Of a DNA stretch of 64,000 bases, positions 1 to 64,000 are shown piece by piece (position 1 is the first letter of the stretch; every line of letters begins with the position of its first letter). Under the pieces are notes generated by a model. That model worked only from the letters and a program-made list of their open reading frames with translations. It did not search any database and was not told the DNA's origin. Source of the stretch: Plantibacter sp. ME-Dv--P-122b. Its GTDB lineage: Bacteria; Actinomycetota; Actinomycetes; Actinomycetales; Microbacteriaceae. The stretch is from the NCBI RefSeq assembly GCF_030209375.1, contig NZ_JARVSC010000006.1:248001-312000 (forward strand). The letters run 5' to 3'. A program made the translations under genes and the position numbers.

Positions 1-341
1 GGCTCGATGACCTCGACGGCCTCGACCTCGACGGCGGCGTCGACCGCTGATTCCTCCTGGCCGCGAGACCAGAGGCGCCATCCACGCGCCGGAGCGGCCT
101 CGGCACGGACCGTCACCGCAGCCTGCTCGAGGTCGATGTCCGTCGCGATGTCGTGGGCGAGCTGCTGGGCGTACACCTCGTGGAAGATCTCATCGCCCGA
201 GCTCGGAGTGCGGCGCGACAGCACCCAGGTGCCGTTGGCGCCGAGTTCGCTCGCCAGTCGAGCGTGGACGAGGTCGAACAGCTGCTTCTCGGTCAGCTTC
301 GATGCGGAGACTGGTGCTGCGTGGCGTCGGCGACCGAACAT
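1..341 (-). CDS. Hypothetical protein, 3' end cut by window edge
   Basis: An open frame reads leftwards from an ATG at 339-341 (MFGRRRHAAPVSASKLTEKQ...) without a stop to the window edge, giving 113 codons. The start has a GAAGGG-like sequence just upstream. The visible product is soluble with no signal peptide or membrane segment. Its start is basic, the middle is mixed helix-like (EKQLFDLVHARLASELG), and the end becomes rich in Ala, Val and Glu. I do not recognise a domain. Codon use is strongly GC3-biased, as in the neighbours, which supports a real gene. No function is proposed. Confidence 0.6.
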   Translation of the reverse strand, partial: MFGRRRHAAPVSASKLTEKQLFDLVHARLASELGANGTWVLSRRTPSSGDEIFHEVYAQQLAHDIATDIDLEQAAVTVRAEAAPARGWRLWSRGQEESAVDAAVEVEAVEVIE

Positions 342-489
342 GGCGGGCCCTTCATCGAAAGCGGATCATCCGTGAGGCTGGACTGCCTTCATTGTCGATC
401 ATGAGGCGCGGAACGACGCGGAGACACGCGGGTGCGCGCCCCAATTCTCGGGTTTCCCGGGCGATCGTGGTAGCGCGGGTGGAGGGGCC

Positions 490-678
490 TCAGCGGCCGA
501 TTTCAGCCTGCTTGCTCTCGTCGAGCACCGAGCTGATCGCGAGGGCGAGCGAGATGCCCCAGCTCACCCAGAGGAGGGCGAGCTTCCAGTCCCGCGGTCC
601 CTGGCGGGTCGCCTGGAGAGCGGAGATCCCGCCGAAGACCGTGGAGATCATGCTGCCGTTGAAGAGGAATTTGCGCAT
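490..678 (-). CDS. Small membrane protein of unknown function
   Basis: A 62-residue product starts MRKFLFNGSMISTVFGG and ends in a charged tail (DESKQAEIGR). Two hydrophobic stretches are visible, roughly residues 5-20 and 33-50 (LALLWVSWGISLALAISSVL). They are separated by a basic stretch with RQGPRDWK, so a small two-pass membrane protein is likely. It lies 4 bases downstream of the end of the sugar isomerase gene, on the same strand. No enzymatic motif is present and I cannot assign a role. Confidence 0.6.
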   Translation of the reverse strand: MRKFLFNGSMISTVFGGISALQATRQGPRDWKLALLWVSWGISLALAISSVLDESKQAEIGR

Positions 679-682
679 GACT

Positions 683-1531
683 TCACGCTAGCCGGTAGGG
701 GAGGCCCCCCGCATCCGGGCTTTCCTTCGGGTTCTCGCCTGTGCTAGCGAATGCACGCTTCGCGAAGGCCAGTGAGGCGCGCAGCTGGGCGAGGCGGAGC
801 GCGTCGCCACCCGTCGCGGGCAGGTGCACCTCCGCAACGATGCTTCCCGACCAGTCCGCCGCGCGCAGCAGCTCGAGGACCTCTGCGACCGGCTGCTCGC
901 CGTCGCCTGGGAGGAGGTGCTCGTCGAGGAACGCGCCTCGTGGGGACGGTGCGGTCCCGTCGCACAGGTGCACGTGTCGGAGGCGGCCGCCGTAGCGGGT
1001 CGCGATCTCGAGCGAGTCCTCACCCGCGAGGGCCGCGTGGGAGAAGTCGAGCGTCAGGGCGGCGCAGGCGAGTGGCGCCGGGTCGTAGCCGAACGCGAAC
1101 GGTTGCACCCGGAGCCCGCGGCTCTGGAAGCACGCCATGTTCTCGACGGCCAGCTCGAGTCCGTGTGTCTCGCTCAGTTCGGCGACGAGGTCGACGAAGG
1201 CGTTCGCGTAGCGCCGCTGCCAGCGGAACGGCGGGTGGACGACGACGGTCGACGCGCCGACGGCGGCGGCGAGCTCCGCCGAGCGGCGGAGCTTGTTGCG
1301 ATGGTCGCGGCCCCAGACGAACGCGGTCCGGGTCAGGACCGGCGCGTGGATCGAGAGGATGTCGAGCCCGGTCTCGGCGGCGAGGGCGCGGAGGGCGTCG
1401 GCGTCCTGCGTCACGCGGTCCTGGGTGACCATGACCTCGACGCCGTCGTAGCCGGCTTCGGCGGCCAACTCGAACGCGCGCCGGGTTCCCAGCGGGTAGA
1501 CGCAGGACGTGCTCATGCCATGGCGGATCAT
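683..1531 (-). CDS. Sugar phosphate isomerase/epimerase family protein (TIM barrel)
   Basis: The product resembles the xylose-isomerase-like TIM-barrel family (AP endonuclease 2 fold). Barrel-strand motifs visible are AGYDGVEVMV, ILSIHAPV, VVVHPPFRW, LAVENMA, LTLDFSHA, LRHVHLCDG and IVAEVHL. The metal-binding His, Glu and Asp residues typical of the fold are present, for example in HVHLCDG and AVENM. The substrate cannot be told from sequence. Possible starts are ATG at 1543, 1531 and 1516. I chose 1531 because a TATGCT hexamer ends 7 nt upstream of it, the leaderless spacing seen repeatedly in this window. It is divergent from otsA. Confidence 0.75.
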   Translation of the reverse strand: MIRHGMSTSCVYPLGTRRAFELAAEAGYDGVEVMVTQDRVTQDADALRALAAETGLDILSIHAPVLTRTAFVWGRDHRNKLRRSAELAAAVGASTVVVHPPFRWQRRYANAFVDLVAELSETHGLELAVENMACFQSRGLRVQPFAFGYDPAPLACAALTLDFSHAALAGEDSLEIATRYGGRLRHVHLCDGTAPSPRGAFLDEHLLPGDGEQPVAEVLELLRAADWSGSIVAEVHLPATGGDALRLAQLRASLAFAKRAFASTGENPKESPDAGGLPYRLA

Positions 1532-1573
1532 CAGCGCAAGCATATGCTCGCCGTCTGAACACGCGGTTTCGCC

Positions 1574-3157
1574 ATGCGGAACGCTGCTAGCCTGAACAGC
1601 GAACCCGAGTACCCCGGGAGGGCCATCATCACCAGATATTCCGCGCCTGACGGCGGATCAGCGTCGACCTTCGACTTCATCGTGGTATCCAACCGGCTGC
1701 CGGTCGACCGCGTCGTCGATGCAGACGGTGCCGAGAGCTGGCGGACCTCACCCGGCGGACTCGTGACCGCCCTCGAACCCGTCATGCGCGGTGCCGACGG
1801 CGCATGGATCGGATGGGCCGGCTCGGCCGACCTCGAGATCGAGCCGTTCGACAACGACGACATGTGGATCATCCCGGTCCCGCTGTCCGAGGACGAGATC
1901 GCCCGCTATTACGAGGGCTTCTCGAACGACACCATCTGGCCGCTCTATCACGACGTCATCGCTCCGCCGAGCTACCACCGCGAGTGGTGGGACGCCTACG
2001 TCGCCGTGAACCGACGGTTCGCGGAAGCGGCCGCCGCGGCCGCGTCCGACGGCGCGACGGTCTGGGTGCAGGACTACCAGCTCCAGCTCGTTCCGAAGAT
2101 CCTGCGCGAGCTGCGTCCGGATCTCACGATCGGCTTCTTCAACCACATCCCGTTCCCGGCCTACGGCATCTACTCGCAGCTCCCATGGCGACGCCAGATC
2201 ATCGAGGGACTGCTCGGCGCCGACGTCATCGGCTTCCAGCGCGTCGCGGACGCGGGCAACTTCTCCCGCGCGGTCCGCCGCCTGTTCGGATACGAGACGA
2301 AGGGGGCGGCGATCCAGGTCCCGCTCGACGCGGCACTCGTGTCGGTCACGACGGATGCGGCACCGGTCGCCTCGAAGCGTGGCGCCCCGTACCGCACGGT
2401 GATCGCCCGGCACTTCCCGATCTCGATCGACAGCAAGGGGTACCAGGCCCTCGCCCAGCGCCCCGACATCATCGCCCGTGCCAAGCAGATCCGCGAGGAG
2501 CTCGGCAACCCGGAGACGATCATGCTCGGCGTCGACCGCCTCGACTACACCAAGGGCATCGGACACCGACTCAAGGCCTTCGGCGAACTCCTCGCACAGG
2601 GCAAGCTCGCGGTCGAGGACGTCACGCTCGTCCAGGTCGCCAGCCCCAGCCGCGAACGCGTGGAGACGTACCGCCAGCTCCGCGACGACATCGAGCAGAC
2701 GGTCGGCCGGATCAACGGCGACTTCGGCACGATCGGCCACACCGCGATCCAGTACCTGCACCACGGGTACCCCCGCGACGAGATGGCCGCGCTCTACCTC
2801 GCCGCCGACGTCATGCTCGTCACCGCCCTGCGCGACGGAATGAACCTCGTCGCGAAGGAGTACGTCGCCGCTCGCTACGACAACGACGGCGTCCTCGTCC
2901 TGAGCGAGTTCGCCGGCGCGTCCGACGAGCTGAAGCAGGCACTCAAGATCAACCCGCACGACATCGAGGGGATGAAGTCGGCGATCCTCCAGGCCGTGCA
3001 CATGACGAAGGCCGAGCGTGGTCGTCGCATGCGGGCGCTGCGTAAGCGCGTCATGGAGTACGACGTCGCCCGGTGGTCGGCGTCCTTCCTCGACGAGCTG
3101 CAGCGCGTGCGCGACCAGTCACCGACCATCGAGCAGGGGAGCACCACCCAGTCATGA
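1574..3157 (+). CDS. otsA: Trehalose-6-phosphate synthase (GT20)
   Basis: Makes trehalose 6-phosphate from a nucleotide-glucose (UDP- or GDP-glucose) and glucose 6-phosphate in the cytoplasm. The 527-residue protein has all GT20 landmarks: GGLVTAL (61-67), WIGWAG (78-83), VQDYQLQLVP (165-174), FNHIPFPAYG near 189-198, GVDRLDYTKGI (319-329) with the phosphate-binding Arg/Lys, and LRDGMNLVAKE (419-429). About 30 N-terminal residues precede the conserved FDFIVVSNRLP. No alternative ATG/GTG/TTG exists there, so 1574 is kept, but this start is uncertain. The stop overlaps the otsB start (ATGA), indicating translational coupling. Confidence 0.95.
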   Translation: MRNAASLNSEPEYPGRAIITRYSAPDGGSASTFDFIVVSNRLPVDRVVDADGAESWRTSPGGLVTALEPVMRGADGAWIGWAGSADLEIEPFDNDDMWIIPVPLSEDEIARYYEGFSNDTIWPLYHDVIAPPSYHREWWDAYVAVNRRFAEAAAAAASDGATVWVQDYQLQLVPKILRELRPDLTIGFFNHIPFPAYGIYSQLPWRRQIIEGLLGADVIGFQRVADAGNFSRAVRRLFGYETKGAAIQVPLDAALVSVTTDAAPVASKRGAPYRTVIARHFPISIDSKGYQALAQRPDIIARAKQIREELGNPETIMLGVDRLDYTKGIGHRLKAFGELLAQGKLAVEDVTLVQVASPSRERVETYRQLRDDIEQTVGRINGDFGTIGHTAIQYLHHGYPRDEMAALYLAADVMLVTALRDGMNLVAKEYVAARYDNDGVLVLSEFAGASDELKQALKINPHDIEGMKSAILQAVHMTKAERGRRMRALRKRVMEYDVARWSASFLDELQRVRDQSPTIEQGSTTQS

Positions 3158-3975
3158 GCACCACCGACGAGCCCACCGACACCCTCGGGGGGCTTCCCCT
3201 CGGACTGCGCGCGGAACTCCGCCGCCTGGCCGACGTCCCGAAGCTCCTGGTGGCGCTGGACTTCGACGGCACCCTGGCCCCAGAGGTCGACGACCCGGAT
3301 CAGGCGCGCGCTCTGCCCGCGGCTCGCAAGGCCGTGTTGGCGCTGATGGACCTGCCCGGGACGCGCGTCGCACTCGTGTCCGGGCGGGCGATCGACAGTC
3401 TCGTGGCCGTGGCGGAGCTGCCGGACCACGCCCTGTTCGCCGGCTCGCACGGCGTCGAGATCCGACTCGACAACCCCGACGACGCCCTCGCCCTCGACGA
3501 CGAGGAACGCGAACAGCGGGAGACCCTCCAACGGATCCTCCAGGACGTCGCGGAGGGTTACGATAATGTCTGGATCGAGCGGAAGCCGGCAGGGTTCGCC
3601 CTGCACACCAGGCTCGCCAGTGAAGAAGACTCCAGGATCGCCCACCTCGAAGCACTCGCCCACACCAAGGACGAGTTCGGCGCCCTGACGGTTCGAGAGG
3701 GCAAGAACGTCCTCGAGTTCTCGCTCAGGAGCGCGACCAAGGGCGAAGCCGTCGAACACCTCCGGCGGTACACCAAAGCAGATGCCGTGTTCTACGCGGG
3801 CGACGACGTCACGGACGAGGACGCGTTCGGCGCACTCGGCCCCGGCGACCTCGGGGTGAAGAGCGGCACCGGCGTGACCGCCGCCGACTTCAGGGTCGAA
3901 GGACCCTCCGAGATCGCGCGCGTCCTCGGCATGCTCGCGGAATATCGAAGCAACAAGGAAGCCGTAGACTCTTAA
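3154..3975 (+). CDS. otsB: Trehalose-6-phosphate phosphatase
   Basis: Removes phosphate from trehalose 6-phosphate, completing the OtsAB pathway to trehalose, an osmoprotectant. The 273-residue HAD-family protein carries motif [12 protein letters not shown] near residues 35-45 with the nucleophilic Asp, motif II in [10 protein letters not shown], and the C-terminal [13 protein letters not shown] with the Mg-binding Asp residues. The start is the ATG of the ATGA overlap with otsA. The stop is only one base before the ilvD start, so trehalose and BCAA genes may share a transcript. Confidence 0.95.
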
Positions 3976-3976
3976 A

Positions 3977-5671
3977 ATGCCAGAGATCGACATCAAACCA
4001 CGCAGTCGTGCCGTCACCGACGGGATCGAGGCGACCACTTCGCGCGGCATGCTCCGCGCCGTCGGCATGGGCGACGAGGACTGGGACAAGCCCCAGATCG
4101 GCATCGCGAGCTCGTGGAACGAGATCACGCCCTGCAACCTCTCACTCGACCGCCTGGCGCAGGGCGCCAAGGAGGGTGTGCACTCGGGCGGGGGATACCC
4201 GCTGCAGTTCGGCACCATCTCCGTCTCCGACGGCATCTCCATGGGCCATGAGGGCATGCACTTCTCGCTCGTCTCGCGCGAGGTCATCGCCGACAGCGTC
4301 GAGACCGTCGTCATGGCCGAACGCCTCGACGGCACGGTCCTCCTCGCCGGCTGCGACAAGTCACTGCCGGGCATGCTCATGGCCGCTGCGCGCCTCGACC
4401 TCTCCTCGGTCTTCCTCTACGCCGGATCGATCGCGCCGGGTTGGGTCAAGCTCTCCGACGGCACCGAGAAGGAGGTCACGATCATCGACTCCTTCGAGGC
4501 GGTCGGGGCCTGCAAGGCCGGCAACATGAGCGAAGAGGACCTCAAGCGCATCGAGTGCGCCATCGCCCCGGGCGAGGGTGCCTGCGGCGGGATGTACACG
4601 GCCAACACGATGGCGTCGGTCGCCGAGGCGCTCGGCATGAGCCTCCCGGGTTCGGCATCGCCGCCCTCGGCAGACCGCCGTCGCGACTACTTCGCGCACC
4701 GCTCGGGCGAAGCCGTGGTCAACATGCTTCGACTCGGCATCACCGCGCGCGACATCCTCACGAAGGAGGCGTTCGAGAACGCCATCGCCGTCGCGATGGC
4801 CTTCGGTGGATCGACGAACGTTGTCCTGCACCTGCTCGCGATCGCCCGCGAGGCCGAGGTCGACCTCACGCTCGACGACTTCAACCGCATCGGCGACAAG
4901 GTGCCGCACATCGGCGACCTGAAGCCGTTCGGCCAGTACGTCATGAACGACGTCGACCGTCACGGCGGTGTCCCCGTCGTCATGAAGGCGCTGCTCGACG
5001 CCGGTCTGCTGCACGGCGACTGCCTCACGGTCACCGGCAAGACGGTCGCCGAGAACCTCGCCGACATCAACCCCGACCCGATCGACGGCACGGTCATCCG
5101 CACGCTCGACAACCCGATCCACGCGACCGGCGGCATCACGATCCTCAAGGGCTCGTTCGCGCCCGAGGGCGCCGTCGTGAAGACGGCCGGCTTCGACGCC
5201 GAGGTCTTCGAGGGCCCGGCCCGCGTCTTCGAACGTGAGCGCGGAGCCATGGACGCGCTCACCGAGGGCAAGATCAACAAGGGCGACGTCGTCATCATCC
5301 GCTACGAGGGCCCGAAGGGTGGGCCGGGGATGCGCGAGATGCTCGCGATCACGGCCGCCATCAAGGGCGCCGGACTCGGCAAGGATGTACTACTGTTGAC
5401 GGACGGTCGATTCTCAGGCGGCACAACCGGACTGTGCATCGGCCACATAGCACCCGAAGCGGTGGACGCAGGTCCAATCGCCTTCGTGCGCGATGGTGAT
5501 CTGATACGGGTCGATATCGCTGGCCGCTCGCTCGACCTACTCGTCGACGAAGCAGAGCTGGAAGCCCGCCGCGACGGCTGGGCGCCTCTTCCCCCGCGCT
5601 ATACCCGTGGCGTTCTCGCAAAGTACTCTCGTCTCGTGCACTCCGCAGCGGAGGGCGCGATCACGGGATAA
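3977..5671 (+). CDS. ilvD: Dihydroxy-acid dehydratase
   Basis: Dehydrates 2,3-dihydroxy-isovalerate and its ethyl homologue to the keto acids of Val/Leu and Ile. The 564-residue length is normal for the family. Iron-sulfur ligand cysteines are seen in TPCNLSL (C53), AGCDKSLPG (C126) and [12 protein letters not shown] (C203). The C-terminal [14 protein letters not shown] signature is intact. Codon use changes sharply near base 5384 (residue 470): GTA, CTA, ATA, TCA, ACA, CCA and GCA become common where the upstream part uses GC3 codons almost exclusively, yet the protein stays conserved. It follows otsB by one base and precedes ilvB by 42 bases. Confidence 0.95.
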
Positions 5672-5713
5672 CCGAGCATCTCGTTCGTGCATCTCATCGC
5701 TGAAGGAATCATC

Positions 5714-7519
5714 ATGCCCACGGAATCCCAACCCGTGCCTCATCCCAGAACACCTGCGGCCCCGGCCGCACCGGAGATCCTGACGGGAGCCCAGGCGATC
5801 GTCCGATCGCTCGAGCTCCTCGGGGTCACCGACATCTTCGGTCTGCCCGGCGGAGCGATCCTGCCGACCTACGACCCGCTGATGGACTCGACGAAGCTCC
5901 GTCACGTCCTGGTCCGACACGAGCAGGGCGCGGGCCACGCGGCTGAAGGATACGCCGCCGCCGGTGGCGGGATCGGCGTCTGCATCGCGACGTCCGGCCC
6001 CGGCGCGACGAACCTCGTCACCGCCATCGCCGACGCCTACATGGACTCGGTGCCCATGGTCGCGATCACCGGTCAGGTGTTCTCGACCCTCATGGGTACC
6101 GACGCGTTCCAGGAGGCGGACATCGTCGGCATCACGATGCCGATCACGAAGCACTCCTTCCTCGTCAAGACTCCGGAGGAGGTCCCGGCGGCCATCGCCG
6201 CGGCGTACGAGATCGCGGGTACCGGCCGCCCCGGACCGGTGCTGGTCGACATCACGAAGGACGCCCAGCAGGCCGAAGCGCCGTTCATCTGGCCGCCGAA
6301 GGTCGACCTGCCCGGCTACCGTCCCGTGACGAAGGCGCACGGCAAGCAGATCCAGGCCGCAGCGCAGCTGCTCGTCAACGCCAAGAAGCCGGTGCTGTAC
6401 GTCGGTGGCGGCGTGATCCGCTCCAAGGCCTCCGAGGAACTGCTCGCGCTGGCCGAGGCGACCGGTGCTCCTGTCGTGACGACGCTCATGGCTCGTGGCG
6501 CGTTCCCCGACTCGCACGCGCAGCACCTCGGCATGCCCGGCATGCACGGCACGGTCCCCGCGGTGCTCGCACTGCAGGAGGCCGATCTGCTCGTGTCGCT
6601 CGGTGCCCGGTTCGACGACCGCGTGACCGGCAAGGCCTCGCTCTTCGCACCGAACGCCAAGGTCGTCCACGTGGACGTCGATCCGGCCGAGATCTCGAAG
6701 ATCCGCATCGCGGACGTCCCCATCGTGGGCGACGCGAAGGACGTCATCGTCGACCTCCAGTCGGCGTTCGAGGCAGCCGCCCGCGAGGTCACCCCCGACA
6801 TCGCCGAGTGGTGGTCCTACCTCGACGGTCTCCGCGAGGAGTTCCCGCTGGGCTACGCCGAGCCGACCGACGGTCTGCTCTCGCCACAGCACGTGATCTC
6901 CCGCATCGGCGAGATCACCGGCCCGGAGGGCGTCTTCGCGTCGGGCGTCGGCCAGCACCAGATGTGGGCGGCGCAGTTCATCAAGTACGAGCGTCCGAAC
7001 TCCTGGCTGAACTCCGGTGGCGCCGGGACCATGGGCTACTCGGTCCCCGCGGCCATGGGTGCCAAGGTGGCCCAGCCCGATCGCCACGTGTGGGCGATCG
7101 ACGGCGACGGTTGCTTCCAGATGACCAACCAGGAACTCGCGACCTGCACGATCAACAACATCCCGATCAAGGTCGCGATCATCAACAACTCCTCACTGGG
7201 CATGGTCCGCCAGTGGCAGACGCTCTTCTACGACGGTCGGTACTCGAACACCGACCTGAACACCGGGCACGACACCATCCGCATCCCCGACTTCGTCAAG
7301 CTGGCCGAGGCCTACGGTTGCCTCGCCATCCGCGTGACGAAGGAGGAGGAGGTCGACGCCGCCATCAAGCTCGCCCTGGAGACGAACGACCGTCCGGTCG
7401 TCATCGACTTCGTCGTGAGTGCCGACGCCATGGTGTGGCCGATGGTGCCGCAGGGTGTCAGCAACAGCTACGTCCAGTACGCCAAGGACCACAGTCCGTC
7501 GTTCGATGAGGAGGCCTGA
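5714..7519 (+). CDS. ilvB: Acetolactate synthase, large catalytic subunit
   Basis: Thiamine-diphosphate enzyme of the first common step of Val/Leu/Ile synthesis, condensing pyruvate with pyruvate or 2-ketobutyrate. The 601-residue chain has the activating Glu in [13 protein letters not shown] (E70), the substrate region [14 protein letters not shown], and the ThDP-Mg motif [16 protein letters not shown] continuing to INNSSLGM. An in-frame ATG 27 bases upstream (5687) exists. The ATG at 5714 is chosen because GAAGGAA lies 5 bases before it. The downstream ilvN starts 2 bases after the stop. Confidence 0.95.
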
Positions 7520-7521
7520 GC

Positions 7522-8031
7522 ATGAGCAGCCACGTCCTGAGCCTCCTCGTCGAGGACAAGCCCGGTCTGCTGACCCGCGTCGCCGGGTTGTTCGCCCGCC
7601 GGGGCTTCAACATCGAGAGCCTCGCGGTCGGCCACAGTGAGATCGAGGGCCTGTCCCGGATCACGGTCGTCGTCGACGTCGAGGAACTTCCGCTCGAGCA
7701 GGTGACGAAGCAGCTGAACAAGCTCATCAACGTCATCAAGATCGTCGAGCTGGATCCGGCGCAGTCCGTCCAGCGTGAGCACCTGCTCATCAAGGTCCGC
7801 GTCGACAACTCCACCCGTTCCCAGGTGCTGGAAGCCGTCAACCTGTTCCGGGCCCGCGTCGTCGACGTGGCGACCGACGCCCTCGTGATCGAGGTCACGG
7901 GCGACTCCGGGAAGACGACCGCGCTCCTCAAGGTGCTCGAGCCCTACGGCATCAAGGAGATCGCCCAATCGGGTCTCCTCGCCATCGGGCGCGGCTCGAA
8001 GTCCATCACCGAACGCGTCTTCAAGAACTAG
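7522..8031 (+). CDS. ilvN: Acetolactate synthase, small regulatory subunit
   Basis: Regulatory partner of IlvB that mediates valine feedback inhibition. The 169-residue protein starts MSSHVLSLLVEDKPGLLTRVAGLF, an ACT domain with the effector-site GLFARRGFNIESL segment. A second C-terminal ALS-type ACT-like domain follows (VDNSTRSQVLEAVNLF). It starts 2 bases after the ilvB stop and so should be co-translated in stoichiometric amounts. A 48-base gap with its own strong ribosome binding site separates it from ilvC. Confidence 0.95.
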   Translation: MSSHVLSLLVEDKPGLLTRVAGLFARRGFNIESLAVGHSEIEGLSRITVVVDVEELPLEQVTKQLNKLINVIKIVELDPAQSVQREHLLIKVRVDNSTRSQVLEAVNLFRARVVDVATDALVIEVTGDSGKTTALLKVLEPYGIKEIAQSGLLAIGRGSKSITERVFKN

Positions 8032-9108
<1,077 letters not shown>

Positions 9109-9137
9109 TCCCCGCTCGTCCAGCCGCACCGAGTCAG

Positions 9138-9169
9138 AACGCCCGCCCCGATCCGTCGGGGCGGGCGTT
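9138..9169. terminator. Bidirectional intrinsic-type terminator
   Basis: A perfect 14-bp inverted repeat (arms 9138-9151 and 9156-9169, loop TCCG) lies between the convergent ilvC and fucosidase genes. There is no U-tract, as is usual for actinobacterial terminators. Its symmetry lets it serve both strands. Confidence 0.85.
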
Positions 9170-9188
9170 CCGTCGTCTGCGGGAGACC

Positions 9189-10511
9189 TCAGGCCGTCCT
9201 TGCTCCGGTCGCGCCAGGCTCGAGGAAGATCTCGATGACCGGGATCGGGGTGTCGGGTTCGCCGATCGGCAGGTGCAGGGTCACCGTGTCGGGACCGAGT
9301 CCCTTCGGTTGGGTGTGCTGGTTCGGCAGATCGTGCTCGGGGCGATGCACCTGGAACGGCACCTCGGAGCCGTCCGACAACAGCTGCGCGTAGCGCACCC
9401 GGCCGCCGAGACCGGGCAGGTGCAGGTGCACGAACGGCCAGGCGAAGACGTGCACGTACAGCCGGTCGCCCCGTTGCGTGTACCGCACGTCGCTCGGACT
9501 GCTGAACTCCGACGGGCCGCATCCTCGGATCGCCCGCTCGTGGAGCGCGAACCAGTCGGCGAGGACCTCGAGTCGTTCGATCGCCCGCGGATCGATCGTC
9601 CCGCGCGCGGTCGGTCCGATGTTCAGCAGCATGTTGCCGTTCTTCGAGACCGAATCGATGAGCATCCGCAGGAGCAGCTCCGGCGACTTGTAGTCGAGGT
9701 TGTCGCGGTCGTACCCCCAGCTGCCGTTCAAGGTCTGGCAGGCCTCCCACCGGAGGGGTTCACCGCCGGGGCCGACCGGTGTCACGACGGGCTGGTACTG
9801 CTCCGGGGTGGTGACGTCGCCCGGGCGTTCGAGGCGGTCGTTGATGAGGATCTCCGGCTGCAGCTCGCGGATCATCTCGACGAGTTCCTCGGAGCCCCAA
9901 TCGGCGGCACCCTTGCCGGGCAGCCCCTCGATGCCCTGCGAATAGCTGAAGTCGAAGAAGAGGTAGTCGATCGGGCCGTAGCCGGTGAGCAGCTCGCGCA
10001 CCTGGCCGTGCAGGTAGTCCCGGTAGCGGGACCAGTCACGGTCGGCGTTCGCTGCGAGCGCCTCGGAGTCGTCGCGTCGCGGGTGGATGCCGTCGATCGT
10101 GAAGTCGGGGTGATGCCAGTCGATGAGCGAGTGGTAGAAGCCGATCCGGAGCCCCTCGGCGCGGAACGCCTCCACGAACTCGGCCACGAGGTCACGGCCG
10201 GCGGGCGTGTGCATGGACGTGAAGTCGGTGAGTGCCGAGTCCCACAGGCAGAAGCCGTCGTGGTGCTTGGTCGTGAGGACCGCGTACCGGAAGCCGGCCG
10301 CCTTGGCCTGCTTGGCCCAGGCGCGGGGGTCGAACCGGTCGGGGTCGAAGTGCTCGCGATAGCGCTCGTATTGTTCCGCCGAGAGGCGTTCCCGCGTCTG
10401 GACCCACTCATGGCGTGCGGGGAGGGCGTAGAGGCCCCAGTGCAGGAACAGTCCGAATCTCGCCTCGTCGAACCAGGTGGTGTCGGGTCGGGGGATGGTG
10501 GTCTCGGTCAC
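9189..10511 (-). CDS. Alpha-L-fucosidase, GH29 family, intracellular
   Basis: Retaining glycosidase expected to release L-fucose from alpha-linked fucosides. From a GTG at 10511 (GAAGGGCC upstream) the protein is 440 residues. It contains the GH29 signatures FGLFLHWGLYALPA (19-32), TTKHHDGFCLWDS (80-92) and IDYLFFDFSYS with the probable nucleophile Asp187, and later LNIGPTARGTI. No signal peptide is present whichever start is used (an upstream ATG at 10565 would add 18 unlikely residues), so substrates must be imported. It is third in the minus-strand unit after the kinase and Gfo/Idh genes. The specific linkage cleaved is unknown. Confidence 0.88.
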   Translation of the reverse strand: MTETTIPRPDTTWFDEARFGLFLHWGLYALPARHEWVQTRERLSAEQYERYREHFDPDRFDPRAWAKQAKAAGFRYAVLTTKHHDGFCLWDSALTDFTSMHTPAGRDLVAEFVEAFRAEGLRIGFYHSLIDWHHPDFTIDGIHPRRDDSEALAANADRDWSRYRDYLHGQVRELLTGYGPIDYLFFDFSYSQGIEGLPGKGAADWGSEELVEMIRELQPEILINDRLERPGDVTTPEQYQPVVTPVGPGGEPLRWEACQTLNGSWGYDRDNLDYKSPELLLRMLIDSVSKNGNMLLNIGPTARGTIDPRAIERLEVLADWFALHERAIRGCGPSEFSSPSDVRYTQRGDRLYVHVFAWPFVHLHLPGLGGRVRYAQLLSDGSEVPFQVHRPEHDLPNQHTQPKGLGPDTVTLHLPIGEPDTPIPVIEIFLEPGATGARTA

Positions 10512-10635
10512 GGCGGCCCTTCGATCGTCGAGTGGGTTCACGGCGGTGCGGGGGCAGGCTAACACGAAAGGTCGGATGTCTGCTGCCCGGTGGACCGGCG
10601 TGGTCGGTGCGCGGAATCTGCCGCGCGCCGGCGGC

Positions 10636-11637
10636 TCAGGCGTCGTGGGCTTCGGAGAGCTCCACGGTCACGCCGGTGTCGAGCGAGGCCTTCGCCGCCA
10701 ATGCGACCGTCAGGGCCGCGAGGGCGCTCCGGCCGGTCACGCGGAACGGTTGGACGTCTCGCTCCACGCAGTCGAGGAAAGAGGCCATCTGTCGTCGGTA
10801 CGGATCGGTCTCGTCGAGGGCGTAGGGGCCGTGCGCGGCGGCCGACCCCAGTGCGTCGACTGAGAGCGGCGGTGCGTGGGTCGGGGACGCGCCGACGAAC
10901 CGGTGCGCGATGAGCCCGGTGCTGCCGAGCACCTCGATGGCCGAGCTGAATCCGAAGGCCGGCGGGAGTTCCATGGAGGTGAGGACGCGCCCGATGCCGC
11001 CGTCGGCGTAGTCGACCATCGTCTCGATCGGGCGACCGGGGCCGGTGCGTCGTGCCGAGACGGATCGCGGCCGACCGAGGAGCTGATTCAGCTGGTCGAA
11101 GTCGTGGATCGCGAAGTCGACGAGGGGGCCGCCGGATCGTCGCTCGTCCTGCCACCACGGCGACGGGGCGGCAGGGGAGCTCAGCCGTTCGGCCGTGACG
11201 GCGAGGGGTGTGCCGACGGCACCTGCGCGCACGGCGTCGTCGATCGCCTCGTACCCGCCGAAGAACCTGACGACGTGCGCGACCATGAATGTCCGCTCAG
11301 ACTCGTCGGCGGCCTGCAGGATCGCGTGGGCGTCGGCGAGCTCGAGGGCGATGGGTTTCTCGAGCAGGACGTACTTGCCGGCACGGAGCGCCCTGACGGC
11401 GAGCTCCCGATGGGTGTCGGTCGGGGTGCAGATGACGACGATCCCGACGGAGGTATCCAGGAGCACCTCGTCGACCGAGGTGGTGAGCCGTGCAGCCGGT
11501 GCCTCCGGCATGGCTCTCGGCGACCGGGCCGAGCACAGGTAGGCGATCCGGTCCGCCACCCCGAGTCCGGCGAGCGCGCGGACGTGCGCCAGCCCCATGG
11601 CACCGGTGCCGATGACGCCGATCCGGTCCGCCGTCAT
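10636..11637 (-). CDS. Gfo/Idh/MocA-family NAD(P)-dependent oxidoreductase
   Basis: A sugar or inositol dehydrogenase-like protein of 333 residues. It has an N-terminal Rossmann fold with RIGVIGTGAMGLAHVRAL (residues 5-22) and the family motif LLEKPIAL with the conserved Lys. The C-terminal alpha/beta domain starts at GGPLVDFAIHDFDQL, where the His-Asp pair is the likely catalytic element. Its ATG overlaps the stop of the upstream kinase gene (ATGA), so the two are coupled. In this context it probably acts on a fucose- or amino-sugar-derived compound, which is inference from neighbours only. Confidence 0.85.
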   Translation of the reverse strand: MTADRIGVIGTGAMGLAHVRALAGLGVADRIAYLCSARSPRAMPEAPAARLTTSVDEVLLDTSVGIVVICTPTDTHRELAVRALRAGKYVLLEKPIALELADAHAILQAADESERTFMVAHVVRFFGGYEAIDDAVRAGAVGTPLAVTAERLSSPAAPSPWWQDERRSGGPLVDFAIHDFDQLNQLLGRPRSVSARRTGPGRPIETMVDYADGGIGRVLTSMELPPAFGFSSAIEVLGSTGLIAHRFVGASPTHAPPLSVDALGSAAAHGPYALDETDPYRRQMASFLDCVERDVQPFRVTGRSALAALTVALAAKASLDTGVTVELSEAHDA

Positions 11638-12659
11638 CGCGTCGCCCCAGCAGCCAGGTCTCCGCGCAGGCGGCTGAGCGCCCTGTCGTCGACGTCCCCG
11701 CCCAGCATCCTGATACCCAGGGCGGCTGCTCCGACGAGGCCGTCGGCGACCGGCACGAGTCGGGCCCCAGCGGCGGCCGACGACAGGCGCTCCGCGGCTG
11801 CAGGGATGGAGGGGAGGAGTCCGTCGACGAGCACGCTGCCGCCGACGACGAGCGTGGTGTCCCGGCGGTCCGGATCCGGAGCCAGCACCCGTTCCACGAG
11901 GACCGCCAGGCGGTCGACGGCGGCATCGAGGATGGACCGCGCGACCTCATCGTCCGCGGCCTGGAATGCGAGCGGCGCCAGGCGGGCGATGGCGATGGGG
12001 GGACCGTCGTTCACCGACCGGATGAGTGTGTCGAGGATCGGGGAGCGGCGGTGGTCCGCGTCACCGGATGAGGACGGGTCCGGGTTGAACCCGACCGCCT
12101 GGGAGAGCAGCGGGGTGAGGCCGGTGCGGGGTCCGATACCGTCGAGGTCGGCGGCGACCGCACGGATCACGCGTCGAGCGATCCAGAACCCGGAGCCGCC
12201 ATCGCCGAGGAGCCAGCCGGCGCCGCCGACCTCCCGGACGACGAGACGGTCCCTGATCCGTCCCGCGACGCTCCCGGTCCCCGCGACGAGCACGACGCCG
12301 TCCGGCGACGCCGAGCCGGAGCCGTACATGCCGAGCAGATCCGGCTCGATGACGACCGGTCCGAGTCCGAGCGGTGCGAGGTGCGCGTCCAACGCGCGGC
12401 GGTAGGCGTCGGACACCAGTCCCGCCTGCGTGATCACCACGGGCGACTCGGATGGGGCGGGCGGTATGGACGATGACGCCCTGGCCTGGTCGAGCGAGGA
12501 ACGAGCCGCGAGCGCGATCTGGGTGGCAGCGCTGTCCACGCCGGACGAGGTCGGATTCCCGCCGCCCGCCCGACCGGAACCGAGGCGATGTCCGGAGGCG
12601 TCGACGAGCACCGCCCGGGACGAGGTGCCGCCGGCGTCGACCGCCAGAGTTGTTTTCAT
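11634..12659 (-). CDS. BadF/BadG/BcrA/BcrD-type ATPase, N-acetylglucosamine-kinase-like
   Basis: An ASKHA-fold sugar kinase of the eukaryotic-NAGK type. It shows phosphate-1 loop VDAGGTSSRAVLVD, the phosphate-2 loop LVAGTGSVAG, the GDGGSGFWIAR segment, and a C-terminal adenosine motif VVGGSVLVDGLLP. Length is 341 residues from ATG 12659. Two more ATGs lie just upstream (12668 and 12698), so the exact start is uncertain. It is first of three genes transcribed away from the RpiR regulator. Known relatives phosphorylate N-acetylglucosamine or glucosamine, which fits the NgcEFG-type importer across the divergent promoter. Confidence 0.82.
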   Translation of the reverse strand: MKTTLAVDAGGTSSRAVLVDASGHRLGSGRAGGGNPTSSGVDSAATQIALAARSSLDQARASSSIPPAPSESPVVITQAGLVSDAYRRALDAHLAPLGLGPVVIEPDLLGMYGSGSASPDGVVLVAGTGSVAGRIRDRLVVREVGGAGWLLGDGGSGFWIARRVIRAVAADLDGIGPRTGLTPLLSQAVGFNPDPSSSGDADHRRSPILDTLIRSVNDGPPIAIARLAPLAFQAADDEVARSILDAAVDRLAVLVERVLAPDPDRRDTTLVVGGSVLVDGLLPSIPAAAERLSSAAAGARLVPVADGLVGAAALGIRMLGGDVDDRALSRLRGDLAAGATR

Positions 12660-12752
12660 CATCGTCATCATCTCGAAACATGTTGCCGTGGGCCACAACG
12701 TACTGTAAGAATCAGTTTCGCGTCACTCCAACGAAGGAGAAAAGGAATTTCC
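12660..12752. promoter_or_regulatory. Divergent control region of the amino-sugar locus
   Basis: Only 93 bases separate the kinase start from the RpiR start. For the plus strand a TTGCCG (12683-12688), 17-bp spacer and TAAGAA form a plausible but weak promoter. CGAAAC (12674-12679) and GTTTCG (12715-12720) make an inverted pair, and a GTTG-N10-CAAC dyad lies between them. These are candidate operator half-sites for the RpiR protein. A strong AAGGAG ribosome binding site precedes 12753. Confidence 0.5.
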
Positions 12753-13700
12753 ATGACTGTTTCCGTCCGCACCGACCCACCGGTCGAGCACGCCACCGGC
12801 GTGACCAACCGGATTCGGTCGCGGATGCCGGAGATGTCCGGGGTCATGCTGCGGATCGCGGACTATCTGTTGGAGAACCCCGACGCTCCCCTCACCCTCA
12901 CGATCGGTGAGCTCGCAGCCGATTCAGGCGTCTCGGCGGCGACGATCACGCGCTTCTGCCGGATCATCGGGTACACCGGCTACGCGCCGTTCCGAGTCGA
13001 CCTCGCCAAGGATTTCGGGCGCAGCACCGCACGCGACTCCTGGCAGACCGACATCGGCCGGGCATTCGGCCCCGACGACTCGGCACCGGACGTCCTGAGC
13101 ACGCTGCTCAACGCGCACACGCGGACGCTGCGGGAGACCGCCGACGTGATCGACCTCGAGGTCATGCTCGAGATCGCCGCAGCCATCGCGCGCAGCCGGA
13201 ACGTCGACATCTACGGTGTCGGCGGCAGCGCGATGCTCGCCGACGAGATGCAGGCGAGGCTCTACCGCATCGGCATCAGCACGCACGCCTGGTCGGAGGT
13301 CCACGCGGGACTCACGAGCGCGGCGATCCAGGGCCCGGACTCGGTCGCCCTGGGGATCAGCAACACCGGGCGCACGGAGGAGACCATCCAGATGCTCCGT
13401 CAGGCGGGGCGCGCCGGCGCGCTCACCGTGGCGATCAGCAACAACCCGGACTCCCCGCTCGTCGCCGCGTCGACGCTGGCCATCATCACCTCGGCCCATG
13501 AGCGGTTCCTGCAGCCGGACGACCTCTCCGCCAAGCACGGTCAGCTGTTCGTCCTGGACCTGTTGTACCTGTTCGTCGCGCAGCAGAACTTCGAGCGCAC
13601 GACGAAGCGCCTCGCGGCCTCCGCCCTCGCGGTCGCCCCGCACCGCCGACCGACCAAGGCCGGAGCCCTGTCCGAGACCGCCTCGCCCGTGGGCGTCTGA
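12753..13700 (+). CDS. MurR/RpiR-family transcriptional regulator with SIS effector domain
   Basis: The 315-residue regulator has an N-terminal HTH_6 domain (LTIGELAADSGVSAATITRFCRIIGY, near residues 48-73). A SIS sugar-phosphate-binding domain follows (NVDIYGVGGSAMLADEMQ, GISNTGRTEETI, AISNNPDSPL). Family members sense phosphosugars such as GlcNAc-6-P or MurNAc-6-P. It should control the divergent kinase-dehydrogenase-fucosidase unit and its own unit with the SIS enzyme and transporter. The start is ATG 12753, after AAGGAGAAAAGGAA. The next gene follows after 10 bases. Confidence 0.9.
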   Translation: MTVSVRTDPPVEHATGVTNRIRSRMPEMSGVMLRIADYLLENPDAPLTLTIGELAADSGVSAATITRFCRIIGYTGYAPFRVDLAKDFGRSTARDSWQTDIGRAFGPDDSAPDVLSTLLNAHTRTLRETADVIDLEVMLEIAAAIARSRNVDIYGVGGSAMLADEMQARLYRIGISTHAWSEVHAGLTSAAIQGPDSVALGISNTGRTEETIQMLRQAGRAGALTVAISNNPDSPLVAASTLAIITSAHERFLQPDDLSAKHGQLFVLDLLYLFVAQQNFERTTKRLAASALAVAPHRRPTKAGALSETASPVGV

Positions 13701-13710
13701 GAGGAACCGT

Positions 13711-14490
13711 ATGAGCACCACATCCACCACAACCTGGACCGATCACCTCGATCGCTACACCGACGAGGTCACCTCGCGCCTCGCGGACATCACCCGGGCG
13801 GCTCGATCCGGTGAACTCGACCCCGCGATCGATTTGCTCGTCGCAGCCCTCGACCGCGGAGCGGTCATCCAGACGTTCGGCACCGGCCACTCGGAGGCGT
13901 TCGCGATGGAGATCGCCGGCCGAGCGGGTGGACTGATCCCGACGAACAAGATCGCCCTGCGGGACGTCGTCCTCCGCGGCGCACGGTCCGTCGACGACCT
14001 CGGTGGTGCCGCACTCGAGCGCAGCGGTGATGTCGCAGCGGAGCTCTTCGCGATCTCGCCGGTGGGGGAGGGCGACGTGTTCATCATCGCGTCGAACTCC
14101 GGTGTCAACGGGTCGATCGTGGGACTCGCGCTGATCGCTAAGGAACACGGCCACCCCGTCATCGCCGTGACCTCGCTCGAGCACACCTCCCGCGTCGAGC
14201 CGAAGCACCCGAGTGGGCTGCGGCTCTCCGAGGTCGCCGACGTGGTGCTCGACAACCGTGCCCCGTTCGGTGACGCGACCATCGAGGTCCAGGACGGCGT
14301 CCCGGTCGGCGCGGTGTCCTCGATCACGGCGGCCTACCTCGCGCAGCTCCTCACCATCGGCGTCGCGGCGAGGATCGCGGCGACCGGTGAGACCCCACCG
14401 CTCTACATCTCGGCCAACATCCCGGGCGGCGACGAGCACAACAGCGTGCTCGAGGACCGCTACCGGGGCCGGATCAGACGTGACGCCTGA
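13711..14490 (+). CDS. SIS-domain sugar isomerase-like protein (UPF0309 family)
   Basis: A 259-residue single SIS domain protein with the phosphosugar-site segments VIQTFGTGHSEAFAMEIAGR and FIIASNSGVNGSIVGLAL. It also has the conserved tail YISANIPGGDEHNSVLEDRY. It belongs to the UPF0309 group, whose Streptomyces members are linked to amino-sugar-phosphate metabolism. The true reaction is not established from sequence. ATG 13711 is preceded by GAGAGGAA. Its position between the RpiR regulator and the GlcNAc-type importer suggests it acts on the phosphorylated product of the locus kinase. Confidence 0.8.
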   Translation: MSTTSTTTWTDHLDRYTDEVTSRLADITRAARSGELDPAIDLLVAALDRGAVIQTFGTGHSEAFAMEIAGRAGGLIPTNKIALRDVVLRGARSVDDLGGAALERSGDVAAELFAISPVGEGDVFIIASNSGVNGSIVGLALIAKEHGHPVIAVTSLEHTSRVEPKHPSGLRLSEVADVVLDNRAPFGDATIEVQDGVPVGAVSSITAAYLAQLLTIGVAARIAATGETPPLYISANIPGGDEHNSVLEDRYRGRIRRDA

Positions 14491-14585
14491 ACCCGAGGTG
14501 TCGCAACACCCGCACCACACACCCGACAACACCACCCCGACAGCACCACACCCGGGCAACACTCGAATCACTGGAAGGTAGACCG
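14491..14585 (+). other. C-rich, G-poor intergenic leader before ngcE
   Basis: From about 14503 to 14565 the plus strand is a run of CAC, ACC and CCC steps with few G and little scope for pairing. This contrasts with the G-balanced surroundings. GGAAGG at 14573-14578 is the ngcE ribosome binding site. Unstructured C-rich, G-poor RNA is the usual signature of a Rho-loading segment. It may instead keep the leader open for high expression of the binding protein. Confidence 0.4.
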
Positions 14586-15992
14586 ATGGACAAGCAGCCA
14601 GCAACGCTCCAACGCCGCGATTTCCTGCGAGGAGCACTCGCGACCGCGATCCTCCTCCCGCTGGGCGGGACGCTCGCGTCCTGTGTCGGCGGCGGAGGCG
14701 GGGCGACCACCACCGGCGGACCGGTCTCGGCCGACAACCCGTTCGGCATGGCCGCCAACTCGACGGTCGACGCCGTCATCTTCAAGGGCGGGTACGGCAT
14801 CGAGTACACCGAGTTCGCCGGGAAGCTCGTCGAGAAGCAGCAGGCGGGCTCGACCGTCAAGGTCACGGCCGCGACGAACATCGCGCAGACCCTCCAGCCG
14901 CGCTTCGTCGCCGGCAACCCGCCGGACGTCATCGACAACAGCGGCGCCGGCCTCATCGGCATCAACACCATCCGCGAGCAGCTCGCCGACCTGACGGACG
15001 TCATCGAGGCGAAGAACTACGAGGGCAAGGTCATTAAGGACACCCTCTACCCGGGTGTCGTCGAGCCAGGAACCTTCGACGGGAAGTTCGTGCAGCTGAA
15101 CTATGTGCTGACGGTCTACGCGATCTGGTACTCGGCGGCGCTCTTCGAGGCCAACGGCTGGACGCCGCCGAAGACCTGGGCCGAGGCGCTCGACCTCGGC
15201 GCGAAGGCCAAGGCACAGGGCAAGTACCTGTTCGGCTGGGGCACCGAGGCGGCGACCTACTACCTGACGATGGCGATCGCGTCCGCGATCAAGGAGGGTG
15301 GCGACGAGGTCCGTCTCGCGCTCGAGAACCTCGAAGCCGACTGCTGGTCGAAGCCGGCCGTGCAGGACGTGCTGACCGCGATGAAGCAGATCGTCGACGC
15401 CGGCTACATCAAGCCGGGCGGCGCCGGAACGCAGTTCACCGCAGCTCAGGCCCAGTGGAGCAACTCGGAGGACTTCATCCTCTACCCCTCGGGTGGCTGG
15501 ATCGAGAACGAGATGAAGACCCAGACCAAGGACGGCTTCAAGATGACGGGGGCGCCTGAGCCGACCGTGACCGCGGACTCCGCCCTGCCGTACACGGCGC
15601 TGCACAGCACCGCAGGTGAAGGCTTCATCGTCCCGTCGCAGGGCAAGAACGTCGGCGGCGGCAAGGAGTTCCTGCGGGCGATGCTGTCGAACGACGCCGC
15701 GGTGAACTTCGCGAAGACCACCTTCTCGTCGACGATCGTCAAGGACACGATCCCGGAGGACGGCTTCGGCTCGACCGCCCTGGTGTCCCAGGTCAAGATG
15801 CTCAACGACGCCGGTTCCGACGTGTTCTCGTGGAACTTCATCGACCTCTACGGGCTCAACACGGACCTCCTCGTCCTCTGGAACACGTTCCTCCAGGGTG
15901 GGTCCGACGTCGCCACGCTCACCAAGGGCATGCAGGACATCTCCGACAAGGTCCGCAACGACGACTCCGTGGACAAGGTCACCGTCAAATGA
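14586..15992 (+). CDS. ngcE: GlcNAc/chitobiose ABC transporter, substrate-binding lipoprotein (NgcE type)
   Basis: An extracytoplasmic solute-binding lipoprotein of 468 residues. The N-terminus has a twin-arginine-like RRDFLRG (10-16), a hydrophobic segment and the lipobox TLASC with C33 as lipidation site. The mature region follows the NgcE pattern: NPFGMAANSTVDAVIFKGGY, TLQPRFVAGNPPDVIDNSGA, DTLYPGVVEPG, NYVLTVYAIWYS. NgcE of Streptomyces binds N-acetylglucosamine and diacetylchitobiose. The stop overlaps the start of the first permease. It follows the SIS gene after a C-rich 95-base leader. Confidence 0.88.
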   Translation: MDKQPATLQRRDFLRGALATAILLPLGGTLASCVGGGGGATTTGGPVSADNPFGMAANSTVDAVIFKGGYGIEYTEFAGKLVEKQQAGSTVKVTAATNIAQTLQPRFVAGNPPDVIDNSGAGLIGINTIREQLADLTDVIEAKNYEGKVIKDTLYPGVVEPGTFDGKFVQLNYVLTVYAIWYSAALFEANGWTPPKTWAEALDLGAKAKAQGKYLFGWGTEAATYYLTMAIASAIKEGGDEVRLALENLEADCWSKPAVQDVLTAMKQIVDAGYIKPGGAGTQFTAAQAQWSNSEDFILYPSGGWIENEMKTQTKDGFKMTGAPEPTVTADSALPYTALHSTAGEGFIVPSQGKNVGGGKEFLRAMLSNDAAVNFAKTTFSSTIVKDTIPEDGFGSTALVSQVKMLNDAGSDVFSWNFIDLYGLNTDLLVLWNTFLQGGSDVATLTKGMQDISDKVRNDDSVDKVTVK

Positions 15993-16993
15993 CGGCTGTC
16001 GGCACACCGCTCGGGAAGGTGGGAGGGGCTACCCCTCCCGCCGCCCGGCGGCTGCGCCGCCGGGACTTCACGTTCGACCGGGTCTCGTTCTTCCTGGTCT
16101 TCCTGATCGTGCCGGTGGTGGGGTACGTCGTCTTCGTGGTCTCGCCGTTCGCGCAAGCGGCGTACTACTCGTTGACGAACTGGTCCGGGTTCTCCCCGGG
16201 CATGGACTTCGTCGGGTTCTCGAACTACACGAAGCTCTTCCAGGACCAGACCTTTCTCCAGTCCATGGGCAACAGCGTCGCGCTCGCGATCGTCCTGCCG
16301 CTCGTGACCCTCGGGATCGCGTTCCTCTTCGCCTCCCTCATCACGATCGGCGGACCGAGCAACGGTCCGATCCGCGGCCTCCGCAACTCGAGCGTGTACC
16401 GCGTGATCACCTTCTTCCCGTACGTCGTGCCGGCCATCGTCATCGGCCTCATCTGGAAGCAGATCTACGACCCGTCGTCCGGGTTGTTGAACGGCTTCCT
16501 GACCGGTATCGGACTCGACCAGTTCACCTCCTTCGCCTGGCTCGGTTCGCCGGACACGGCGATGATCGCGACCATGTTCGTCATCGTCTGGGGACTCATC
16601 GGGTTCTACACGGTGCTCTTCATCGCAGCGATCAAGGGCGTGCCGGCCGAGGTGTACGAGGCGGCACGGATCGACGGCGCTGGTCGCCTCCGGACCGCGC
16701 TCACGATCACGATCCCGCTGATCCGGGACAACATCCAGACGGCGTACATCTACATGGGCATCCTCGCGCTCGACGCGTTCGTGTACATGGCCGCGTTGAA
16801 TCCCGGCGGCGGCCCGTCCAACACGACGCTCGTCATGTCGCAGCAACTGTTCACGACGGCGTTCACCAAGGGCCAGTTCGGCTACGCCTGCGCCATGGGG
16901 GTCGTGCTCGCGCTCGTCACCCTGATGTTCGCCGGCGTCGTCTTCCTGGTCAGTCGACTCACCGGCGGCAACGATGAAGGGGTGGCGGAATGA
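15989..16993 (+). CDS. ngcF: Carbohydrate ABC transporter permease, MalF-like (NgcF type)
   Basis: A 334-residue inner-membrane permease starting at ATG 15989 in the ATGA overlap with ngcE. It has six predicted membrane segments, the first at FFLVFLIVPVVGYVVFVV. The ATPase-contact EAA loop is EVYEAARIDGAGRLRTALTI. It pairs with the following MalG-like permease, and the ATG of that gene overlaps this stop. A Tyr- and Phe-rich N-terminal half follows a basic cytoplasmic tail (ARRLRRRDF). The substrate is inferred from the binding protein. Confidence 0.9.
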   Translation: MTAVGTPLGKVGGATPPAARRLRRRDFTFDRVSFFLVFLIVPVVGYVVFVVSPFAQAAYYSLTNWSGFSPGMDFVGFSNYTKLFQDQTFLQSMGNSVALAIVLPLVTLGIAFLFASLITIGGPSNGPIRGLRNSSVYRVITFFPYVVPAIVIGLIWKQIYDPSSGLLNGFLTGIGLDQFTSFAWLGSPDTAMIATMFVIVWGLIGFYTVLFIAAIKGVPAEVYEAARIDGAGRLRTALTITIPLIRDNIQTAYIYMGILALDAFVYMAALNPGGGPSNTTLVMSQQLFTTAFTKGQFGYACAMGVVLALVTLMFAGVVFLVSRLTGGNDEGVAE

Positions 16994-17901
16994 CCGTCCA
17001 GACCACGGCGACGACCGCGAACCCGGCGGTCGTCGGAACCGGCACGCGCACACCGGCCAGCCGCAAGCCGACCACGGGCGACCGCGTCGTCGGTACGGCA
17101 TCGCACACGGTGCTCATCATCTGGTCGATCGTGGTCGTCGTCCCGCTGCTTTGGACGGTCATGTCGTCGTTCAAGACGAGCTCCGAGATCTTCGCCTCGC
17201 CGTTCTCGCTGCCGTCGACGTGGAGCTTCGACAACTATGTGAACGCGTGGACGACGGCCGGGATCGGAAGCTTCTTCCTGAACTCGATCGTGGTGGTGTT
17301 CGGTGCCCTCATCGTGACCATGCTGTTCGGCTCGATGTGTGCCTACGTGCTGGCGCGGTTCCGCTTCTTCGGGAGCCGGGCCATCTACTACCTGATGCTC
17401 GCCGGCCTCACGTTCCCCGTGTTCCTCGCGATCGTGCCGTTGTTCTTCGTGCTGCAGAGCCTCGGGTTGCTCAACTCGCTCCCGGGACTCATCCTCACGT
17501 ATGCGGCGTTCGCCTTCCCGTTCACGGTGTTCTTCCTGTTCTCCTTCTTCAAGTCGCTGCCGGTCTCCATCGCGGAGGCGGCAGCGATCGACGGAGCAGG
17601 GGAGTGGCGGACCTTCTTCCAGGTGATGCTGCCCATGGCGAGGCCCGGGCTCGCGACCGTCGCGATCCTCAACTTCGTGGGGCTCTGGAACCAGTTCCTC
17701 CTGCCGGTGGCGCTCAACTCGAACCCGCAGAACTACGTCCTGACGCAGGGGATGGCGTCGTTCGCGGCTCAGGCCGGGTACTCGGTGGACTTCGGTGCCC
17801 TCTTCGCGGCGTCCGTGATCACCGTGGTCCCCGTGCTCATCGTGTACCTGATCTTCCAGCGTCAGCTGCAGGGTTCGGTGTCGCAGGGCACGGACAAGTA
17901 G
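16990..17901 (+). CDS. ngcG: Carbohydrate ABC transporter permease, MalG-like (NgcG type)
   Basis: A 303-residue permease with a Thr/Ala-rich cytoplasmic start and six membrane segments. The typical first periplasmic motif FKTSSEIFASPFSLP is present, as is the EAA loop SIAEAAAIDGAGEWRTFFQV. It is encoded in an ATGA overlap with the upstream permease. No ATP-binding subunit follows. CutC is next, so this importer must borrow a shared MsiK-like ATPase encoded elsewhere, as is usual for actinobacterial sugar importers. Confidence 0.9.
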   Translation: MTVQTTATTANPAVVGTGTRTPASRKPTTGDRVVGTASHTVLIIWSIVVVVPLLWTVMSSFKTSSEIFASPFSLPSTWSFDNYVNAWTTAGIGSFFLNSIVVVFGALIVTMLFGSMCAYVLARFRFFGSRAIYYLMLAGLTFPVFLAIVPLFFVLQSLGLLNSLPGLILTYAAFAFPFTVFFLFSFFKSLPVSIAEAAAIDGAGEWRTFFQVMLPMARPGLATVAILNFVGLWNQFLLPVALNSNPQNYVLTQGMASFAAQAGYSVDFGALFAASVITVVPVLIVYLIFQRQLQGSVSQGTDK

Positions 17902-17954
17902 CGCAGCGGCGTGCGCGTCCTCGGCTCGAGCGGATCACTGGAACAATGGGTCCA

Positions 17955-18710
17955 ATGAGCCTCCAGTCGCCAATCGCCGTCGAGATCGCCGTCCAGGACG
18001 TGGAGGGGGTCCGCATCGCCATCCGCGAGGGAGCCCAGCGGGTCGAGTTGTGCCAGGCCCTCGGCACCGGTGGGCTCACCCCCTCCATCGGACTGGTCAT
18101 GGCGGCGGTCCGCGCTGCGGACGAAGCCGGGCTCAGCGACTTCGTGCACGTCCTCGTGCGTCCGCGGGAGGGTGGTTTCGTCTACTCGCCCGCGGAGATC
18201 GACGTCATGTCCGGCGACATCCTCGCGCTCGAGGCCGCGGGTGCCGCGGGCATCGTGGTCGGCGCCCTCCGGTCCGACCGGACGATCGACCTGGAGGCGC
18301 TGGCGCAGCTGCGTCAGGCTGCGGGCTCGCTCGCGGTGACGTTCCACCGGGCCGTCGACGCCACGACCGACCCCGTCCGGTCCGCCGACCAGCTGCGCGA
18401 CGCCGGTGTGGACCGTCTGTTGACCTCCGGCGGCGCGCGGGCGAGCATCGACGGTGCGGAGAAGCTCGCGCAGATGGCCTCGAGGGGCGACAGCTCGATG
18501 CAGATCATGGCCGGTGGCGGCGTCACGATCGATGCGATCCCCGCCCTCGCCCGGGCAGGTGTCGACGCGGTGCACCTCTCCGCCCGTCGTCGTGCCGGCC
18601 GGGTCACCGAGACCGGCCCCGGTGGAGGATCGCCGAGCTACGACATCACGGACGCGACGACCGTCGCTCGCGCGGTGGCCGCGGCCAGGCGCGCTGCCGT
18701 CGCCGTCTGA
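17955..18710 (+). CDS. cutC: CutC family protein
   Basis: A TIM-barrel protein of 251 residues with the family hallmarks IAVEIAVQDVEGV, GAQRVELCQALGTGGLTPSIG, HVLVRPREGGFVY, VTFHRAVDAT and VDRLLTSGGARAS. CutC was named for copper homeostasis, but its biochemical role is not settled. Some actinobacterial copies sit in sugar loci as here. Two in-frame ATGs exist at 17946 and 17955. I use 17955 because an AACAAT hexamer lies 7 bases before it, matching the leaderless pattern of this genome. The gap after the permease is 53 bases. Confidence 0.85.
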   Translation: MSLQSPIAVEIAVQDVEGVRIAIREGAQRVELCQALGTGGLTPSIGLVMAAVRAADEAGLSDFVHVLVRPREGGFVYSPAEIDVMSGDILALEAAGAAGIVVGALRSDRTIDLEALAQLRQAAGSLAVTFHRAVDATTDPVRSADQLRDAGVDRLLTSGGARASIDGAEKLAQMASRGDSSMQIMAGGGVTIDAIPALARAGVDAVHLSARRRAGRVTETGPGGGSPSYDITDATTVARAVAAARRAAVAV

Positions 18711-18755
18711 GATCCGCCGGCATCGAGGGGATCGTCGATCGATCCGGGCGAGCGA

Positions 18756-19142
18756 TCAGAGCGCCACGATGACGAGGGCGAGGATCAGCACGAGCTGACC
18801 GATGAGCCGTGGGACGAACGGCACGGCGAGGCGACCGAACCGCTCGGGCTGCCGCGCGGCCGCGGCGTTCGCCGGGAACACCGCGACGAGGAACACGATC
18901 AGGCAGACGACGGCGGCGAGCCTGGTGGGTGGGACGAGCAGGCCGACACCGCCGGCGATCTCGCACACGCCGGTGAAGGCGACGAGCATCCGCGGTGTGA
19001 TGGTGCTGCTCCGCAGCGGTCGTGGAATCATCGCGGCCATGGTCCTCGCTGGTCCCGGAAGGAAGTGGAGGACCCCCATGCCGATGAACATGATCGCCAG
19101 GACGACGGTCAGGACGGACTGCAGGAGGGGGAACGGGTTCAC
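18756..19142 (-). CDS. DoxX-like membrane protein
   Basis: A 128-residue membrane protein from a GTG at 19142. Four hydrophobic segments are visible: LQSVLTVVLAIMFIGMGVLHF, LVAFTGVCEIAGGVGLL, AAVVCLIVFLVAVFPA and LIGQLVLILALVIVAL. The GMGVLHF and GVCEIAGGVGLL patterns are those of the DoxX/DoxX-like family, whose members relate loosely to thiosulfate:quinone oxidoreductase subunits or redox homeostasis. No partner gene is adjacent. It is convergent with cutC. The function is unknown. Confidence 0.7.
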   Translation of the reverse strand: MNPFPLLQSVLTVVLAIMFIGMGVLHFLPGPARTMAAMIPRPLRSSTITPRMLVAFTGVCEIAGGVGLLVPPTRLAAVVCLIVFLVAVFPANAAAARQPERFGRLAVPFVPRLIGQLVLILALVIVAL

Positions 19143-19213
19143 CAGGCAATTCTGCTCCGTCGAGTCCGGATCGCCGCACTCGGTGGTCGGCCCGGCGGCG
19201 ATAGGCTGGCGGT

Positions 19214-19762
19214 ATGACTGAGCCGCGGGACGAAGACGCGCTGAGCTGGGCGGGCGACGACGATCCGACGCTCGATGCCTCGGCTTCCGGCGACCGGACC
19301 ACGCTCGAGCCCGCATCGCAGGAGCCGATCACGCGTGGTCGGGCGACCGCGGCGGTCCCGCCGGCCTCGGAGTCGGCCGGTCCGAGTGCGGAACCGGTGG
19401 CCCCTCCTGTCGAGGTCGACGTCGCGAAGTCGACCGACCGGGTCACGGACGAGGCTGCTGCCGGGGAGCGCGAGCAGATGAGTTCGGTCATGCTCGTCAC
19501 GCTCGGCATCTTCGGCGGGGTCTTCCTGCTGTACAGCGTCGGTTGGCTGATCTCGGCGTTCCGTCCTGACGCCGCCGTCCCGAGCGATGCGGTCGGCCGG
19601 TTCATGTTCGATCTCGGACAGGGACTCGCGGTCGCCGCGGGACCCGTGTGGATGGCCGCGACGCTCTGGTTGACCCGTGGCGGCAGACCGGTCGTCAGGA
19701 TCGCGATGCTCCTGCTCGGTGTCGTGCTCATCCTGCCCTGGCCGTTCCTCCGAGGAGTGTGA
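19214..19762 (+). CDS. Putative membrane protein with acidic N-terminal tail
   Basis: A 182-residue protein. The first 85 residues are a hydrophilic, acidic, Ala/Pro/Ser-rich cytoplasmic tail (TEPRDEDALSWAGDDDPTLD). Hydrophobic spans follow at VMLVTLGIFGGVFLLYSVGWLI, LGQGLAVAAGPVWMAATLWL and VVRIAMLLLGVVLILPW. No catalytic motif is visible. A TAGGCT hexamer ends 6 bases before the ATG, so transcription probably starts at the start codon. The next membrane gene begins 5 bases after the stop, making a two-gene unit. Confidence 0.65.
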   Translation: MTEPRDEDALSWAGDDDPTLDASASGDRTTLEPASQEPITRGRATAAVPPASESAGPSAEPVAPPVEVDVAKSTDRVTDEAAAGEREQMSSVMLVTLGIFGGVFLLYSVGWLISAFRPDAAVPSDAVGRFMFDLGQGLAVAAGPVWMAATLWLTRGGRPVVRIAMLLLGVVLILPWPFLRGV

Positions 19763-19767
19763 CCCTG

Positions 19768-20139
19768 ATGCCCTCCACCACCGCGGCCCCCGTGTCGAAG
19801 CCCGCCGCCGAGCGACCAGGCTGGCTCAGCTGGTCCATCGCCGTCCTGTTCGGCCTGTTCTTCGCGTATGACGTCTTCGAAGCCGTCGGCAACCTCGTCG
19901 GCATCGTCGGAACGGCGAACGGCCTCGCCGTGCCGGTCCTGCCCCTCGGCTGGGTCGTCCTCATCGGCGGCCTGCTCCTGCCGATCGTGGCCTTCGCGAT
20001 CGCCTTCTGGACCGGTCGCGACCGGTCGCTCGGCGAGCAGGCCGTGCGTTACCTCGTCGCCCTGTGCGTCGTCGCGGCGATCTCGCTGTCGGTCCTCGCG
20101 ATGTTCGGCGCGCAGCAGCTGATCGACCTCTCCGTCTGA
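19768..20139 (+). CDS. Small three- or four-pass membrane protein
   Basis: A 123-residue product starting MPSTTAAPVSKPAAERPGWL at ATG 19768, with GAGGAG in the end of the previous gene as ribosome binding site. Hydrophobic spans are WSIAVLFGLFFAYDVFEAVGN, LPLGWVVLIGGLLLPIVAFAIAFW and YLVALCVVAAISLSVLAMFGA. The connecting loop WTGRDRSLGEQAV is charged. No recognisable domain is present. It is translated with the preceding membrane protein and may form a complex with it. Confidence 0.62.
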   Translation: MPSTTAAPVSKPAAERPGWLSWSIAVLFGLFFAYDVFEAVGNLVGIVGTANGLAVPVLPLGWVVLIGGLLLPIVAFAIAFWTGRDRSLGEQAVRYLVALCVVAAISLSVLAMFGAQQLIDLSV

Positions 20140-20254
20140 CCCGGCCGCCGCCTCGTCACACGACGAACCGCCCGGTGCGCCTCCGATAGGCTTGCGATGG
20201 CCGCCGGACACCGACGCGCTGCCCACCCCACTGCTACTGCGAAGGAACCGTTCC

Positions 20255-21847
20255 GTGTCGAAACCGGTCGTACTGATCGCCGAAGAACTCTCACCCGCCA
20301 CCGTCGACGCCCTCGGGCCCGACTTCGACGTGCGCTCCGTCGACGGGACGGACCGCCCGGCCCTGCTCGCGGCGATCGCCGACGCCGACGCCATCCTGGT
20401 CCGATCCGCGACCAAGGTCGACGAGGAGGCCATCCAGGCGGCCACCCGGTTGAAGGTCGTCGCGCGCGCAGGTGTCGGTCTCGACAACGTCGACATCAAG
20501 GCCGCTACAACGGCCGGGGTCATGGTCGTCAACGCACCCACGTCGAACATCATCTCCGCGGCTGAACTCACCGTCGGGCACATCCTGAGCCTCGCCCGCC
20601 ACATCCCGGCCGCGCACGCCGCGCTCGCCCAGGGACAGTGGAAGCGGTCCAAGTACACCGGTACCGAGCTGTACGAGAAGACCATCGGCATCATCGGCCT
20701 CGGCCGTATCGGTGCCCTCATCACGGCCCGTCTGCAGGCGTTCGGCACGAACGTCATCGCGTACGATCCCTACATCACGTCCGCTCGTGCGCAGCAGCTC
20801 GGGGTGCAGCTGGTCACGCTCGACGAGCTGCTGGCGCAGTCCGACTTCATCACCATCCACATGCCGAAGACGCCGGAGACGACGGGCATGATCGCCGGCC
20901 CGCAGTTCGCGCTCATGAAGCCGACGGCCTACGTCGTCAACGTCGCGCGCGGCGGCCTGATCGACGAAGACGCGCTGTACGAGGCGCTGTCGAACCACGT
21001 CATCGCCGGTGCCGGTCTCGACGTCTTCGTCAGCGAGCCGCCCACCGACACGAAGCTGCTCGGGCTCGAGAACGTCATCGTGACGCCGCACCTCGGTGCG
21101 TCCACGGATGAGGCACAGGAGAAGGCCGGCGTCTCGGTCGCCAAGTCCGTGCGCCTCGCGCTCGGCGGCGAACTCGTCCCGGACGCGGTCAACGTCGCCG
21201 GCGGCGTGATCGACCCCTACGTCCGTCCCGGCATCCCGCTCGTCGAGAAGCTGGGGCAGGTGTTCGCCGCGCTGTCGACCTCGTCGCTCACGAGCGTCGA
21301 CGTCGAGGTCCACGGCGAGCTGAGCGGGTACGACGTCAGCGTGCTGAAGCTGGCCGCGCTCAAGGGGATCTTCACGAACATCGTCAGCGAGACGGTCTCG
21401 TACGTGAACGCCCCGCTGCTCGCGGAGCAGCGCGGTGTCGTCACGCGCCTGCTCACCGACGAGGTGAGCGAGGAGTACCGCAACGTCATCACGCTGCGCG
21501 GCGCCCTCAGCGACGGATCGCAGATCTCGGTGTCGGGCACGCTCACGGGCACGAAGCAGACCGAGAAGATCGTCGAGATCAACGGCTACGACGTCGAGGT
21601 GCCGTTCGCGAAGCACCACATCGTGATGGTCTACACCGACCGGCCCGGCATCGTGGCCGTCTACGGCCAGCGGTTCGGCGAGGCGGGTATCAACATCGCG
21701 GGCATGCAGATCGCCCGTCACGAGGCCGGCGGCCCGGCGCTCAGCGTCCTGACGGTCGACTCACCGGTCGCCGACGACGTCCTCGAGGTCATCCGCGAGA
21801 CGATCGACGCGACGCTGCTCCGCGAGATCGACATCACCGAGCAGTAG
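20255..21847 (+). CDS. serA: D-3-phosphoglycerate dehydrogenase
   Basis: First committed step of serine synthesis, oxidising 3-phosphoglycerate with NAD. The 530-residue actinobacterial long form has an N-terminal catalytic domain split by an NAD domain (TIGIIGLGRIGALITARLQA), the NVARGGLIDE catalytic stretch and GLDVF. An intervening ASB domain and a C-terminal ACT domain (IVMVYTDRPGIVAVYGQRFG) follow. GTG 20255 is preceded by GAAGGAACC at the right distance. A TAGGCT hexamer near 20187 implies a short leader. A hairpin terminator follows. Confidence 0.95.
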   Translation: MSKPVVLIAEELSPATVDALGPDFDVRSVDGTDRPALLAAIADADAILVRSATKVDEEAIQAATRLKVVARAGVGLDNVDIKAATTAGVMVVNAPTSNIISAAELTVGHILSLARHIPAAHAALAQGQWKRSKYTGTELYEKTIGIIGLGRIGALITARLQAFGTNVIAYDPYITSARAQQLGVQLVTLDELLAQSDFITIHMPKTPETTGMIAGPQFALMKPTAYVVNVARGGLIDEDALYEALSNHVIAGAGLDVFVSEPPTDTKLLGLENVIVTPHLGASTDEAQEKAGVSVAKSVRLALGGELVPDAVNVAGGVIDPYVRPGIPLVEKLGQVFAALSTSSLTSVDVEVHGELSGYDVSVLKLAALKGIFTNIVSETVSYVNAPLLAEQRGVVTRLLTDEVSEEYRNVITLRGALSDGSQISVSGTLTGTKQTEKIVEINGYDVEVPFAKHHIVMVYTDRPGIVAVYGQRFGEAGINIAGMQIARHEAGGPALSVLTVDSPVADDVLEVIRETIDATLLREIDITEQ

Positions 21848-21866
21848 GGCGACCGCCGCTGCGACC

Positions 21867-21898
21867 CGATGCCCCGCGCCGACCGGTGCGGGGCATCG
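21867..21898. terminator. Terminator after serA
   Basis: Inverted repeat with 11-bp arms (21867-21877 and 21888-21898, core GATGCCCCGC/GCGGGGCATC). It lies between serA and the convergent tetR-like gene. GC-rich stem without a U-tract. Confidence 0.8.
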
Positions 21899-21955
21899 TC
21901 GTCGCCGGGAGAGGGTGCCGTTGCCCTTCGGGGCGTCCGGCTGTGACGTCGCGGC

Positions 21956-22513
21956 TCAGTGCTCGCCGGCGGGAAGCAGTCGTGCGATGACGGCTAGGAG
22001 CCGCCCGATCGCCTCGTCGCTGCCCTCGTCGGGATCGCTGACCCCCATGCCGAGCTGCCCCGTGTTGGCGTAGAGACCGTCGCACATCAGCACGATGGCG
22101 CGGGCGGTGTCGGGGTCGCCGACGGCGTCCTCCACCGTGCGCAACCAGCTCCGGCGGATGTCCGCCATCGCGCCGCTCGCCTGGGCGTGCTGTCCCTGCG
22201 CCAGCCGCGCGACGGCGATGATCGTCCGGTCGAACGGGGTGCCGCCGTCGACGGAGGTGCGCACGAAGTACTCGACGACGCCCTCCGGTGCCGCGAGCAT
22301 CCGCGCCGTGTCGGCCTCGCTCATCTCCGAGAGCCGCTCGATGAGGCCGTCGACGAGGGCCTCCTTGCTGCCGAAGTGGTAGAGCAGTCCGCCCTTGGAG
22401 ACACCGGCCGCCGCGGCGACGGCGTCGAGGGTAGCGGCGCGTTCGCCCTCGTCGATGAGGAGTTCGGCGAAGGCGTCGAGGACGCGTTCTCGGGCTGCGG
22501 TCTGCTTCGCCAT
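21956..22513 (-). CDS. TetR/AcrR-family transcriptional repressor
   Basis: A 185-residue regulator from ATG 22513. The N-terminal HTH is typical: ERVLDAFAELLIDEGERAAT and AAAGVSKGGLLYHFGSKEAL (near residues 32-51), followed by an all-helical ligand domain. It is divergent from an MFS exporter. A perfect inverted repeat overlaps the exporter promoter in between, so it very likely represses the exporter and itself until the pump substrate is present. The ligand is unknown. Confidence 0.9.
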   Translation of the reverse strand: MAKQTAARERVLDAFAELLIDEGERAATLDAVAAAAGVSKGGLLYHFGSKEALVDGLIERLSEMSEADTARMLAAPEGVVEYFVRTSVDGGTPFDRTIIAVARLAQGQHAQASGAMADIRRSWLRTVEDAVGDPDTARAIVLMCDGLYANTGQLGMGVSDPDEGSDEAIGRLLAVIARLLPAGEH

Positions 22514-22545
22514 GGCTCCATCGTATTCGGCTCGTCGGATTCGGA

Positions 22546-22574
22546 TTGATACTATACCGGCTGGACGGTATAGT
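22546..22574 (+). promoter_or_regulatory. Operator overlapping the MFS-gene promoter
   Basis: ACTATACCG (22551-22559) and CGGTATAGT (22566-22574) form a perfect 9-bp inverted repeat around a 6-base spacer. On the plus strand TTGATA (22546-22551), 17 bases and TATAGT (22569-22574) make a near-consensus sigma-70 promoter. Both of its elements overlap the repeat arms. Repressor binding there would block RNA polymerase. Confidence 0.85.
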
Positions 22575-22627
22575 CGAGCGGGCGGCGCCCGACCGGCGCC
22601 GTTCTCCACGCTGTGAAAGAGGTCACC

Positions 22628-24151
22628 GTGTCCACCGCCACCGAACCCAACGCCGTCGCCGCTCCCCGTGCCGGTCGGCGAGCCTGGTTCGCGCTCGCCG
22701 TCCTCATGCTCCCCGTCCTGCTGGTGTCGGTCGACAACACGGTCCTCAACTTCGCGCTGCCCGCGATCTCGAGCGCGCTCACCCCGACCGGGACGCAGCT
22801 GCTCTGGATCGTCGACGTCTACCCGCTGGTCCTCGCCGGCCTGCTCGTGTCGATGGGCAGCCTCGGCGACCGCATCGGTCGTCGTCGCCTCCTGCTCATC
22901 GGCTCCATCGGATTCGGTGTCGTCTCCGTCGCAGCGGCGTTCGCGCCCAGCGCCGAGCTCCTGATCGCGGCTCGGGCGGCGCTCGGGTTCTTCGGAGCGA
23001 TGCTCATGCCGTCGACGCTCTCGCTACTGCGGAACATCTTCCTCGACCGCGACCAGCGACGGTTCGCCATCGCCGTCTGGGCCAGCGGGTTCGCCGCCGG
23101 CAGCGCGCTCGGACCGATCGTCGGTGGGATCATCCTCGAGCACTTCGCCTGGGGTGCCGTGTTCCTGCTCGCCGTCCCGGTCCTCCTGCCGCTCGTCGTC
23201 CTCGCGCCCTTCCTCATCCCCGAGTCGAAGGACCCGAACCCCGGACGCATCGACGTCCCGAGCATCCTGCTCATCCTCCTGACGATGACGCCGCTCGTGT
23301 TCAGCATCAAGCACCTGGCGGAAGCCGGCTTCGACGTGCTCACGGTCGTCTCGATGGTCGTCGGCGTGGTCAGCGGCGTCCTGTTCATCCGCCGTCAGCT
23401 CCGCCTCGAGCACCCGCTGCTCGACCTGAGCCTGTTCCGGCGGGCCTCGTTCAGCGGCGCCGTGGTCATCAACCTGCTGAGCGTCACGGCGCTCGTCGGT
23501 GGGCTGTTCTTCGTGTCGCAGCACCTGCAGCTGGTGCTGGGCCTGCAGCCGCTCGACGCCGGGCTCGTCCTGCTCCCCGGCCTCATCGTGATGATCATCG
23601 CCGGCCTCGTGATCGTGCCCATCTCCAAGCGGGTCCGTCCGGGCATCGTGGTCCCGATCGCACTCGTCGTCTCAGCGGTCGGATACGCCTCCATCGCGAT
23701 CACCGGGGGAGACGTGTCGGCCCTCGGGATCGGCCTCGCGTTCGTCGCGCTCGGGCTCGGCATCGGCTCCGCCGAGACGGTGTCGAACGAGCTCGTGATC
23801 GCGAGTGCGCCGCCGGAGAAGGCCGGGGCTGCGTCCGGTGTCTCCGAGACCGCCTACGAGCTGGGCGCGGTGCTCGGCACGGCGACGCTCGGCACCGTGC
23901 TCACCGCGTCCTACCGTTCCTCGGTCGTCCTCCCGGACGGACTGACAGCCGCCCAGCAGCAGGCGGCGGGGGAGACCTTGGGTGGTGCGGCGAACGTCGC
24001 CGAGCAGCTGCCCGGTGACCTCGCGGGCGCGCTCATGGACTCCGCGCGGCACGCCTTCGACAGCGGTGTCGGTGTCGCAGCGTGGATCGGCGTCGGCCTC
24101 ATCGGGGCCGCCATGCTCGTCGCGGCGATCGGTCTGCGCCGGGTCCGGTAG
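22628..24151 (+). CDS. MFS efflux transporter, DHA2 (14-TMS) type
   Basis: A 507-residue drug:proton antiporter-like protein. Motif A ([17 protein letters not shown]) and motif C-like sequence ([19 protein letters not shown]) are clear. The hydrophobicity suits 14 membrane segments, as in the QacA/SmvA-like subgroup. GTG 22628 is preferred over the in-frame GTG at 22613 because AAAGAGG lies 6 bases before it. It is controlled by the divergent TetR-family gene through the operator in its promoter and followed by a strong hairpin. Quaternary compounds or dyes are possible substrates, but none can be inferred firmly. Confidence 0.9.
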
Positions 24152-24160
24152 GCCTCGGGC

Positions 24161-24192
24161 GATCGTGCCACCCGGAGACGGGTGGCACGATC
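24161..24192 (+). terminator. Terminator after MFS gene
   Basis: A perfect 14-bp inverted repeat (24161-24174 and 24179-24192) with a GAGA loop starts 9 bases after the exporter stop codon. It separates the exporter from leuB. Confidence 0.85.
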
Positions 24193-24251
24193 CACCCGAG
24201 GTCGGAGGCGTTAAGCTGGGCGCACACCGTCGTCGCATCCTCAGGAGTCGC

Positions 24252-25307
24252 ATGTCCCGCACCGTCAAGCTCGCAGTCATCCCCGGCGACGGGATCGGTC
24301 CCGAGGTCGTCGGCGAAGCGCTCAAGGTCCTCGAGGCGGCGGTGCAGGGTGGCGACGTCCGGTTCGAGCAGACGCCCTTCTCGCTCGGCGCCGCACGGTT
24401 CCTCGAGACGGGCGACGTGCTGACCGATGCGGACCTCGCGGCGATCGCCTCGCACGACGCCATCCTCCTCGGAGCGGTCGGCGGCGTGCCCGGCGACCCG
24501 CGGCTCGCGAACGCGAACATCGAGCGTGGGCTGCTCCTCAAGCTCCGGTTCAGCCTCGACCACTACGTCAACCTGCGCCCCACCGTGGTGTATCCGGGCG
24601 TCCCGAGCCCGCTGAGCGAGCCCGGCGACGTGGACTTCGTCGTGGTCCGTGAGGGCACAGAGGGGCCCTACGTCGGCAACGGCGGAGCGATCCGCCAGGG
24701 CACGCCGCACGAGATCGCGAACGAGGTGTCGGTCAACACCGCCTACGGGGTGGAACGGGTGGTGCGCTACGCGTTCGCCGCTGCGGCCGCGCGTCGGGGG
24801 AAGCTGACCCTCGTCCACAAGACCAACGTCCTCGTCTTCGCCGGGTCGCTCTGGAAGCGCGTCGTCGACGCGGTGTCCGCGGAGTTCCCCGACGTCGTGG
24901 TCGACTACCTACACGTCGACGCGGCAACCATCTTCCTCGTCACGGATCCTGCTAGATTTGACGTCATCGTCACGGACAACCTCTTCGGCGACATCCTCAC
25001 CGATCTGGCCGGCGCGATCAGCGGCGGCATCGGACTCGCGGCCTCGGGAAACATCAACCCGGACGGCACGTACCCGAGCATGTTCGAGCCCGTCCACGGA
25101 TCGGCGCCCGACATCGCCGGGAAGCAGCTGGCCGACCCGACCGCCGCCATCCTCTCCGTCTCCCTGATGCTGTCGCATCTCGGCCTCGAGACGGAGGCGG
25201 CGCGAGTCGCCACTGCCGTCACCGCCGACATCGCCGCCCGCACCGGCGCAGCACGCACGACGACCGAGGTCGGCGATGCGATCGCGGCCCTCGCGGCGAA
25301 CCGGTAG
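24252..25307 (+). CDS. leuB: 3-isopropylmalate dehydrogenase
   Basis: Oxidative decarboxylation of 3-isopropylmalate with NAD in leucine synthesis. The 351-residue protein begins [24 protein letters not shown]. It carries [17 protein letters not shown] with the substrate Arg residues, the metal/NAD region [19 protein letters not shown], and [17 protein letters not shown] 24252 follows AGGAG. A short patch near 24908-24960 uses rare codons (CTA, GCA, CCT, GCT, AGA, TTT). ilvE starts 40 bases after the stop, so the two are probably co-transcribed. Confidence 0.94.
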
Positions 25308-25347
25308 ACGCCCACCAGACACGCAGATCACGACGGAAGACACCATC

Positions 25348-26463
25348 ATGACGATCAACCTCCCCATGGCGCAGCGCGAACTCGCCTTCACCGTGACCCC
25401 CAACCAGCAGCCCGTCCCCGCCGCCGAGCGCGAGGCGATCCTCGCCGATCCGGGCTTCGGACAGCGCTTCACCGACCACATGGTCGACATCTGCTGGTCC
25501 GAGCGCGGTGGATGGCACCGCCCACGGGTCCAGGCGTACGGTCCGATCTCGCTCGACCCGGCCGCCGCCGTCCTCCACTACGCCCAGGAGATCTTCGAAG
25601 GACTGAAGGCGTACCGTCACGCCGACGGCTCCATCTGGTCGTTCCGGCCCGACGCCAACGGTCGCCGCCTGCAGCGCTCGGCCAAGCGGCTCGCGCTGCC
25701 GGAGCTCCCCGTCGAGTACTTCGTCGAGTCGATCAAGCAGCTCATCGCCGTCGACGGTTCCTGGGTGCCGTCCGCGCCGGAGACCAGCCTGTACCTGCGG
25801 CCGTTCATGTTCGCCAAGGAGGCCTTCCTCGGTGTCCGCCCAGCGAAGAAGGTCAACTACTACGTCATCGCCAGCCCGGCCGGCGCGTACTTCACCGGCG
25901 GCGTCACCCCCGTGTCCATCTGGCTGTCCACCGACTACAGCCGTGCGGGCAAGGGCGGCACCGGGGCGGCGAAGACCGGCGGCAACTACGCGTCCTCACT
26001 GCTTCCGCAGTCCGAGGCGTACGAGCACGGCTGCGCTCAGGTGCTCTTCCTCGACGCACAGGAGGCGACGTACATCGAAGAGCTCGGCGGGATGAACGTC
26101 GTCCTCGTCAAGCGCGACGGCACGCTCGTCACGCCGGAGTCGGACTCGATCCTCGAGGGCATCACCCGCGACAGCATCCTGCAGCTCGCGGAGGACCGCG
26201 GACACCGGGTGGAGCGCCGCCGGGTCACGATCGACGAGTGGCGCGAGGGTGTCGAGAGCGGCGACATCGTCGAGGTGTTCGCCTGTGGGACGGCCGCGGT
26301 CGTCACGCCGATCGCGCAGCTGAAGGCCAAGGACTTCACCGTGGGCGACGCCGACGCCCCGGCGGGCGAACTCACGATGTCGCTGCGTCAGGAACTGACC
26401 GACATCCAGTACGGTCGCCTGCCCGACCGCCACGGGTGGATGACGCGTCTCGACGCCGAGTAG
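25348..26463 (+). CDS. ilvE: Branched-chain amino-acid aminotransferase
   Basis: PLP fold-type IV enzyme that makes Val, Leu and Ile from their keto acids using glutamate. The 371-residue class II BCAT has YAQEIFEGLKAYRHADGSIW, YLRPFMFAKEAFLGVRPAKK, the region GAAKTGGNYASSLLPQSEA near the active site, and EELGGMNVV. ATG 25348 is preceded by GGAAGA. It is downstream of leuB and closed by a hairpin terminator. Confidence 0.94.
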   Translation: MTINLPMAQRELAFTVTPNQQPVPAAEREAILADPGFGQRFTDHMVDICWSERGGWHRPRVQAYGPISLDPAAAVLHYAQEIFEGLKAYRHADGSIWSFRPDANGRRLQRSAKRLALPELPVEYFVESIKQLIAVDGSWVPSAPETSLYLRPFMFAKEAFLGVRPAKKVNYYVIASPAGAYFTGGVTPVSIWLSTDYSRAGKGGTGAAKTGGNYASSLLPQSEAYEHGCAQVLFLDAQEATYIEELGGMNVVLVKRDGTLVTPESDSILEGITRDSILQLAEDRGHRVERRRVTIDEWREGVESGDIVEVFACGTAAVVTPIAQLKAKDFTVGDADAPAGELTMSLRQELTDIQYGRLPDRHGWMTRLDAE

Positions 26464-26479
26464 CCTCCGAGCAGCCTGG

Positions 26480-26506
26480 GAAGCCCCGCACCTCGTGCGG
26501 GGCTTC
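26480..26506 (+). terminator. Terminator after ilvE
   Basis: GAAGCCCCGCAC (26480-26491) and GTGCGGGGCTTC (26495-26506) form a perfect 12-bp stem with a 3-base loop, 16 bases after the ilvE stop. Confidence 0.85.
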
Positions 26507-26541
26507 CGTGTCGCCGGGGCACCTCGGGATAGGCTTGCCTG

Positions 26542-27306
26542 GTGAAAATCGCTCGCTTCAGTCACGATCAGGCCATCCGCTACGGCATCATCGACGACGC
26601 GGATCTCGTCGTCCTCGACGGCGATCCGCTCTACTCGGGCTTCGAGCCGACGGGGGAGCGCGTCCCGCTCGCGGATGCGGTCCTGCTCGCGCCGGTCATC
26701 CCTCGTTCCAAGGTCGTCGCCGTCGGCAAGAACTACCGCGACCACGCCGCCGAGATGGGCGGGGAGGCCCCCGCCGAGCCGCTGCTCTTCCTGAAGCCCA
26801 ACACCTCCGTGGTCGGGCCGGGAGACGCCGTCGTCTTCCCGAAGCAGTCCGAGCGCATCGACTTCGAGGGCGAACTCGCCATCGTGATCGGTGGCGTCGC
26901 CAAGAACGTCAGCGCGGAGCGTGCCGACGAGGTCATCTTCGGCTACACGATCGCGAACGACGTCACGGCGCGCGACCTCCAGGAATCCGACGGCCAGTGG
27001 GCCCGCGCGAAGGGCTTCGACACGTTCTGCCCGCTCGGCCCCTACATCGAGACGGAGTTCTCCTTCGACGGTGCCACGATCGAGACCCGCGTCGACGGTG
27101 AGGTCCGCCAGCACGCCCCGCTCTCCGACATGGTGCACTCCATCGGCGCGATCGTCGAGTACGCGTCCGCTGTATGGACGCTCCTTCCGGGCGACGTCAT
27201 CCTGACCGGGACGCCGGCCGGCGTCGGACCCTTCACCGACGGCCAGGTCGTCGAGGTCGAGGTCTCGGGCATCGGCGTCCTCCGGAACACCGGCCGCCGA
27301 CCCTGA
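26542..27306 (+). CDS. Fumarylacetoacetate-hydrolase family protein
   Basis: A 254-residue protein of the FAH superfamily. Members are divalent-metal hydrolases, isomerases or oxaloacetate decarboxylases acting on 2-keto acids. Seen here are VVAVGKNYRDHAAEMG, the metal-binding FEGELAIVIG, GYTIANDVTARDLQ, and the C-terminal PGDVILTGTPAGVG. The start is GTG 26542 with TAGGCT ending 6 bases before it, so the mRNA is probably leaderless. It is convergent with the PLP enzyme gene with a gap of only 6 bases. The exact substrate is unknown. Confidence 0.88.
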   Translation: MKIARFSHDQAIRYGIIDDADLVVLDGDPLYSGFEPTGERVPLADAVLLAPVIPRSKVVAVGKNYRDHAAEMGGEAPAEPLLFLKPNTSVVGPGDAVVFPKQSERIDFEGELAIVIGGVAKNVSAERADEVIFGYTIANDVTARDLQESDGQWARAKGFDTFCPLGPYIETEFSFDGATIETRVDGEVRQHAPLSDMVHSIGAIVEYASAVWTLLPGDVILTGTPAGVGPFTDGQVVEVEVSGIGVLRNTGRRP

Positions 27307-27312
27307 CCCGCG

Positions 27313-28386
27313 TCAGCTGCGCCGGCCGAGAGCGGTCAGCGCAGCTGCGACGTCGTCGTCGGTGTTCCAGAGGTGGAACGCGACCCTCGCCCGGCCTGCG
27401 CGACCCGATGCCGTGATCCCGGCCGACTGCAGTGCCCGAAGGTCGTGTCCATCGGGATCCGTCCACGTCACGATGGCCGAGGCCGTCCCGGTCAGAAGCG
27501 ACCGGCTCTCGCCGATCCCTACCCGGAGCGCAGCTGCGAGCCGGGTGTCGTGCTCGTACACGGCTTCGGCGTCGACCGCCGCGAAGAGGGCGATGGCGGG
27601 CTCGGCACCGACCCAGGCCTGCCAGGCGGGGGAGACGTCGAACCGTCGTGCGCTCTCGGCGAGATGCAAGGACGGGCCGTAACAGGACGACCAGACGTCG
27701 CCGCCCGAATACCAACCGGCCTGGTTCGGCCGGAGGCGGTCCATCACCTCGTCACGCACCGTCATGAACGCCACGCCTCGTGGCGCACAGAGCCACTTGT
27801 AGGCGTGGCACACGGTGATGTCGTCGGCTGACGCGTCGACGGGGAGCCAGCCGGCCGCCTGGGTGAGGTCGTTGAGCGTCAGCGCTCCGTGGACGGCCGC
27901 CGCCTCGCGGATCGCGACCATGTCGGCGACCGCGCCGGTCGCGGACTGCACCGCGGAGTAGGCGACGAGCCAGGTCGACGCGTCGATGTGGGCGGCGAGT
28001 TCGGTGAGCGGCACGTGGCGGACACGGACGCCGCGGTGCGCCTGCATGAGGAATGGGGCGACGAGTGAGCTGAAGTCGCCCTCGACGCACAGGACCTCGG
28101 CGCCGTCCGGCACCGATGCCGCGACCATGGCGACCATGGCGGAGGTCTGGGATCCGATCGCGACCGAGCGGACCGGCACGTGGACCAGCTCGGCGAAGGA
28201 GCCGCGCACCCGCTCGACGACGGCGCCGTAGGCGGCTGCATCGGTGCGAGCCGCCTGCCACGCGGAGAGGTCGGCCATGATGGCGTCCGTCGTGCCGATC
28301 GTCGGCAGTCCCAGCGTGCAGGCGGCCAGGTAGCCGGGTGCGGATGGGAAGGATCCGCTGGCTTCCTGGAGGCTGAGAGTGCTCAT
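27313..28386 (-). CDS. PLP-dependent aminotransferase class V-fold protein
   Basis: A 357-residue fold-type I enzyme of the class V/cysteine desulfurase-like family. The PLP lysine is in VCHAYKWLCAPRG, and the upstream Asp/His pocket is in ALTLNDLTQAAGWLPVD. N-terminal GYLAACTLGLPT matches substrate-binding segments of kynureninase/isopenicillin-epimerase-like members. No sulfur-carrier genes are nearby. It is divergent from a LysR regulator that shares an 81-base control region, so it is probably the regulated target. The reaction is unassigned. Confidence 0.8.
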   Translation of the reverse strand: MSTLSLQEASGSFPSAPGYLAACTLGLPTIGTTDAIMADLSAWQAARTDAAAYGAVVERVRGSFAELVHVPVRSVAIGSQTSAMVAMVAASVPDGAEVLCVEGDFSSLVAPFLMQAHRGVRVRHVPLTELAAHIDASTWLVAYSAVQSATGAVADMVAIREAAAVHGALTLNDLTQAAGWLPVDASADDITVCHAYKWLCAPRGVAFMTVRDEVMDRLRPNQAGWYSGGDVWSSCYGPSLHLAESARRFDVSPAWQAWVGAEPAIALFAAVDAEAVYEHDTRLAAALRVGIGESRSLLTGTASAIVTWTDPDGHDLRALQSAGITASGRAGRARVAFHLWNTDDDVAAALTALGRRS

Positions 28387-28442
28387 GCATCCAGTCTCTT
28401 CGCCGGGTATCCATGCGACAAGGACCGGCTCTCGATGAGAAC

Positions 28443-28459
28443 CATAACGAGAGATTATG
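28443..28459. promoter_or_regulatory. LysR-type operator in divergent promoter
   Basis: CATAA-N7-TTATG forms a dyad containing the T-N11-A core of LysR boxes (T28445, A28457). TATGCT (28456-28461) on the plus strand ends 6 bases before the LysR GTG. A mirror TATGGT on the minus strand faces the aminotransferase gene. Bound regulator would touch both -10 elements. Confidence 0.65.
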
Positions 28460-28467
28460 CTTCGAGG

Positions 28468-29430
28468 GTGTCCACCCTTTCACCGCAGCCCTCGTCATCG
28501 GCCCTCGACGCCGGTTCCCTCCTCGTGGTCGGCGCGATCGCCTCGACCGGGTCCATCACGGCCGCCGCGCACGCGCTCGGCTCGAGTCAGCCGGCGGTGA
28601 GCCAGCATCTCCGCCGGCTCGAGCGTCGGCTCGGCATGCCGGTCGTCGAGCGCGTCGGTCGCGGCGTCCGCCTCACCGAGGCCGGTGCGATCCTCGCCGG
28701 ACACGCGGTGGCGGTGGACCGAGCGGTCCGCGCGGCCTCCGAGGAGGTCGCGGCACTGGCGGGGTTGCGGAGTGGGCGGGTGCGCCTCGTCGCCTTCCCT
28801 TCAGCGTCGTCGATGCTCGTGCCGCAGCTGCTCGCTCGTCTGGCCGACGAGCATCCGGGGATCGGGGTCTCCTTCGTCGAGGCCGAACCGCCGGAGGCCG
28901 TCGCCGCGGTCCGTGCCGGTGAAGCCGACGTCGCGATCACCTTCAGCTATCCGGACGATCCGGAAGACCCGCATCGGGAGAGCGCGGCCGGACTCCGTGT
29001 GCGCCGCTTCGGAACCGACCCGATGCGTCTCGTGCTCCCGGTCGGCCACGCTCGAGCCGGTGACCGGCAGGTCGACCTCGCGGCCCTCGCCGGTGAGCGT
29101 TGGATCGCCGGGTGTCCACGCTGCCGAGGTCATCTCCTCGGCCTTTGCCGTTCGAGCGGCTTCGAGCCCGTCATCGCGCACGAGACCGACAACGCGATCG
29201 CAGTCACGGCCCTGGTGGCAGCCGGGCTCGGCGTCGCCCTGCTGCCCACGCTCGCGCTCGCGGCCGCGCAGCTGCCGACCGAGGTGGTCGTGCTGCCGAC
29301 GCGGAACGAGGACGACCGGGCGCTCCACCTCGTGAGCGCCGAGCATGCGGACCGCATCCCGGCCGTCGCTGCACTCCTGCGGATCGCCGCGTCCGTGGGC
29401 GGCGCGACTAAGATGACAGGCGATGTCTGA
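28468..29430 (+). CDS. LysR-family transcriptional regulator
   Basis: A 320-residue regulator with an N-terminal winged HTH ([41 protein letters not shown]) and a periplasmic-binding-protein-like effector domain. The effector domain includes [12 protein letters not shown] and [17 protein letters not shown] 28468 is chosen over ATG 28435 because the latter would place the operator and -10 inside the coding sequence. The mRNA would be leaderless. The 3' end overlaps gltX by 8 bases and contains a TAAGAT hexamer that may drive gltX independently. Confidence 0.86.
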
Positions 29431-30943
29431 CACGATTACGCACCCCTTCTCCACGGCTTCCGGCACCGACGTCCGCGTCCGGTTCTGCCCGTCGCCGACC
29501 GGCACACCGCACGTCGGTCTCGTCCGCACGGCGCTGTTCAACTGGGCGTACGCCCGGCACACGGGGGGCAAGCTCGTCTTCCGGATCGAGGACACCGATG
29601 CCGCTCGCGACAGCGAGGAGAGCTACGAGCAGCTCGTCGACGCGCTCTCGTGGCTGCGGCTCGACTGGGACGAGGGCGTCGGCGTCGGCGGACCCCACGC
29701 GCCGTACCGGCAGTCCGAGCGGAGCGACATCTACGCCGACGTGATCGCGCGGCTGACGGCTGCCGGGCACCTCTACGAGAGCTTCTCGAACGCCGACGAG
29801 ATCGACGCGCGCAACGAGGCGGCCGGCCGGCCGAAGCAGTTCGGGTACGACAACTTCGATCGCGACCTCACCGACGAACAGCGCGCCGCGTTCCGAGCCG
29901 AGGGCCGCGAGCCGGCGCTCCGTCTGCGGGTCCCGGACGACGACCTCAGCTTCGACGACCTCGTGCGCGGTGAGATCACCTTCCCGGCCGGGTCGTTCAC
30001 GGACTTCGTCCTCGTGCGCCCGAACGGCAAGCCGCTCTACACGCTCGTGAATCCCGTCGACGACGCCATCATGCAGATCACTCACGTCCTCCGCGGCGAG
30101 GACCTGCTGCCGTCGACGCCGCGGCAGATCGCGCTGTACCACGCGCTCATCGACATCGGCCTCACGACCTTCGTCCCACGGTTCGGTCACCTGCCGTACG
30201 TCATGGGCGAGGGCAACAAGAAGCTCTCCAAGCGCGACCCTGAGGCGAACCTCTTCCACCACCGCGACCGCGGCTTCGTGCCGGAGGGGCTCATCAACTA
30301 CCTCGCGCTGCTCGGATGGTCGCTGAGCGGCGACCGCGACGTCTTCTCGATCGACGAGATGATCGCCGCGTTCGACGTCGTCGACGTCAACCCGAACCCG
30401 GCGCGCTTCGATCTCAAGAAGGCGGAGTCCATCAACGGCGACCACATCCGACTGCTGGAGCCGGCCGACTTCCTCAGCCGCATCACGCCGTACCTCGTCG
30501 AGGCCGGCGTGGTGAGCGAGCCCGTCACCGAGGCGCAGCAGGCCGTGCTCGAGCAGGCCGCCCCGCTCGTCCAGGAGCGCATCGCGCTGCTCGGCGAGGT
30601 CCCCGCGCTCCTCGGCTTCCTGTTCCGTGGCGCCTCGGAGCTCGAGTACCAGGAGGACGCGCTCAAGGGTCTTCCGGCGAACGCCGGAGAGGTGCTCGCA
30701 GCGTCCATCGGCGCACTCGAGCTCGTCCCCGAGTCGGAGTGGACGGCCGGATCGATCCAGGACGCGCTCGCCGGTGCGCTCATCGAAGGCCTCGGTCTGA
30801 AGCCCCGTATCGCCTACGGCCCGCTGCGCCTCGCCGCGTCCGGTCGTCGGATCTCCCCGCCGCTGTTCGAGTCGCTCGAGATCCTCGGGAAGACGGAATC
30901 GGTCACGCGACTCGATCGGCTCTCCGTGCACCTCGCGTCATGA
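29423..30943 (+). CDS. gltX: Glutamyl-tRNA synthetase
   Basis: Class I aminoacyl-tRNA synthetase of 506 residues. The HIGH-like motif is in [21 protein letters not shown], and the KMSKS-like motif is KKLSKR in the middle. The GluRS-specific [14 protein letters not shown] and the C-terminal anticodon-binding helical domain are present. As in most actinobacteria, it may charge tRNA-Gln as well, which would require the GatCAB amidotransferase. A tRNA-Gln gene lies 1 kb downstream. Its stop overlaps the start of the next gene (ATGA). Confidence 0.95.
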
Positions 30944-31860
30944 GCGACTCGTACGACGTCGTCGTGGTCGGCGGGGGACCCGCGGGACTCTCGGCCGCGC
31001 TGAACCTGGCGCGCGCGCGGCGGCGCGTCCTCGTGCTCGACGGCAATCGCCCACGGCACGCTGCGACGCTGCGCTCGCACGGCTTTCTCACCCGCGACGG
31101 CATCGCTCCGCTGGATCTCCGTCGGATGGGGCGCGAAGAGGTGTCGGCCTACGCGAACGCGGAGGTCCAGTTCGCGTCCGTGCAGTCCATCGAAGCGACT
31201 ACTGACGGCTTCCACGTCGTCGCTCAGGGGGTCCGCGGCGAGCCTGACCGCGACGTCGTGACCCGGACGGTCGTCGTCGCCAGTGGTCTCACGGAGACGT
31301 TGCCGAAGGTCGCGAACCTGCGAGCCTTCTACGGGACGGACCTGCACAGCTGCGTCGAGTGCGACGGGTACGAGAAGGCCGACGCGCCGCTCGCGCTCAT
31401 CGGCGAGACGCCAGACCTGGCGGAATGGGCGATCCTCATCGCGCAGTGGTCGTCGGACCTCATCGTCTTCACGAACGGGACCGACACCGTGACCGGCACG
31501 GAGGAGGCCGCGCTCGCCTCCGCGGGCATCCGGGTCGAGCGGGGTGTGATCGCGGAACTCGACGGCGGCCGCGACGGCTTCACCGGTGTCCGCCTCGCCG
31601 ACGGTGCGCTCATCCCGCGCTCTGGGGGCTTCGTGCGGCCGGAATGGGCCGTGCCCCTCGGATACCTGGAACAGCTCGCCCTCGACCGTGACGCGGGCGG
31701 GTACGTCGTCGTCGACGCCTGGGGACGCACGTCCGTGCCGGGCGTGTACGCCGCCGGGGACATCACGCCTCCCGGTCCGCAGCAGCTCATCGTCGCGGCA
31801 GGGAACGGCGCTCGGGTGTCCAGAGCACTCAACCGGGACCTCGCGGGCGTCCCCGGCTGA
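30940..31860 (+). CDS. FAD/NAD(P)-dependent oxidoreductase, thioredoxin-reductase-like
   Basis: A 306-residue flavoprotein. The FAD dinucleotide motif is [20 protein letters not shown] at the start. The redox pair [10 protein letters not shown] has a CxxC at the position used by thioredoxin reductases. The FAD-closing [16 protein letters not shown] is near the end. The NADPH motif ([13 protein letters not shown]) lacks the full GxGxxA pattern, so it is a diverged TrxB paralogue rather than the housekeeping enzyme. It is translationally coupled to gltX by an ATGA overlap. No thioredoxin gene is adjacent. Confidence 0.82.
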
Positions 31861-31890
31861 GCGTGCGCGACGCGCCCGGGACGCTCCGAT

Positions 31891-31919
31891 TTGAGACGGC
31901 CGCCTCCGTAGGCTAGTGT
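31891..31919 (+). promoter_or_regulatory. Promoter of tRNA-Gln
   Basis: TTGAGA (31891-31896), a 17-bp spacer and TAGTGT (31914-31919) lie about 25 bases before the probable 5' extension of the tRNA. Confidence 0.6.
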
Positions 31920-31950
31920 TGTTCTTCGGTCGGGGCTTCGGTTCTGACAG

Positions 31951-32025
31951 TGGGGTATGGTGTAATTGGCAACACGACTGATTCTGGTTCAGTTGTTCTT
32001 GGTTCGAGTCCAGGTACCCCAGCCA
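31951..32025 (+). tRNA. tRNA-Gln (anticodon CTG)
   Basis: The acceptor arm TGGGGTA (31951-31957) pairs with TACCCCA (32015-32021). A 5-bp anticodon stem ACTGA/TCAGT encloses the loop TTCTGGT, with anticodon CTG at 31984-31986. The TTCGAGT T-loop is present. A discriminator G and an encoded CCA end the gene. Confidence 0.95.
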
Positions 32026-32042
32026 GACGGCAACATCACGAC

Positions 32043-32071
32043 GAAGGCCCGCGATCACCTCGTGGGCCTTC
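32043..32071. terminator. Terminator between tRNA-Gln and the phosphatase gene
   Basis: A 12-bp stem (32043-32054 with 32060-32071, one G-T pair) with a 5-base loop is followed by ATCGTTT. It ends tRNA-Gln transcription. The opposite strand may serve the convergent phosphatase/kinase unit. Confidence 0.8.
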
Positions 32072-32134
32072 ATCGTTTCCGGTGTGCTGTGCCGCTCCAT
32101 GGCCCAGCAGATGTGATCGAACGACGGACCTCCC

Positions 32135-32746
32135 TCACCGCTGCTCCCAAGCCTCCTCGACGGCCCTGCGCTCGAACGCGACGATCCGCTCGACGGCCGG
32201 AGCGATCTGCGACGCCATCCGACGGAAAACTTCCGGGCCCTGACCGAACGGGTCGACGACGTCGTCCTGGGCCGGATCGGGGAGTTGTGCGCTCGTGCGG
32301 TTGGCCGCCAGTTCTGGGGCGAGACCCATCCAGCGCGCTGCTCGCGAGCGGGGGAGTCGTTCCGGGTCGACGGTGTCGAGGAGTCGGGCGAACTCGCGCA
32401 GGGAGAAGGTCCGACGCAGCGCCTCCGGGCACGATCTGAGGACGGCGCTGCGGTGCTCCCGTGTCATGGTCAGGACGACGTCCTGACGAGCGACGAGGCC
32501 GGCGGTGAGCTGCGTCGCGGTGAACCCGGCGGCTGTCGCAGCGAGCGGACCGAGCAACATCGTGCTCCAGGCGTCGATCGGGTGTCCGCGCAGCGCCCCC
32601 GTCCCGGCACTCCGAACCTCGAAGCCGGACGCATCGACCTCCGCCAGTCCAGCACCGAGGAGGAACTCGGCATACGGGGATCGACAGACGTTGCCGGTGC
32701 AGACGATCAGGATCCGGGTCGGAGGCGGATCGTGCGGGGTGTTCAT
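32135..32746 (-). CDS. Low-molecular-weight protein-tyrosine phosphatase
   Basis: A 203-residue LMW-PTP with the P-loop VCTGNVCRSP (Cys16, Arg22; C-X5-R) near the N-terminus and a DPFG general-acid Asp in VVDPFGQG near the C-terminus. Family members dephosphorylate bacterial tyrosine kinases and polymerisation enzymes of exopolysaccharide systems. Its ATG overlaps the stop of the kinase gene (ATGA), so it is almost certainly the cognate phosphatase. The C-terminal half is somewhat longer than minimal LMW-PTPs. Confidence 0.9.
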   Translation of the reverse strand: MNTPHDPPPTRILIVCTGNVCRSPYAEFLLGAGLAEVDASGFEVRSAGTGALRGHPIDAWSTMLLGPLAATAAGFTATQLTAGLVARQDVVLTMTREHRSAVLRSCPEALRRTFSLREFARLLDTVDPERLPRSRAARWMGLAPELAANRTSAQLPDPAQDDVVDPFGQGPEVFRRMASQIAPAVERIVAFERRAVEEAWEQR

Positions 32747-34149
32747 GCAGTGGTCCGCCGTGGTCGACGCGTCGAGGCGGCCCGGTGGTAGTACGCGTAG
32801 GACGACGACTGCTCTCCTCGAGCGACCTCGACGCGGTTGAGGACGACCCCGAGGAGCTTCGCCTGGACGAAGCTGAGGTTCTCGAGGGACTGCCGGAGCT
32901 GGTCGCGGTGCAGGCGTCCGTCGGCCGACGCCACGAGCAGGACTCCGCTCGCGAGGGTGGACAGCGCTGTCGGATCCGAGACGTTGATGAGCGGGGGCGT
33001 GTCGATGACCACCACGTCGTAGGCCCGTTCCATCTCGGAGAGCGCGCGCTCCATCGCCGCTGATCCGAGGAGTTCGCTCGGATTCGGCGGCAGCTCGCCG
33101 GAGGTGAGGACGGCGAGACGCCCCGCCCCGTTGACCGCTTGCGCGGCATCGCCGAGGCTGATCCTGCCGGTGAGCACGGTGGTGAGCCCGACCGCATCTT
33201 CGAGACCGAACATCTCGTGCTGGCGGGGTCGGCGCAGATCGGCATCGACCAGGAGGACGGAGTTCCCCGCCTCGGCGAGGACGAGCGCGAGGTTCGCCGA
33301 GGTGGTGCTCTTCCCCTCGCCCGGAACCGAGGACGTGACCATGACGCTGCGGAGTCCGCCGTCGATGGAGGCGAACTGGAGGTGTGTCCGAAGCTGCCGG
33401 AAGCTCTCGGCGCGACGACTGTAGCTCTCCGTCGATCCGACGATGAGTTGGGCCGCGTCGACGGGTTCCGTGTGGAAGGCGCCGAGGATGCTCGTGTCCG
33501 TGAGCTTCTCGATCGCCGTGCGACCACGGAGTCGGGTGTCGAGGACCTCGATGAGCAGCGTGATCCCGACGCCCAGCGCGAGGCCGGTGAGGACACCCAC
33601 CGCGAGGTTCTGCAGCACGTTCGGCGCGACGGGGGAACGTGGTGGAGACGCCTGTTCCACGATCGTCAGGCCGACCGGGGCCGGAGCACCCGGCGCACCC
33701 GCGGAGTCCACCTCGTTGGCGCTCTCGACGTCGTCGACGAGGTCGACGAGCACCTGGGCCGCGGTGTTCGCGATGCGGGCCGCCGCAACCGGATCGCTGT
33801 CGACGGCGGAGATGTCGATCAGGACCGACTGTGCGGGATTGGATGCCGAGATCGTGCCGATGAGTGACGCGGGGTCGAGATCGAGGCGCTCCGCCACCGT
33901 GGACCGCACGGTCGAACCGGTGGCGAGGATCACGTACGAGGCGACGCGGCTCTGGGCGAAGGCGTTGCCCTGGTTGAGGTCCCCGACGGAGTCGCCGCCG
34001 GTGACCGCGACGAACAGCTGGCCCGTCGACCGGTATACGGGCTGGGTGATGAGGGTGTACCCGTGGGCGAGCGCGGCAGCCCCCGCGGTGATCGCGACGA
34101 TGAGTAGCCAGCGATCGCGGAGGATGCGCAGGTAGTCCTTCAGGTCCAT
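32743..34149 (-). CDS. Polysaccharide-type bacterial tyrosine kinase (Wzz/CpsC-CpsD fusion)
   Basis: A 468-residue membrane kinase. The N-terminal Wzz domain has a membrane span (WLLIVAITAGAAALAHGYTLI), then an extracellular coil, then a second span (LAVGVLTGLALGVGITLLIEVL near 190-215). The cytoplasmic BY-kinase domain has Walker A SSVPGEGKSTTSANLA, Walker A' VLLVDADLRRP and Walker B VVVIDTPPL. A short tyrosine cluster SSSYAYYH near the C-terminus is the likely autophosphorylation tail. It usually controls chain length and export of capsule or exopolysaccharide. No glycosyltransferase genes are in this window. Confidence 0.9.
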   Translation of the reverse strand: MDLKDYLRILRDRWLLIVAITAGAAALAHGYTLITQPVYRSTGQLFVAVTGGDSVGDLNQGNAFAQSRVASYVILATGSTVRSTVAERLDLDPASLIGTISASNPAQSVLIDISAVDSDPVAAARIANTAAQVLVDLVDDVESANEVDSAGAPGAPAPVGLTIVEQASPPRSPVAPNVLQNLAVGVLTGLALGVGITLLIEVLDTRLRGRTAIEKLTDTSILGAFHTEPVDAAQLIVGSTESYSRRAESFRQLRTHLQFASIDGGLRSVMVTSSVPGEGKSTTSANLALVLAEAGNSVLLVDADLRRPRQHEMFGLEDAVGLTTVLTGRISLGDAAQAVNGAGRLAVLTSGELPPNPSELLGSAAMERALSEMERAYDVVVIDTPPLINVSDPTALSTLASGVLLVASADGRLHRDQLRQSLENLSFVQAKLLGVVLNRVEVARGEQSSSYAYYHRAASTRRPRRTTA

Positions 34150-34194
34150 CCTGATATGTTAGTCGTCTGACATGCGCGACACGTCCGGCTGAGA

Positions 34195-34234
34195 CGACGA
34201 AGGGCCCGGACGCTCGAGTCCGGGCCCTTCGTCG
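34195..34234 (-). terminator. Strong hairpin terminator
   Basis: A perfect 17-bp inverted repeat (34195-34211 and 34218-34234) with a 6-base GCTCGA loop lies just downstream of the beta-helix gene and upstream of the kinase gene. It separates the two minus-strand units. Confidence 0.85.
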
Positions 34235-34250
34235 ATGATGGGGCAGCTGG

Positions 34251-34727
34251 TCAGGCGGCCTTCCCGAACCGGTCGGTGCCGTTCGCACGGGGACGCCGCG
34301 GGGCGCGGTTCGTCTGGCGAACCGTCGGTTCGGTCATGACCGGGCGCTCGCCACCGACCAGCGCGCGGTCGGCGACCCGGGCGTCACGATCGACGCTCGC
34401 GCCGTGGGCGACCTGGACGTCGGCGCCGAGTCGGGCGTCGCTTCCGACCCGCGCTCCGCGTCCGATGACACAGCGCTCGCCGATGTGGACGTTCGCGCCG
34501 ATGAAGGCGCCTTCGCCGATCACTGCAGACCGGTCGATCCAGGTTCCGGCACCGATCCAGGCGTTGGCACGGATGTCCGCGTCAGCCTCTACAAAAGTGG
34601 TGCGTTCGATGAACGCCGACGGATCGATCAGTGCACGAGCTGCGACCATGCCCTTGCCGTTCGGGTGGTGACGGTACCGTTCCACCTCGCCGGTCCGGCC
34701 TTCGATCTCTTCGTACACTCTCGCCAT
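34251..34727 (-). CDS. Left-handed beta-helix (hexapeptide repeat) protein
   Basis: A 158-residue protein. Residues about 32-128 are tandem hexapeptide turns of the [LIV]-x-x-x-A/G type (IDPSAFIERTTFVEADADI, IGAGTWIDRSAVIGEGAFIG, IGERCVIGRGARVG). These are characteristic of acyltransferase, UDP-sugar acetyltransferase or gamma-carbonic-anhydrase-like LbetaH folds. The flanks are short: a charged start (MARVYEEIEGRTGEVERYRHH) and a basic Arg/Pro tail. No catalytic His can be assigned with confidence. AGAAGGGGG precedes the ATG. Its role is unknown; sugar-nucleotide modification would suit the nearby kinase. Confidence 0.7.
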   Translation of the reverse strand: MARVYEEIEGRTGEVERYRHHPNGKGMVAARALIDPSAFIERTTFVEADADIRANAWIGAGTWIDRSAVIGEGAFIGANVHIGERCVIGRGARVGSDARLGADVQVAHGASVDRDARVADRALVGGERPVMTEPTVRQTNRAPRRPRANGTDRFGKAA

Positions 34728-34881
34728 GGGTGACCCCCTTCTGGTCTACTCAACACTGGGGACAACGCCGGGTGGCTCCCGGTCATTCCTTCCCGGGGCT
34801 TGCCTGGGAATCCCATGAGACTCGTGCTGTGCTGTAGAGGGTGTTCGGAGGAGGAGCCCGCCGTGGTTTGGTCGTGGCCGG

Positions 34882-37800
34882 TCACTGGAAGTCGCGCGAA
34901 CGGGTGTTCGCTCCGATCCGGAGCGCTTCCAACCGATCCGCCACCAGATTGACGATGCCTTCCGGAGATCGCTCCAGCATGCCGCGGACCACCATCGCCG
35001 GGGCCTGCCTGGCAACGCGGCGATACCGGTTCCAGACCCCGACGCTGCAGATCACGTTGACGAGTCCCGCTTCGTCCTCGAGGTTCATGAAGGTGATGCC
35101 GCTCGCTGTCGCCGGCCGTTGCCGGTGCGTCACGACACCCCCGACCTCCACGCGACGGTCCGTCTGCGCCGTCAGGAGTTCGTCGGACCGCAGCGCACCT
35201 CGACGCGTGAGTTCGGCACGGACGTGGCGGATGGGGTGGTCGTCGGTCGACATCCCGGTCGACCAGATGTCGGAGATGAGTTGTTCGGCGGCCGTCGGAA
35301 CCGGGAGCAACGGCGGCTGCACGGTCGTGAACGTCCCCTCGAGCTGGTCGGGACGATGCCGACTGGCCTGCGCTGCGCCCCACATCGCCTCACGACGCGT
35401 GAGGCCGAATCCGTCGAAGGCGCCTGCCGCCGACAGCGACTCCAACTGCGAGGAGCTCAGGCCGATCCGCCTGGCCAGGTCGGCCTGGCTGGTGAACAGC
35501 CCGCCGGACTCCCGTTCGGCGACGATCCGCTTCGCGAGCTCCTCACCGATCCCCTGGACGGAGGAGAGTCCCAGCCGGACGGCGAGTGCGCCGTCGCGCC
35601 GGTGTCCTGCCGAATCGTCGGGAAGGAGCGGATCGAAGAGCCCGGTCGGCCCCTGCTCGTGTTCGAGGCAGCGCGTGCGCCCGCCGGGAGCGACCGGGGC
35701 GCCGGGGGTGGCCTCCGGGTCGAGCGCTTCGAGGCCGGCCTGCGCACCGGAGCGATGCAGATCGGGACGAAGGACGGAGACGCCGTGTCGGCGGGCGTCG
35801 GCGACGAGCGTCATCGGCGAGTAGAACCCCATGGGCTGCGCCCTGAGCAGGGCCGCGAGGAAGGCCCCCGGGTAGTGCAGGCGCAGCCAGGCGCTCACGT
35901 AGACGAGGAGGGCGAAGCTCAGGGAGTGGCTCTCGGCGAAGCCGAAGTTGGCGAAGGCCTGGATCTTGGCGTACACGGCATCGGCGTCCGCACCGACGAT
36001 GCCGTTACCGGCCATGCCGAGGTACAGCGTGTCCTTGAGGCTCTCGATCTTCTCCTCGCCGCGCTTCGATCCCATCGCCCGACGCAGGAGGTCCGCATCC
36101 TCGGCCGAGCACCCACCGACGGCCATCGCCATCTGCATGAGCTGCTCCTGGAACAACGGCACGCCGAGCGTGCGTTCGAGGACCGGTTCGAGGCTCGGGT
36201 GGAGGTAGGTGATGGGTTCCTGGCCGGTCTTCCGGCGCAGGTAGGGGTGCACCGCGCCGCCCTGGATGGGCCCCGGGCGGATCATGGCGACCTCGATGAC
36301 GAGATCGTAGAACCGGCGGGGGAGCAAGCGCGGCAGCATGCCCATCTGCGCGCGGCTCTCCACCTGGAAGACCCCGATGGTGTCGGCCCGGCAGAGCTGG
36401 TCGTAGACCCCTGCTTCGTCCTTCGGGATGGTCTCGAGGGTCCAGCGCTCTCCGGTGTGCTCGGCCACGAGGTCGAAGCAGTACTGGATGGCCGAGAGCA
36501 TGCCGAGACCCAGGAGGTCGAACTTGACGAGACCCATCCAGGCACAGTCGTCCTTGTCCCACTGGAGGACCGTGCGACCGTCCATGCGCCCGTGCTCGAT
36601 CGGGCAGACCTCGCCGACCGGCCGATCGGTCAGCACCATGCCACCCGAGTGGATGCCCAGGTGCCGGGGCAGGGTGAGCATCTGCTGCGCGAGGCCGACG
36701 ACGCGCTCGGGGATGTCGTGGTCGGTGCTCGACATGACCCCGCCCCAACGCTCGACCTGTTTCGACCAGGCGTCCTGCTGACCGGGGCTGTACCCGAGCG
36801 CCTTGGCGGTGTCGCGGACGGCGAACTTCGGTCGATAGCTGATGATGTTCGCGACCTGGGCGGCGTTGCGGCGTCCGTAGGTCTCGTAGACGTACTGGAT
36901 GGCCTCCTCGCGCCGGTCGGAGTCGAAGTCGACGTCGATGTCGGGCTCCTCCTCCCGCATGCTGGAGAGGAACCGTTCGAACGGCAGCTCGTAGAAGATC
37001 GAGTCGACGGCGGTGATTCCGAGCAGGTAGCAGACGGCCGAGTTCGCGGCGGAACCCCGCCCCTGGCAGAGGATGCCCCGGCCGCGGGCGAAGCTGACGA
37101 TGTCGTGCACGATCAGGAAGTACCCGGGGAAGTCCTTCTGCTCGATGACCTCGAGTTCCCGTTCGATGCGTCGGTGGTGTTCGGGAGTGGCGTCGGGGTA
37201 TTTGACGGGGACGGCTTCGAGTACGAGGTGCCGAAGCCAGCTCATGGGCGTATGGCCCTCCGGGACGCGCTGTCGCGGGAGCTTCGGGCGGACCGCCCGC
37301 AGGCTGAAGGCGAGTTCGTCGGCCAGCTCGACGCTCCGTGCCACCGCTCCGGGGTATCTGGCGAACCGGTCCGCCATCTCGGCTCCGCTCCGCAGGTGCG
37401 CGGTTCCGGCCGCGGGAAGCCATCCGTCGAGCTCGTCGAGGCTGCGTCGTGCTCGGACGGCCGCCAGCGCGGTCTGGAGTCGATGCTGCTCGGGCGTGGC
37501 GTAATGGACGTTGCCGGTCGCGACGACGGTGAGGTCGAGCAACGCCGCGATCTCGGCGAGTGCATCGTTCTCCGCCGAGTCCTCCGGGTGGCCGTGGTCG
37601 CTCAACTCGACGACGACGTGCTCCGGACCGAACAGGGCGACGAGTCGGTCGACCGCGGCGGCGGCGGCCTCCAGACCGTGCTCACGGAGCGCGGTGCGGA
37701 CGAACCCCTTGCGGCACCCGGTGAGCACGGTCACGTGGCCGGCGACGGAGGCGGCGAGCCGCTCGAGGTCGTAGATCGGGTGGCCCTTCTCGGCTCCGTC

Positions 37801-38304
37801 GGCGAGTTGTGCGTCCGTGATCGCGCCGGCCAGGCGGTGATACCCCTCTGCCCGGCGGGCGAGCAGTAGCAGATGATGCCCGACGGGGTCGGGGACGCCG
37901 TTCTGCGGTCGGTCCAGACCGATGGACAGTTCGGCACCGTAGACCGTCCGGAGGTCGGGGAACCGTTCCGCCGCCTCGGCCATCCGGACGACGCCGTAGA
38001 AACCGTCGTGGTCGGTGAGCGCGAGCGCGTGTAGGCCGAGTGCCGCAGCCTCCTCGACGAGGCGCTCCGGCGGGCTCGCGCCGTCGAGGAAGCTGAAACT
38101 CGAGTGCGCGTGGAGTTCCGCGTAGGGGACCTGCGTCGTCGACGGGCGCTGCTCGGGTGGTTCGGGGACGTACGGTTGACGCTTCCGCGACCAGGCCGGG
38201 CTGTCCCCGCCGTCGGCGCCCAACGGCAGGGTGGCCGGTCGGCTCGCGTCGGACAGGCGGCGCTCGAACTCCGACCATGAGACCGGGGGGTTGTTCCATC
38301 CCAT
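34882..38304 (-). CDS. dnaE2: Error-prone DNA polymerase III alpha subunit, DnaE2
   Basis: C-family polymerase that performs damage-tolerant, mutagenic synthesis with ImuA' and ImuB. The 1140-residue chain has an N-terminal PHP domain (YAELHAHSSFSFLDGAS, His65 and His67), the catalytic carboxylates in EEPDIDVDFDSDRREE, the palm/finger region (VKFDLLGLGMLS) and an OB fold near the C-terminus (GVVTHRQRPATASGITFMNLEDE). ATG 38304 has AAGGAG 7 bases upstream; the ATG at 38322 lacks one. It is last of three genes under a LexA box, 44 bases after imuB. Confidence 0.95.
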   Translation of the reverse strand: MGWNNPPVSWSEFERRLSDASRPATLPLGADGGDSPAWSRKRQPYVPEPPEQRPSTTQVPYAELHAHSSFSFLDGASPPERLVEEAAALGLHALALTDHDGFYGVVRMAEAAERFPDLRTVYGAELSIGLDRPQNGVPDPVGHHLLLLARRAEGYHRLAGAITDAQLADGAEKGHPIYDLERLAASVAGHVTVLTGCRKGFVRTALREHGLEAAAAAVDRLVALFGPEHVVVELSDHGHPEDSAENDALAEIAALLDLTVVATGNVHYATPEQHRLQTALAAVRARRSLDELDGWLPAAGTAHLRSGAEMADRFARYPGAVARSVELADELAFSLRAVRPKLPRQRVPEGHTPMSWLRHLVLEAVPVKYPDATPEHHRRIERELEVIEQKDFPGYFLIVHDIVSFARGRGILCQGRGSAANSAVCYLLGITAVDSIFYELPFERFLSSMREEEPDIDVDFDSDRREEAIQYVYETYGRRNAAQVANIISYRPKFAVRDTAKALGYSPGQQDAWSKQVERWGGVMSSTDHDIPERVVGLAQQMLTLPRHLGIHSGGMVLTDRPVGEVCPIEHGRMDGRTVLQWDKDDCAWMGLVKFDLLGLGMLSAIQYCFDLVAEHTGERWTLETIPKDEAGVYDQLCRADTIGVFQVESRAQMGMLPRLLPRRFYDLVIEVAMIRPGPIQGGAVHPYLRRKTGQEPITYLHPSLEPVLERTLGVPLFQEQLMQMAMAVGGCSAEDADLLRRAMGSKRGEEKIESLKDTLYLGMAGNGIVGADADAVYAKIQAFANFGFAESHSLSFALLVYVSAWLRLHYPGAFLAALLRAQPMGFYSPMTLVADARRHGVSVLRPDLHRSGAQAGLEALDPEATPGAPVAPGGRTRCLEHEQGPTGLFDPLLPDDSAGHRRDGALAVRLGLSSVQGIGEELAKRIVAERESGGLFTSQADLARRIGLSSSQLESLSAAGAFDGFGLTRREAMWGAAQASRHRPDQLEGTFTTVQPPLLPVPTAAEQLISDIWSTGMSTDDHPIRHVRAELTRRGALRSDELLTAQTDRRVEVGGVVTHRQRPATASGITFMNLEDEAGLVNVICSVGVWNRYRRVARQAPAMVVRGMLERSPEGIVNLVADRLEALRIGANTRSRDFQ

Positions 38305-38348
38305 GCTGGGCTCCTTCGTCATGCGGTGCGGTGCGGACGTGATGCGGT

Positions 38349-39944
38349 TCAGTCGTAGCGGGCCTCGGCCCTCCAGTGCTGTTCCTCCAAGAGGAGCAGC
38401 CAGGCGTCGCCCGAGTCGTCGAGGACCTGGAGACGGTGGACGCGATGGTGGCCGTCGTCGTCCCACCAGCGTTCGTCGATGCTCCAGGGGCCGGCCCATC
38501 CGTCGATGACGTGCCAGCCCGAGAGGGCGAAGAAGCGAGCGGGTGCTGCACTCACGGAGCTGCGCTCGTCGACCGCCACAGCCAGGCCCATCGCGTCGAC
38601 GACCTCGACCGGCACGACGGTGTCGAAGACGGTCGATGGAGCCGCCCCTGGGATGGTCCCGGGCCACGGCCGGTTCCGGCGTTCGGCCACGGCCGCCTCG
38701 CCACCCGGCGGGACACTGCCCCAGGGGACGAGGATGCGGCGGTCGAGGAGGAGGCGTCCGCCGGACCGCACCGCGGTCACGACGCCGTCGTGACCGAGCA
38801 TGCTCTGGACGCGGGCGAGTCCGCTGTGGATGCGTTCGTCCGGTCCGCTGCCCCAGAGACCTTCCTCGTGTTCCGCAGCGTCGTCGAGGGTCTCCGGGAC
38901 GACCTCGACGAGTTCGACGGGCGAAGCGAGACCGTGATCGATGTTCGACGCGCCCTGCAACTGCCAGCGCACGCGATCGAGGACGTCGCCGGCGGTGAAC
39001 CAACGTGGGTGGAGCCAGGTGCGGGTGGAGCGCTCCCCGCGCTCGCTCCGCATGCTGATCGTGATCGCGGTGGTCACGAGGCCGGCCTCGGTCAAGCCCG
39101 TGATGAACCGTTCCGCAGACTGCCGGAACCCGAAGGCCAGCTGGTCGATGCGGTCGAGCGGGGGCTCGAAGGCGATCGACACGGCCAGCTCGGTGGGTGG
39201 CACGCGGGGGACGACGCTGCGGGCGTCCGCGCCGGCTGCCAGGCGGTGCGCTCGGGCGCCGTCGGGGCCGAAGCGGTCGCGGACCTCGGTCGCGGGCAGC
39301 GCGCCGAACGCTCCCAGGGTGCTGATCCCGAGCCGGTGCAACAGTGAGCTGAGTTCGGGGCGCCCGAGGGTGGATAGGGGGAGCGGGGCCAGGAAGGCGG
39401 GAGAGGCTCCGGAGGGGATGACGAGGATCCGGGAACCGTTCTGCTGCAACGCGGTGGACCTCGCAGCCTGCTCCGCGGCGAAGGGGCCGTCGGCGATGCC
39501 GATCCGTGCATCGGGGACGCCGAGCTCGTCGAGACGGGCCAGGAGCACCTCCGCCGCAGCCGACTCGCCGCCGTAGTATCTGCTCGGTCCTCGGGATCGG
39601 ATGGCGCAGAGCCCGGCCCGGAACGGTTGGACGCCCGGCATGAGTTCCTCGATGCCGAGGAGGATCGGCTCGAAGGCGCGGGTGTCGACGACCGGGTCGT
39701 AGTCGGCGGTCGCCAGTTCCGGACAGCGGGCCTCGGCCTCGCGGACACGGAGTCCTCGCCGCACTCCCGCTCCACGTGCGGTGGCATCGCAGGCCAGGAC
39801 CTCACCATGCTCGACCAGGGCCAGCGGAGCGTCGGCCGTGTCCTCGGGCAGTGTCCCGGAGAGTCGTGCCGCCACGATCGGCCAGTCGGGGCACCACAGG
39901 ACCATGGTGCGCTCGACTGGTCCCGCAAGCGGTTCGGTCGTCAT
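38349..39944 (-). CDS. imuB: ImuB, inactive Y-family polymerase-like mutasome adaptor
   Basis: A 531-residue DinB/Y-family-like protein. It begins with the family start TMVLWCPDWPIVAARL and contains the helix-hairpin region LGISTLGAFGALPATEVRDRFG and a little-finger-like domain. The usual paired acidic catalytic residues of active Y-family polymerases are not evident in the N-terminal motif (CPDWP replaces the YVDxDxFF type). This agrees with its known role as a beta-clamp adaptor for DnaE2. The start ATG overlaps the imuA' stop (ATGA). Confidence 0.9.
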   Translation of the reverse strand: MTTEPLAGPVERTMVLWCPDWPIVAARLSGTLPEDTADAPLALVEHGEVLACDATARGAGVRRGLRVREAEARCPELATADYDPVVDTRAFEPILLGIEELMPGVQPFRAGLCAIRSRGPSRYYGGESAAAEVLLARLDELGVPDARIGIADGPFAAEQAARSTALQQNGSRILVIPSGASPAFLAPLPLSTLGRPELSSLLHRLGISTLGAFGALPATEVRDRFGPDGARAHRLAAGADARSVVPRVPPTELAVSIAFEPPLDRIDQLAFGFRQSAERFITGLTEAGLVTTAITISMRSERGERSTRTWLHPRWFTAGDVLDRVRWQLQGASNIDHGLASPVELVEVVPETLDDAAEHEEGLWGSGPDERIHSGLARVQSMLGHDGVVTAVRSGGRLLLDRRILVPWGSVPPGGEAAVAERRNRPWPGTIPGAAPSTVFDTVVPVEVVDAMGLAVAVDERSSVSAAPARFFALSGWHVIDGWAGPWSIDERWWDDDGHHRVHRLQVLDDSGDAWLLLLEEQHWRAEARYD

Positions 39945-40678
39945 CGGTTCACGACCATGGGGAGCCGGACGACCGTGTCGTCGTCGATGAGGCCGGAGCC
40001 GGCGAGCTGCGTGGTGCGATCCTCGGTCGATCCCAGAGGCAGCGTCAGGTGCGCGGTCCTGGGTCGGCCCGTAGCCCCCTGGCCGAGCATCGAGCTGACG
40101 GTGAGCCGCCGATGCAGGAGATGTCCGTGCCCCGCTCCGAGGCCGCTCCAGGAGCTCTCGGTCACGCGCAACGTCGCATCGCTCTGCGGCCAGGGACCGA
40201 GGACGATCAGTGCGGCCTCGCGCTGCCGGAGGCGAGCCGCGAGTCTGGCGGCGTCGCTCGGGGCGATCCGTCCGGGAGGCGCGGTGATGAGCACGCCGGC
40301 GACGTCGGCCATGGCGGCGGTGACCGTGAGCCAGTCCGGACCGGGTTGGGGGACGAGGACGAGTCGTTCGAGGTCGATGCCCATGGAGGCCGCCGCTTCG
40401 ACACCGAACGACGGGAGACCGATGACGGCGCACCAGGTCCCGGCTGCGGACGGCCCGGCCATGAGCGACATGGCGAGCGCCGTGGAGCCGAGCACGGAGT
40501 AGCTGCCTCCGGCCTGGAGGGCGCCGCCGGGCAGGAGTCGGGAGAGCTCAGGGGCGGTCGGCAGGGATCGGGTGTCGAGGCGCGTGCCCTGCATCCGCTT
40601 GATGCGCCCCTGGAGTTCGTGCAGCTCGGTCGCGGTGTCCGCCCTGACGGGGGAGTCGACGAGTGCGCGGAGGGCCAT
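39941..40678 (-). CDS. imuA': ImuA' RecA-like mutasome component
   Basis: A 245-residue RecA-superfamily relative that in mycobacteria forms the mutasome with ImuB and DnaE2. It begins MALRALVDSPVRADTATELHELQ and contains SRLLPGGALQAGGSYSVLGS where a Walker A loop would be, but without GKT. An ATPase-like core follows (VAGVLITAPPGRIAPSDAARLA). The C-terminal tail is likely to contact ImuB. It leads the operon and lies 11 bases from a near-consensus LexA box. Confidence 0.82.
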   Translation of the reverse strand: MALRALVDSPVRADTATELHELQGRIKRMQGTRLDTRSLPTAPELSRLLPGGALQAGGSYSVLGSTALAMSLMAGPSAAGTWCAVIGLPSFGVEAAASMGIDLERLVLVPQPGPDWLTVTAAMADVAGVLITAPPGRIAPSDAARLAARLRQREAALIVLGPWPQSDATLRVTESSWSGLGAGHGHLLHRRLTVSSMLGQGATGRPRTAHLTLPLGSTEDRTTQLAGSGLIDDDTVVRLPMVVNR

Positions 40679-40684
40679 GGCTCA

Positions 40685-40713
40685 ATATTCGAACATATCT
40701 TCGAACAAGTCAA
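40685..40713 (-). promoter_or_regulatory. SOS (LexA) box and promoter of imuA'-imuB-dnaE2
   Basis: On the minus strand TCGAAGATATGTTCGA (40689-40704) matches the actinobacterial SOS box TCGAAC-N4-GTTCGA with one mismatch. It lies in the spacer of a candidate promoter, with -35 TTGACT at 40708-40713 and -10 GAATAT at 40685-40690 (17-bp spacing). LexA bound there would block initiation. The operon should be induced by DNA damage. Confidence 0.85.
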
Positions 40714-40819
40714 CCGGCTCGATGCGGCCTCGGCGACGACTGATGGATGACTCGACCATGGTCGCGCATCCCACCGACACGCGGTCCGCGGTGTCAGCGG
40801 CGCCCGGTACGCTGGGCCC

Positions 40820-41521
40820 ATGTGCGGACGTTTCGTCGTGACCGAATCCACCGAGGAACTCATCGAGCTCTTCGACATCGACCACGCGGCTGCCGAGCTG
40901 CCCGGGCCCTCGTACAACGTGCGCCCGACCGAGCAGATCCCGATCATCCTCGACTCGGTGAAGACGGGCCCGGTGGTCCGCCGGCTCGAATCGGCGCGGT
41001 GGTCACTCGTGCCGTCGTTCGCCACCGAGCTGAAGAGTCAGTACCCGACGTTCAACGCTCGCGCGGAGGAGGTCACCACCAAGCCCACGTTCGCGCCATC
41101 GGTCAAACAGAAGCGCGCGTTGGTGCCTGCCGCCGGGTACTACGAGTGGCACACCGAGGGCGCGACGAAGACCCCGTACTACGTGCAGACCGCGGGTGGT
41201 GAACCGATCGTCTTCGCGGCCCTGTACTCGTGGTGGCGCGACCGCTCGCTCGCGGACGACGACCCGCGGCGTTGGGTGCTGAGCGCGACCATCCTCACGC
41301 GGCCGGCGGTCGGTGCCTTGCAGGACCTGCACCCTCGGACGCCCGTGACGCTGCCTCCGGAATGCTGGGACGCCTGGCTCGATCCACACCACGAGGCCGA
41401 TCAGGACGAGGTCGACGAGATGGTGTCCGCAGCGACCGACGTCGCGGAGCAGCTCGTCTTCCACCGGGTGGCGCCGTTGCAGGGCGATGGACCTGAGCTC
41501 ATCCTCCCTGTCCAGGAGTAG
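40820..41521 (+). CDS. SRAP (YedK/HMCES) abasic-site-shielding peptidase
   Basis: A 233-residue SOS-response-associated peptidase. It forms a thiazolidine crosslink with abasic sites in single-stranded DNA to protect them. Key residues are in place: Cys2 in MCGRF (exposed when Met is removed), Asn33 in SYNVRPT, Asn79 and Arg81 in FNARAE, Glu109 in GYYEWH, and His171 in LHPRTPV. TACGCT ends 6 bases before the ATG, so the mRNA is probably leaderless. It is divergent from the imuA' operon, but I see no separate SOS box for it. Confidence 0.92.
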   Translation: MCGRFVVTESTEELIELFDIDHAAAELPGPSYNVRPTEQIPIILDSVKTGPVVRRLESARWSLVPSFATELKSQYPTFNARAEEVTTKPTFAPSVKQKRALVPAAGYYEWHTEGATKTPYYVQTAGGEPIVFAALYSWWRDRSLADDDPRRWVLSATILTRPAVGALQDLHPRTPVTLPPECWDAWLDPHHEADQDEVDEMVSAATDVAEQLVFHRVAPLQGDGPELILPVQE

Positions 41522-41590
41522 CCGCAGGAGAGTCGGTCGGAGGCACGGACCGGAACCGCCCCGGAGACACGAAACCCACCCCGGACACAC

Positions 41591-41626
41591 AGAACCGCCC
41601 CTGACGCGAACGTCAGGGGCGGTTCT
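41591..41626. terminator. Bidirectional terminator between SRAP and cspA genes
   Basis: A perfect 16-bp inverted repeat (arms 41591-41606 and 41611-41626, loop CGAA) lies between the convergent genes. A degenerate partial copy of its left arm (GGAACCGCCCC) lies about 40 bases upstream. Confidence 0.88.
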
Positions 41627-41693
41627 CGGTGTCTCAGACGCGAGGGCTGGAATGACCGGCCGCTCGGATCGTCAGCTCCGACTGATCAGAGAA

Positions 41694-41897
41694 TCAGAGG
41701 GGGCGGATGTTCTCGGCCTGCAGGCCCTTGGGGCCCTGGTTGGTCTCGAACTCGACCTTCTGGTTCTCCTCGAGCGAGCGGTAGCCGCTCGTCGCGATGG
41801 CGGAGAAGTGTGCGAAGACGTCGGCGCTGCCGTCGTCAGGAGTGATGAATCCGAAGCCCTTTTCGGCGTTGAACCACTTCACAGTTCCAGTTGACAA
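41694..41897 (-). CDS. cspA: Cold-shock protein, CspA family
   Basis: A 67-residue single cold-shock domain that binds single-stranded RNA or DNA as a chaperone. RNP1 KGFGFI (residues 13-18) and RNP2 VFAHF (27-31) are intact, and [15 protein letters not shown] ends it. The start codon is TTG at 41897 (TTG TCA ACT GGA), preceded by AGAGGAAA at normal distance. No ATG is available in frame. The upstream region is AT-rich compared with the rest of the window. Confidence 0.95.
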
Positions 41898-42270
41898 TGT
41901 ATTTCCTCTTTCATGAGTGACCGTTCCCGACTTTCGGGCCCGTTCGTCGCGGTGTTCTTTGCTCGCTCCTCAGAAAAGCAGCGTATCCATCGGTGGAAAC
42001 GCGGCTTGAAATACCTGCGCAACACAACAACTTCGATCCACGTTAGCCCATCTCGGCTCGAAACGGCAGCCGAACACGTAACGGATTGGCCAATTCTGCG
42101 TCTTTTTCCCACATTCGTCGTGGTGCCTGGGTATCTCCAGCGGATCTCGCCATGCGGGGTGATTCTCCAGCCACCGACCGTAGGCTGAGGCCATCTGTAG
42201 AGCTCATGCTCGTCCGAGCGTCCGCTCACCGCCCCGGCTGGGAAGTCGACACGATTCCTCCGGAGTGCCC
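41898..42270. other. AT-richer divergent intergenic region (cspA / desaturase)
   Basis: 373 bases with no convincing gene. It is visibly richer in A and T than the coding DNA around it (for example CAATTCTGCGTCTTTTTCCC near 42088). It should contain the cspA promoter with a long cold-shock-type 5' leader on the minus strand. On the plus strand a TAGGCT hexamer at 42181-42186 may drive the desaturase with a leader of about 80 bases. I see no tRNA, repeat or clear riboswitch. Confidence 0.5.
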
Positions 42271-43365
42271 ATGTCAACTGAAGCCATCCTCGGCCCGGTT
42301 CGTGCCACGAGCCCCCGCAAGCCCGGCGCTGCGAACGTCACCAGCTCCTACTCGTCGCTGTTGAAGACGGTTCGCGAGGCGGGACTCCTCCGCCGCCACC
42401 GCACGTTCTACATCCTCACGTTCTCGTTCCTCGTGATCGCGCTCCTCGGCTGCGTCACCGGGTTCGTCCTGCTCCGTGAATCCTGGTTCCAGCTGCTCAT
42501 CGCCGGCGCGCTCGGAATCGTCCTCACGCAGTTCGCCTTCCTCGCCCACGAGGCCTCGCACCGTCAGGTCTTCGAGTCGGGCCGGGCGAACGACCGCGCC
42601 GGCCGCTTCCTCGCGGCGGGCATCGTCGGCATCAGCTACTCCTGGTGGATGACGAAGCACACGCGCCACCACGCGAACCCGAACCAGGTCACCAAGGACC
42701 CGGACATCGAGATCGACACGATCTCCTTCATCGAAGAGGACGCGGCGAAGGCCAAGGGCCTGCAGGCGCTGATCACCCGCAAGCAGGGCTACCTCTTCTT
42801 CCCCCTCCTCATGCTCGAGGGCATCAACCTCCACGCGCTGTCCTTCAAGACCCTCTTCGGGCCGGGCAAGGTCGACGGCCGTGCGGCCGAGATCAGCATG
42901 ATCGTCGCCCGCGTCGGTCTGTACCTGGCCGCGATCTTCCTCTTCCTGCCCGTCGGCATGGCGTTCGCGTTCCTCGGCGTCCAGCTCGCGGTCTTCGGCG
43001 TCTACATGGGTGCGTCCTTCGCCCCGAACCACAAGGGCATGCCGATCATCCCCGCCGACGTGAAGCTCGACTTCCTCCGCAAGCAGGTGCTGACCTCCCG
43101 CAACGTCCGCGGCTTCGGCATGGCCACGTTCATGGGCGGTCTCAACTACCAGATCGAGCACCACCTGTTCCCGAGCATGCCTCGCCCGGCTCTGGCCCGT
43201 GCTCGCGTCATCGTGCGGGAGCACTGCGAGACCCAGCAAGTGCCGTACACCGAGACGACCCTCCTGCAGTCCTACGCCATCGTCATCGAGTACCTCAACC
43301 GGGTCGGCCTCTCAGCCCGCGACCCGTTCGACTGCCCGGCGGCGGCGAACTTCCGCCGCCGGTAG
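42271..43365 (+). CDS. Membrane fatty-acid desaturase (acyl-lipid type)
   Basis: A di-iron membrane desaturase of 364 residues. The three histidine boxes are HEASH (93-97), HTRHH (130-134) and QIEHH near the C-terminus, with Gln in place of the first His in the third box, as in delta-6/linoleoyl-type enzymes. Membrane pairs lie at FYILTFSFLVIALLGCVTGF and LGIVLTQFAF. The ATG at 42271 follows GGAG at 42261-42264; a GTG two codons earlier also exists. It adjusts membrane fluidity and shares a divergent region with cspA, consistent with cold response. Confidence 0.9.
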   Translation: MSTEAILGPVRATSPRKPGAANVTSSYSSLLKTVREAGLLRRHRTFYILTFSFLVIALLGCVTGFVLLRESWFQLLIAGALGIVLTQFAFLAHEASHRQVFESGRANDRAGRFLAAGIVGISYSWWMTKHTRHHANPNQVTKDPDIEIDTISFIEEDAAKAKGLQALITRKQGYLFFPLLMLEGINLHALSFKTLFGPGKVDGRAAEISMIVARVGLYLAAIFLFLPVGMAFAFLGVQLAVFGVYMGASFAPNHKGMPIIPADVKLDFLRKQVLTSRNVRGFGMATFMGGLNYQIEHHLFPSMPRPALARARVIVREHCETQQVPYTETTLLQSYAIVIEYLNRVGLSARDPFDCPAAANFRRR

Positions 43366-43375
43366 TCGGTCGGTC

Positions 43376-44014
43376 TCAGACCTCGAGCGTGTCGAGCGGG
43401 GCGAGCGGGTAGTAGGTCCCGCCGCCCTGTTCGGTCGCCCACTGCAGGCGGTCGTGCGACATGCTCTGTCCCGGCCCTGAGAGCACCATCTCGTGCGTCC
43501 CGAACGCGCGCTTCGGCGCGACGGCGGTGACGAAGTCCATGCCCTCGGAGATCTTCATCCACGGTGCACCCGCCGGCGCGGCCAGGACGTCGACCTCGAC
43601 GCCCTCTGGGACGGCGAAGGAGTCGCCGGGGTAGTACACGAGGTCGTTGATGAGGACGCCCACGTTGTCGATCACCGGGATCGACGAGTGGATGACCGCG
43701 TGGGTCCCGCCGAAGAAGCGGAGCGTGAACGGCCCGGCTTCGACCACGTCGCCCGGGGCGACGACGGTGATGTCGTAGCCGTCCGCGGCGGCGGCGACAC
43801 CGGCCGGTCCGTAGAGGATGGCCTCCGGGCTCGCGGCGAGGATACGGTCGAGGTGCTCAGCGGTCCAGTGGTCGGGGTGCAGGTGCGTGATCAGGACCGC
43901 CGCGGTGTGCTCCACATCGGCGATCGGCGACGTGAACGCGCCCGGGTCGACGATCAGCTTGGCGCCGTCCGTCTCGAGGAGGAATGCTGCATGTTCGAAC
44001 TTCGTGAGTCTCAT
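43376..44014 (-). CDS. Metallo-beta-lactamase-fold hydrolase
   Basis: A 212-residue UlaG-like/MBL-superfamily protein. The zinc motif HLHPDHW (H-x-H-x-D-H) follows VLITHLHPDH. Further ligands lie in GGTHAVIH, DLVYYPGDSF and FGTHEMV. The N-terminus MRLTKFEHAAFLLETDGAKLIVDPG is typical of predicted Zn-dependent hydrolases of the L-ascorbate-6-P lactonase-like group. No pathway neighbours identify the substrate. It is convergent with the desaturase (10-base gap). Confidence 0.85.
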   Translation of the reverse strand: MRLTKFEHAAFLLETDGAKLIVDPGAFTSPIADVEHTAAVLITHLHPDHWTAEHLDRILAASPEAILYGPAGVAAAADGYDITVVAPGDVVEAGPFTLRFFGGTHAVIHSSIPVIDNVGVLINDLVYYPGDSFAVPEGVEVDVLAAPAGAPWMKISEGMDFVTAVAPKRAFGTHEMVLSGPGQSMSHDRLQWATEQGGGTYYPLAPLDTLEV

Positions 44015-44097
44015 AGGACGAGTGAATACCGTGGGAGCGCCGGAGGCAACCCGGTCGTCCGGGTGTCCGCCCGCTGCAGGCCTGCCAGAATCGGCTG

Positions 44098-45000
44098 GTG
44101 ACCACGCAGCCCCGACGCATCGGCGTCGCCATCAACCCGACCGCGTCGTTCGGCTCGACCCGAACCGTGGGCCCGATGGTGCTCGATGCCCTCGAGCAGG
44201 CCGGGCACCGCGCCGTCCGCCTGCAGGAGCAGACCGTCGGGCAGCTCCGGAGCGCGGTGCAGACTGCCATCGAGGCTGGGTTGGACGCGCTCGTCGTCGT
44301 CGGTGGCGACGGTATGGTGAGTCTCGCCGTCGAAGCGGTACGCGACTCGGGCCTGCCGTTCGGCGTGGTCCCGTCCGGTACGGGCAATGACATCGCGAGG
44401 GGGCTCGGGATCCCACTGGGCGATCCCGCAGCCGCGATAGCGTCCCTGCTCCGTGCGCTCGAGGGCGAGCCGCGGGTGATCGACGCCGGCACGGCGACGG
44501 ACGGCGAGCGGACGACCTGGTTCGTCGGTGCGGTGTCCGCGGGCTTCGACGCCCTCGTCAATGAGCGGGCGAACCGCATGCGACGGCCGCGCGGGCGCAG
44601 CCGGTACACGATCGCGATCCTCCGGGAACTCCTGGCTCTGAGACCCCGCCGGTACGAGCTGACCGTGGACGGGGCGCCGGAGACGGTCGACGCCGTCCTC
44701 CTGGCCGTCGCGAACAACACCTCGATCGGCGGGGGCATGCTCATCGCGCCGCAGGCGGACCTCGCCGACGGCCGATTCGACCTGTTCGTCGTCGCACCCG
44801 TGTCCCGGTTCCGATTCCTCCGGCTGTTCCCCAAGGTCTTCTCGGGTGCGCACACGGATCTGGACATCGTGCGACTGTCGCGGGTCCGTTCGGTCTCGAT
44901 CGCCGCGGACGACATCACGGCCTATGCCGACGGGGAGCGGATCGGTCCACTGCCGGTCACGATCGACGTGGTCCCCGGTGCCCTCCGCGTACTCGCCTGA
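44098..45000 (+). CDS. Diacylglycerol/lipid kinase family protein
   Basis: A 300-residue member of the DagK/sphingosine-kinase (LCB5) family that phosphorylates a membrane lipid such as diacylglycerol or undecaprenol. The motifs are VVVGGDGMVSLAVEA and FGVVPSGTGNDIARGLG, with the C-terminal domain YADGERIGPLPV. The GTG at 44098 has CAGAAT ending 6 bases before it, so the mRNA is probably leaderless. It is followed by a tRNA-Glu gene about 100 bases on. Confidence 0.88.
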   Translation: MTTQPRRIGVAINPTASFGSTRTVGPMVLDALEQAGHRAVRLQEQTVGQLRSAVQTAIEAGLDALVVVGGDGMVSLAVEAVRDSGLPFGVVPSGTGNDIARGLGIPLGDPAAAIASLLRALEGEPRVIDAGTATDGERTTWFVGAVSAGFDALVNERANRMRRPRGRSRYTIAILRELLALRPRRYELTVDGAPETVDAVLLAVANNTSIGGGMLIAPQADLADGRFDLFVVAPVSRFRFLRLFPKVFSGAHTDLDIVRLSRVRSVSIAADDITAYADGERIGPLPVTIDVVPGALRVLA

Positions 45001-45063
45001 GCGTGTCCACCCGACCGCGACCACCGCGCGACACGCCCGTCGGATGCCGCTGGTGGCCTCGAT

Positions 45064-45092
45064 TTGTACCGCTCGAAATCGTATGGCATACT
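45064..45092 (+). promoter_or_regulatory. Promoter of tRNA-Glu
   Basis: TTGTAC (45064-45069), a 17-bp spacer and CATACT (45087-45092) precede the tRNA by 16 bases. Confidence 0.6.
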
Positions 45093-45108
45093 CATATCCG
45101 TTGCTTAC

Positions 45109-45181
45109 GGCCCCATCGTTTAGCGGCCTAGGACACCGCCCTCTCACGGCGGCAGCACGGGTTCAAATCCCGTTGGGGTCA
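45109..45181 (+). tRNA. tRNA-Glu (anticodon CTC)
   Basis: The acceptor GGCCCCA (45109-45115) pairs with TGGGGTC (45174-45180), with one G-T pair. The anticodon stem CCGCC/GGCGG encloses the loop CTCTCAC, with anticodon CTC at 45143-45145. GTTCAAATC is the T-loop. Discriminator A is at 45181 and CCA is not encoded. Confidence 0.95.
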
Positions 45182-45192
45182 CAACACCGAAC

Positions 45193-45231
45193 GAAGCCTC
45201 GCTCTCCTGAGTCATCAGGGAGCGGGGCTTC
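45193..45231 (+). terminator. Terminator after tRNA-Glu
   Basis: A long stem (45193-45210 with 45215-45231; one bulged T and one G-T pair) has a GTCA loop and is followed by CTTCATTT. Confidence 0.8.
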
Positions 45232-45345
45232 CTTCATTTGGTGGCCCGAGGGCGCCCCGGGATGTCTGTGCACGCCCTCCGGGAGGCTTCACAGGCAGGG
45301 CCCGCACTGATCTCGCCGAATGCTGCTGCGTGCTAGCTTGGCCGG

Positions 45346-46401
45346 GTGACCGTGAAGCAGAAGCGCCGCGCTCCGGCGACAGCCGCAGTCCTGATCCTCG
45401 CCGCCCTGCTGACGGGGTGCTCCATCCCGGTGACGGGGGAGCCCGTCGCCGGTGGTTCAGGCCCGATCGTCGACGTCGCCGGCGGGACCGACGACACGCT
45501 GCGCAAGGACTTCGACGCGAGTCCCCAGGAGGTCAACGACTACTGGACCGACGACAAGTTCGGGGGAGCGACGGCTCCGGACCTGAAGCCGGGCGAGGAC
45601 ACGCTCACGGGCGACCAGGCCACCGGCGTGGTCGTGCACCCCAGTACCGGCGTCGGTCCCGACGTCGACGTCAAGGCCATCGCCCCGACCGCAGCCGGCG
45701 ACCCGTACCCGGCGACCGGGCTGGCGGCCGCCACGCAGGGACGTCTGTACTTCTCCATCGGCGGCGCCACCTACGTCTGTTCCGCGAGCGTCGTCAACGC
45801 CCCGACCATGGACCTCGTCCTGACGGCGGGCCACTGCGTCTGGGACACGTACGGCAAACAGCTCGCCGAGAACATCATCTTCATCCCGGCCGACGCGGCC
45901 AACGGCCAGACCCAGCCCTACGGGCAGTGGGCCGGGGTCAGCACCTACGTCCCCGACGAGTTCACGAGCGAGGCGACCTCGGACGCCAGTGGTGCGACGA
46001 GCGGCAACGGCTGGGCCTACGACTTCGCCTTCATCCGCCTCGCCCCGAACGCTGCGGGCCAGAAGATCCAGGAGGTGACCGGCGGCCAGGGCATCTCCTT
46101 CGGGACCCCGCCTGAGGGCATCACGGTGATCGGCTACCCGTCCGCCGCCCCGTTCGACGGTCAGTCGCAGCGCTACTGCGCGAGCCAGGCCGCCACGAAG
46201 GGGTACGCCGGATACCGGGTCGACTGCCTCATGACCCCGGGTTGCTCGGGCGGCGGCTGGCTGACCCGGCTGGATCCCGCCACCGGTGCCGGGTACGTCA
46301 CCTCGGTCACCTCGCGCGGCGACGGTTCGTGGCTCGAAGGCCCCGTCCTCGGACAGCGGGCCCTCACCCTGTACAACGACGCTCTGGCGGAGGGGTCATG
46401 A
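45346..46401 (+). CDS. Exported trypsin-like serine protease lipoprotein
   Basis: A 351-residue lipoprotein. Basic start KQKRR, a hydrophobic segment and the lipobox LLTGC give lipidation at C25. The chymotrypsin-fold triad is complete: His163 in LTAGHCVW, Asp226 in YDFAFIRL and Ser301 in TPGCSGGGW, with Cys145/Cys164 and Cys294/Cys300 as possible disulfides. An acidic linker of about 100 residues precedes the protease domain. GTG 45346 has TAGCTT ending 6 bases upstream (leaderless). The next lipoprotein gene overlaps its stop. The target is unknown. Confidence 0.88.
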   Translation: MTVKQKRRAPATAAVLILAALLTGCSIPVTGEPVAGGSGPIVDVAGGTDDTLRKDFDASPQEVNDYWTDDKFGGATAPDLKPGEDTLTGDQATGVVVHPSTGVGPDVDVKAIAPTAAGDPYPATGLAAATQGRLYFSIGGATYVCSASVVNAPTMDLVLTAGHCVWDTYGKQLAENIIFIPADAANGQTQPYGQWAGVSTYVPDEFTSEATSDASGATSGNGWAYDFAFIRLAPNAAGQKIQEVTGGQGISFGTPPEGITVIGYPSAAPFDGQSQRYCASQAATKGYAGYRVDCLMTPGCSGGGWLTRLDPATGAGYVTSVTSRGDGSWLEGPVLGQRALTLYNDALAEGS

Positions 46402-47324
46402 CCGCCCGCGCGAGCGTGACGCGACGCCGACGGCGGATCGGTGTCCTGGCCCTGGCCGGGAGCGCCGCACTCGCTCTGAGCGCCTGCACGACGACCGGAT
46501 CGGCGTTCCCCGACGCCGCCGCCCAGCAGAGCTACATGCAGGATCTCGCCGAGGCGAGGTTGGAGTTGCTGTCGGCCCAGATCGGCCAGGCGCCGGACGT
46601 GATCGGCTCGGCATACGTCCACGCCGTCGCGGGAGACCTCGAGTCGCATGAGAACGACTCGGTGGTCCTCTTCGGCGACCCGACCTCGTCGTTCAGCCAG
46701 GACAAGGGCTCGGCTGACGGCGACACCGTCGACATCTACCATCTCCCGGGTGCCGCATACGACCTCCTCCTACTCGGCGGGGAACTCAAGGAGCTCGCAC
46801 CGACGGAGTGGGTGGCCGTGCAGACCCAGTACGTCGCCGAGGAGGATGCGGAGGGCTCACTCGGACCCGCATGCGTCTACCCGGGCATCTCCATCGCCTG
46901 CGACATCTACACCGCGGTCGAAGCCACGCGGAGCTCCAAGGAGGGCGTCCTCAGCGGTGTCGTCGTCTCGATGCGGAACGACGGCTCCTCGCAGATCTCG
47001 ACGAGCGCCAGCCTCGAGAGCGTGTTGGCCGTCGGGACGCTCTTCGACCTCCCTGACGACCTCGTCTCGTCGTTCAGCGAGGACGACCTGGCGACCCTCC
47101 TGCCGGTGACGATCTTCCAGAACGCCGAGGGCGGCCTGGTGAAGATGGAGTTGAGCGGGACGGTCGAGAGCGAGACCAAGCTGCAGCTGCAGGCCGGCTT
47201 CGAGGTGTCGGGCACGTCGACGCTCGAAGACCTGCCGACGGAACCATCAGGATTCGACGTGACTGCGATCCCGGCGGCCGATCAGGCCGCGTTCTGGGAT
47301 CGGATCGAGGAGTTGAGGAAATGA
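46398..47324 (+). CDS. Lipoprotein of unknown function
   Basis: A 308-residue exported protein. Arg-rich start (TRRRRRIG), hydrophobic core and lipobox ALSAC place the lipidated Cys at residue 30. The mature part is acidic and rich in Ser, Leu and Asp with no recognised domain. One internal CVYPGISIAC pair may form a disulfide. The start overlaps the protease stop and the end overlaps the next gene (both ATGA), so all three are made from one transcript and probably work together at the cell surface. Confidence 0.72.
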   Translation: MTARASVTRRRRRIGVLALAGSAALALSACTTTGSAFPDAAAQQSYMQDLAEARLELLSAQIGQAPDVIGSAYVHAVAGDLESHENDSVVLFGDPTSSFSQDKGSADGDTVDIYHLPGAAYDLLLLGGELKELAPTEWVAVQTQYVAEEDAEGSLGPACVYPGISIACDIYTAVEATRSSKEGVLSGVVVSMRNDGSSQISTSASLESVLAVGTLFDLPDDLVSSFSEDDLATLLPVTIFQNAEGGLVKMELSGTVESETKLQLQAGFEVSGTSTLEDLPTEPSGFDVTAIPAADQAAFWDRIEELRK

Positions 47325-48460
47325 CCGACGACCAGAAACCCGAGGACCTCGGAAAGCCCCCGGTCGGCGGCCCCCTGCGCCCTGACCAGCAGCCGCCGGG
47401 ATTCCCCGACCCGAACGCTCCCCGCCTGGAGTTCGGACCGGGAAGCCCGCAGCGTCAGACGCCGCCCCAGAACGGCGCGCCGCAGAACGGCGCACCCCAG
47501 AACGGCGCGCCGCAGGGTCAGAACGGACCACCGCAGGGCGTCCCCTCGCAGAACGGGCCGTCTCGATCGTCCGCGCCTGGTCAGACCGGTGGAGGGCCCC
47601 GTCCGCAGGGAGGCGCCCCAGGGCAGCAGCCCGACGGTCCTGCGCCGCAGCTACCTCCCACCCAGCCCGGAGCACCGTTCGCCGGCGCGACTGGTGGGCA
47701 GCCGTGGGCGCAGCAGCAGCGGCCCTCGAACGCAGGTCCGAACCAGCAGCCGCAGCAGCAGGGACGGCCAGGCGGCCCGGACGGGTTCCGGTCCCCGACG
47801 TCGAACGGTCAGCCCGGTCACGCGCCCGGGAGCCCTCAGCAGGGTCAGGCCCCCGGCCAGGCTCCACAGGGACGTCCGCTCGGCTCGCCCCAGGGCCAGC
47901 CTCAGGGCCAGCCCCAGCGGCCGCAGGGGCAGCCGCCGTATGGTCAGGCGCGCCCGACCGGACCACAGCCCTTCGGTCCGGGACAGGCGCAGCACCCGAA
48001 CGGCCCGTTCCAGCCAGGTCCACAGCAACATGGATCGCCGTCCGGTCCACAGCAGACCGGTCCGTTCCGTCCCGGCCCCGAGTACGGTGTCGCGGGCCAG
48101 CAGCCTGCTGCGAGCCCGAAACCCGCACGGAAGCCGCTCGGTCGCAAGCTCTGGGTCGGCGTCCTGATCGGCGCGGTGGCAGCGTCGCTCATCGCCGTCC
48201 CGCTCACCCTCCTCTCGGTCGGTCGCCTGTTCACGCCGATGCTCGACCGAGCCTCGGTGCAGACCGGTGTGGCCGAGGTGCTGAAGCAGGACTTCGGCCT
48301 CGCAGACGTCGAGAAGGTCGAGTGCCCGAGTGACCAGCCGGCGACGACCGGGACACAGTTCGAGTGCACCTTCTCGTACAACGCGAAGAGCTACCCGGTG
48401 GCTGTCGAGGTCATCAACGACCAGGGCCAGTACCGCGTCGGGATCGACGCGCCGAAGTAG
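47321..48460 (+). CDS. Pro/Gln/Gly-rich membrane-anchored DUF4333 protein
   Basis: A 379-residue protein. The first 265 residues are a low-complexity Pro/Gln/Gly/Asn-rich region with QNGAP repeats, probably cytoplasmic and disordered. A single membrane span follows (LWVGVLIGAVAASLIAVPLTLL near 285-306). The extracytoplasmic C-terminal DUF4333 domain has two cysteines (VEKVECPSDQPATTGTQFEC) that probably form a disulfide. It is third in the operon with the exported protease and lipoprotein. Similar layouts occur in actinobacterial envelope proteins of unknown function. Confidence 0.82.
   Translation: MTDDQKPEDLGKPPVGGPLRPDQQPPGFPDPNAPRLEFGPGSPQRQTPPQNGAPQNGAPQNGAPQGQNGPPQGVPSQNGPSRSSAPGQTGGGPRPQGGAPGQQPDGPAPQLPPTQPGAPFAGATGGQPWAQQQRPSNAGPNQQPQQQGRPGGPDGFRSPTSNGQPGHAPGSPQQGQAPGQAPQGRPLGSPQGQPQGQPQRPQGQPPYGQARPTGPQPFGPGQAQHPNGPFQPGPQQHGSPSGPQQTGPFRPGPEYGVAGQQPAASPKPARKPLGRKLWVGVLIGAVAASLIAVPLTLLSVGRLFTPMLDRASVQTGVAEVLKQDFGLADVEKVECPSDQPATTGTQFECTFSYNAKSYPVAVEVINDQGQYRVGIDAPK
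47468..47512 (+). repeat. Tandem 15-bp coding repeat (QNGAP)
   Basis: Three consecutive near-identical 15-base units, CAGAACGGCGCGCCG or close variants, at 47468, 47483 and 47498. A partial fourth (CAGAACGGACCA) lies at 47519. They encode QNGAP and are prone to copy-number change. Confidence 0.85.
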
Positions 48461-48526
48461 CAGGGCGTCGGCCCCGGCGTCCCTCGAGCGACGACGGTGC
48501 CGACGTCTCCGCCACGGACCGGGTGG

Positions 48527-48532
48527 TACGCT
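48527..48532 (+). promoter_or_regulatory. -10 element of the leu leader
   Basis: TACGCT ends 6 bases before the ATG of the leader peptide, so transcription should start at the leader start codon. Confidence 0.55.
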
Positions 48533-48538
48533 GGGCGA

Positions 48539-48583
48539 ATGTTGTCCGGGCTGCTCCTCCTTCCCAGCCGCGACGAGGCCTAG
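48539..48583 (+). CDS. leuL: Leucine-rich leader peptide upstream of leuC
   Basis: A 14-codon frame, ATG to TAG, encodes MLSGLLLLPSRDEA with four consecutive Leu codons (CTG CTC CTC CTT) plus a Leu at position 2. It ends 67 bases before leuC and lies directly before a hairpin whose 5' arm overlaps its last codons. This is the layout of a ribosome-mediated attenuator that senses charged tRNA-Leu. No upstream ribosome binding site is possible if the mRNA starts at the ATG, which is common for actinobacterial leader peptides. Confidence 0.75.
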   Translation: MLSGLLLLPSRDEA

Positions 48584-48603
48584 TTCCAGGCTCCCTCGTC
48601 GCG
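48569..48603 (+). promoter_or_regulatory. Attenuator hairpin of the leuCD leader
   Basis: CGCGACGAGG (48569-48578) is perfectly complementary to CCTCGTCGCG (48594-48603), and an alternative inner GCCT/AGGC pairing extends the stem. The 5' arm lies in the last codons of the leader peptide. Upstream, the Leu-codon segment TCCTTC (48558-48563) is complementary to the leuC ribosome binding site GAAGGA (48635-48640), which offers a competing fold. Confidence 0.65.
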
Positions 48604-48650
48604 GAGGTCGCTGACGCCTGACCCCTCATCGTTTGAAGGAATTCCACGAC

Positions 48651-50147
48651 ATGTCGCAGCTGAACGCCGATCCGTCCGTCCCGAGCATCCCCGAACACCC
48701 GCGCACGCTCGCCGAGAAGGTCTGGGACGACCACCTCGTCGTCAAGGGTGAGGACGGCACGCCCGACCTCATCTACATCGACCTGCACCTCGTCCACGAG
48801 GTGACGAGCCCGCAGGCCTTCGACGGCCTGCGTCTGGCCGACCGGCCGCTGCGTCGCGTCGACCTCACGATCGCGACCGAGGACCACAACACCCCGACGC
48901 TCGCGATCGACAAGCCGATCGCCGACCTCACCAGCCGCACGCAGATCGAGACCCTCCGTCGCAACGCCGCGGAGTTCGGGGTGCGGATCCACTCCCTCGG
49001 CGACCTCGACCAGGGGATCGTCCACGTCGTCGGACCGCAGCTCGGCCTCACGATGCCCGGGATCACGGTCGTCTGCGGCGACTCACACACCTCGACCCAC
49101 GGCGCCTTCGGGGCCATGGCCTTCGGCATCGGCACCAGCGAGGTCGAGCACGTCATGGCCACGCAGACGCTGCCGTTGAAGCCGTTCAAGACCATGGCCA
49201 TCACCGTCGAAGGCACGCTGCGGCCGGGCGTGACCGCGAAGGACATCATCCTCGCCGTCATCGCGAAGATCGGCACCGGCGGCGGGCAGGGCTACGTCCT
49301 CGAATACCGCGGTTCGGCGATCCGTGCGCTCTCGATGGAGGGCCGCATGACGATCTGCAACATGTCGATCGAGGCCGGTGCCAGGGCCGGCATGGTCGCC
49401 CCCGACCAGGTCACCTACGACTACCTGCAGGGGCGCCCGCACGCTCCGACCGGCGCCGACTGGGACGAGGCCGTCGCCTACTGGGACACCCTCGCGACCG
49501 ACGAGGGGGCCGCCTTCGACGCCGAGGTCTTCCTCGACGCCGACACGCTGGAACCCTTCGTCACCTGGGGCACCAACCCTGGCCAGGGCGTCTCGCTGAG
49601 CGAGAACGTGCCCGACCCCGCGGCCATCGCCGACCCGAACGAGCGCTCCGCCGCCGAGCGCGCCCTGGAGTACATGGCACTCGAAGCCGGTACCCCGATG
49701 AAGGAGATCCCGGTGGACGCGGTCTTCATGGGTTCCTGCACGAACAGCCGGATCGAAGACCTGCGGGCGTTCGCGTCCATCATCGAGGGTCGCACGAAGG
49801 CCGAGGGTGTGCGGGTCATGGTGGTGCCCGGCTCCGCCCGGGTTCGGATCGAGGCTGAGGCCGAGGGGCTCGACAAGATCATCACCGACTTCGGGGCGGA
49901 GTGGCGGTTCGCCGGATGCTCCATGTGCCTCGGGATGAACCCCGACCAGCTCGCTCCGGGGGAGCGCTGCGCCTCGACGTCGAACCGCAACTTCGAGGGT
50001 CGCCAGGGCAAGGGCGGCCGCACGCACCTCGTCTCGCCGCTCGTCGCCGCGGCGACAGCCATCCGCGGAACGCTCTCCAGCCCGGCCGACCTCGAGGTCG
50101 AGCCCGGCAGACACGCGGCCACCGAGCAGGAAGGCGTACACGCCTGA
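48651..50147 (+). CDS. leuC: 3-isopropylmalate dehydratase large subunit
   Basis: Aconitase-family enzyme that isomerises 2- to 3-isopropylmalate with LeuD. The 498-residue protein begins [23 protein letters not shown]. It contains [29 protein letters not shown] and the 4Fe-4S cysteines in FMGSCTNSR and [10 protein letters not shown]. The ATG at 48651 follows GAAGGAA 9 bases upstream; a TTG 18 bases earlier is less likely. The stop overlaps the leuD start (TGATG). Expression is probably controlled by the leucine leader. Confidence 0.95.
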
Positions 50148-50743
50148 TGGACAAGTTCACGACCGTCACCGGCATCGCTGCTCCGATGCGGCGCTCCAAC
50201 GTCGACACCGACCAGATCATCCCCGCCGTCTACCTGAAGCGCGTCACGAAGACCGGCTTCGAGGACGCGCTCTTCGCCGGGTGGCGCCAGGACCCCGACT
50301 TCGTCCTGAACCAGCCGGCCTACCAGGGCGCGAGCATCCTCGTCGCCGGGCACGACTTCGGTACCGGGTCGTCGCGTGAGCACGCCGTGTGGGCGCTGCG
50401 CGACTTCGGATTCAAAGTCGTCGTGTCGTCCCGCTTCGGCGACATCTTCCGAGGGAACTCCGGCAAGCAAGGTCTCCTGGCGGCCCAGGTCACGGAGGAG
50501 GAGCTCGAGCAACTCTGGGCCGCGATCGAGGCCGCTCCAGGTGCGGATTCCGTCGTCGACCTCATCTCCCGGACCATCACGGTCGGCGATCTCACGGTTT
50601 CGTTCCAGGTCGACGATTACACTCGGTGGCGGCTCATCGAAGGACTCGATGACATCGGGCTGACGCTCCGTAGCGAGGAGCAGATCACCGCATTCGAAGC
50701 CCGGCGGCCGAACTGGCTGCCCCGCACCATTCCCGTCAAGTAG
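50147..50743 (+). CDS. leuD: 3-isopropylmalate dehydratase small subunit
   Basis: The 198-residue swivelling domain of the LeuCD isomerase. It begins [31 protein letters not shown] with the family motif NVDTDQIIP, and has [17 protein letters not shown], which completes the active site. It is coupled to leuC by a TGATG overlap. murA follows after 19 bases, so murA may be partly co-transcribed with the leucine genes. Confidence 0.95.
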
Positions 50744-50762
50744 CAAGGCAGTAGGTACCGGT

Positions 50763-52133
50763 TTGAATTCACTCGTCCAGGCGTCACAGGCGGCAGGCTC
50801 GTCGGTCGGACTCGATGTCGACCGCATCACGATCAACGGCGGTATCCCGCTCCGGGGCCGCATCGAGGTCAAGGGTGCCAAGAACCTCGTGACCAAGGCG
50901 ATGGTGGCGTCGTTGCTCGGCGAGAACGTCAGCGTCCTGCGCAACGTGCCGAACATCAGCGACGTCCGGGTCGTCCGCTCCCTGCTCGAGATCCACGGTG
51001 TGGACGTGACGGAGGGCGAGAACCCGAATGAGCTCCGCCTCGACCCGACGAACGTCGAGTCCGCCCACATGGAGGAGATCGACGCGCACGCCGGCTTCTC
51101 CCGGATCCCGATCCTGTTCTGCGGGCCGCTGCTCCACCGCCTCGGGGCGGCGTTCATCCCCGACCTCGGAGGTTGCCGCATCGGCGACCGCCCCATCGAC
51201 TTCCACCTCGACGCGCTCCGCAAGTTCGGCGCGGTCGTGGAGAAGCTCCCGCAGGGCATCCGTCTCTCGGCCCCGAACGGTCTCCACGGGACGACGGTGC
51301 ATCTGCCGTACCCGAGCGTCGGCGCCACGGAGCAGGTCCTGCTCACGGCGGTCCGTGCTAAGGGCACCACGGAGCTCAAGGGTGCGGCGATCGAGCCGGA
51401 GATCATGGATCTCATCGCCGTCCTCCAGAAGATGGGCGCGATCATCTCCTACGAGCCGAACCGCGTGATCCTCATCGAAGGCGTGGACAAGCTCGAGGGG
51501 TACGACCACACGGCCATCGGCGACCGCAACGAGGCCGCGAGCTGGGCGTCGGCCGCGCTCGCGACCGACGGCGACGTCTTCGTCGGCGGCGCGAAGCAGC
51601 AGGACATGATGACGTTCCTCAACATCTTCCGCAAGGCCGGTGGCGGGTTCGACATCACCGACGACGGCATCCGGTTCTACCGCAAGGAGGAGCTGAAGCC
51701 CGTGGTCATCGAGACCGACGTGCACCCCGGCTTCATGACGGACTGGCAGCAGCCTCTCATCGTCGCGCTGACGCAGGCGACGGGCGAGTCGATCGTCCAC
51801 GAGACCGTCTACGAGAACCGCTTCGGCTTCACGGACGCGCTCAACACCATGGGCGCGAACATCGTCGTGCACCCCAATGGGCTGTCGGGTACGCCTCGTC
51901 GGGTGCCGCGGCGCAACCTCGAGCAGGCCGCCGTGATCAACGGACCGACTCCGTTGCACGGTGCCGACATCGAGGTACCCGACCTCCGCGGAGGCTTCAG
52001 CCACCTCATTGCGGCGCTCACCGCCGAGGGCAAGTCGACGGTCAGCAACGTCGGCATCATCAGCCGTGGGTACGAGAACTTCATCGTGAAGCTCCAGCAG
52101 CTCGGTGCTGACTTCGTCCTCGAAACGAAGTAG
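50763..52133 (+). CDS. murA: UDP-N-acetylglucosamine 1-carboxyvinyltransferase
   Basis: First committed step of peptidoglycan synthesis, transferring enolpyruvate from PEP to UDP-GlcNAc in the cytoplasm. The 456-residue EPSP-synthase-like protein has the KN motif VKGAKNLVTK (Lys40-Asn41). The catalytic loop PDLGGCRIGDRPIDFH carries Cys138, so it should be fosfomycin-sensitive, unlike the mycobacterial Asp form. About 15 residues precede the fold. The start is TTG 50763 because no ATG/GTG fits. It lies between leuD and plsC in one direction. Confidence 0.94.
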   Translation: MNSLVQASQAAGSSVGLDVDRITINGGIPLRGRIEVKGAKNLVTKAMVASLLGENVSVLRNVPNISDVRVVRSLLEIHGVDVTEGENPNELRLDPTNVESAHMEEIDAHAGFSRIPILFCGPLLHRLGAAFIPDLGGCRIGDRPIDFHLDALRKFGAVVEKLPQGIRLSAPNGLHGTTVHLPYPSVGATEQVLLTAVRAKGTTELKGAAIEPEIMDLIAVLQKMGAIISYEPNRVILIEGVDKLEGYDHTAIGDRNEAASWASAALATDGDVFVGGAKQQDMMTFLNIFRKAGGGFDITDDGIRFYRKEELKPVVIETDVHPGFMTDWQQPLIVALTQATGESIVHETVYENRFGFTDALNTMGANIVVHPNGLSGTPRRVPRRNLEQAAVINGPTPLHGADIEVPDLRGGFSHLIAALTAEGKSTVSNVGIISRGYENFIVKLQQLGADFVLETK

Positions 52134-52139
52134 TCCGCC

Positions 52140-52880
52140 GTGGGGGTGGAACGGTCGAGGCCGTCGATCTACTGGTTGCTGTCGTCGATCGCGATCCCGC
52201 CGTTCAGTGCTCTCGTCAAGCTCCGCGTCCGGCACGGCGAACGCCTGCCGCAGGAGGGGCCGTTCATCCTGTCGCCCAACCACGACAGCGAGTTCGACCC
52301 GCTGATCATGGGCGTGGCCGTCTGGCGGCTCGGGCGACAGCCCCGCTTCATGGCGAAGGGCAGTCTGTTCAAGGTCCCGGTGGTCGGGTGGTTGTTGCGG
52401 AAGTCCGGACAGATCCCCGTCGAGCGCGAGGGTTCCGCCCGCGGGATGGACCCGGTCAGCGCCGCAGCACACCTGACCGAACGCGGGCAGGGTGTCGTCG
52501 TGTACCCCGAGGGGTCGCTCACCCGTGACCCGGGCCTGTGGCCGATGCGCGGGCGCACCGGCGCGGTCCGGATCGCGCTCACGCACGGCCTGCCGATCAT
52601 CCCCGCCGCGCACTGGGGCACGCAGGAGGTCATGCCCCGGTACGGCAGGCTGCGGGTGTTCCCCTTGCGGAAGCGCGTCGAGGTCGCCATCGGCGAGCCG
52701 GTGGACCTCTCGGCCTTCGCCGGGCGGCAGCTAGACTCGAAGACGCTGAACGAGGCGACCGAAGTCGTCATGCAGGCCATCACCGCCCTCTGCGAGGAAT
52801 TGCGCGGTGCCCAAGCTCCCACGGAGCGTTGGGATCCCTCGAAACACCAGCAGAAGGAGACAGGCCGCTTTGAGTCCTAG
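52140..52880 (+). CDS. plsC: 1-acyl-sn-glycerol-3-phosphate acyltransferase
   Basis: Acylates lysophosphatidic acid to phosphatidic acid. The 246-residue protein has acyltransferase block I SPNHDSEFDPLIMG (NHxxxxD, near residues 44-57), block III VVVYPEGSLTRDPGLW and block IV GLPIIPAAHWG. A hydrophobic N-terminal helix (WLLSSIAIPPFSALV) anchors it to the membrane. The start is GTG 52140, 6 bases after murA, with a second in-frame GTG two codons later. The 3' end overlaps the TTG start of gpsA by 11 bases, coupling two glycerolipid steps. Confidence 0.9.
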   Translation: MGVERSRPSIYWLLSSIAIPPFSALVKLRVRHGERLPQEGPFILSPNHDSEFDPLIMGVAVWRLGRQPRFMAKGSLFKVPVVGWLLRKSGQIPVEREGSARGMDPVSAAAHLTERGQGVVVYPEGSLTRDPGLWPMRGRTGAVRIALTHGLPIIPAAHWGTQEVMPRYGRLRVFPLRKRVEVAIGEPVDLSAFAGRQLDSKTLNEATEVVMQAITALCEELRGAQAPTERWDPSKHQQKETGRFES

Positions 52881-54009
52881 GAACGTTCCGCAACCACCGG
52901 CCGCCACGAGGGTCGCCGTGCTCGGAGCGGGCAGCTGGGGCACGACGTTCGGCAAGATCCTCGCGGACGGTGGCTCCGACGTGGTCATGTGGGCCAGGCG
53001 ACCCGAGCTCGCTCGCGAGATCACCGAGGCCAAGCGCAACAGCGACTACCTGCCCGGGATCAATCTGCCGATGCGGATGACGGCGACCGCGAGCCTGGTC
53101 GACGCCGTGCGCGGTGCCTCGGTCGTGTTCCTGTCCGTCCCGAGCCAGTCCCTGCGCGACAACCTCATCGCGCTCCGCCCGCACCTCGAGGACGGCACCC
53201 TCGTCGTCTCGCTCATGAAGGGCGTCGAGCGTCGCAGCGGATCCCGGATGAGCGAGGTCATACGCGAGACCCTCGACATCGACCCGTCCCGTATCGCCGT
53301 CGCCTCGGGCCCCAACCTCGCGCTCGAGATCGCCCGTGAGCAGCCGACGGCCGCCGTGATCTCCTCGGAGAGCCTCGAGACGGCGCAGACGGTCGCGCTC
53401 CTCGCGCGCAACCGGTACTTCCGCAGCTTCGTGAACACCGACGTCATCGGTACCGAGTTCGGCGGTGTGCTCAAGAACCTCATCGCCGTCGCGATCGGCA
53501 TCGTCGACGGCGTCGGCTACGGCGAGAACACGAAGGCCTCCATCATCACCCGCGGGTTGGTCGAGATGACCGACTTCGCGGTGGCCCACGGCGCGCAGCC
53601 CGAGACCCTGTCGGGGCTGGCCGGGCTCGGCGACCTCATCGCGACGTGCCAGTCGCCGCTGTCCCGCAACAACACGGCGGGGCGTCTGCTCGGCCAGGGG
53701 TATCAGTTCGACGACGTCGTCAAACAGATGCAGCAGACCGCGGAGGGGCTCGCGTCGGTGGCACCGGTGCTCGAGCTGGCCAAGGCGAAGGGGGTCGCGA
53801 TGCCCATCGTCGAACAGGTCAAGCAGGTGCTCGACGGCACGCTCGACCCGAAGGACATCGCACCGCACCTCACGACCGACGACGACGAACCCCAGGGGGA
53901 GAGAAGCAACGATGACGCACAAGACCGGAGTGGTGGTGCTCTTTGGAGGCCGTTCAAGCGAGCACTCGATCAGCTGCGCAACGGCGGGCGGCGTCCTCGC
54001 CGCGATTGA
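52870..54009 (+). CDS. gpsA: Glycerol-3-phosphate dehydrogenase [NAD(P)+]
   Basis: Reduces dihydroxyacetone phosphate to glycerol 3-phosphate for phospholipids. It has the Rossmann motif VAVLGAGSWGTTFGKIL, SGPNLALEIAREQPTA, the catalytic FGGVLKNLIAVAIGIVDG and GLAGLGDLIATCQSPLSRN. TTG 52870 follows AAGGAG (spacing about 11 bases) and sits inside the plsC end. The frame runs 98 bases into ddl, adding a charged tail (residues about 347-379) absent from usual 330-345-residue GpsA proteins. Removing one GA from GAGAGA at 53899-53904 would restore an ATGA stop at the ddl start. Confidence 0.92.
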   Translation: MSPRNVPQPPAATRVAVLGAGSWGTTFGKILADGGSDVVMWARRPELAREITEAKRNSDYLPGINLPMRMTATASLVDAVRGASVVFLSVPSQSLRDNLIALRPHLEDGTLVVSLMKGVERRSGSRMSEVIRETLDIDPSRIAVASGPNLALEIAREQPTAAVISSESLETAQTVALLARNRYFRSFVNTDVIGTEFGGVLKNLIAVAIGIVDGVGYGENTKASIITRGLVEMTDFAVAHGAQPETLSGLAGLGDLIATCQSPLSRNNTAGRLLGQGYQFDDVVKQMQQTAEGLASVAPVLELAKAKGVAMPIVEQVKQVLDGTLDPKDIAPHLTTDDDEPQGERSNDDAQDRSGGALWRPFKRALDQLRNGGRRPRRD

Positions 54010-55003
54010 CCGCGAACGGTACGACGTCTACCCGGTCGGGATCGCCCACGACGGCTCGTACGTCCTCGAGGTCGACGACCCGAGCCGGTACGCGCTCGAC
54101 CCCGCCCACCTGCCGGAGGTCGACCCCTCACGTCCGGCCGTACGCTGGCCTGAGCGCGTCGGGAGCCGTGAGCTGACCGTCGTCGGGGAGGACGGCGTCC
54201 CGGTCACCCTCGGTCCCATCGACATCGTCTTCCCGATCCTCCACGGTCGGTTCGGCGAGGACGGCACCGTGCAGGGCATGCTCGAGCTCGTCGACCTCCC
54301 GTACGTCGGCTCGGGCGTCCTCGCGTCCTCCCTCGGCATGGACAAGCACTTCACGAAGACGGTGCTCCAGGCGGCCGGGATCGCCGTCGCGCCGTGGGTG
54401 CGGTTCACCGCCCACGACTGGGCCACGGCACCCGACCAGGTACTCGCGTCGCTCGGATCGCTCGGCTCACCCGCGTTCGTGAAGCCGGCGCGAGCCGGTT
54501 CGAGCGTCGGGGTGTCGAAGGTGTCCACGCCGGACGCGTTCCGTGCGGCGATCGAACTGGCCCTCGCCGAGGACTCGACCGTGCTCGTCGAGACCGGTCT
54601 GGTGGGCCGGGAGGTCGAGTGTGCGGTCCTCGAATCCCTCCCCGGCGAGGCACCTCGCGTCTCGGTGGCGGGCGAGGTCGTGGTGACCGGTCGCGACTTC
54701 TACGATTTCGAGGCGAAGTACCTCGACGCGCCCGGTATCGAGCTCGTCTGCCCCGCCGACCTTCGTCCCGAGCAGTTGTCGGAGATGCAGGACCTCTCGC
54801 GTCGGGCGTTCGAGGCGTTGGGCTGCGCTGGCCTCGCCCGGGTCGACTTCTTCCTGACCGCGGACGGCTTCGTCGTCAACGAGGTCAACACCATGCCGGG
54901 GTTCACCCCGATCTCGATGTTCCCGAGCTGCTGGTTGGCCTCGGGGCTCAGCTACCCCGAGCTCATCACCGAGCTGATCGAGGTCGCGCGCGCCCGGTCC
55001 TGA
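53912..55003 (+). CDS. ddl: D-alanine--D-alanine ligase
   Basis: ATP-grasp enzyme that makes the D-Ala-D-Ala dipeptide for peptidoglycan. The 363-residue protein has VVVLFGGRSSEHSISC, FPILHGRFGEDGTVQGMLEL, PAFVKPARAGSSVGVSKV with the ATP-binding Lys, and the Mg site FVVNEVNTMPGFTPISM. ATG 53912 is preceded by GGGGGAGAG. The extended gpsA frame overlaps its first 98 bases in another phase. It continues the envelope cluster of murA, plsC and gpsA. Confidence 0.95.
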   Translation: MTHKTGVVVLFGGRSSEHSISCATAGGVLAAIDRERYDVYPVGIAHDGSYVLEVDDPSRYALDPAHLPEVDPSRPAVRWPERVGSRELTVVGEDGVPVTLGPIDIVFPILHGRFGEDGTVQGMLELVDLPYVGSGVLASSLGMDKHFTKTVLQAAGIAVAPWVRFTAHDWATAPDQVLASLGSLGSPAFVKPARAGSSVGVSKVSTPDAFRAAIELALAEDSTVLVETGLVGREVECAVLESLPGEAPRVSVAGEVVVTGRDFYDFEAKYLDAPGIELVCPADLRPEQLSEMQDLSRRAFEALGCAGLARVDFFLTADGFVVNEVNTMPGFTPISMFPSCWLASGLSYPELITELIEVARARS

Positions 55004-55024
55004 ACGGCGTGGTGCCGGGAACGG

Positions 55025-55516
55025 TCAGCCGTCGGTGGGGATCGGGAGCTCGGCGTCGCCGAGGGCGGTGCACTTCCCGGTGACGGGGAGCACGGACACG
55101 GCGGGCGCCAGGTCCGCCAGGACGGTGCTGCTGGCGACGGCGTCGCCGTCGAGCACGATCTCGACCGCGGGCGTGCGTCCGAAGGTGGTGAACCGGTAGT
55201 TCGGCGCGTCGGTGTCGTCGATGATCCAGTCGACGCCGTTCACCGACTGGCACTGCTGCGTGGTCGGGCCGGGGATCGCGACGCCGCAGTGTAGGAGGAC
55301 CGTCGCCGGATCGCCCCAGGCGCCGGTGGCCTGGGCGTCGGTCCCTCGCTCGGGCAGTTCGGCCACGACGTCGGGCAGACGCACCGTGACCTCCGCACAC
55401 TGCGGGTTGTTCGCATCGGCGGCGGGTTCGAGCGCGACGGCGGGCGCGCAGCCGGCCAGGGCCAGGGTTGCGGCTGCGGCGAGGGCGGTGGCGAGGAGCG
55501 CACGGATCGGGGACAT
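55025..55516 (-). CDS. DUF3515-family lipoprotein
   Basis: A 163-residue lipoprotein from ATG 55516 with a hydrophobic start ([14 protein letters not shown]) and lipobox LALAGC (Cys23). The mature domain has several cysteines ([28 protein letters not shown]) and an [12 protein letters not shown] motif typical of DUF3515, an actinobacterial family found next to thiL as here. The function is unknown. A TAGCCT hexamer 8 bases upstream overlaps the -10 of thiL on the other strand. An ATG 27 bases further upstream would lie within that -10, so it is not used. Confidence 0.82.
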
Positions 55517-55524
55517 CGCCCACC

Positions 55525-55534
55525 AGGCTACCGT
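55525..55534. promoter_or_regulatory. Interlocked divergent -10 elements (DUF3515 gene / thiL)
   Basis: AGGCTA (55525-55530) read on the minus strand is TAGCCT, 8 bases before the lipoprotein ATG. TACCGT (55529-55534) on the plus strand lies 7 bases before the thiL ATG. The two hexamers share the bases 55529-55530, so both promoters cannot open at once. Confidence 0.55.
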
Positions 55535-55541
55535 TGATCCC

Positions 55542-56558
55542 ATGAACGAGTCTGGGAGCGCGTCCGACGATCAGGAAACGGTCGGGCCCTGTGTCGGGGA
55601 CCTCGCCGAGGGGGAGCTGCTCGATCGCATCTTCCCTCGCCTGCCGCACGCCGACGCCGAACTCCTCGGGCCGGGCGACGATGCCGCGGTCGTGCGCGCG
55701 CCGGACGGTCGGTTCGTCGTCACGACGGACACGATGATCCACGGGCCGGACTTCCGGCTGGCGTGGTCGAGCGCCCACGATCTCGGGTGGAAGGCTGCGG
55801 CCAGCAACCTGGCCGACGTCGCGGCGATGGGGGCGCGTCCGACAGCACTCGTCGTCGCACTCGCCATGCCCAAGCACCTGCCGGTCGCCGTGCTCGACGG
55901 GTTCGCAGACGGACTGCGCGACGGTTGCGCCGAGCTCGCGCCCGGTTGCGGTGTCGTCGGCGGCGATCTGGCCGTGTCCGACGTCTTCATGATCGCGGTG
56001 ACGGCGTTCGGCGACCTCGAGGGTCGTGCCCCCGTGCGACGTGACGGGGCGCGACCCGGCGACGTGGTCGCGGTCGCCGGGGAGTTGGGTTCGGCTGCGG
56101 CAGGCCTCCGAATCCTCTTCTCGCGTGGGGTCGACGCCGACGGCGTGCCCTCGGCCGAGGCGGCGGCCGGCCTGCGACGCGATCACCGGGTCGAGGTGGA
56201 GGCACAACTCGCACCACGACCTCCGATCGCCGCCGGGGTCGTCGCCGCCGTCGCCGGAGCCACGGCGATGCTCGACCTGTCGGACGGGCTCGCGCTCGAC
56301 GCCGGTCGCCTCGCGCGGGCGAGTGGGGTCGCGATCGACCTGCGGGCCGAGGACCTGGGCGCCGACGTGGCGCTCGCCCTCGCCGGTGGCGAGGACCACT
56401 CGCTCCTGGCGACGTTCCCGGCCGCAGCCACGATCCCCGCCGGCTTCCGGACCATCGGCACGGCCCGGACCGGTGCCGGGGTCCTCGTTGACGGTGTGGC
56501 CTACGACGGTCGCGCCGGCTGGGATCCCTACCGCGACTGGGACGATGCGTCCGGTTGA
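55542..56558 (+). CDS. thiL: Thiamine-monophosphate kinase
   Basis: Phosphorylates thiamine monophosphate to the active cofactor thiamine diphosphate. The 338-residue PurM-like ATPase has [20 protein letters not shown] with the Mg-binding Asp residues, [37 protein letters not shown] and [17 protein letters not shown]. The ATG at 55542 has TACCGT 7 bases before it. Acetolactate synthase in this window is one consumer of the cofactor. Confidence 0.93.
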
Positions 56559-56592
56559 GCGGTGTTCGAGGACCGTGCGGTGACGCGGGGAC

Positions 56593-57165
56593 TCAGACCG
56601 GCGTGATCCACCACACGACGGTCTCGCCGTAGGTGCTCTTCCGCAGGACCTCGAGTGCTGCGGGAAGGGTCGGTTCTGGCGAGCGTGAGCTCCGCTCGAT
56701 GAGCACGAGCCCGTCGTCGGTGACCAGACCGACGAGCGCGGCGAGGTTGGCCGTGAGCTCCGCTTCGGGGAGGTCGTACGGGGGATCGACGAAGACGAGG
56801 TCGGACGGGACCGACGCCCCGGATAGGTAGGCGCCGACCGACTTGGCGTGCACCGTGATGCGGGGTGCCGCGCCGCGAGGCGCTGCCGAGCTCACGATCC
56901 TCGCGTTGTCACGACACAGCTTCGCGGCCTCCGACCCTCGGTCGACGAGGGTGACCACGGCGGCACCCCGGCTGGCGCACTCGAGTCCCAGCGACCCCGA
57001 GCCGGCGTACAGGTCGAGCACCTCGGCTCCGGTGATCACGTCGCGAGCCTCCAGCGCGGAGAACAGCGCCTCGCGGACGCGATCACTCGTCGGTCGTGTC
57101 CCGCTGCCCGGGACCCGGATCGTGCGTGATCCGGCGAAACCCGAGATGATCCTGATGCCGGCCAT
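56593..57165 (-). CDS. rsmD: 16S rRNA (guanine(966)-N(2))-methyltransferase
   Basis: A 190-residue SAM-dependent methyltransferase that modifies G966 of 16S rRNA in the small subunit. The start MAGIRIISGFAGSRTI, the RPTSDRVREALFSALEA segment, SAM motif I VLDLYAGSGSLGLECASRGA, and the catalytic DPPY in LVFVDPPYDLP are all present. ATG 57165 is preceded by GAGGATGGG. It is convergent with thiL and divergent from recG; it commonly neighbours recG and coaD in actinobacteria. Confidence 0.92.
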   Translation of the reverse strand: MAGIRIISGFAGSRTIRVPGSGTRPTSDRVREALFSALEARDVITGAEVLDLYAGSGSLGLECASRGAAVVTLVDRGSEAAKLCRDNARIVSSAAPRGAAPRITVHAKSVGAYLSGASVPSDLVFVDPPYDLPEAELTANLAALVGLVTDDGLVLIERSSRSPEPTLPAALEVLRKSTYGETVVWWITPV

Positions 57166-57236
57166 GGTCCCATCCTCGCAGGCTGCGCGAAGCCGAGCGA
57201 ACCGCGGTGTCCGAGGTCCCGAATAGAATCGACGGC

Positions 57237-59405
57237 ATGACGGGGATCGAGCTGGGCACGAAGCTCGGCGGTGTCCTCGGCGGACGAACCGCGACGGCAC
57301 TCCAGAAGGCGTTCGGCGTGGAGACCGTCGGCGACCTCCTCGAGCACTACCCCCGTCGATACGCGAAGCGCGGCGAGCTGACGGTCATCGGCCAGCTGCC
57401 GCTCGGCGAGGACGTGACGATCGTCGCCGACGTCCTCGAGGTCCGCGACCGCCAGATGAAGCAACGCAAGGGCTCCATCCTCGAGGTCGTCATCTCCGAC
57501 GGTCAGGGGCGGCTCAACCTCACCTTCTTCAACCAGCCGTGGCGGGCGAACGAACTCCGGCCGGGCCTGCGTGGGATCTTCGCAGGCAAGGTCGGCGACT
57601 ACCGCGGCAGCTATCAGCTCGCGCACCCGCAGTATCAGCTCTTCCCCGACGACGCCGACGCACCGGCGCTCGCGGACGCCCAGGCGAAGGCGTGGTCTGA
57701 GGCACCCATCCCGATATACCCGGCGACGAGCACGATCACGAGCTGGAACCTCAAGCAGTCCGTGGAGCTGGTGCTCGACGCCCTGCCGCCGCAGGAGGAC
57801 CCCGTCCCCCGGTCGGTCCGGGCGGCGAGGGGTGAGCTCTCCTTCGACGCCGCCATCCGGGCCGTCCACCGCCCGACGGTCGACCGCGACTGGCAGCGCG
57901 GTCGCCGCAGCCTGCGGTACCAGGAGGCGTACCTCCTCCAGACGGCCCTGCTCCAGCAGCGTGCGGCCACCCGTGCGCTGGCGGCCGAACCCCGCGTGCC
58001 GAAGGCCGGCGGCTACCTCGAGCGCCTCGACGCCGCGCTCCCGTTCGAGCTGACCGGCGACCAGCAGACGGTCGGCACGGAGATCGCGGCCGACCTCGCG
58101 CAGCCCAATCCGATGAACCGGCTCGTCCAGGGCGAGGTCGGTTCGGGCAAGACGCTCGTCGCCCTCCGGGCCATGGCGGCCGTCGCCGACAGCGGGGGAC
58201 AGTCAGTGCTACTGGCGCCCACCGAGGTCCTCGCGGCGCAGCACCTGCGGTCGATCGTCCGTTCGCTCGGCCCCGACCTCTCGGCCGAGCTCATGCCGAC
58301 GCTGCTCACCGGCCAGCTGCCGACGTCCGATCGCAAACGGGCGCTGCTGCGGATCGTCGCCGGCCAGGCTCGGATCGTGATCGGGACGCACGCTCTGCTG
58401 GGTGACGCCGTGACCTTCGCCGATCTGGGGATGGTCGTCGTCGACGAACAGCACCGCTTCGGCGTGGAGCAGCGCGACCAGCTCCGTCAGAAGGGACGCA
58501 CACCGCCGCACGTCCTCGTGCTGACCGCGACGCCGATCCCACGGACCGTTGCCATGACCGTCTTCGGCGACCTCGACGTCAGCATCATCAAGGAGCTGCC
58601 ACGCGGGCGGCAGGGGATCGAGAGCTTCGTGGTCGCCCTGGCCGATCACCCGCGGTGGATCTCCCGCGTCTGGGAGCGCCTCGCCGAGGAACTCGCGCAG
58701 GGGCGACAGGGGTTCGTGGTGTGCCCGGCGATCGACGCCAAGGAGGTCGAGCCCGGTGAGGAGCTCGAGGAGGACGTCGACCCGGCGCGCCCGATCGCGT
58801 CCGTGCTCACCACAGTGGAGCAGCTGCGTACCCATCCACTGCTCGCGTCCCGACGCATCGAGGTCCTCCACGGCCGGATGAGCGCGGAGGAGAAGGACCG
58901 GACGATGCGGGCCTTCGCCGCCGGCGAGATCGACGTCCTCGTGGCGACGACGGTGATCGAGGTGGGCGTCGACGTCCCCAACGCCTCGACGATGGTCGTG
59001 CTCGACGCGGAGCGCTTCGGGGTGTCGCAGCTCCACCAGCTCCGCGGACGCGTCGGTCGAGGCGGTGTCCCCGGGCTGTGTCTGCTCGTCACCGCGGCGG
59101 AGGCGGAGAGCACCGCACGGGAGCGCGTCGACGCGGTGGCCGCGACGCTCGACGGCTTCGATCTCGCGCAGGTCGATCTCGAGCTGCGGCGCGAGGGCGA
59201 CGTCCTGGGCAGCATGCAGTCGGGCGGGCGGTCCTCGCTCAAGCTGCTCCGGGTCGTGCACGACAGCGAGGTCATCATCGAGGCGCGGGCGGATGCCGCC
59301 GAGCTCCTCGACACCGATCCCGACCTCGCCGACCACCCGGTGCTGGCCGAAGCGCTCCGCCGGCGCCTCGACGAATCCGACCGCGCCGCGCTCGCCAAGA
59401 ACTGA
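57237..59405 (+). CDS. recG: ATP-dependent DNA helicase RecG
   Basis: Branch-migration helicase that reverses stalled forks. The 722-residue protein has an N-terminal OB wedge domain (RKGSILEVVISDGQGRLNL). Superfamily-2 motifs follow: LVQGEVGSGKTLVALRAM (Walker A), VVVDEQHRFGVEQR (DEQH box), VLTATPIPRTVAMT, and the C-terminal VLVATTVIEVGVDVPNAS and HQLRGRVGRG. ATG 57237 has TAGAAT 7 bases upstream, so the mRNA is near-leaderless. coaD follows after 19 bases. Confidence 0.95.
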   Translation: MTGIELGTKLGGVLGGRTATALQKAFGVETVGDLLEHYPRRYAKRGELTVIGQLPLGEDVTIVADVLEVRDRQMKQRKGSILEVVISDGQGRLNLTFFNQPWRANELRPGLRGIFAGKVGDYRGSYQLAHPQYQLFPDDADAPALADAQAKAWSEAPIPIYPATSTITSWNLKQSVELVLDALPPQEDPVPRSVRAARGELSFDAAIRAVHRPTVDRDWQRGRRSLRYQEAYLLQTALLQQRAATRALAAEPRVPKAGGYLERLDAALPFELTGDQQTVGTEIAADLAQPNPMNRLVQGEVGSGKTLVALRAMAAVADSGGQSVLLAPTEVLAAQHLRSIVRSLGPDLSAELMPTLLTGQLPTSDRKRALLRIVAGQARIVIGTHALLGDAVTFADLGMVVVDEQHRFGVEQRDQLRQKGRTPPHVLVLTATPIPRTVAMTVFGDLDVSIIKELPRGRQGIESFVVALADHPRWISRVWERLAEELAQGRQGFVVCPAIDAKEVEPGEELEEDVDPARPIASVLTTVEQLRTHPLLASRRIEVLHGRMSAEEKDRTMRAFAAGEIDVLVATTVIEVGVDVPNASTMVVLDAERFGVSQLHQLRGRVGRGGVPGLCLLVTAAEAESTARERVDAVAATLDGFDLAQVDLELRREGDVLGSMQSGGRSSLKLLRVVHDSEVIIEARADAAELLDTDPDLADHPVLAEALRRRLDESDRAALAKN

Positions 59406-59424
59406 GCACCGATAGGCTGGCGGC

Positions 59425-59907
59425 ATGAAGCGGATCGCCGTCGTCCCCGGATCGTTCGACCCAGTCACCCTCGGTCACCTGGATGTCATCGAGCGGGCGG
59501 CGCGCATCTTCGACGAGCTGCATGTGCTGGTCGTGCACAACCCCGACAAGTCCGCGCTGCTGCCGATGCCGCAGCGGGTGTCCCTGCTCGAGCGCTCCAT
59601 CGCCGACGGCGGACTGCCCGACAACATCGTCGTCGCGCAGTGGAACGTCGGCCTGCTCGTCGACTACTGCACGGACGTCGGCGCGAGCGTGCTCGTGAAG
59701 GGCATCCGCTCGCAGGTCGACGTCGCCTACGAGACGCCCATGGCCATCATGAACCGCAGTCTCGCCGGTGTGGAGACGGTCTTCCTCCTGCCTGATCCGG
59801 CGCACGCGCACGTCTCCAGTTCACTCGTCCGGCAGGTGGCCGCGCTCGGTGGCGATGTCAGCCCGTACGTTCCGCAGGTGGTGGCGACCTTCCTCCAGGA
59901 GGGCTAG
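59425..59907 (+). CDS. coaD: Phosphopantetheine adenylyltransferase
   Basis: Penultimate step of coenzyme A synthesis, adenylating 4'-phosphopantetheine. The 160-residue protein begins [20 protein letters not shown] with the TxGH nucleotidyltransferase motif, and ends with [18 protein letters not shown] carrying the second SSS signature. ATG 59425 has TAGGCT ending 6 bases upstream, giving a leaderless mRNA independent of recG. The DUF177 gene follows 39 bases downstream. Confidence 0.94.
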
Positions 59908-59946
59908 GGCGTCCTCCCCGTCGGGTTCGGCGTAGAATCGTCGATC

Positions 59947-60531
59947 GTGACTAGGAAGAGAACGAACAATTCGCCGTTCAGCGTCAACGTGCGCGATCTG
60001 GTGAACCGTCCCGGGGAGATGCGCGAGCACGACCTCGAGGTGGTGCTCGCCGAGCGCTGGGGCGAGGGTCTGGTCGCCGTCCAGGAGGGCACGACGCTCT
60101 CCGAGCAGGTGCGTCTCGAGTCCGTGCACGAGGGGATCCTCGTGACCGTCGACGTCGACGCACTGGCGACCGGCGAGTGCGGACGCTGCCTCCGCGACAT
60201 CGAACTGCCTGTCGAAGTCGAGATTCAGGAACTTTTCGCGTATCCTGATTCGGAAGCGTCTGACTTCGAGGTTCACGACGACCACGTGGATCTTGAACCT
60301 CTGGTCAGAGATGCGGTAGTTCTCGCATTACCGTTTCAGCCGGTGTGCCAGCCGGATTGCCCCGGACTCGACCCCGAGACCGGTGAGCGGCTGGCCGAAC
60401 GTCCGGAACGACACCCTCACGACGTCGCAGATCCTCGCTGGTCTGCGCTCGCGGGCTTGTCCTCAGACTCCGTACTTGACACAGACGCCAGTAGCGCCCA
60501 GCGCGCCACTGCAGACACAGAAGAGAGATAG
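59947..60531 (+). CDS. DUF177 (YceD-like) protein
   Basis: A 194-residue member of the DUF177/YceD family, encoded before rpmF in most bacteria and connected with 23S rRNA or ribosome accumulation. The conserved core is TGECGRCLRDIELPVEVEIQ, with the later CQPDCPGLDPETGERLAER and DPRWSALAGL. Four cysteines (two pairs) could bind metal. The start is GTG 59947, with TAGAAT 8 bases upstream. Codons between about 60221 and 60360 are less GC3-biased than in neighbouring genes. rpmF begins 3 bases after the stop. Confidence 0.88.
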   Translation: MTRKRTNNSPFSVNVRDLVNRPGEMREHDLEVVLAERWGEGLVAVQEGTTLSEQVRLESVHEGILVTVDVDALATGECGRCLRDIELPVEVEIQELFAYPDSEASDFEVHDDHVDLEPLVRDAVVLALPFQPVCQPDCPGLDPETGERLAERPERHPHDVADPRWSALAGLSSDSVLDTDASSAQRATADTEER

Positions 60532-60534
60532 ATC

Positions 60535-60744
60535 ATGGCTGGAAACCCCCCGAAGCGGAAGGTCTCGCGCTCGAACACCCGCTCGCGTCGCTCGCAGTGG
60601 AAGGCCGCCGTGCCGACGCTCGTGAAGACGGTGGAGAACGGCCGCGTCACGTACAGCCTGCCGCACCGCGCCAAGGTCGTCGAGGACTCGCAGGGCACCG
60701 CCCTGTACCTCGAGTACAAGGGCCGCAAGGTCGCAGACGTCTGA
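60535..60744 (+). CDS. rpmF: 50S ribosomal protein L32 (zinc-independent form)
   Basis: A 69-residue basic protein with the L32 core [24 protein letters not shown]. The family zinc ribbon is absent: no cysteine occurs anywhere, so this is the C-minus paralogue class that replaces the zinc form under zinc limitation or serves as the sole copy. The C-terminal tail ([14 protein letters not shown]) is longer than in many L32 proteins. It lies between the DUF177 gene and rnc, the classical yceD-rpmF order. Confidence 0.93.
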
Positions 60745-60775
60745 TCCGCGCGTTGAACGTCCGCGTTCGAACAGC

Positions 60776-61513
60776 GTGAACACGAATCATTCCGACCACA
60801 CCGGAATCGGCTCCGCATCGGAGACCGATCCCGGTGTGGTCGTTTTCGCACGGCAACTGGGCGTCGACGTCTCGTACGAGCTGCTCGATCTGGCGCTGAC
60901 GCACCGCTCATACGCGTACGAGCACGGCGGGCTCCCGCACAACGAGCGCCTCGAGTTCCTCGGCGACTCGATCCTCGGGCAGGCCGTCACCGTCATGCTC
61001 TACCGCGACTTCCCGCACCTCGACGAAGGGCAGCTGGCGAAGCGACGCGCGAGCCTCGTCTCGACGATCGCGCTCGCCGAGGTCGCACGCTCGATCGGAC
61101 TGGGCGAGCGGATCAAGCTGGGTAAGGGCGAAGACCAGACCGGTGGTCGCGACAAGGCGTCCATCCTGGCCGACACGATGGAGGCCGTCATCGGCGCGAC
61201 GTACCTGTCGGCCGGTCCCGATGCGGCGACAGCACTCGTCCTGCGCCTGGTGAACCCCCTGCTCGAGAACCCCGAGCGCTTCGGGGCGGCGATGGACCCG
61301 AAGACGAGCCTCCAAGAGGCCGCCGCGGCCATCGGTGCACCGGCGCCCGTCTACGAGATCGCCAGCTCCGGCCCCGACCACAACCGGCGGTTCGTCGCGA
61401 CGGTCACCGTCGGCACCGCTGTCACGGCGACGGGCTCCGGCACGAGCAAGAAGCACGCCGAGATGGCGGCGGCCCTGGAAGCCTGGTCGAGGATCAGTGC
61501 CGGAACTCCCTGA
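60776..61513 (+). CDS. rnc: Ribonuclease III
   Basis: Double-strand-specific RNase for rRNA and mRNA processing. The 245-residue protein has the catalytic signature NERLEFLGDSILG (56-68), DTMEAVIGATYL and a C-terminal dsRNA-binding domain (KTSLQEAAAAIGAPAPVYEI, GSGTSKKHAEMAAA). GTG 60776 is used. An alternative in-frame GTG at 60836 would remove 20 poorly conserved residues. A long hairpin (60793-60842) lies inside this 5' part. mutM overlaps its 3' end by 17 bases. Confidence 0.93.
   Translation: MNTNHSDHTGIGSASETDPGVVVFARQLGVDVSYELLDLALTHRSYAYEHGGLPHNERLEFLGDSILGQAVTVMLYRDFPHLDEGQLAKRRASLVSTIALAEVARSIGLGERIKLGKGEDQTGGRDKASILADTMEAVIGATYLSAGPDAATALVLRLVNPLLENPERFGAAMDPKTSLQEAAAAIGAPAPVYEIASSGPDHNRRFVATVTVGTAVTATGSGTSKKHAEMAAALEAWSRISAGTP
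60793..60842 (+). other. Long RNA hairpin at the 5' end of rnc
   Basis: Positions 60793-60804 pair perfectly with 60831-60842 (12 bp). An A/C mismatch follows, then 5 bp (60806-60810 with 60825-60829), a bulged A124 and 5 further bp (60811-60815 with 60819-60823) closing a CAT loop. The stem of about 22 bp has GTTTTC just after it. It could be an RNase III substrate in the rnc message or a terminator of rpmF. Confidence 0.7.
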
Positions 61514-62387
61514 GGTCGAGGTCGTCCGCGCCGGCCTGGAGCCCGCCGTCAGCGGTGCGACAATCGCCGGCGTCGAGGTCTTCGACGAGCGCTCCCTGCG
61601 CCGCCACGCGAGTGGTGTCGCCGACTTCACCGCCCGGCTGACGGGGCGGACCATCCGATCGGCCGTCCGACGCGGGAAGTTCCTCTGGTTCCCCCTCGAC
61701 GACGATGAAGCGATCGTCGGTCACCTGGGCATGAGCGGGCAGATGCTGCTCCGGTCGCCCGGCGACGACGCCGACCGGCTCCTGCGCATCCGCTTGCAGT
61801 TGGAGCATCCCGAGCACGGCGAGCTCTGGCTGCACTTCGTGGATCAGCGGATCTTCGGCTCCATGGCGGTGACCGCGCTGGTCCCGACGACGGACGGAGC
61901 CGCGGGCGGGTTCGGCGACGAGGTCGCGATGGTGCCCGACCAGGTCGCGCACATCGCTCGCGACCCGATGGACCCGGCCTTCGACGACGCCGGCTTCCTC
62001 CGACGTCTGCGCGAGAAACGCACCGGTGTGAAGCGCGCACTCCTCGACCAGACGCTCGTGAGTGGCATCGGCAACATCTATGCGGACGAGTCGCTCTGGG
62101 CGGCACGCATCCACCCCGAGCAGGAGACCGCCCGTCTCGGCCTCGGACGCGCCGTCCGACTGCTCGAGGAGGTCCGTGCCGTGCTCACCAAGGCCCTGGC
62201 CGAGGGCGGGACGAGCTTCGACGCCCAGTACGTGAACGTCAACGGTCAGGCGGGGTACTTCGCCCACAGCCTGAACGCCTACGGCAGACAGGGCAAGCCG
62301 TGCGCGCGCTGCGGCACGCTCATCGTGCGTGAGCAGTTCATGAACCGCGGTTCGCACCGCTGCCCCGTGTGCCAGCGCCGCACCTGA
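61497..62387 (+). CDS. mutM: Formamidopyrimidine-DNA glycosylase
   Basis: Bifunctional glycosylase/AP lyase that excises 8-oxoguanine and formamidopyrimidines. The 296-residue protein starts at GTG 61497 with PELPEVEVV, whose Pro2 and Glu3 are the catalytic residues. Other landmarks are VRRGKFLWFPL with the conserved Lys, the H2TH region DQTLVSGIGNIYADE, and the C-terminal zinc finger CARCGTLIVREQ...HRCPVC. It overlaps rnc by 17 bases, as in many actinobacteria. Confidence 0.95.
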   Translation: MPELPEVEVVRAGLEPAVSGATIAGVEVFDERSLRRHASGVADFTARLTGRTIRSAVRRGKFLWFPLDDDEAIVGHLGMSGQMLLRSPGDDADRLLRIRLQLEHPEHGELWLHFVDQRIFGSMAVTALVPTTDGAAGGFGDEVAMVPDQVAHIARDPMDPAFDDAGFLRRLREKRTGVKRALLDQTLVSGIGNIYADESLWAARIHPEQETARLGLGRAVRLLEEVRAVLTKALAEGGTSFDAQYVNVNGQAGYFAHSLNAYGRQGKPCARCGTLIVREQFMNRGSHRCPVCQRRT

Positions 62388-62390
62388 CGA

Positions 62391-63473
62391 TCAGTCACTG
62401 CGGGGGAGTCGGCGCTGCCACTCACCCGAGTAGCCGACGATGCGGAACCCGAGTCGGTCGTTGATCGCGAGCATGTGCTCGTTCTCGTCGGCGTTCCAGG
62501 TGTAGATCCGGGACCGCTCGGGTGCCCGATCGGCCAGCGCCAGGAGGTTCGCCGCTTTCATCCAGAGTCCGAGGCCGTGTCCCCGGTGGTCGGCGAGCAC
62601 GAGCGTGTCCCACTGCTCCGCGTGTTCCTTGCCCTCGCCGAGGACGAGCTCGCTGTACCCGGCGACCGCGCCGCTGTCGCGGTGGACGGCGGCGACGACG
62701 ATCGCGTGGTCGCCAGACGCCGCCAGCTGTGCCTCGCGGGCGCGGACCCGCTCGGGCGTCCAGACCTCGGGGTCGAGTTCCAGATCGGCGGCCGGGATGT
62801 CGGTCGCCATGTGTTCGCGGGCTGTGGCGAGCGATCCGAGCAGCTCGTCGGGGGTGCGGTCCACCCAGTGCACGAGGCGGTACTCGTGTCCGGCTCGGGC
62901 GGGAGACGTCGCGACGATGTCCGGCAGCTCCCCGAGCATCGAGGCGAGGTCGCAGCGATTGGTCCGCTCGACCTGGGCGAGGGCGTATCCACGATCGAGC
63001 ATGAACCGGCTGGCCGCGGCGTTCGCAGGGATAGCCCGTTCGCCGACGCTCGCACCGAGGAGTGGTTCGTCGACCGGGATGTCGTCGACGGCGTGCTGGG
63101 TGAAGGCGGTCACCGTCGGGCGGCCGGCCGCGAGGGCCCGTCGCTCCAGCTCCGACAGGAGCGCTGTGCCGATCCCACGACGACGCGCCTCGGGGAGGAC
63201 ACCGACGTCCAGGGAGGCCGTCACCGCGTCGGCCTCGGTGCCGTACCCGAGCCAGCCGCGACCGACCACACGGCCGTCGAGGGCGGCGGCGAGCAGGACG
63301 CGTCGCTGGAACCGCTGGTCGCGGTACTCGGGAAGGGTCATGGCGGAGGTCAGGGCGAAGTCGTCGGTGGACCAGATCTCCGCTTCGAGCGTGTTCGCGA
63401 CCTCCTGGACCGCTTCGAACACGGCTGAGCTCCCGGACGCCGGGATCTCGACCTCGTCGATCGTGACACGCAT
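62391..63473 (-). CDS. Tandem GNAT-domain acetyltransferase
   Basis: A 360-residue protein with two GNAT folds. The first has the acetyl-CoA loop [18 protein letters not shown] (near residues 92-110). The second has [19 protein letters not shown] (near 295-313). They are linked by a variable middle region. A GGGAGGGAG ribosome binding site precedes the ATG. Such double-GNAT proteins resemble mycothiol-synthase-type and antibiotic-modifying enzymes, but no specific substrate can be assigned. It is convergent with mutM (3-base gap) and divergent from smc. Confidence 0.85.
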
Positions 63474-63622
63474 CGTCGACTCCCTCCCACGCCAGACCGT
63501 CCTGGGTGATGCGGTCCATGCTACGACCGCCCCGGCGGGCCGGCACAGCGTGGTGTCCCTCGTCCGTCCGCGGATTCGCTACCGTAGTGCACAGCATCCG
63601 CGACGCGGGAGAGGAGGTGCGC

Positions 63623-64000
63623 GTGTACCTGAAGAGCCTGACGCTCAAAGGGTTCAAGTCCTTCGCGCACCCCACCACCTTCGCGTTCGAGCAGGGCGTC
63701 ACCTGCGTCGTGGGTCCAAACGGCTCCGGCAAGTCGAACGTCGTCGACGCGCTCGCCTGGGTGATGGGCGAGCAGGGGGCGAAGACCCTCCGCGGCGGCA
63801 AGATGGAGGACGTCATCTTCGCCGGCACGTCGACCAGGGGACCGCTTGGTCGAGCCGAGGTCACGCTCACCATCGACAACAGCGACGGCGCGCTCCCCAT
63901 CGAGTACACCGAGGTGACGATCAGCCGCACCCTGTTCCGCAACGGCGGGAGCGAGTACGCCATCAACGGCGACACGTGCCGGTTGCTCGACGTCCAGGAG
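63623..64000 (+). CDS. smc: Chromosome segregation protein SMC (5' part)
   Basis: The first 126 codons of SMC, cut by the window edge. It starts at GTG 63623, with GAGGAGG 5 bases upstream, encoding [20 protein letters not shown]. The Walker A loop [20 protein letters not shown] (31-50) and the conserved [14 protein letters not shown] follow. SMC with ScpAB condenses and organises the chromosome. Its place after rnc-mutM matches the usual rnc-mutM-smc order in actinobacteria, here with a divergent GNAT gene between. Confidence 0.95.

Follow-up and report, generated by a model that had tools for sequence, protein, structure and literature searches.

In Escherichia coli, the leader element of rnc, the gene for RNase III, which cleaves double-stranded RNA, is named rncO. 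In Streptomyces coelicolor, where rnc is also called absB, its autoregulation was reportedly described by Xu in 2008. The passages of Lioliou 2012 (PMC3386247) that concern rnc describe RNase III cutting a 5'-terminal stem-loop of its own mRNA in E. coli and, in Staphylococcus aureus, cutting a stem in the rnc coding sequence at U+296, which lowers its own synthesis. The same passages say that the S. aureus stem is conserved among Staphylococci, and they also cite self-cleavage of rnc in Streptomyces. For S. coelicolor absB, excerpts of PMC10126417 report two RNase III cut sites, one upstream and one in a stem-loop inside the rnc cistron, and excerpts of PMC5775266 give the gene order as a hypothetical gene, rpmF and rnc. 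In Streptomyces venezuelae, RNase J may clear the fragment left by such a cut, according to part of PMC12096830.

We examined a hairpin near the start of rnc in Plantibacter sp. ME-Dv--P-122b, within a 64,000-nucleotide stretch of DNA (the window). The original prediction, made from the letters of the window, was that this hairpin could be an autoregulatory switch in the rnc coding region or, if rnc began further downstream, an untranslated element or a terminator of rpmF. We consider that the stem is a putative RNase III cut site in the enzyme's own mRNA, which would give negative feedback, and we assign this reading a probability of roughly three in four on the basis of comparative analysis.

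The rnc gene (60776..61513, + strand) has a GTG start at 60776 and encodes a 245-residue RNase III, whose assignment comes from profile matches in Pfam (Ribonucleas_3_3, 1e-37; Ribonuclease_3, 5e-23; dsrm, 7e-13) and from a score above the TIGR02191 cut-off. Upstream on the same strand are rpmF, encoding ribosomal protein L32 (60535..60744, PF01783), and yceD (DUF177; 59947..60531, PF02620), the first gene of a yceD-rpmF-rnc operon that we presume from gene spacing. The gene order is a cytidylyltransferase-like gene, which we named coaD by its place and family, then yceD, rpmF, rnc and a gene that we take to be mutM-like from its PELPEVE start. A possible GTG start of the mutM-like frame lies 17 nt before the end of rnc (window 61497-61513), so that these two genes would overlap.

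Two GTG codons were considered as the start of rnc. The codon at 60776 is the first ATG, GTG or TTG after the stop of the frame and the only start codon before 60836, and it is present in all seven Plantibacter genomes compared. The alternative, GTG 60836-60838, reads GTC in two of the seven (L007 and L008); between it and the codons for the LTHRS motif, at 60896, the frame holds zero ATG, GTG or TTG. We rejected the downstream codon because it is not conserved, and the start is therefore placed at 60776, with the stem within codons. This settles a question that the original prediction had left between the two starts. We note that the 225 residues from 60836 onward match Plantibacter flavus VKM Ac-2504 (L009) at 100%.

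The hairpin occupies 60793..60842 on the + strand, which corresponds to codons 6-23 of rnc with the start at 60776, as originally described. Its predicted geometry also agreed with that description: 22 base pairs in three helices of 12, 5 and 5, with one mismatch, one bulge and a three-base loop. The lower stem pairs 60793..60804 with 60831..60842, the 3' arm containing the rejected start codon. The two upper stems lie on a 5' arm at 60806..60815 and a 3' arm at 60819..60829, and pair 60806-60810 with 60825-60829 and 60811-60815 with 60819-60823. The interruptions are an A60805·C60830 mismatch and a bulged A60824, and the loop is CAT at 60816-60818.

This stem was more stable than expected from either composition or coding. 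The minimum free energy of 60780-60860 was -42.3 kcal/mol, compared with -23.7 (sd 3.2) for dinucleotide shuffles (z -5.9), and none of 200 shuffles folded as well. For a null that respects the protein, we generated synonymous recodings of the peptide, with codons drawn according to local usage, and compared local folds. None of 150 recodings of 105 nt of the window's rnc was as stable (z -3.7), nor was any of 1000 recodings of the first 135 nt (z -3.26). A crude script called 196 other gene starts over about 300 kb of the genome, with rnc excluded by an overlap rule and scored separately; their lowest z was -2.79 and their mean was +0.39. Energy alone was dropped as evidence, since single hairpins of -41.25 kcal/mol or lower occur at 39 distinct places in the same ~300 kb. 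Fifteen of these are inside called genes (rnc included), and two of the fifteen lie within 60 nt of the gene start, those of rnc and one other gene. The other, the sole such case in ~300 kb, is in a family-3 solute-binding protein gene (L233; G000:C6, 12364-13260, minus strand), with the stem centred about 56 nt after the gene start. Very strong stems were also seen elsewhere in the window, at 24151-24204, 9123-9182 and 41579-41638 (-46 to -49 kcal/mol on the better strand); that at 24151-24204, which starts where the ORF 22613-24151 stops, resembles a terminator.

Excess folding at this place was found across actinomycete rnc genes. We collected 220 rnc loci; 219 had the LTHRS anchor, and dropping eight that shared the preceding 105 nt with another locus left 211. 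In single analyses, rows lacking an anchor were left out: L050 and L060 in one recoding set and L122 in another. The nearest relatives were the best 80 of 561 confirmed matches to the window's RNase III. A further 60 order-level regions, spread over families and genera, were picked before folding among the matches listed from 297 genomes, and 20 class-level regions were picked likewise among those listed from 148 genomes. The sample is uneven over the phylum and consists mostly of Micrococcales. For comparison with mutM and rpmF, we used the 184 of 211 rnc loci without a stop codon in the 105 nt, and gene starts located by motif (186 and 187, respectively). Under the synonymous null, the 105 nt before LTHRS had a mean z of -1.83, with 51% of loci at z<-2, compared with -0.34 and 5% at the start of mutM and -0.29 and 6% at the start of rpmF. 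Within paired loci, z was lower for rnc than for mutM in 133 of 165 cases and than for rpmF in 134 of 164. The excess was local, as tiles placed progressively deeper in rnc had mean z values of -2.05, -0.99, -0.76, -0.48, -0.44 and -0.21 (n=101).

The element was common but not universal: when the region examined was extended up to 141 nt, 93 of 211 loci were at z<-2 and 46 at z<-3, and 118 were without a clear stem (z>=-2). All analysed loci of families f6 (13), f7 (5) and f17 (9), four of five in f14, and all nine of genus g107, which is probably Streptomyces, were at z<-2. In contrast, no sampled locus of f12 (3), f31 (6), f32 (4) or f34 (3) had the stem (all at z>=-2), and four of five in f21 also lacked it.

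The place of the stem shifted between groups, with the apex ranging from about -96 to -30 nt relative to LTHRS. The apex was near -84 in Plantibacter and most Curtobacterium, and near -96 in one Curtobacterium (L041); a few loci had it near -72 to -57. It was near -46 in f17, one Clavibacter and loci near Agromyces, and near -30 in Microbacterium, Leifsonia, f6, f7 and g107. In a quick phylogeny of 93 rnc proteins, built without the stem codons, four position classes required 10 changes on the best tree, compared with 36.5 for shuffled labels, and well-supported branches alone required just 1 to 3 changes per class. By eye, the stem sequences of Plantibacter, Curtobacterium and Microbacterium are unrelated. 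Two Cryobacterium loci (L046 and L051) have a strong stem further upstream, about -141 to -85 nt from LTHRS and with other letters, with best local folds of -39.2 and -38.0 kcal/mol, respectively. The f17 loci (L134-L141 and L177) carry a third kind of rnc stem, long and interrupted, from about -81 to -11 nt, which starts CAGCGG(C/T)CCGTCG in six of nine loci.

These positions bear on whether the stem might instead control translation, by slowing ribosomes or hindering access to the start, without cleavage by RNase III. Such a role would suit the stems of Plantibacter and Curtobacterium, which begin 17 nt from the first base of the GTG and 6 nt from that of the ATG, respectively, near the initiating ribosome. 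However, the stems of Microbacterium and f6/f7 sit deeper in the gene. The starts of mutM and rpmF also showed no such excess, so the tie to rnc would need explaining, and self-cleavage has been published for S. aureus and Streptomyces. We consider control of translation alone unlikely.

Less likely still is that the stem terminates or attenuates the rpmF transcript, leaving rnc to be expressed by read-through or from a separate promoter. Consistent with a terminator, the window's stem starts 49 nt beyond the end of rpmF, and GTTTTC comes after it. Nevertheless, a terminator scan gave zero + strand sites at the stem, and of the same-strand U-run that should follow the G+C-rich stem of an intrinsic terminator, the window has only GTTTTC. 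The stem of Curtobacterium is followed by TCGTCTGC and that of most Microbacterium rows by CTGGAGTTGGC, neither containing a U-run, and in both genera the stem is within rnc codons. No sigma-70-like promoter was found in 60000-61800, which is weak evidence in this phylum. The original suggestion of a terminator was weakened by these relatives.

The original prediction named compensatory change in relatives as its check. We found such change in three groups, using pairing tests of 500 shuffles that ignore relatedness and structures named from the same sequences. In the 13-bp stem of Microbacterium (34 distinct rows from 36 loci), 96.6% of cells were paired and 23 were double-change cells, both values being reached by 0/500 shuffles; the counts of double-change pairs (3; 92/500 shuffles) and of further pair types (9; 31/500) were not exceptional. 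The 16-bp stem of f6/f7, aligned from 18 of 19 fetched loci (L122 was left out for want of an anchor), had 97.6% of cells paired and 22 double-change cells in seven pairs (0/500), and one of its pairs was seen as GC, CG, AU, UA and UG. For Curtobacterium, with a 21-bp stem and 12 distinct rows from 13 loci, 97.6% of cells were paired and four were double-change cells (0/500), and the pair types were not exceptional (48/500). On these comparative grounds, we conclude that selection acts on an RNA stem in the rnc frame, beyond the demands of codons and protein, in many Micrococcales and the Streptomyces-like genus. What the alignments conserve is structure and rough place, not sequence.

Plantibacter alone gave no significant result, in a small sample of four distinct rows: one pair was changed on both sides, and the number of cells changed was matched by 86/500 shuffles. 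The pair 60806-60829 is A-U in two of these rows and G-C in two, and L007 and L008 have G-C at the position of the window's A·C mismatch. The stem of L007 and L010 was weaker (-35.3 kcal/mol), with 9/150 recodings as good. The original idea of an autoregulatory switch in the coding region is thus upheld for its coding position and for compensation in relatives, and not for pairing within Plantibacter. The window also contains the site corresponding to the downstream hairpin of Microbacterium, Leifsonia and f6/f7, whose codons there read KLxVDIDxEL (60854..60883, + strand, in register to the LTHRS codons). This site forms no hairpin in the window, where 5 of 12 pairs remain, and it is broken in Plantibacter (5 to 7 of 12 pairs). 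Curtobacterium retains 7 to 11, so the upstream and downstream sites are not strictly exclusive.

The folded strand is probably the sense mRNA. Among mismatches in 63 distinct cores, G·T outnumbered A·C by 24 to 7, a count uncorrected for composition, and this excess favours sense RNA. We note that the window's stem is more stable on the antisense strand than on the sense strand (-45.9 vs -41.3 kcal/mol), and that the window's A·C mismatch points the opposite way. A terminator-like site on the minus strand (60807-60789; 8 pairs, T-rich tail) overlaps the 5' arm of the stem, and an antisense rnc transcript has been reported in S. coelicolor, in the part of PMC5775266 that treats this locus. The tolerance of G·T over A·C also argues against a DNA palindrome in rnc to which a transcription factor binds. 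Perfect or near-perfect palindromes are frequent among the downstream stems, as that explanation would have it, but pairing is kept while letters change, and the site shifts by ~54 nt between genera whose stems share no evident sequence, so we regard such a binding site as very improbable.

Selection on pairing may extend to the codons and residues of the protein. At the downstream site, 91 of 211 loci were chosen for pairing, and their opposed codons were Gly GGG/Pro CCC (30), Arg CGC/Ala GCG (20), Gly GGC/Ala GCC (14), Arg AGG/Pro CCT (5), Arg CGT/Ala GCG (4), Gly GGT/Thr ACC (3) and Gly GGA/Ser TCC (2), with 13 others mostly mismatched. Compensation crosses amino acids here, as Gly GGN stands opposite NCC codons of Pro, Ala, Thr or Ser. 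Among the 86 loci with GGN and NCC, unselected for pairing, the wobble base of GGN matched the first base of NCC in 55, compared with 30.2 expected, and none of 20000 permutations reached this value when ancestry was ignored. A tree-aware version of the test had eight supported pairs, of which about 3.5 to 3.8 went the same way, 0 to 0.2 went the opposite way and the others were equal; its median p values of 0.25 and 0.22 reflect too few independent pairs. The Arg codon AGG made up 5 of 32 at the downstream site vs 68 of 3052 in the rest of rnc. That the stems arose by chance, or simply follow from encoding a conserved N-terminus at high GC, would agree with the partly palindromic codons of VDID and with the loci at z>=-2, but is just as improbable as a protein-binding palindrome, given that synonymous recodings rarely reach such stems in stem-bearing loci and that residues, too, change in pairing-compatible ways.

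Together, a hairpin of the type cut by RNase III that is kept while its letters change and its position shifts suggests that RNase III probably holds down its own synthesis by cleaving the rnc mRNA. Under this feedback reading, plentiful free RNase III would bind and cut the stem in the yceD-rpmF-rnc transcript. Once severed from its start codon, the remainder of rnc would yield no further RNase III and would decay, and the yceD-rpmF fragment could remain translatable. Ribosomes that load on rnc would compete with RNase III by opening the stem. We give about even odds to a broader proposal, in which, across Micrococcales and Streptomyces-like bacteria, this self-targeting stem has several times been retained, lost and formed anew at other places near the rnc start. 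In that proposal, selection for the stem would dictate rare codons (AGG) and N-terminal residues, as Arg/Ala, Arg/Pro, Gly/Pro, Gly/Ala, Gly/Thr and Gly/Ser pairs, and feedback would be kept by structure, free of sequence and exact position.

If correct, RNase III feedback would be widespread and open to testing across a large bacterial group, and rnc would offer a clean example of an mRNA whose fold shapes the residues of its own protein product. A stem that moves and varies in its letters would escape searches that rely on sequence or on a single fixed model. There was no Rfam family match at the stem, the sole match in 58000-64000 being ASdes (E 0.83), elsewhere, and we found no account of this rnc element in these genera in the open-licence literature. 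The synonymous-codon null does detect such stems, and could reveal other hidden RNase targets in coding sequence.

Compared with the described systems, as far as the cited excerpts present them, the Plantibacter stem resembles that of S. aureus in lying within the rnc coding sequence. It differs in that the S. aureus cut falls deep within the gene, where the helix is long and irregular, whereas here the stem is in the first codons, is nearly continuous and varies in place by genus. The E. coli element, a 5'-terminal stem-loop, is likewise distinct from a stem in codons. The original contrast in place with known elements held for E. coli and is less sharp for Streptomyces, where the excerpts put one self-cleavage site inside rnc and give the same gene order as here. 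In all nine sampled g107 loci, a strong stem falls between -58 and 0 relative to LTHRS and may be the in-cistron absB site of S. coelicolor; the Plantibacter stem is further upstream and of another sequence. Coding-region self-cleavage is thus known from S. aureus and Streptomyces, and what would be new here is its widespread, shifting and protein-shaping form.
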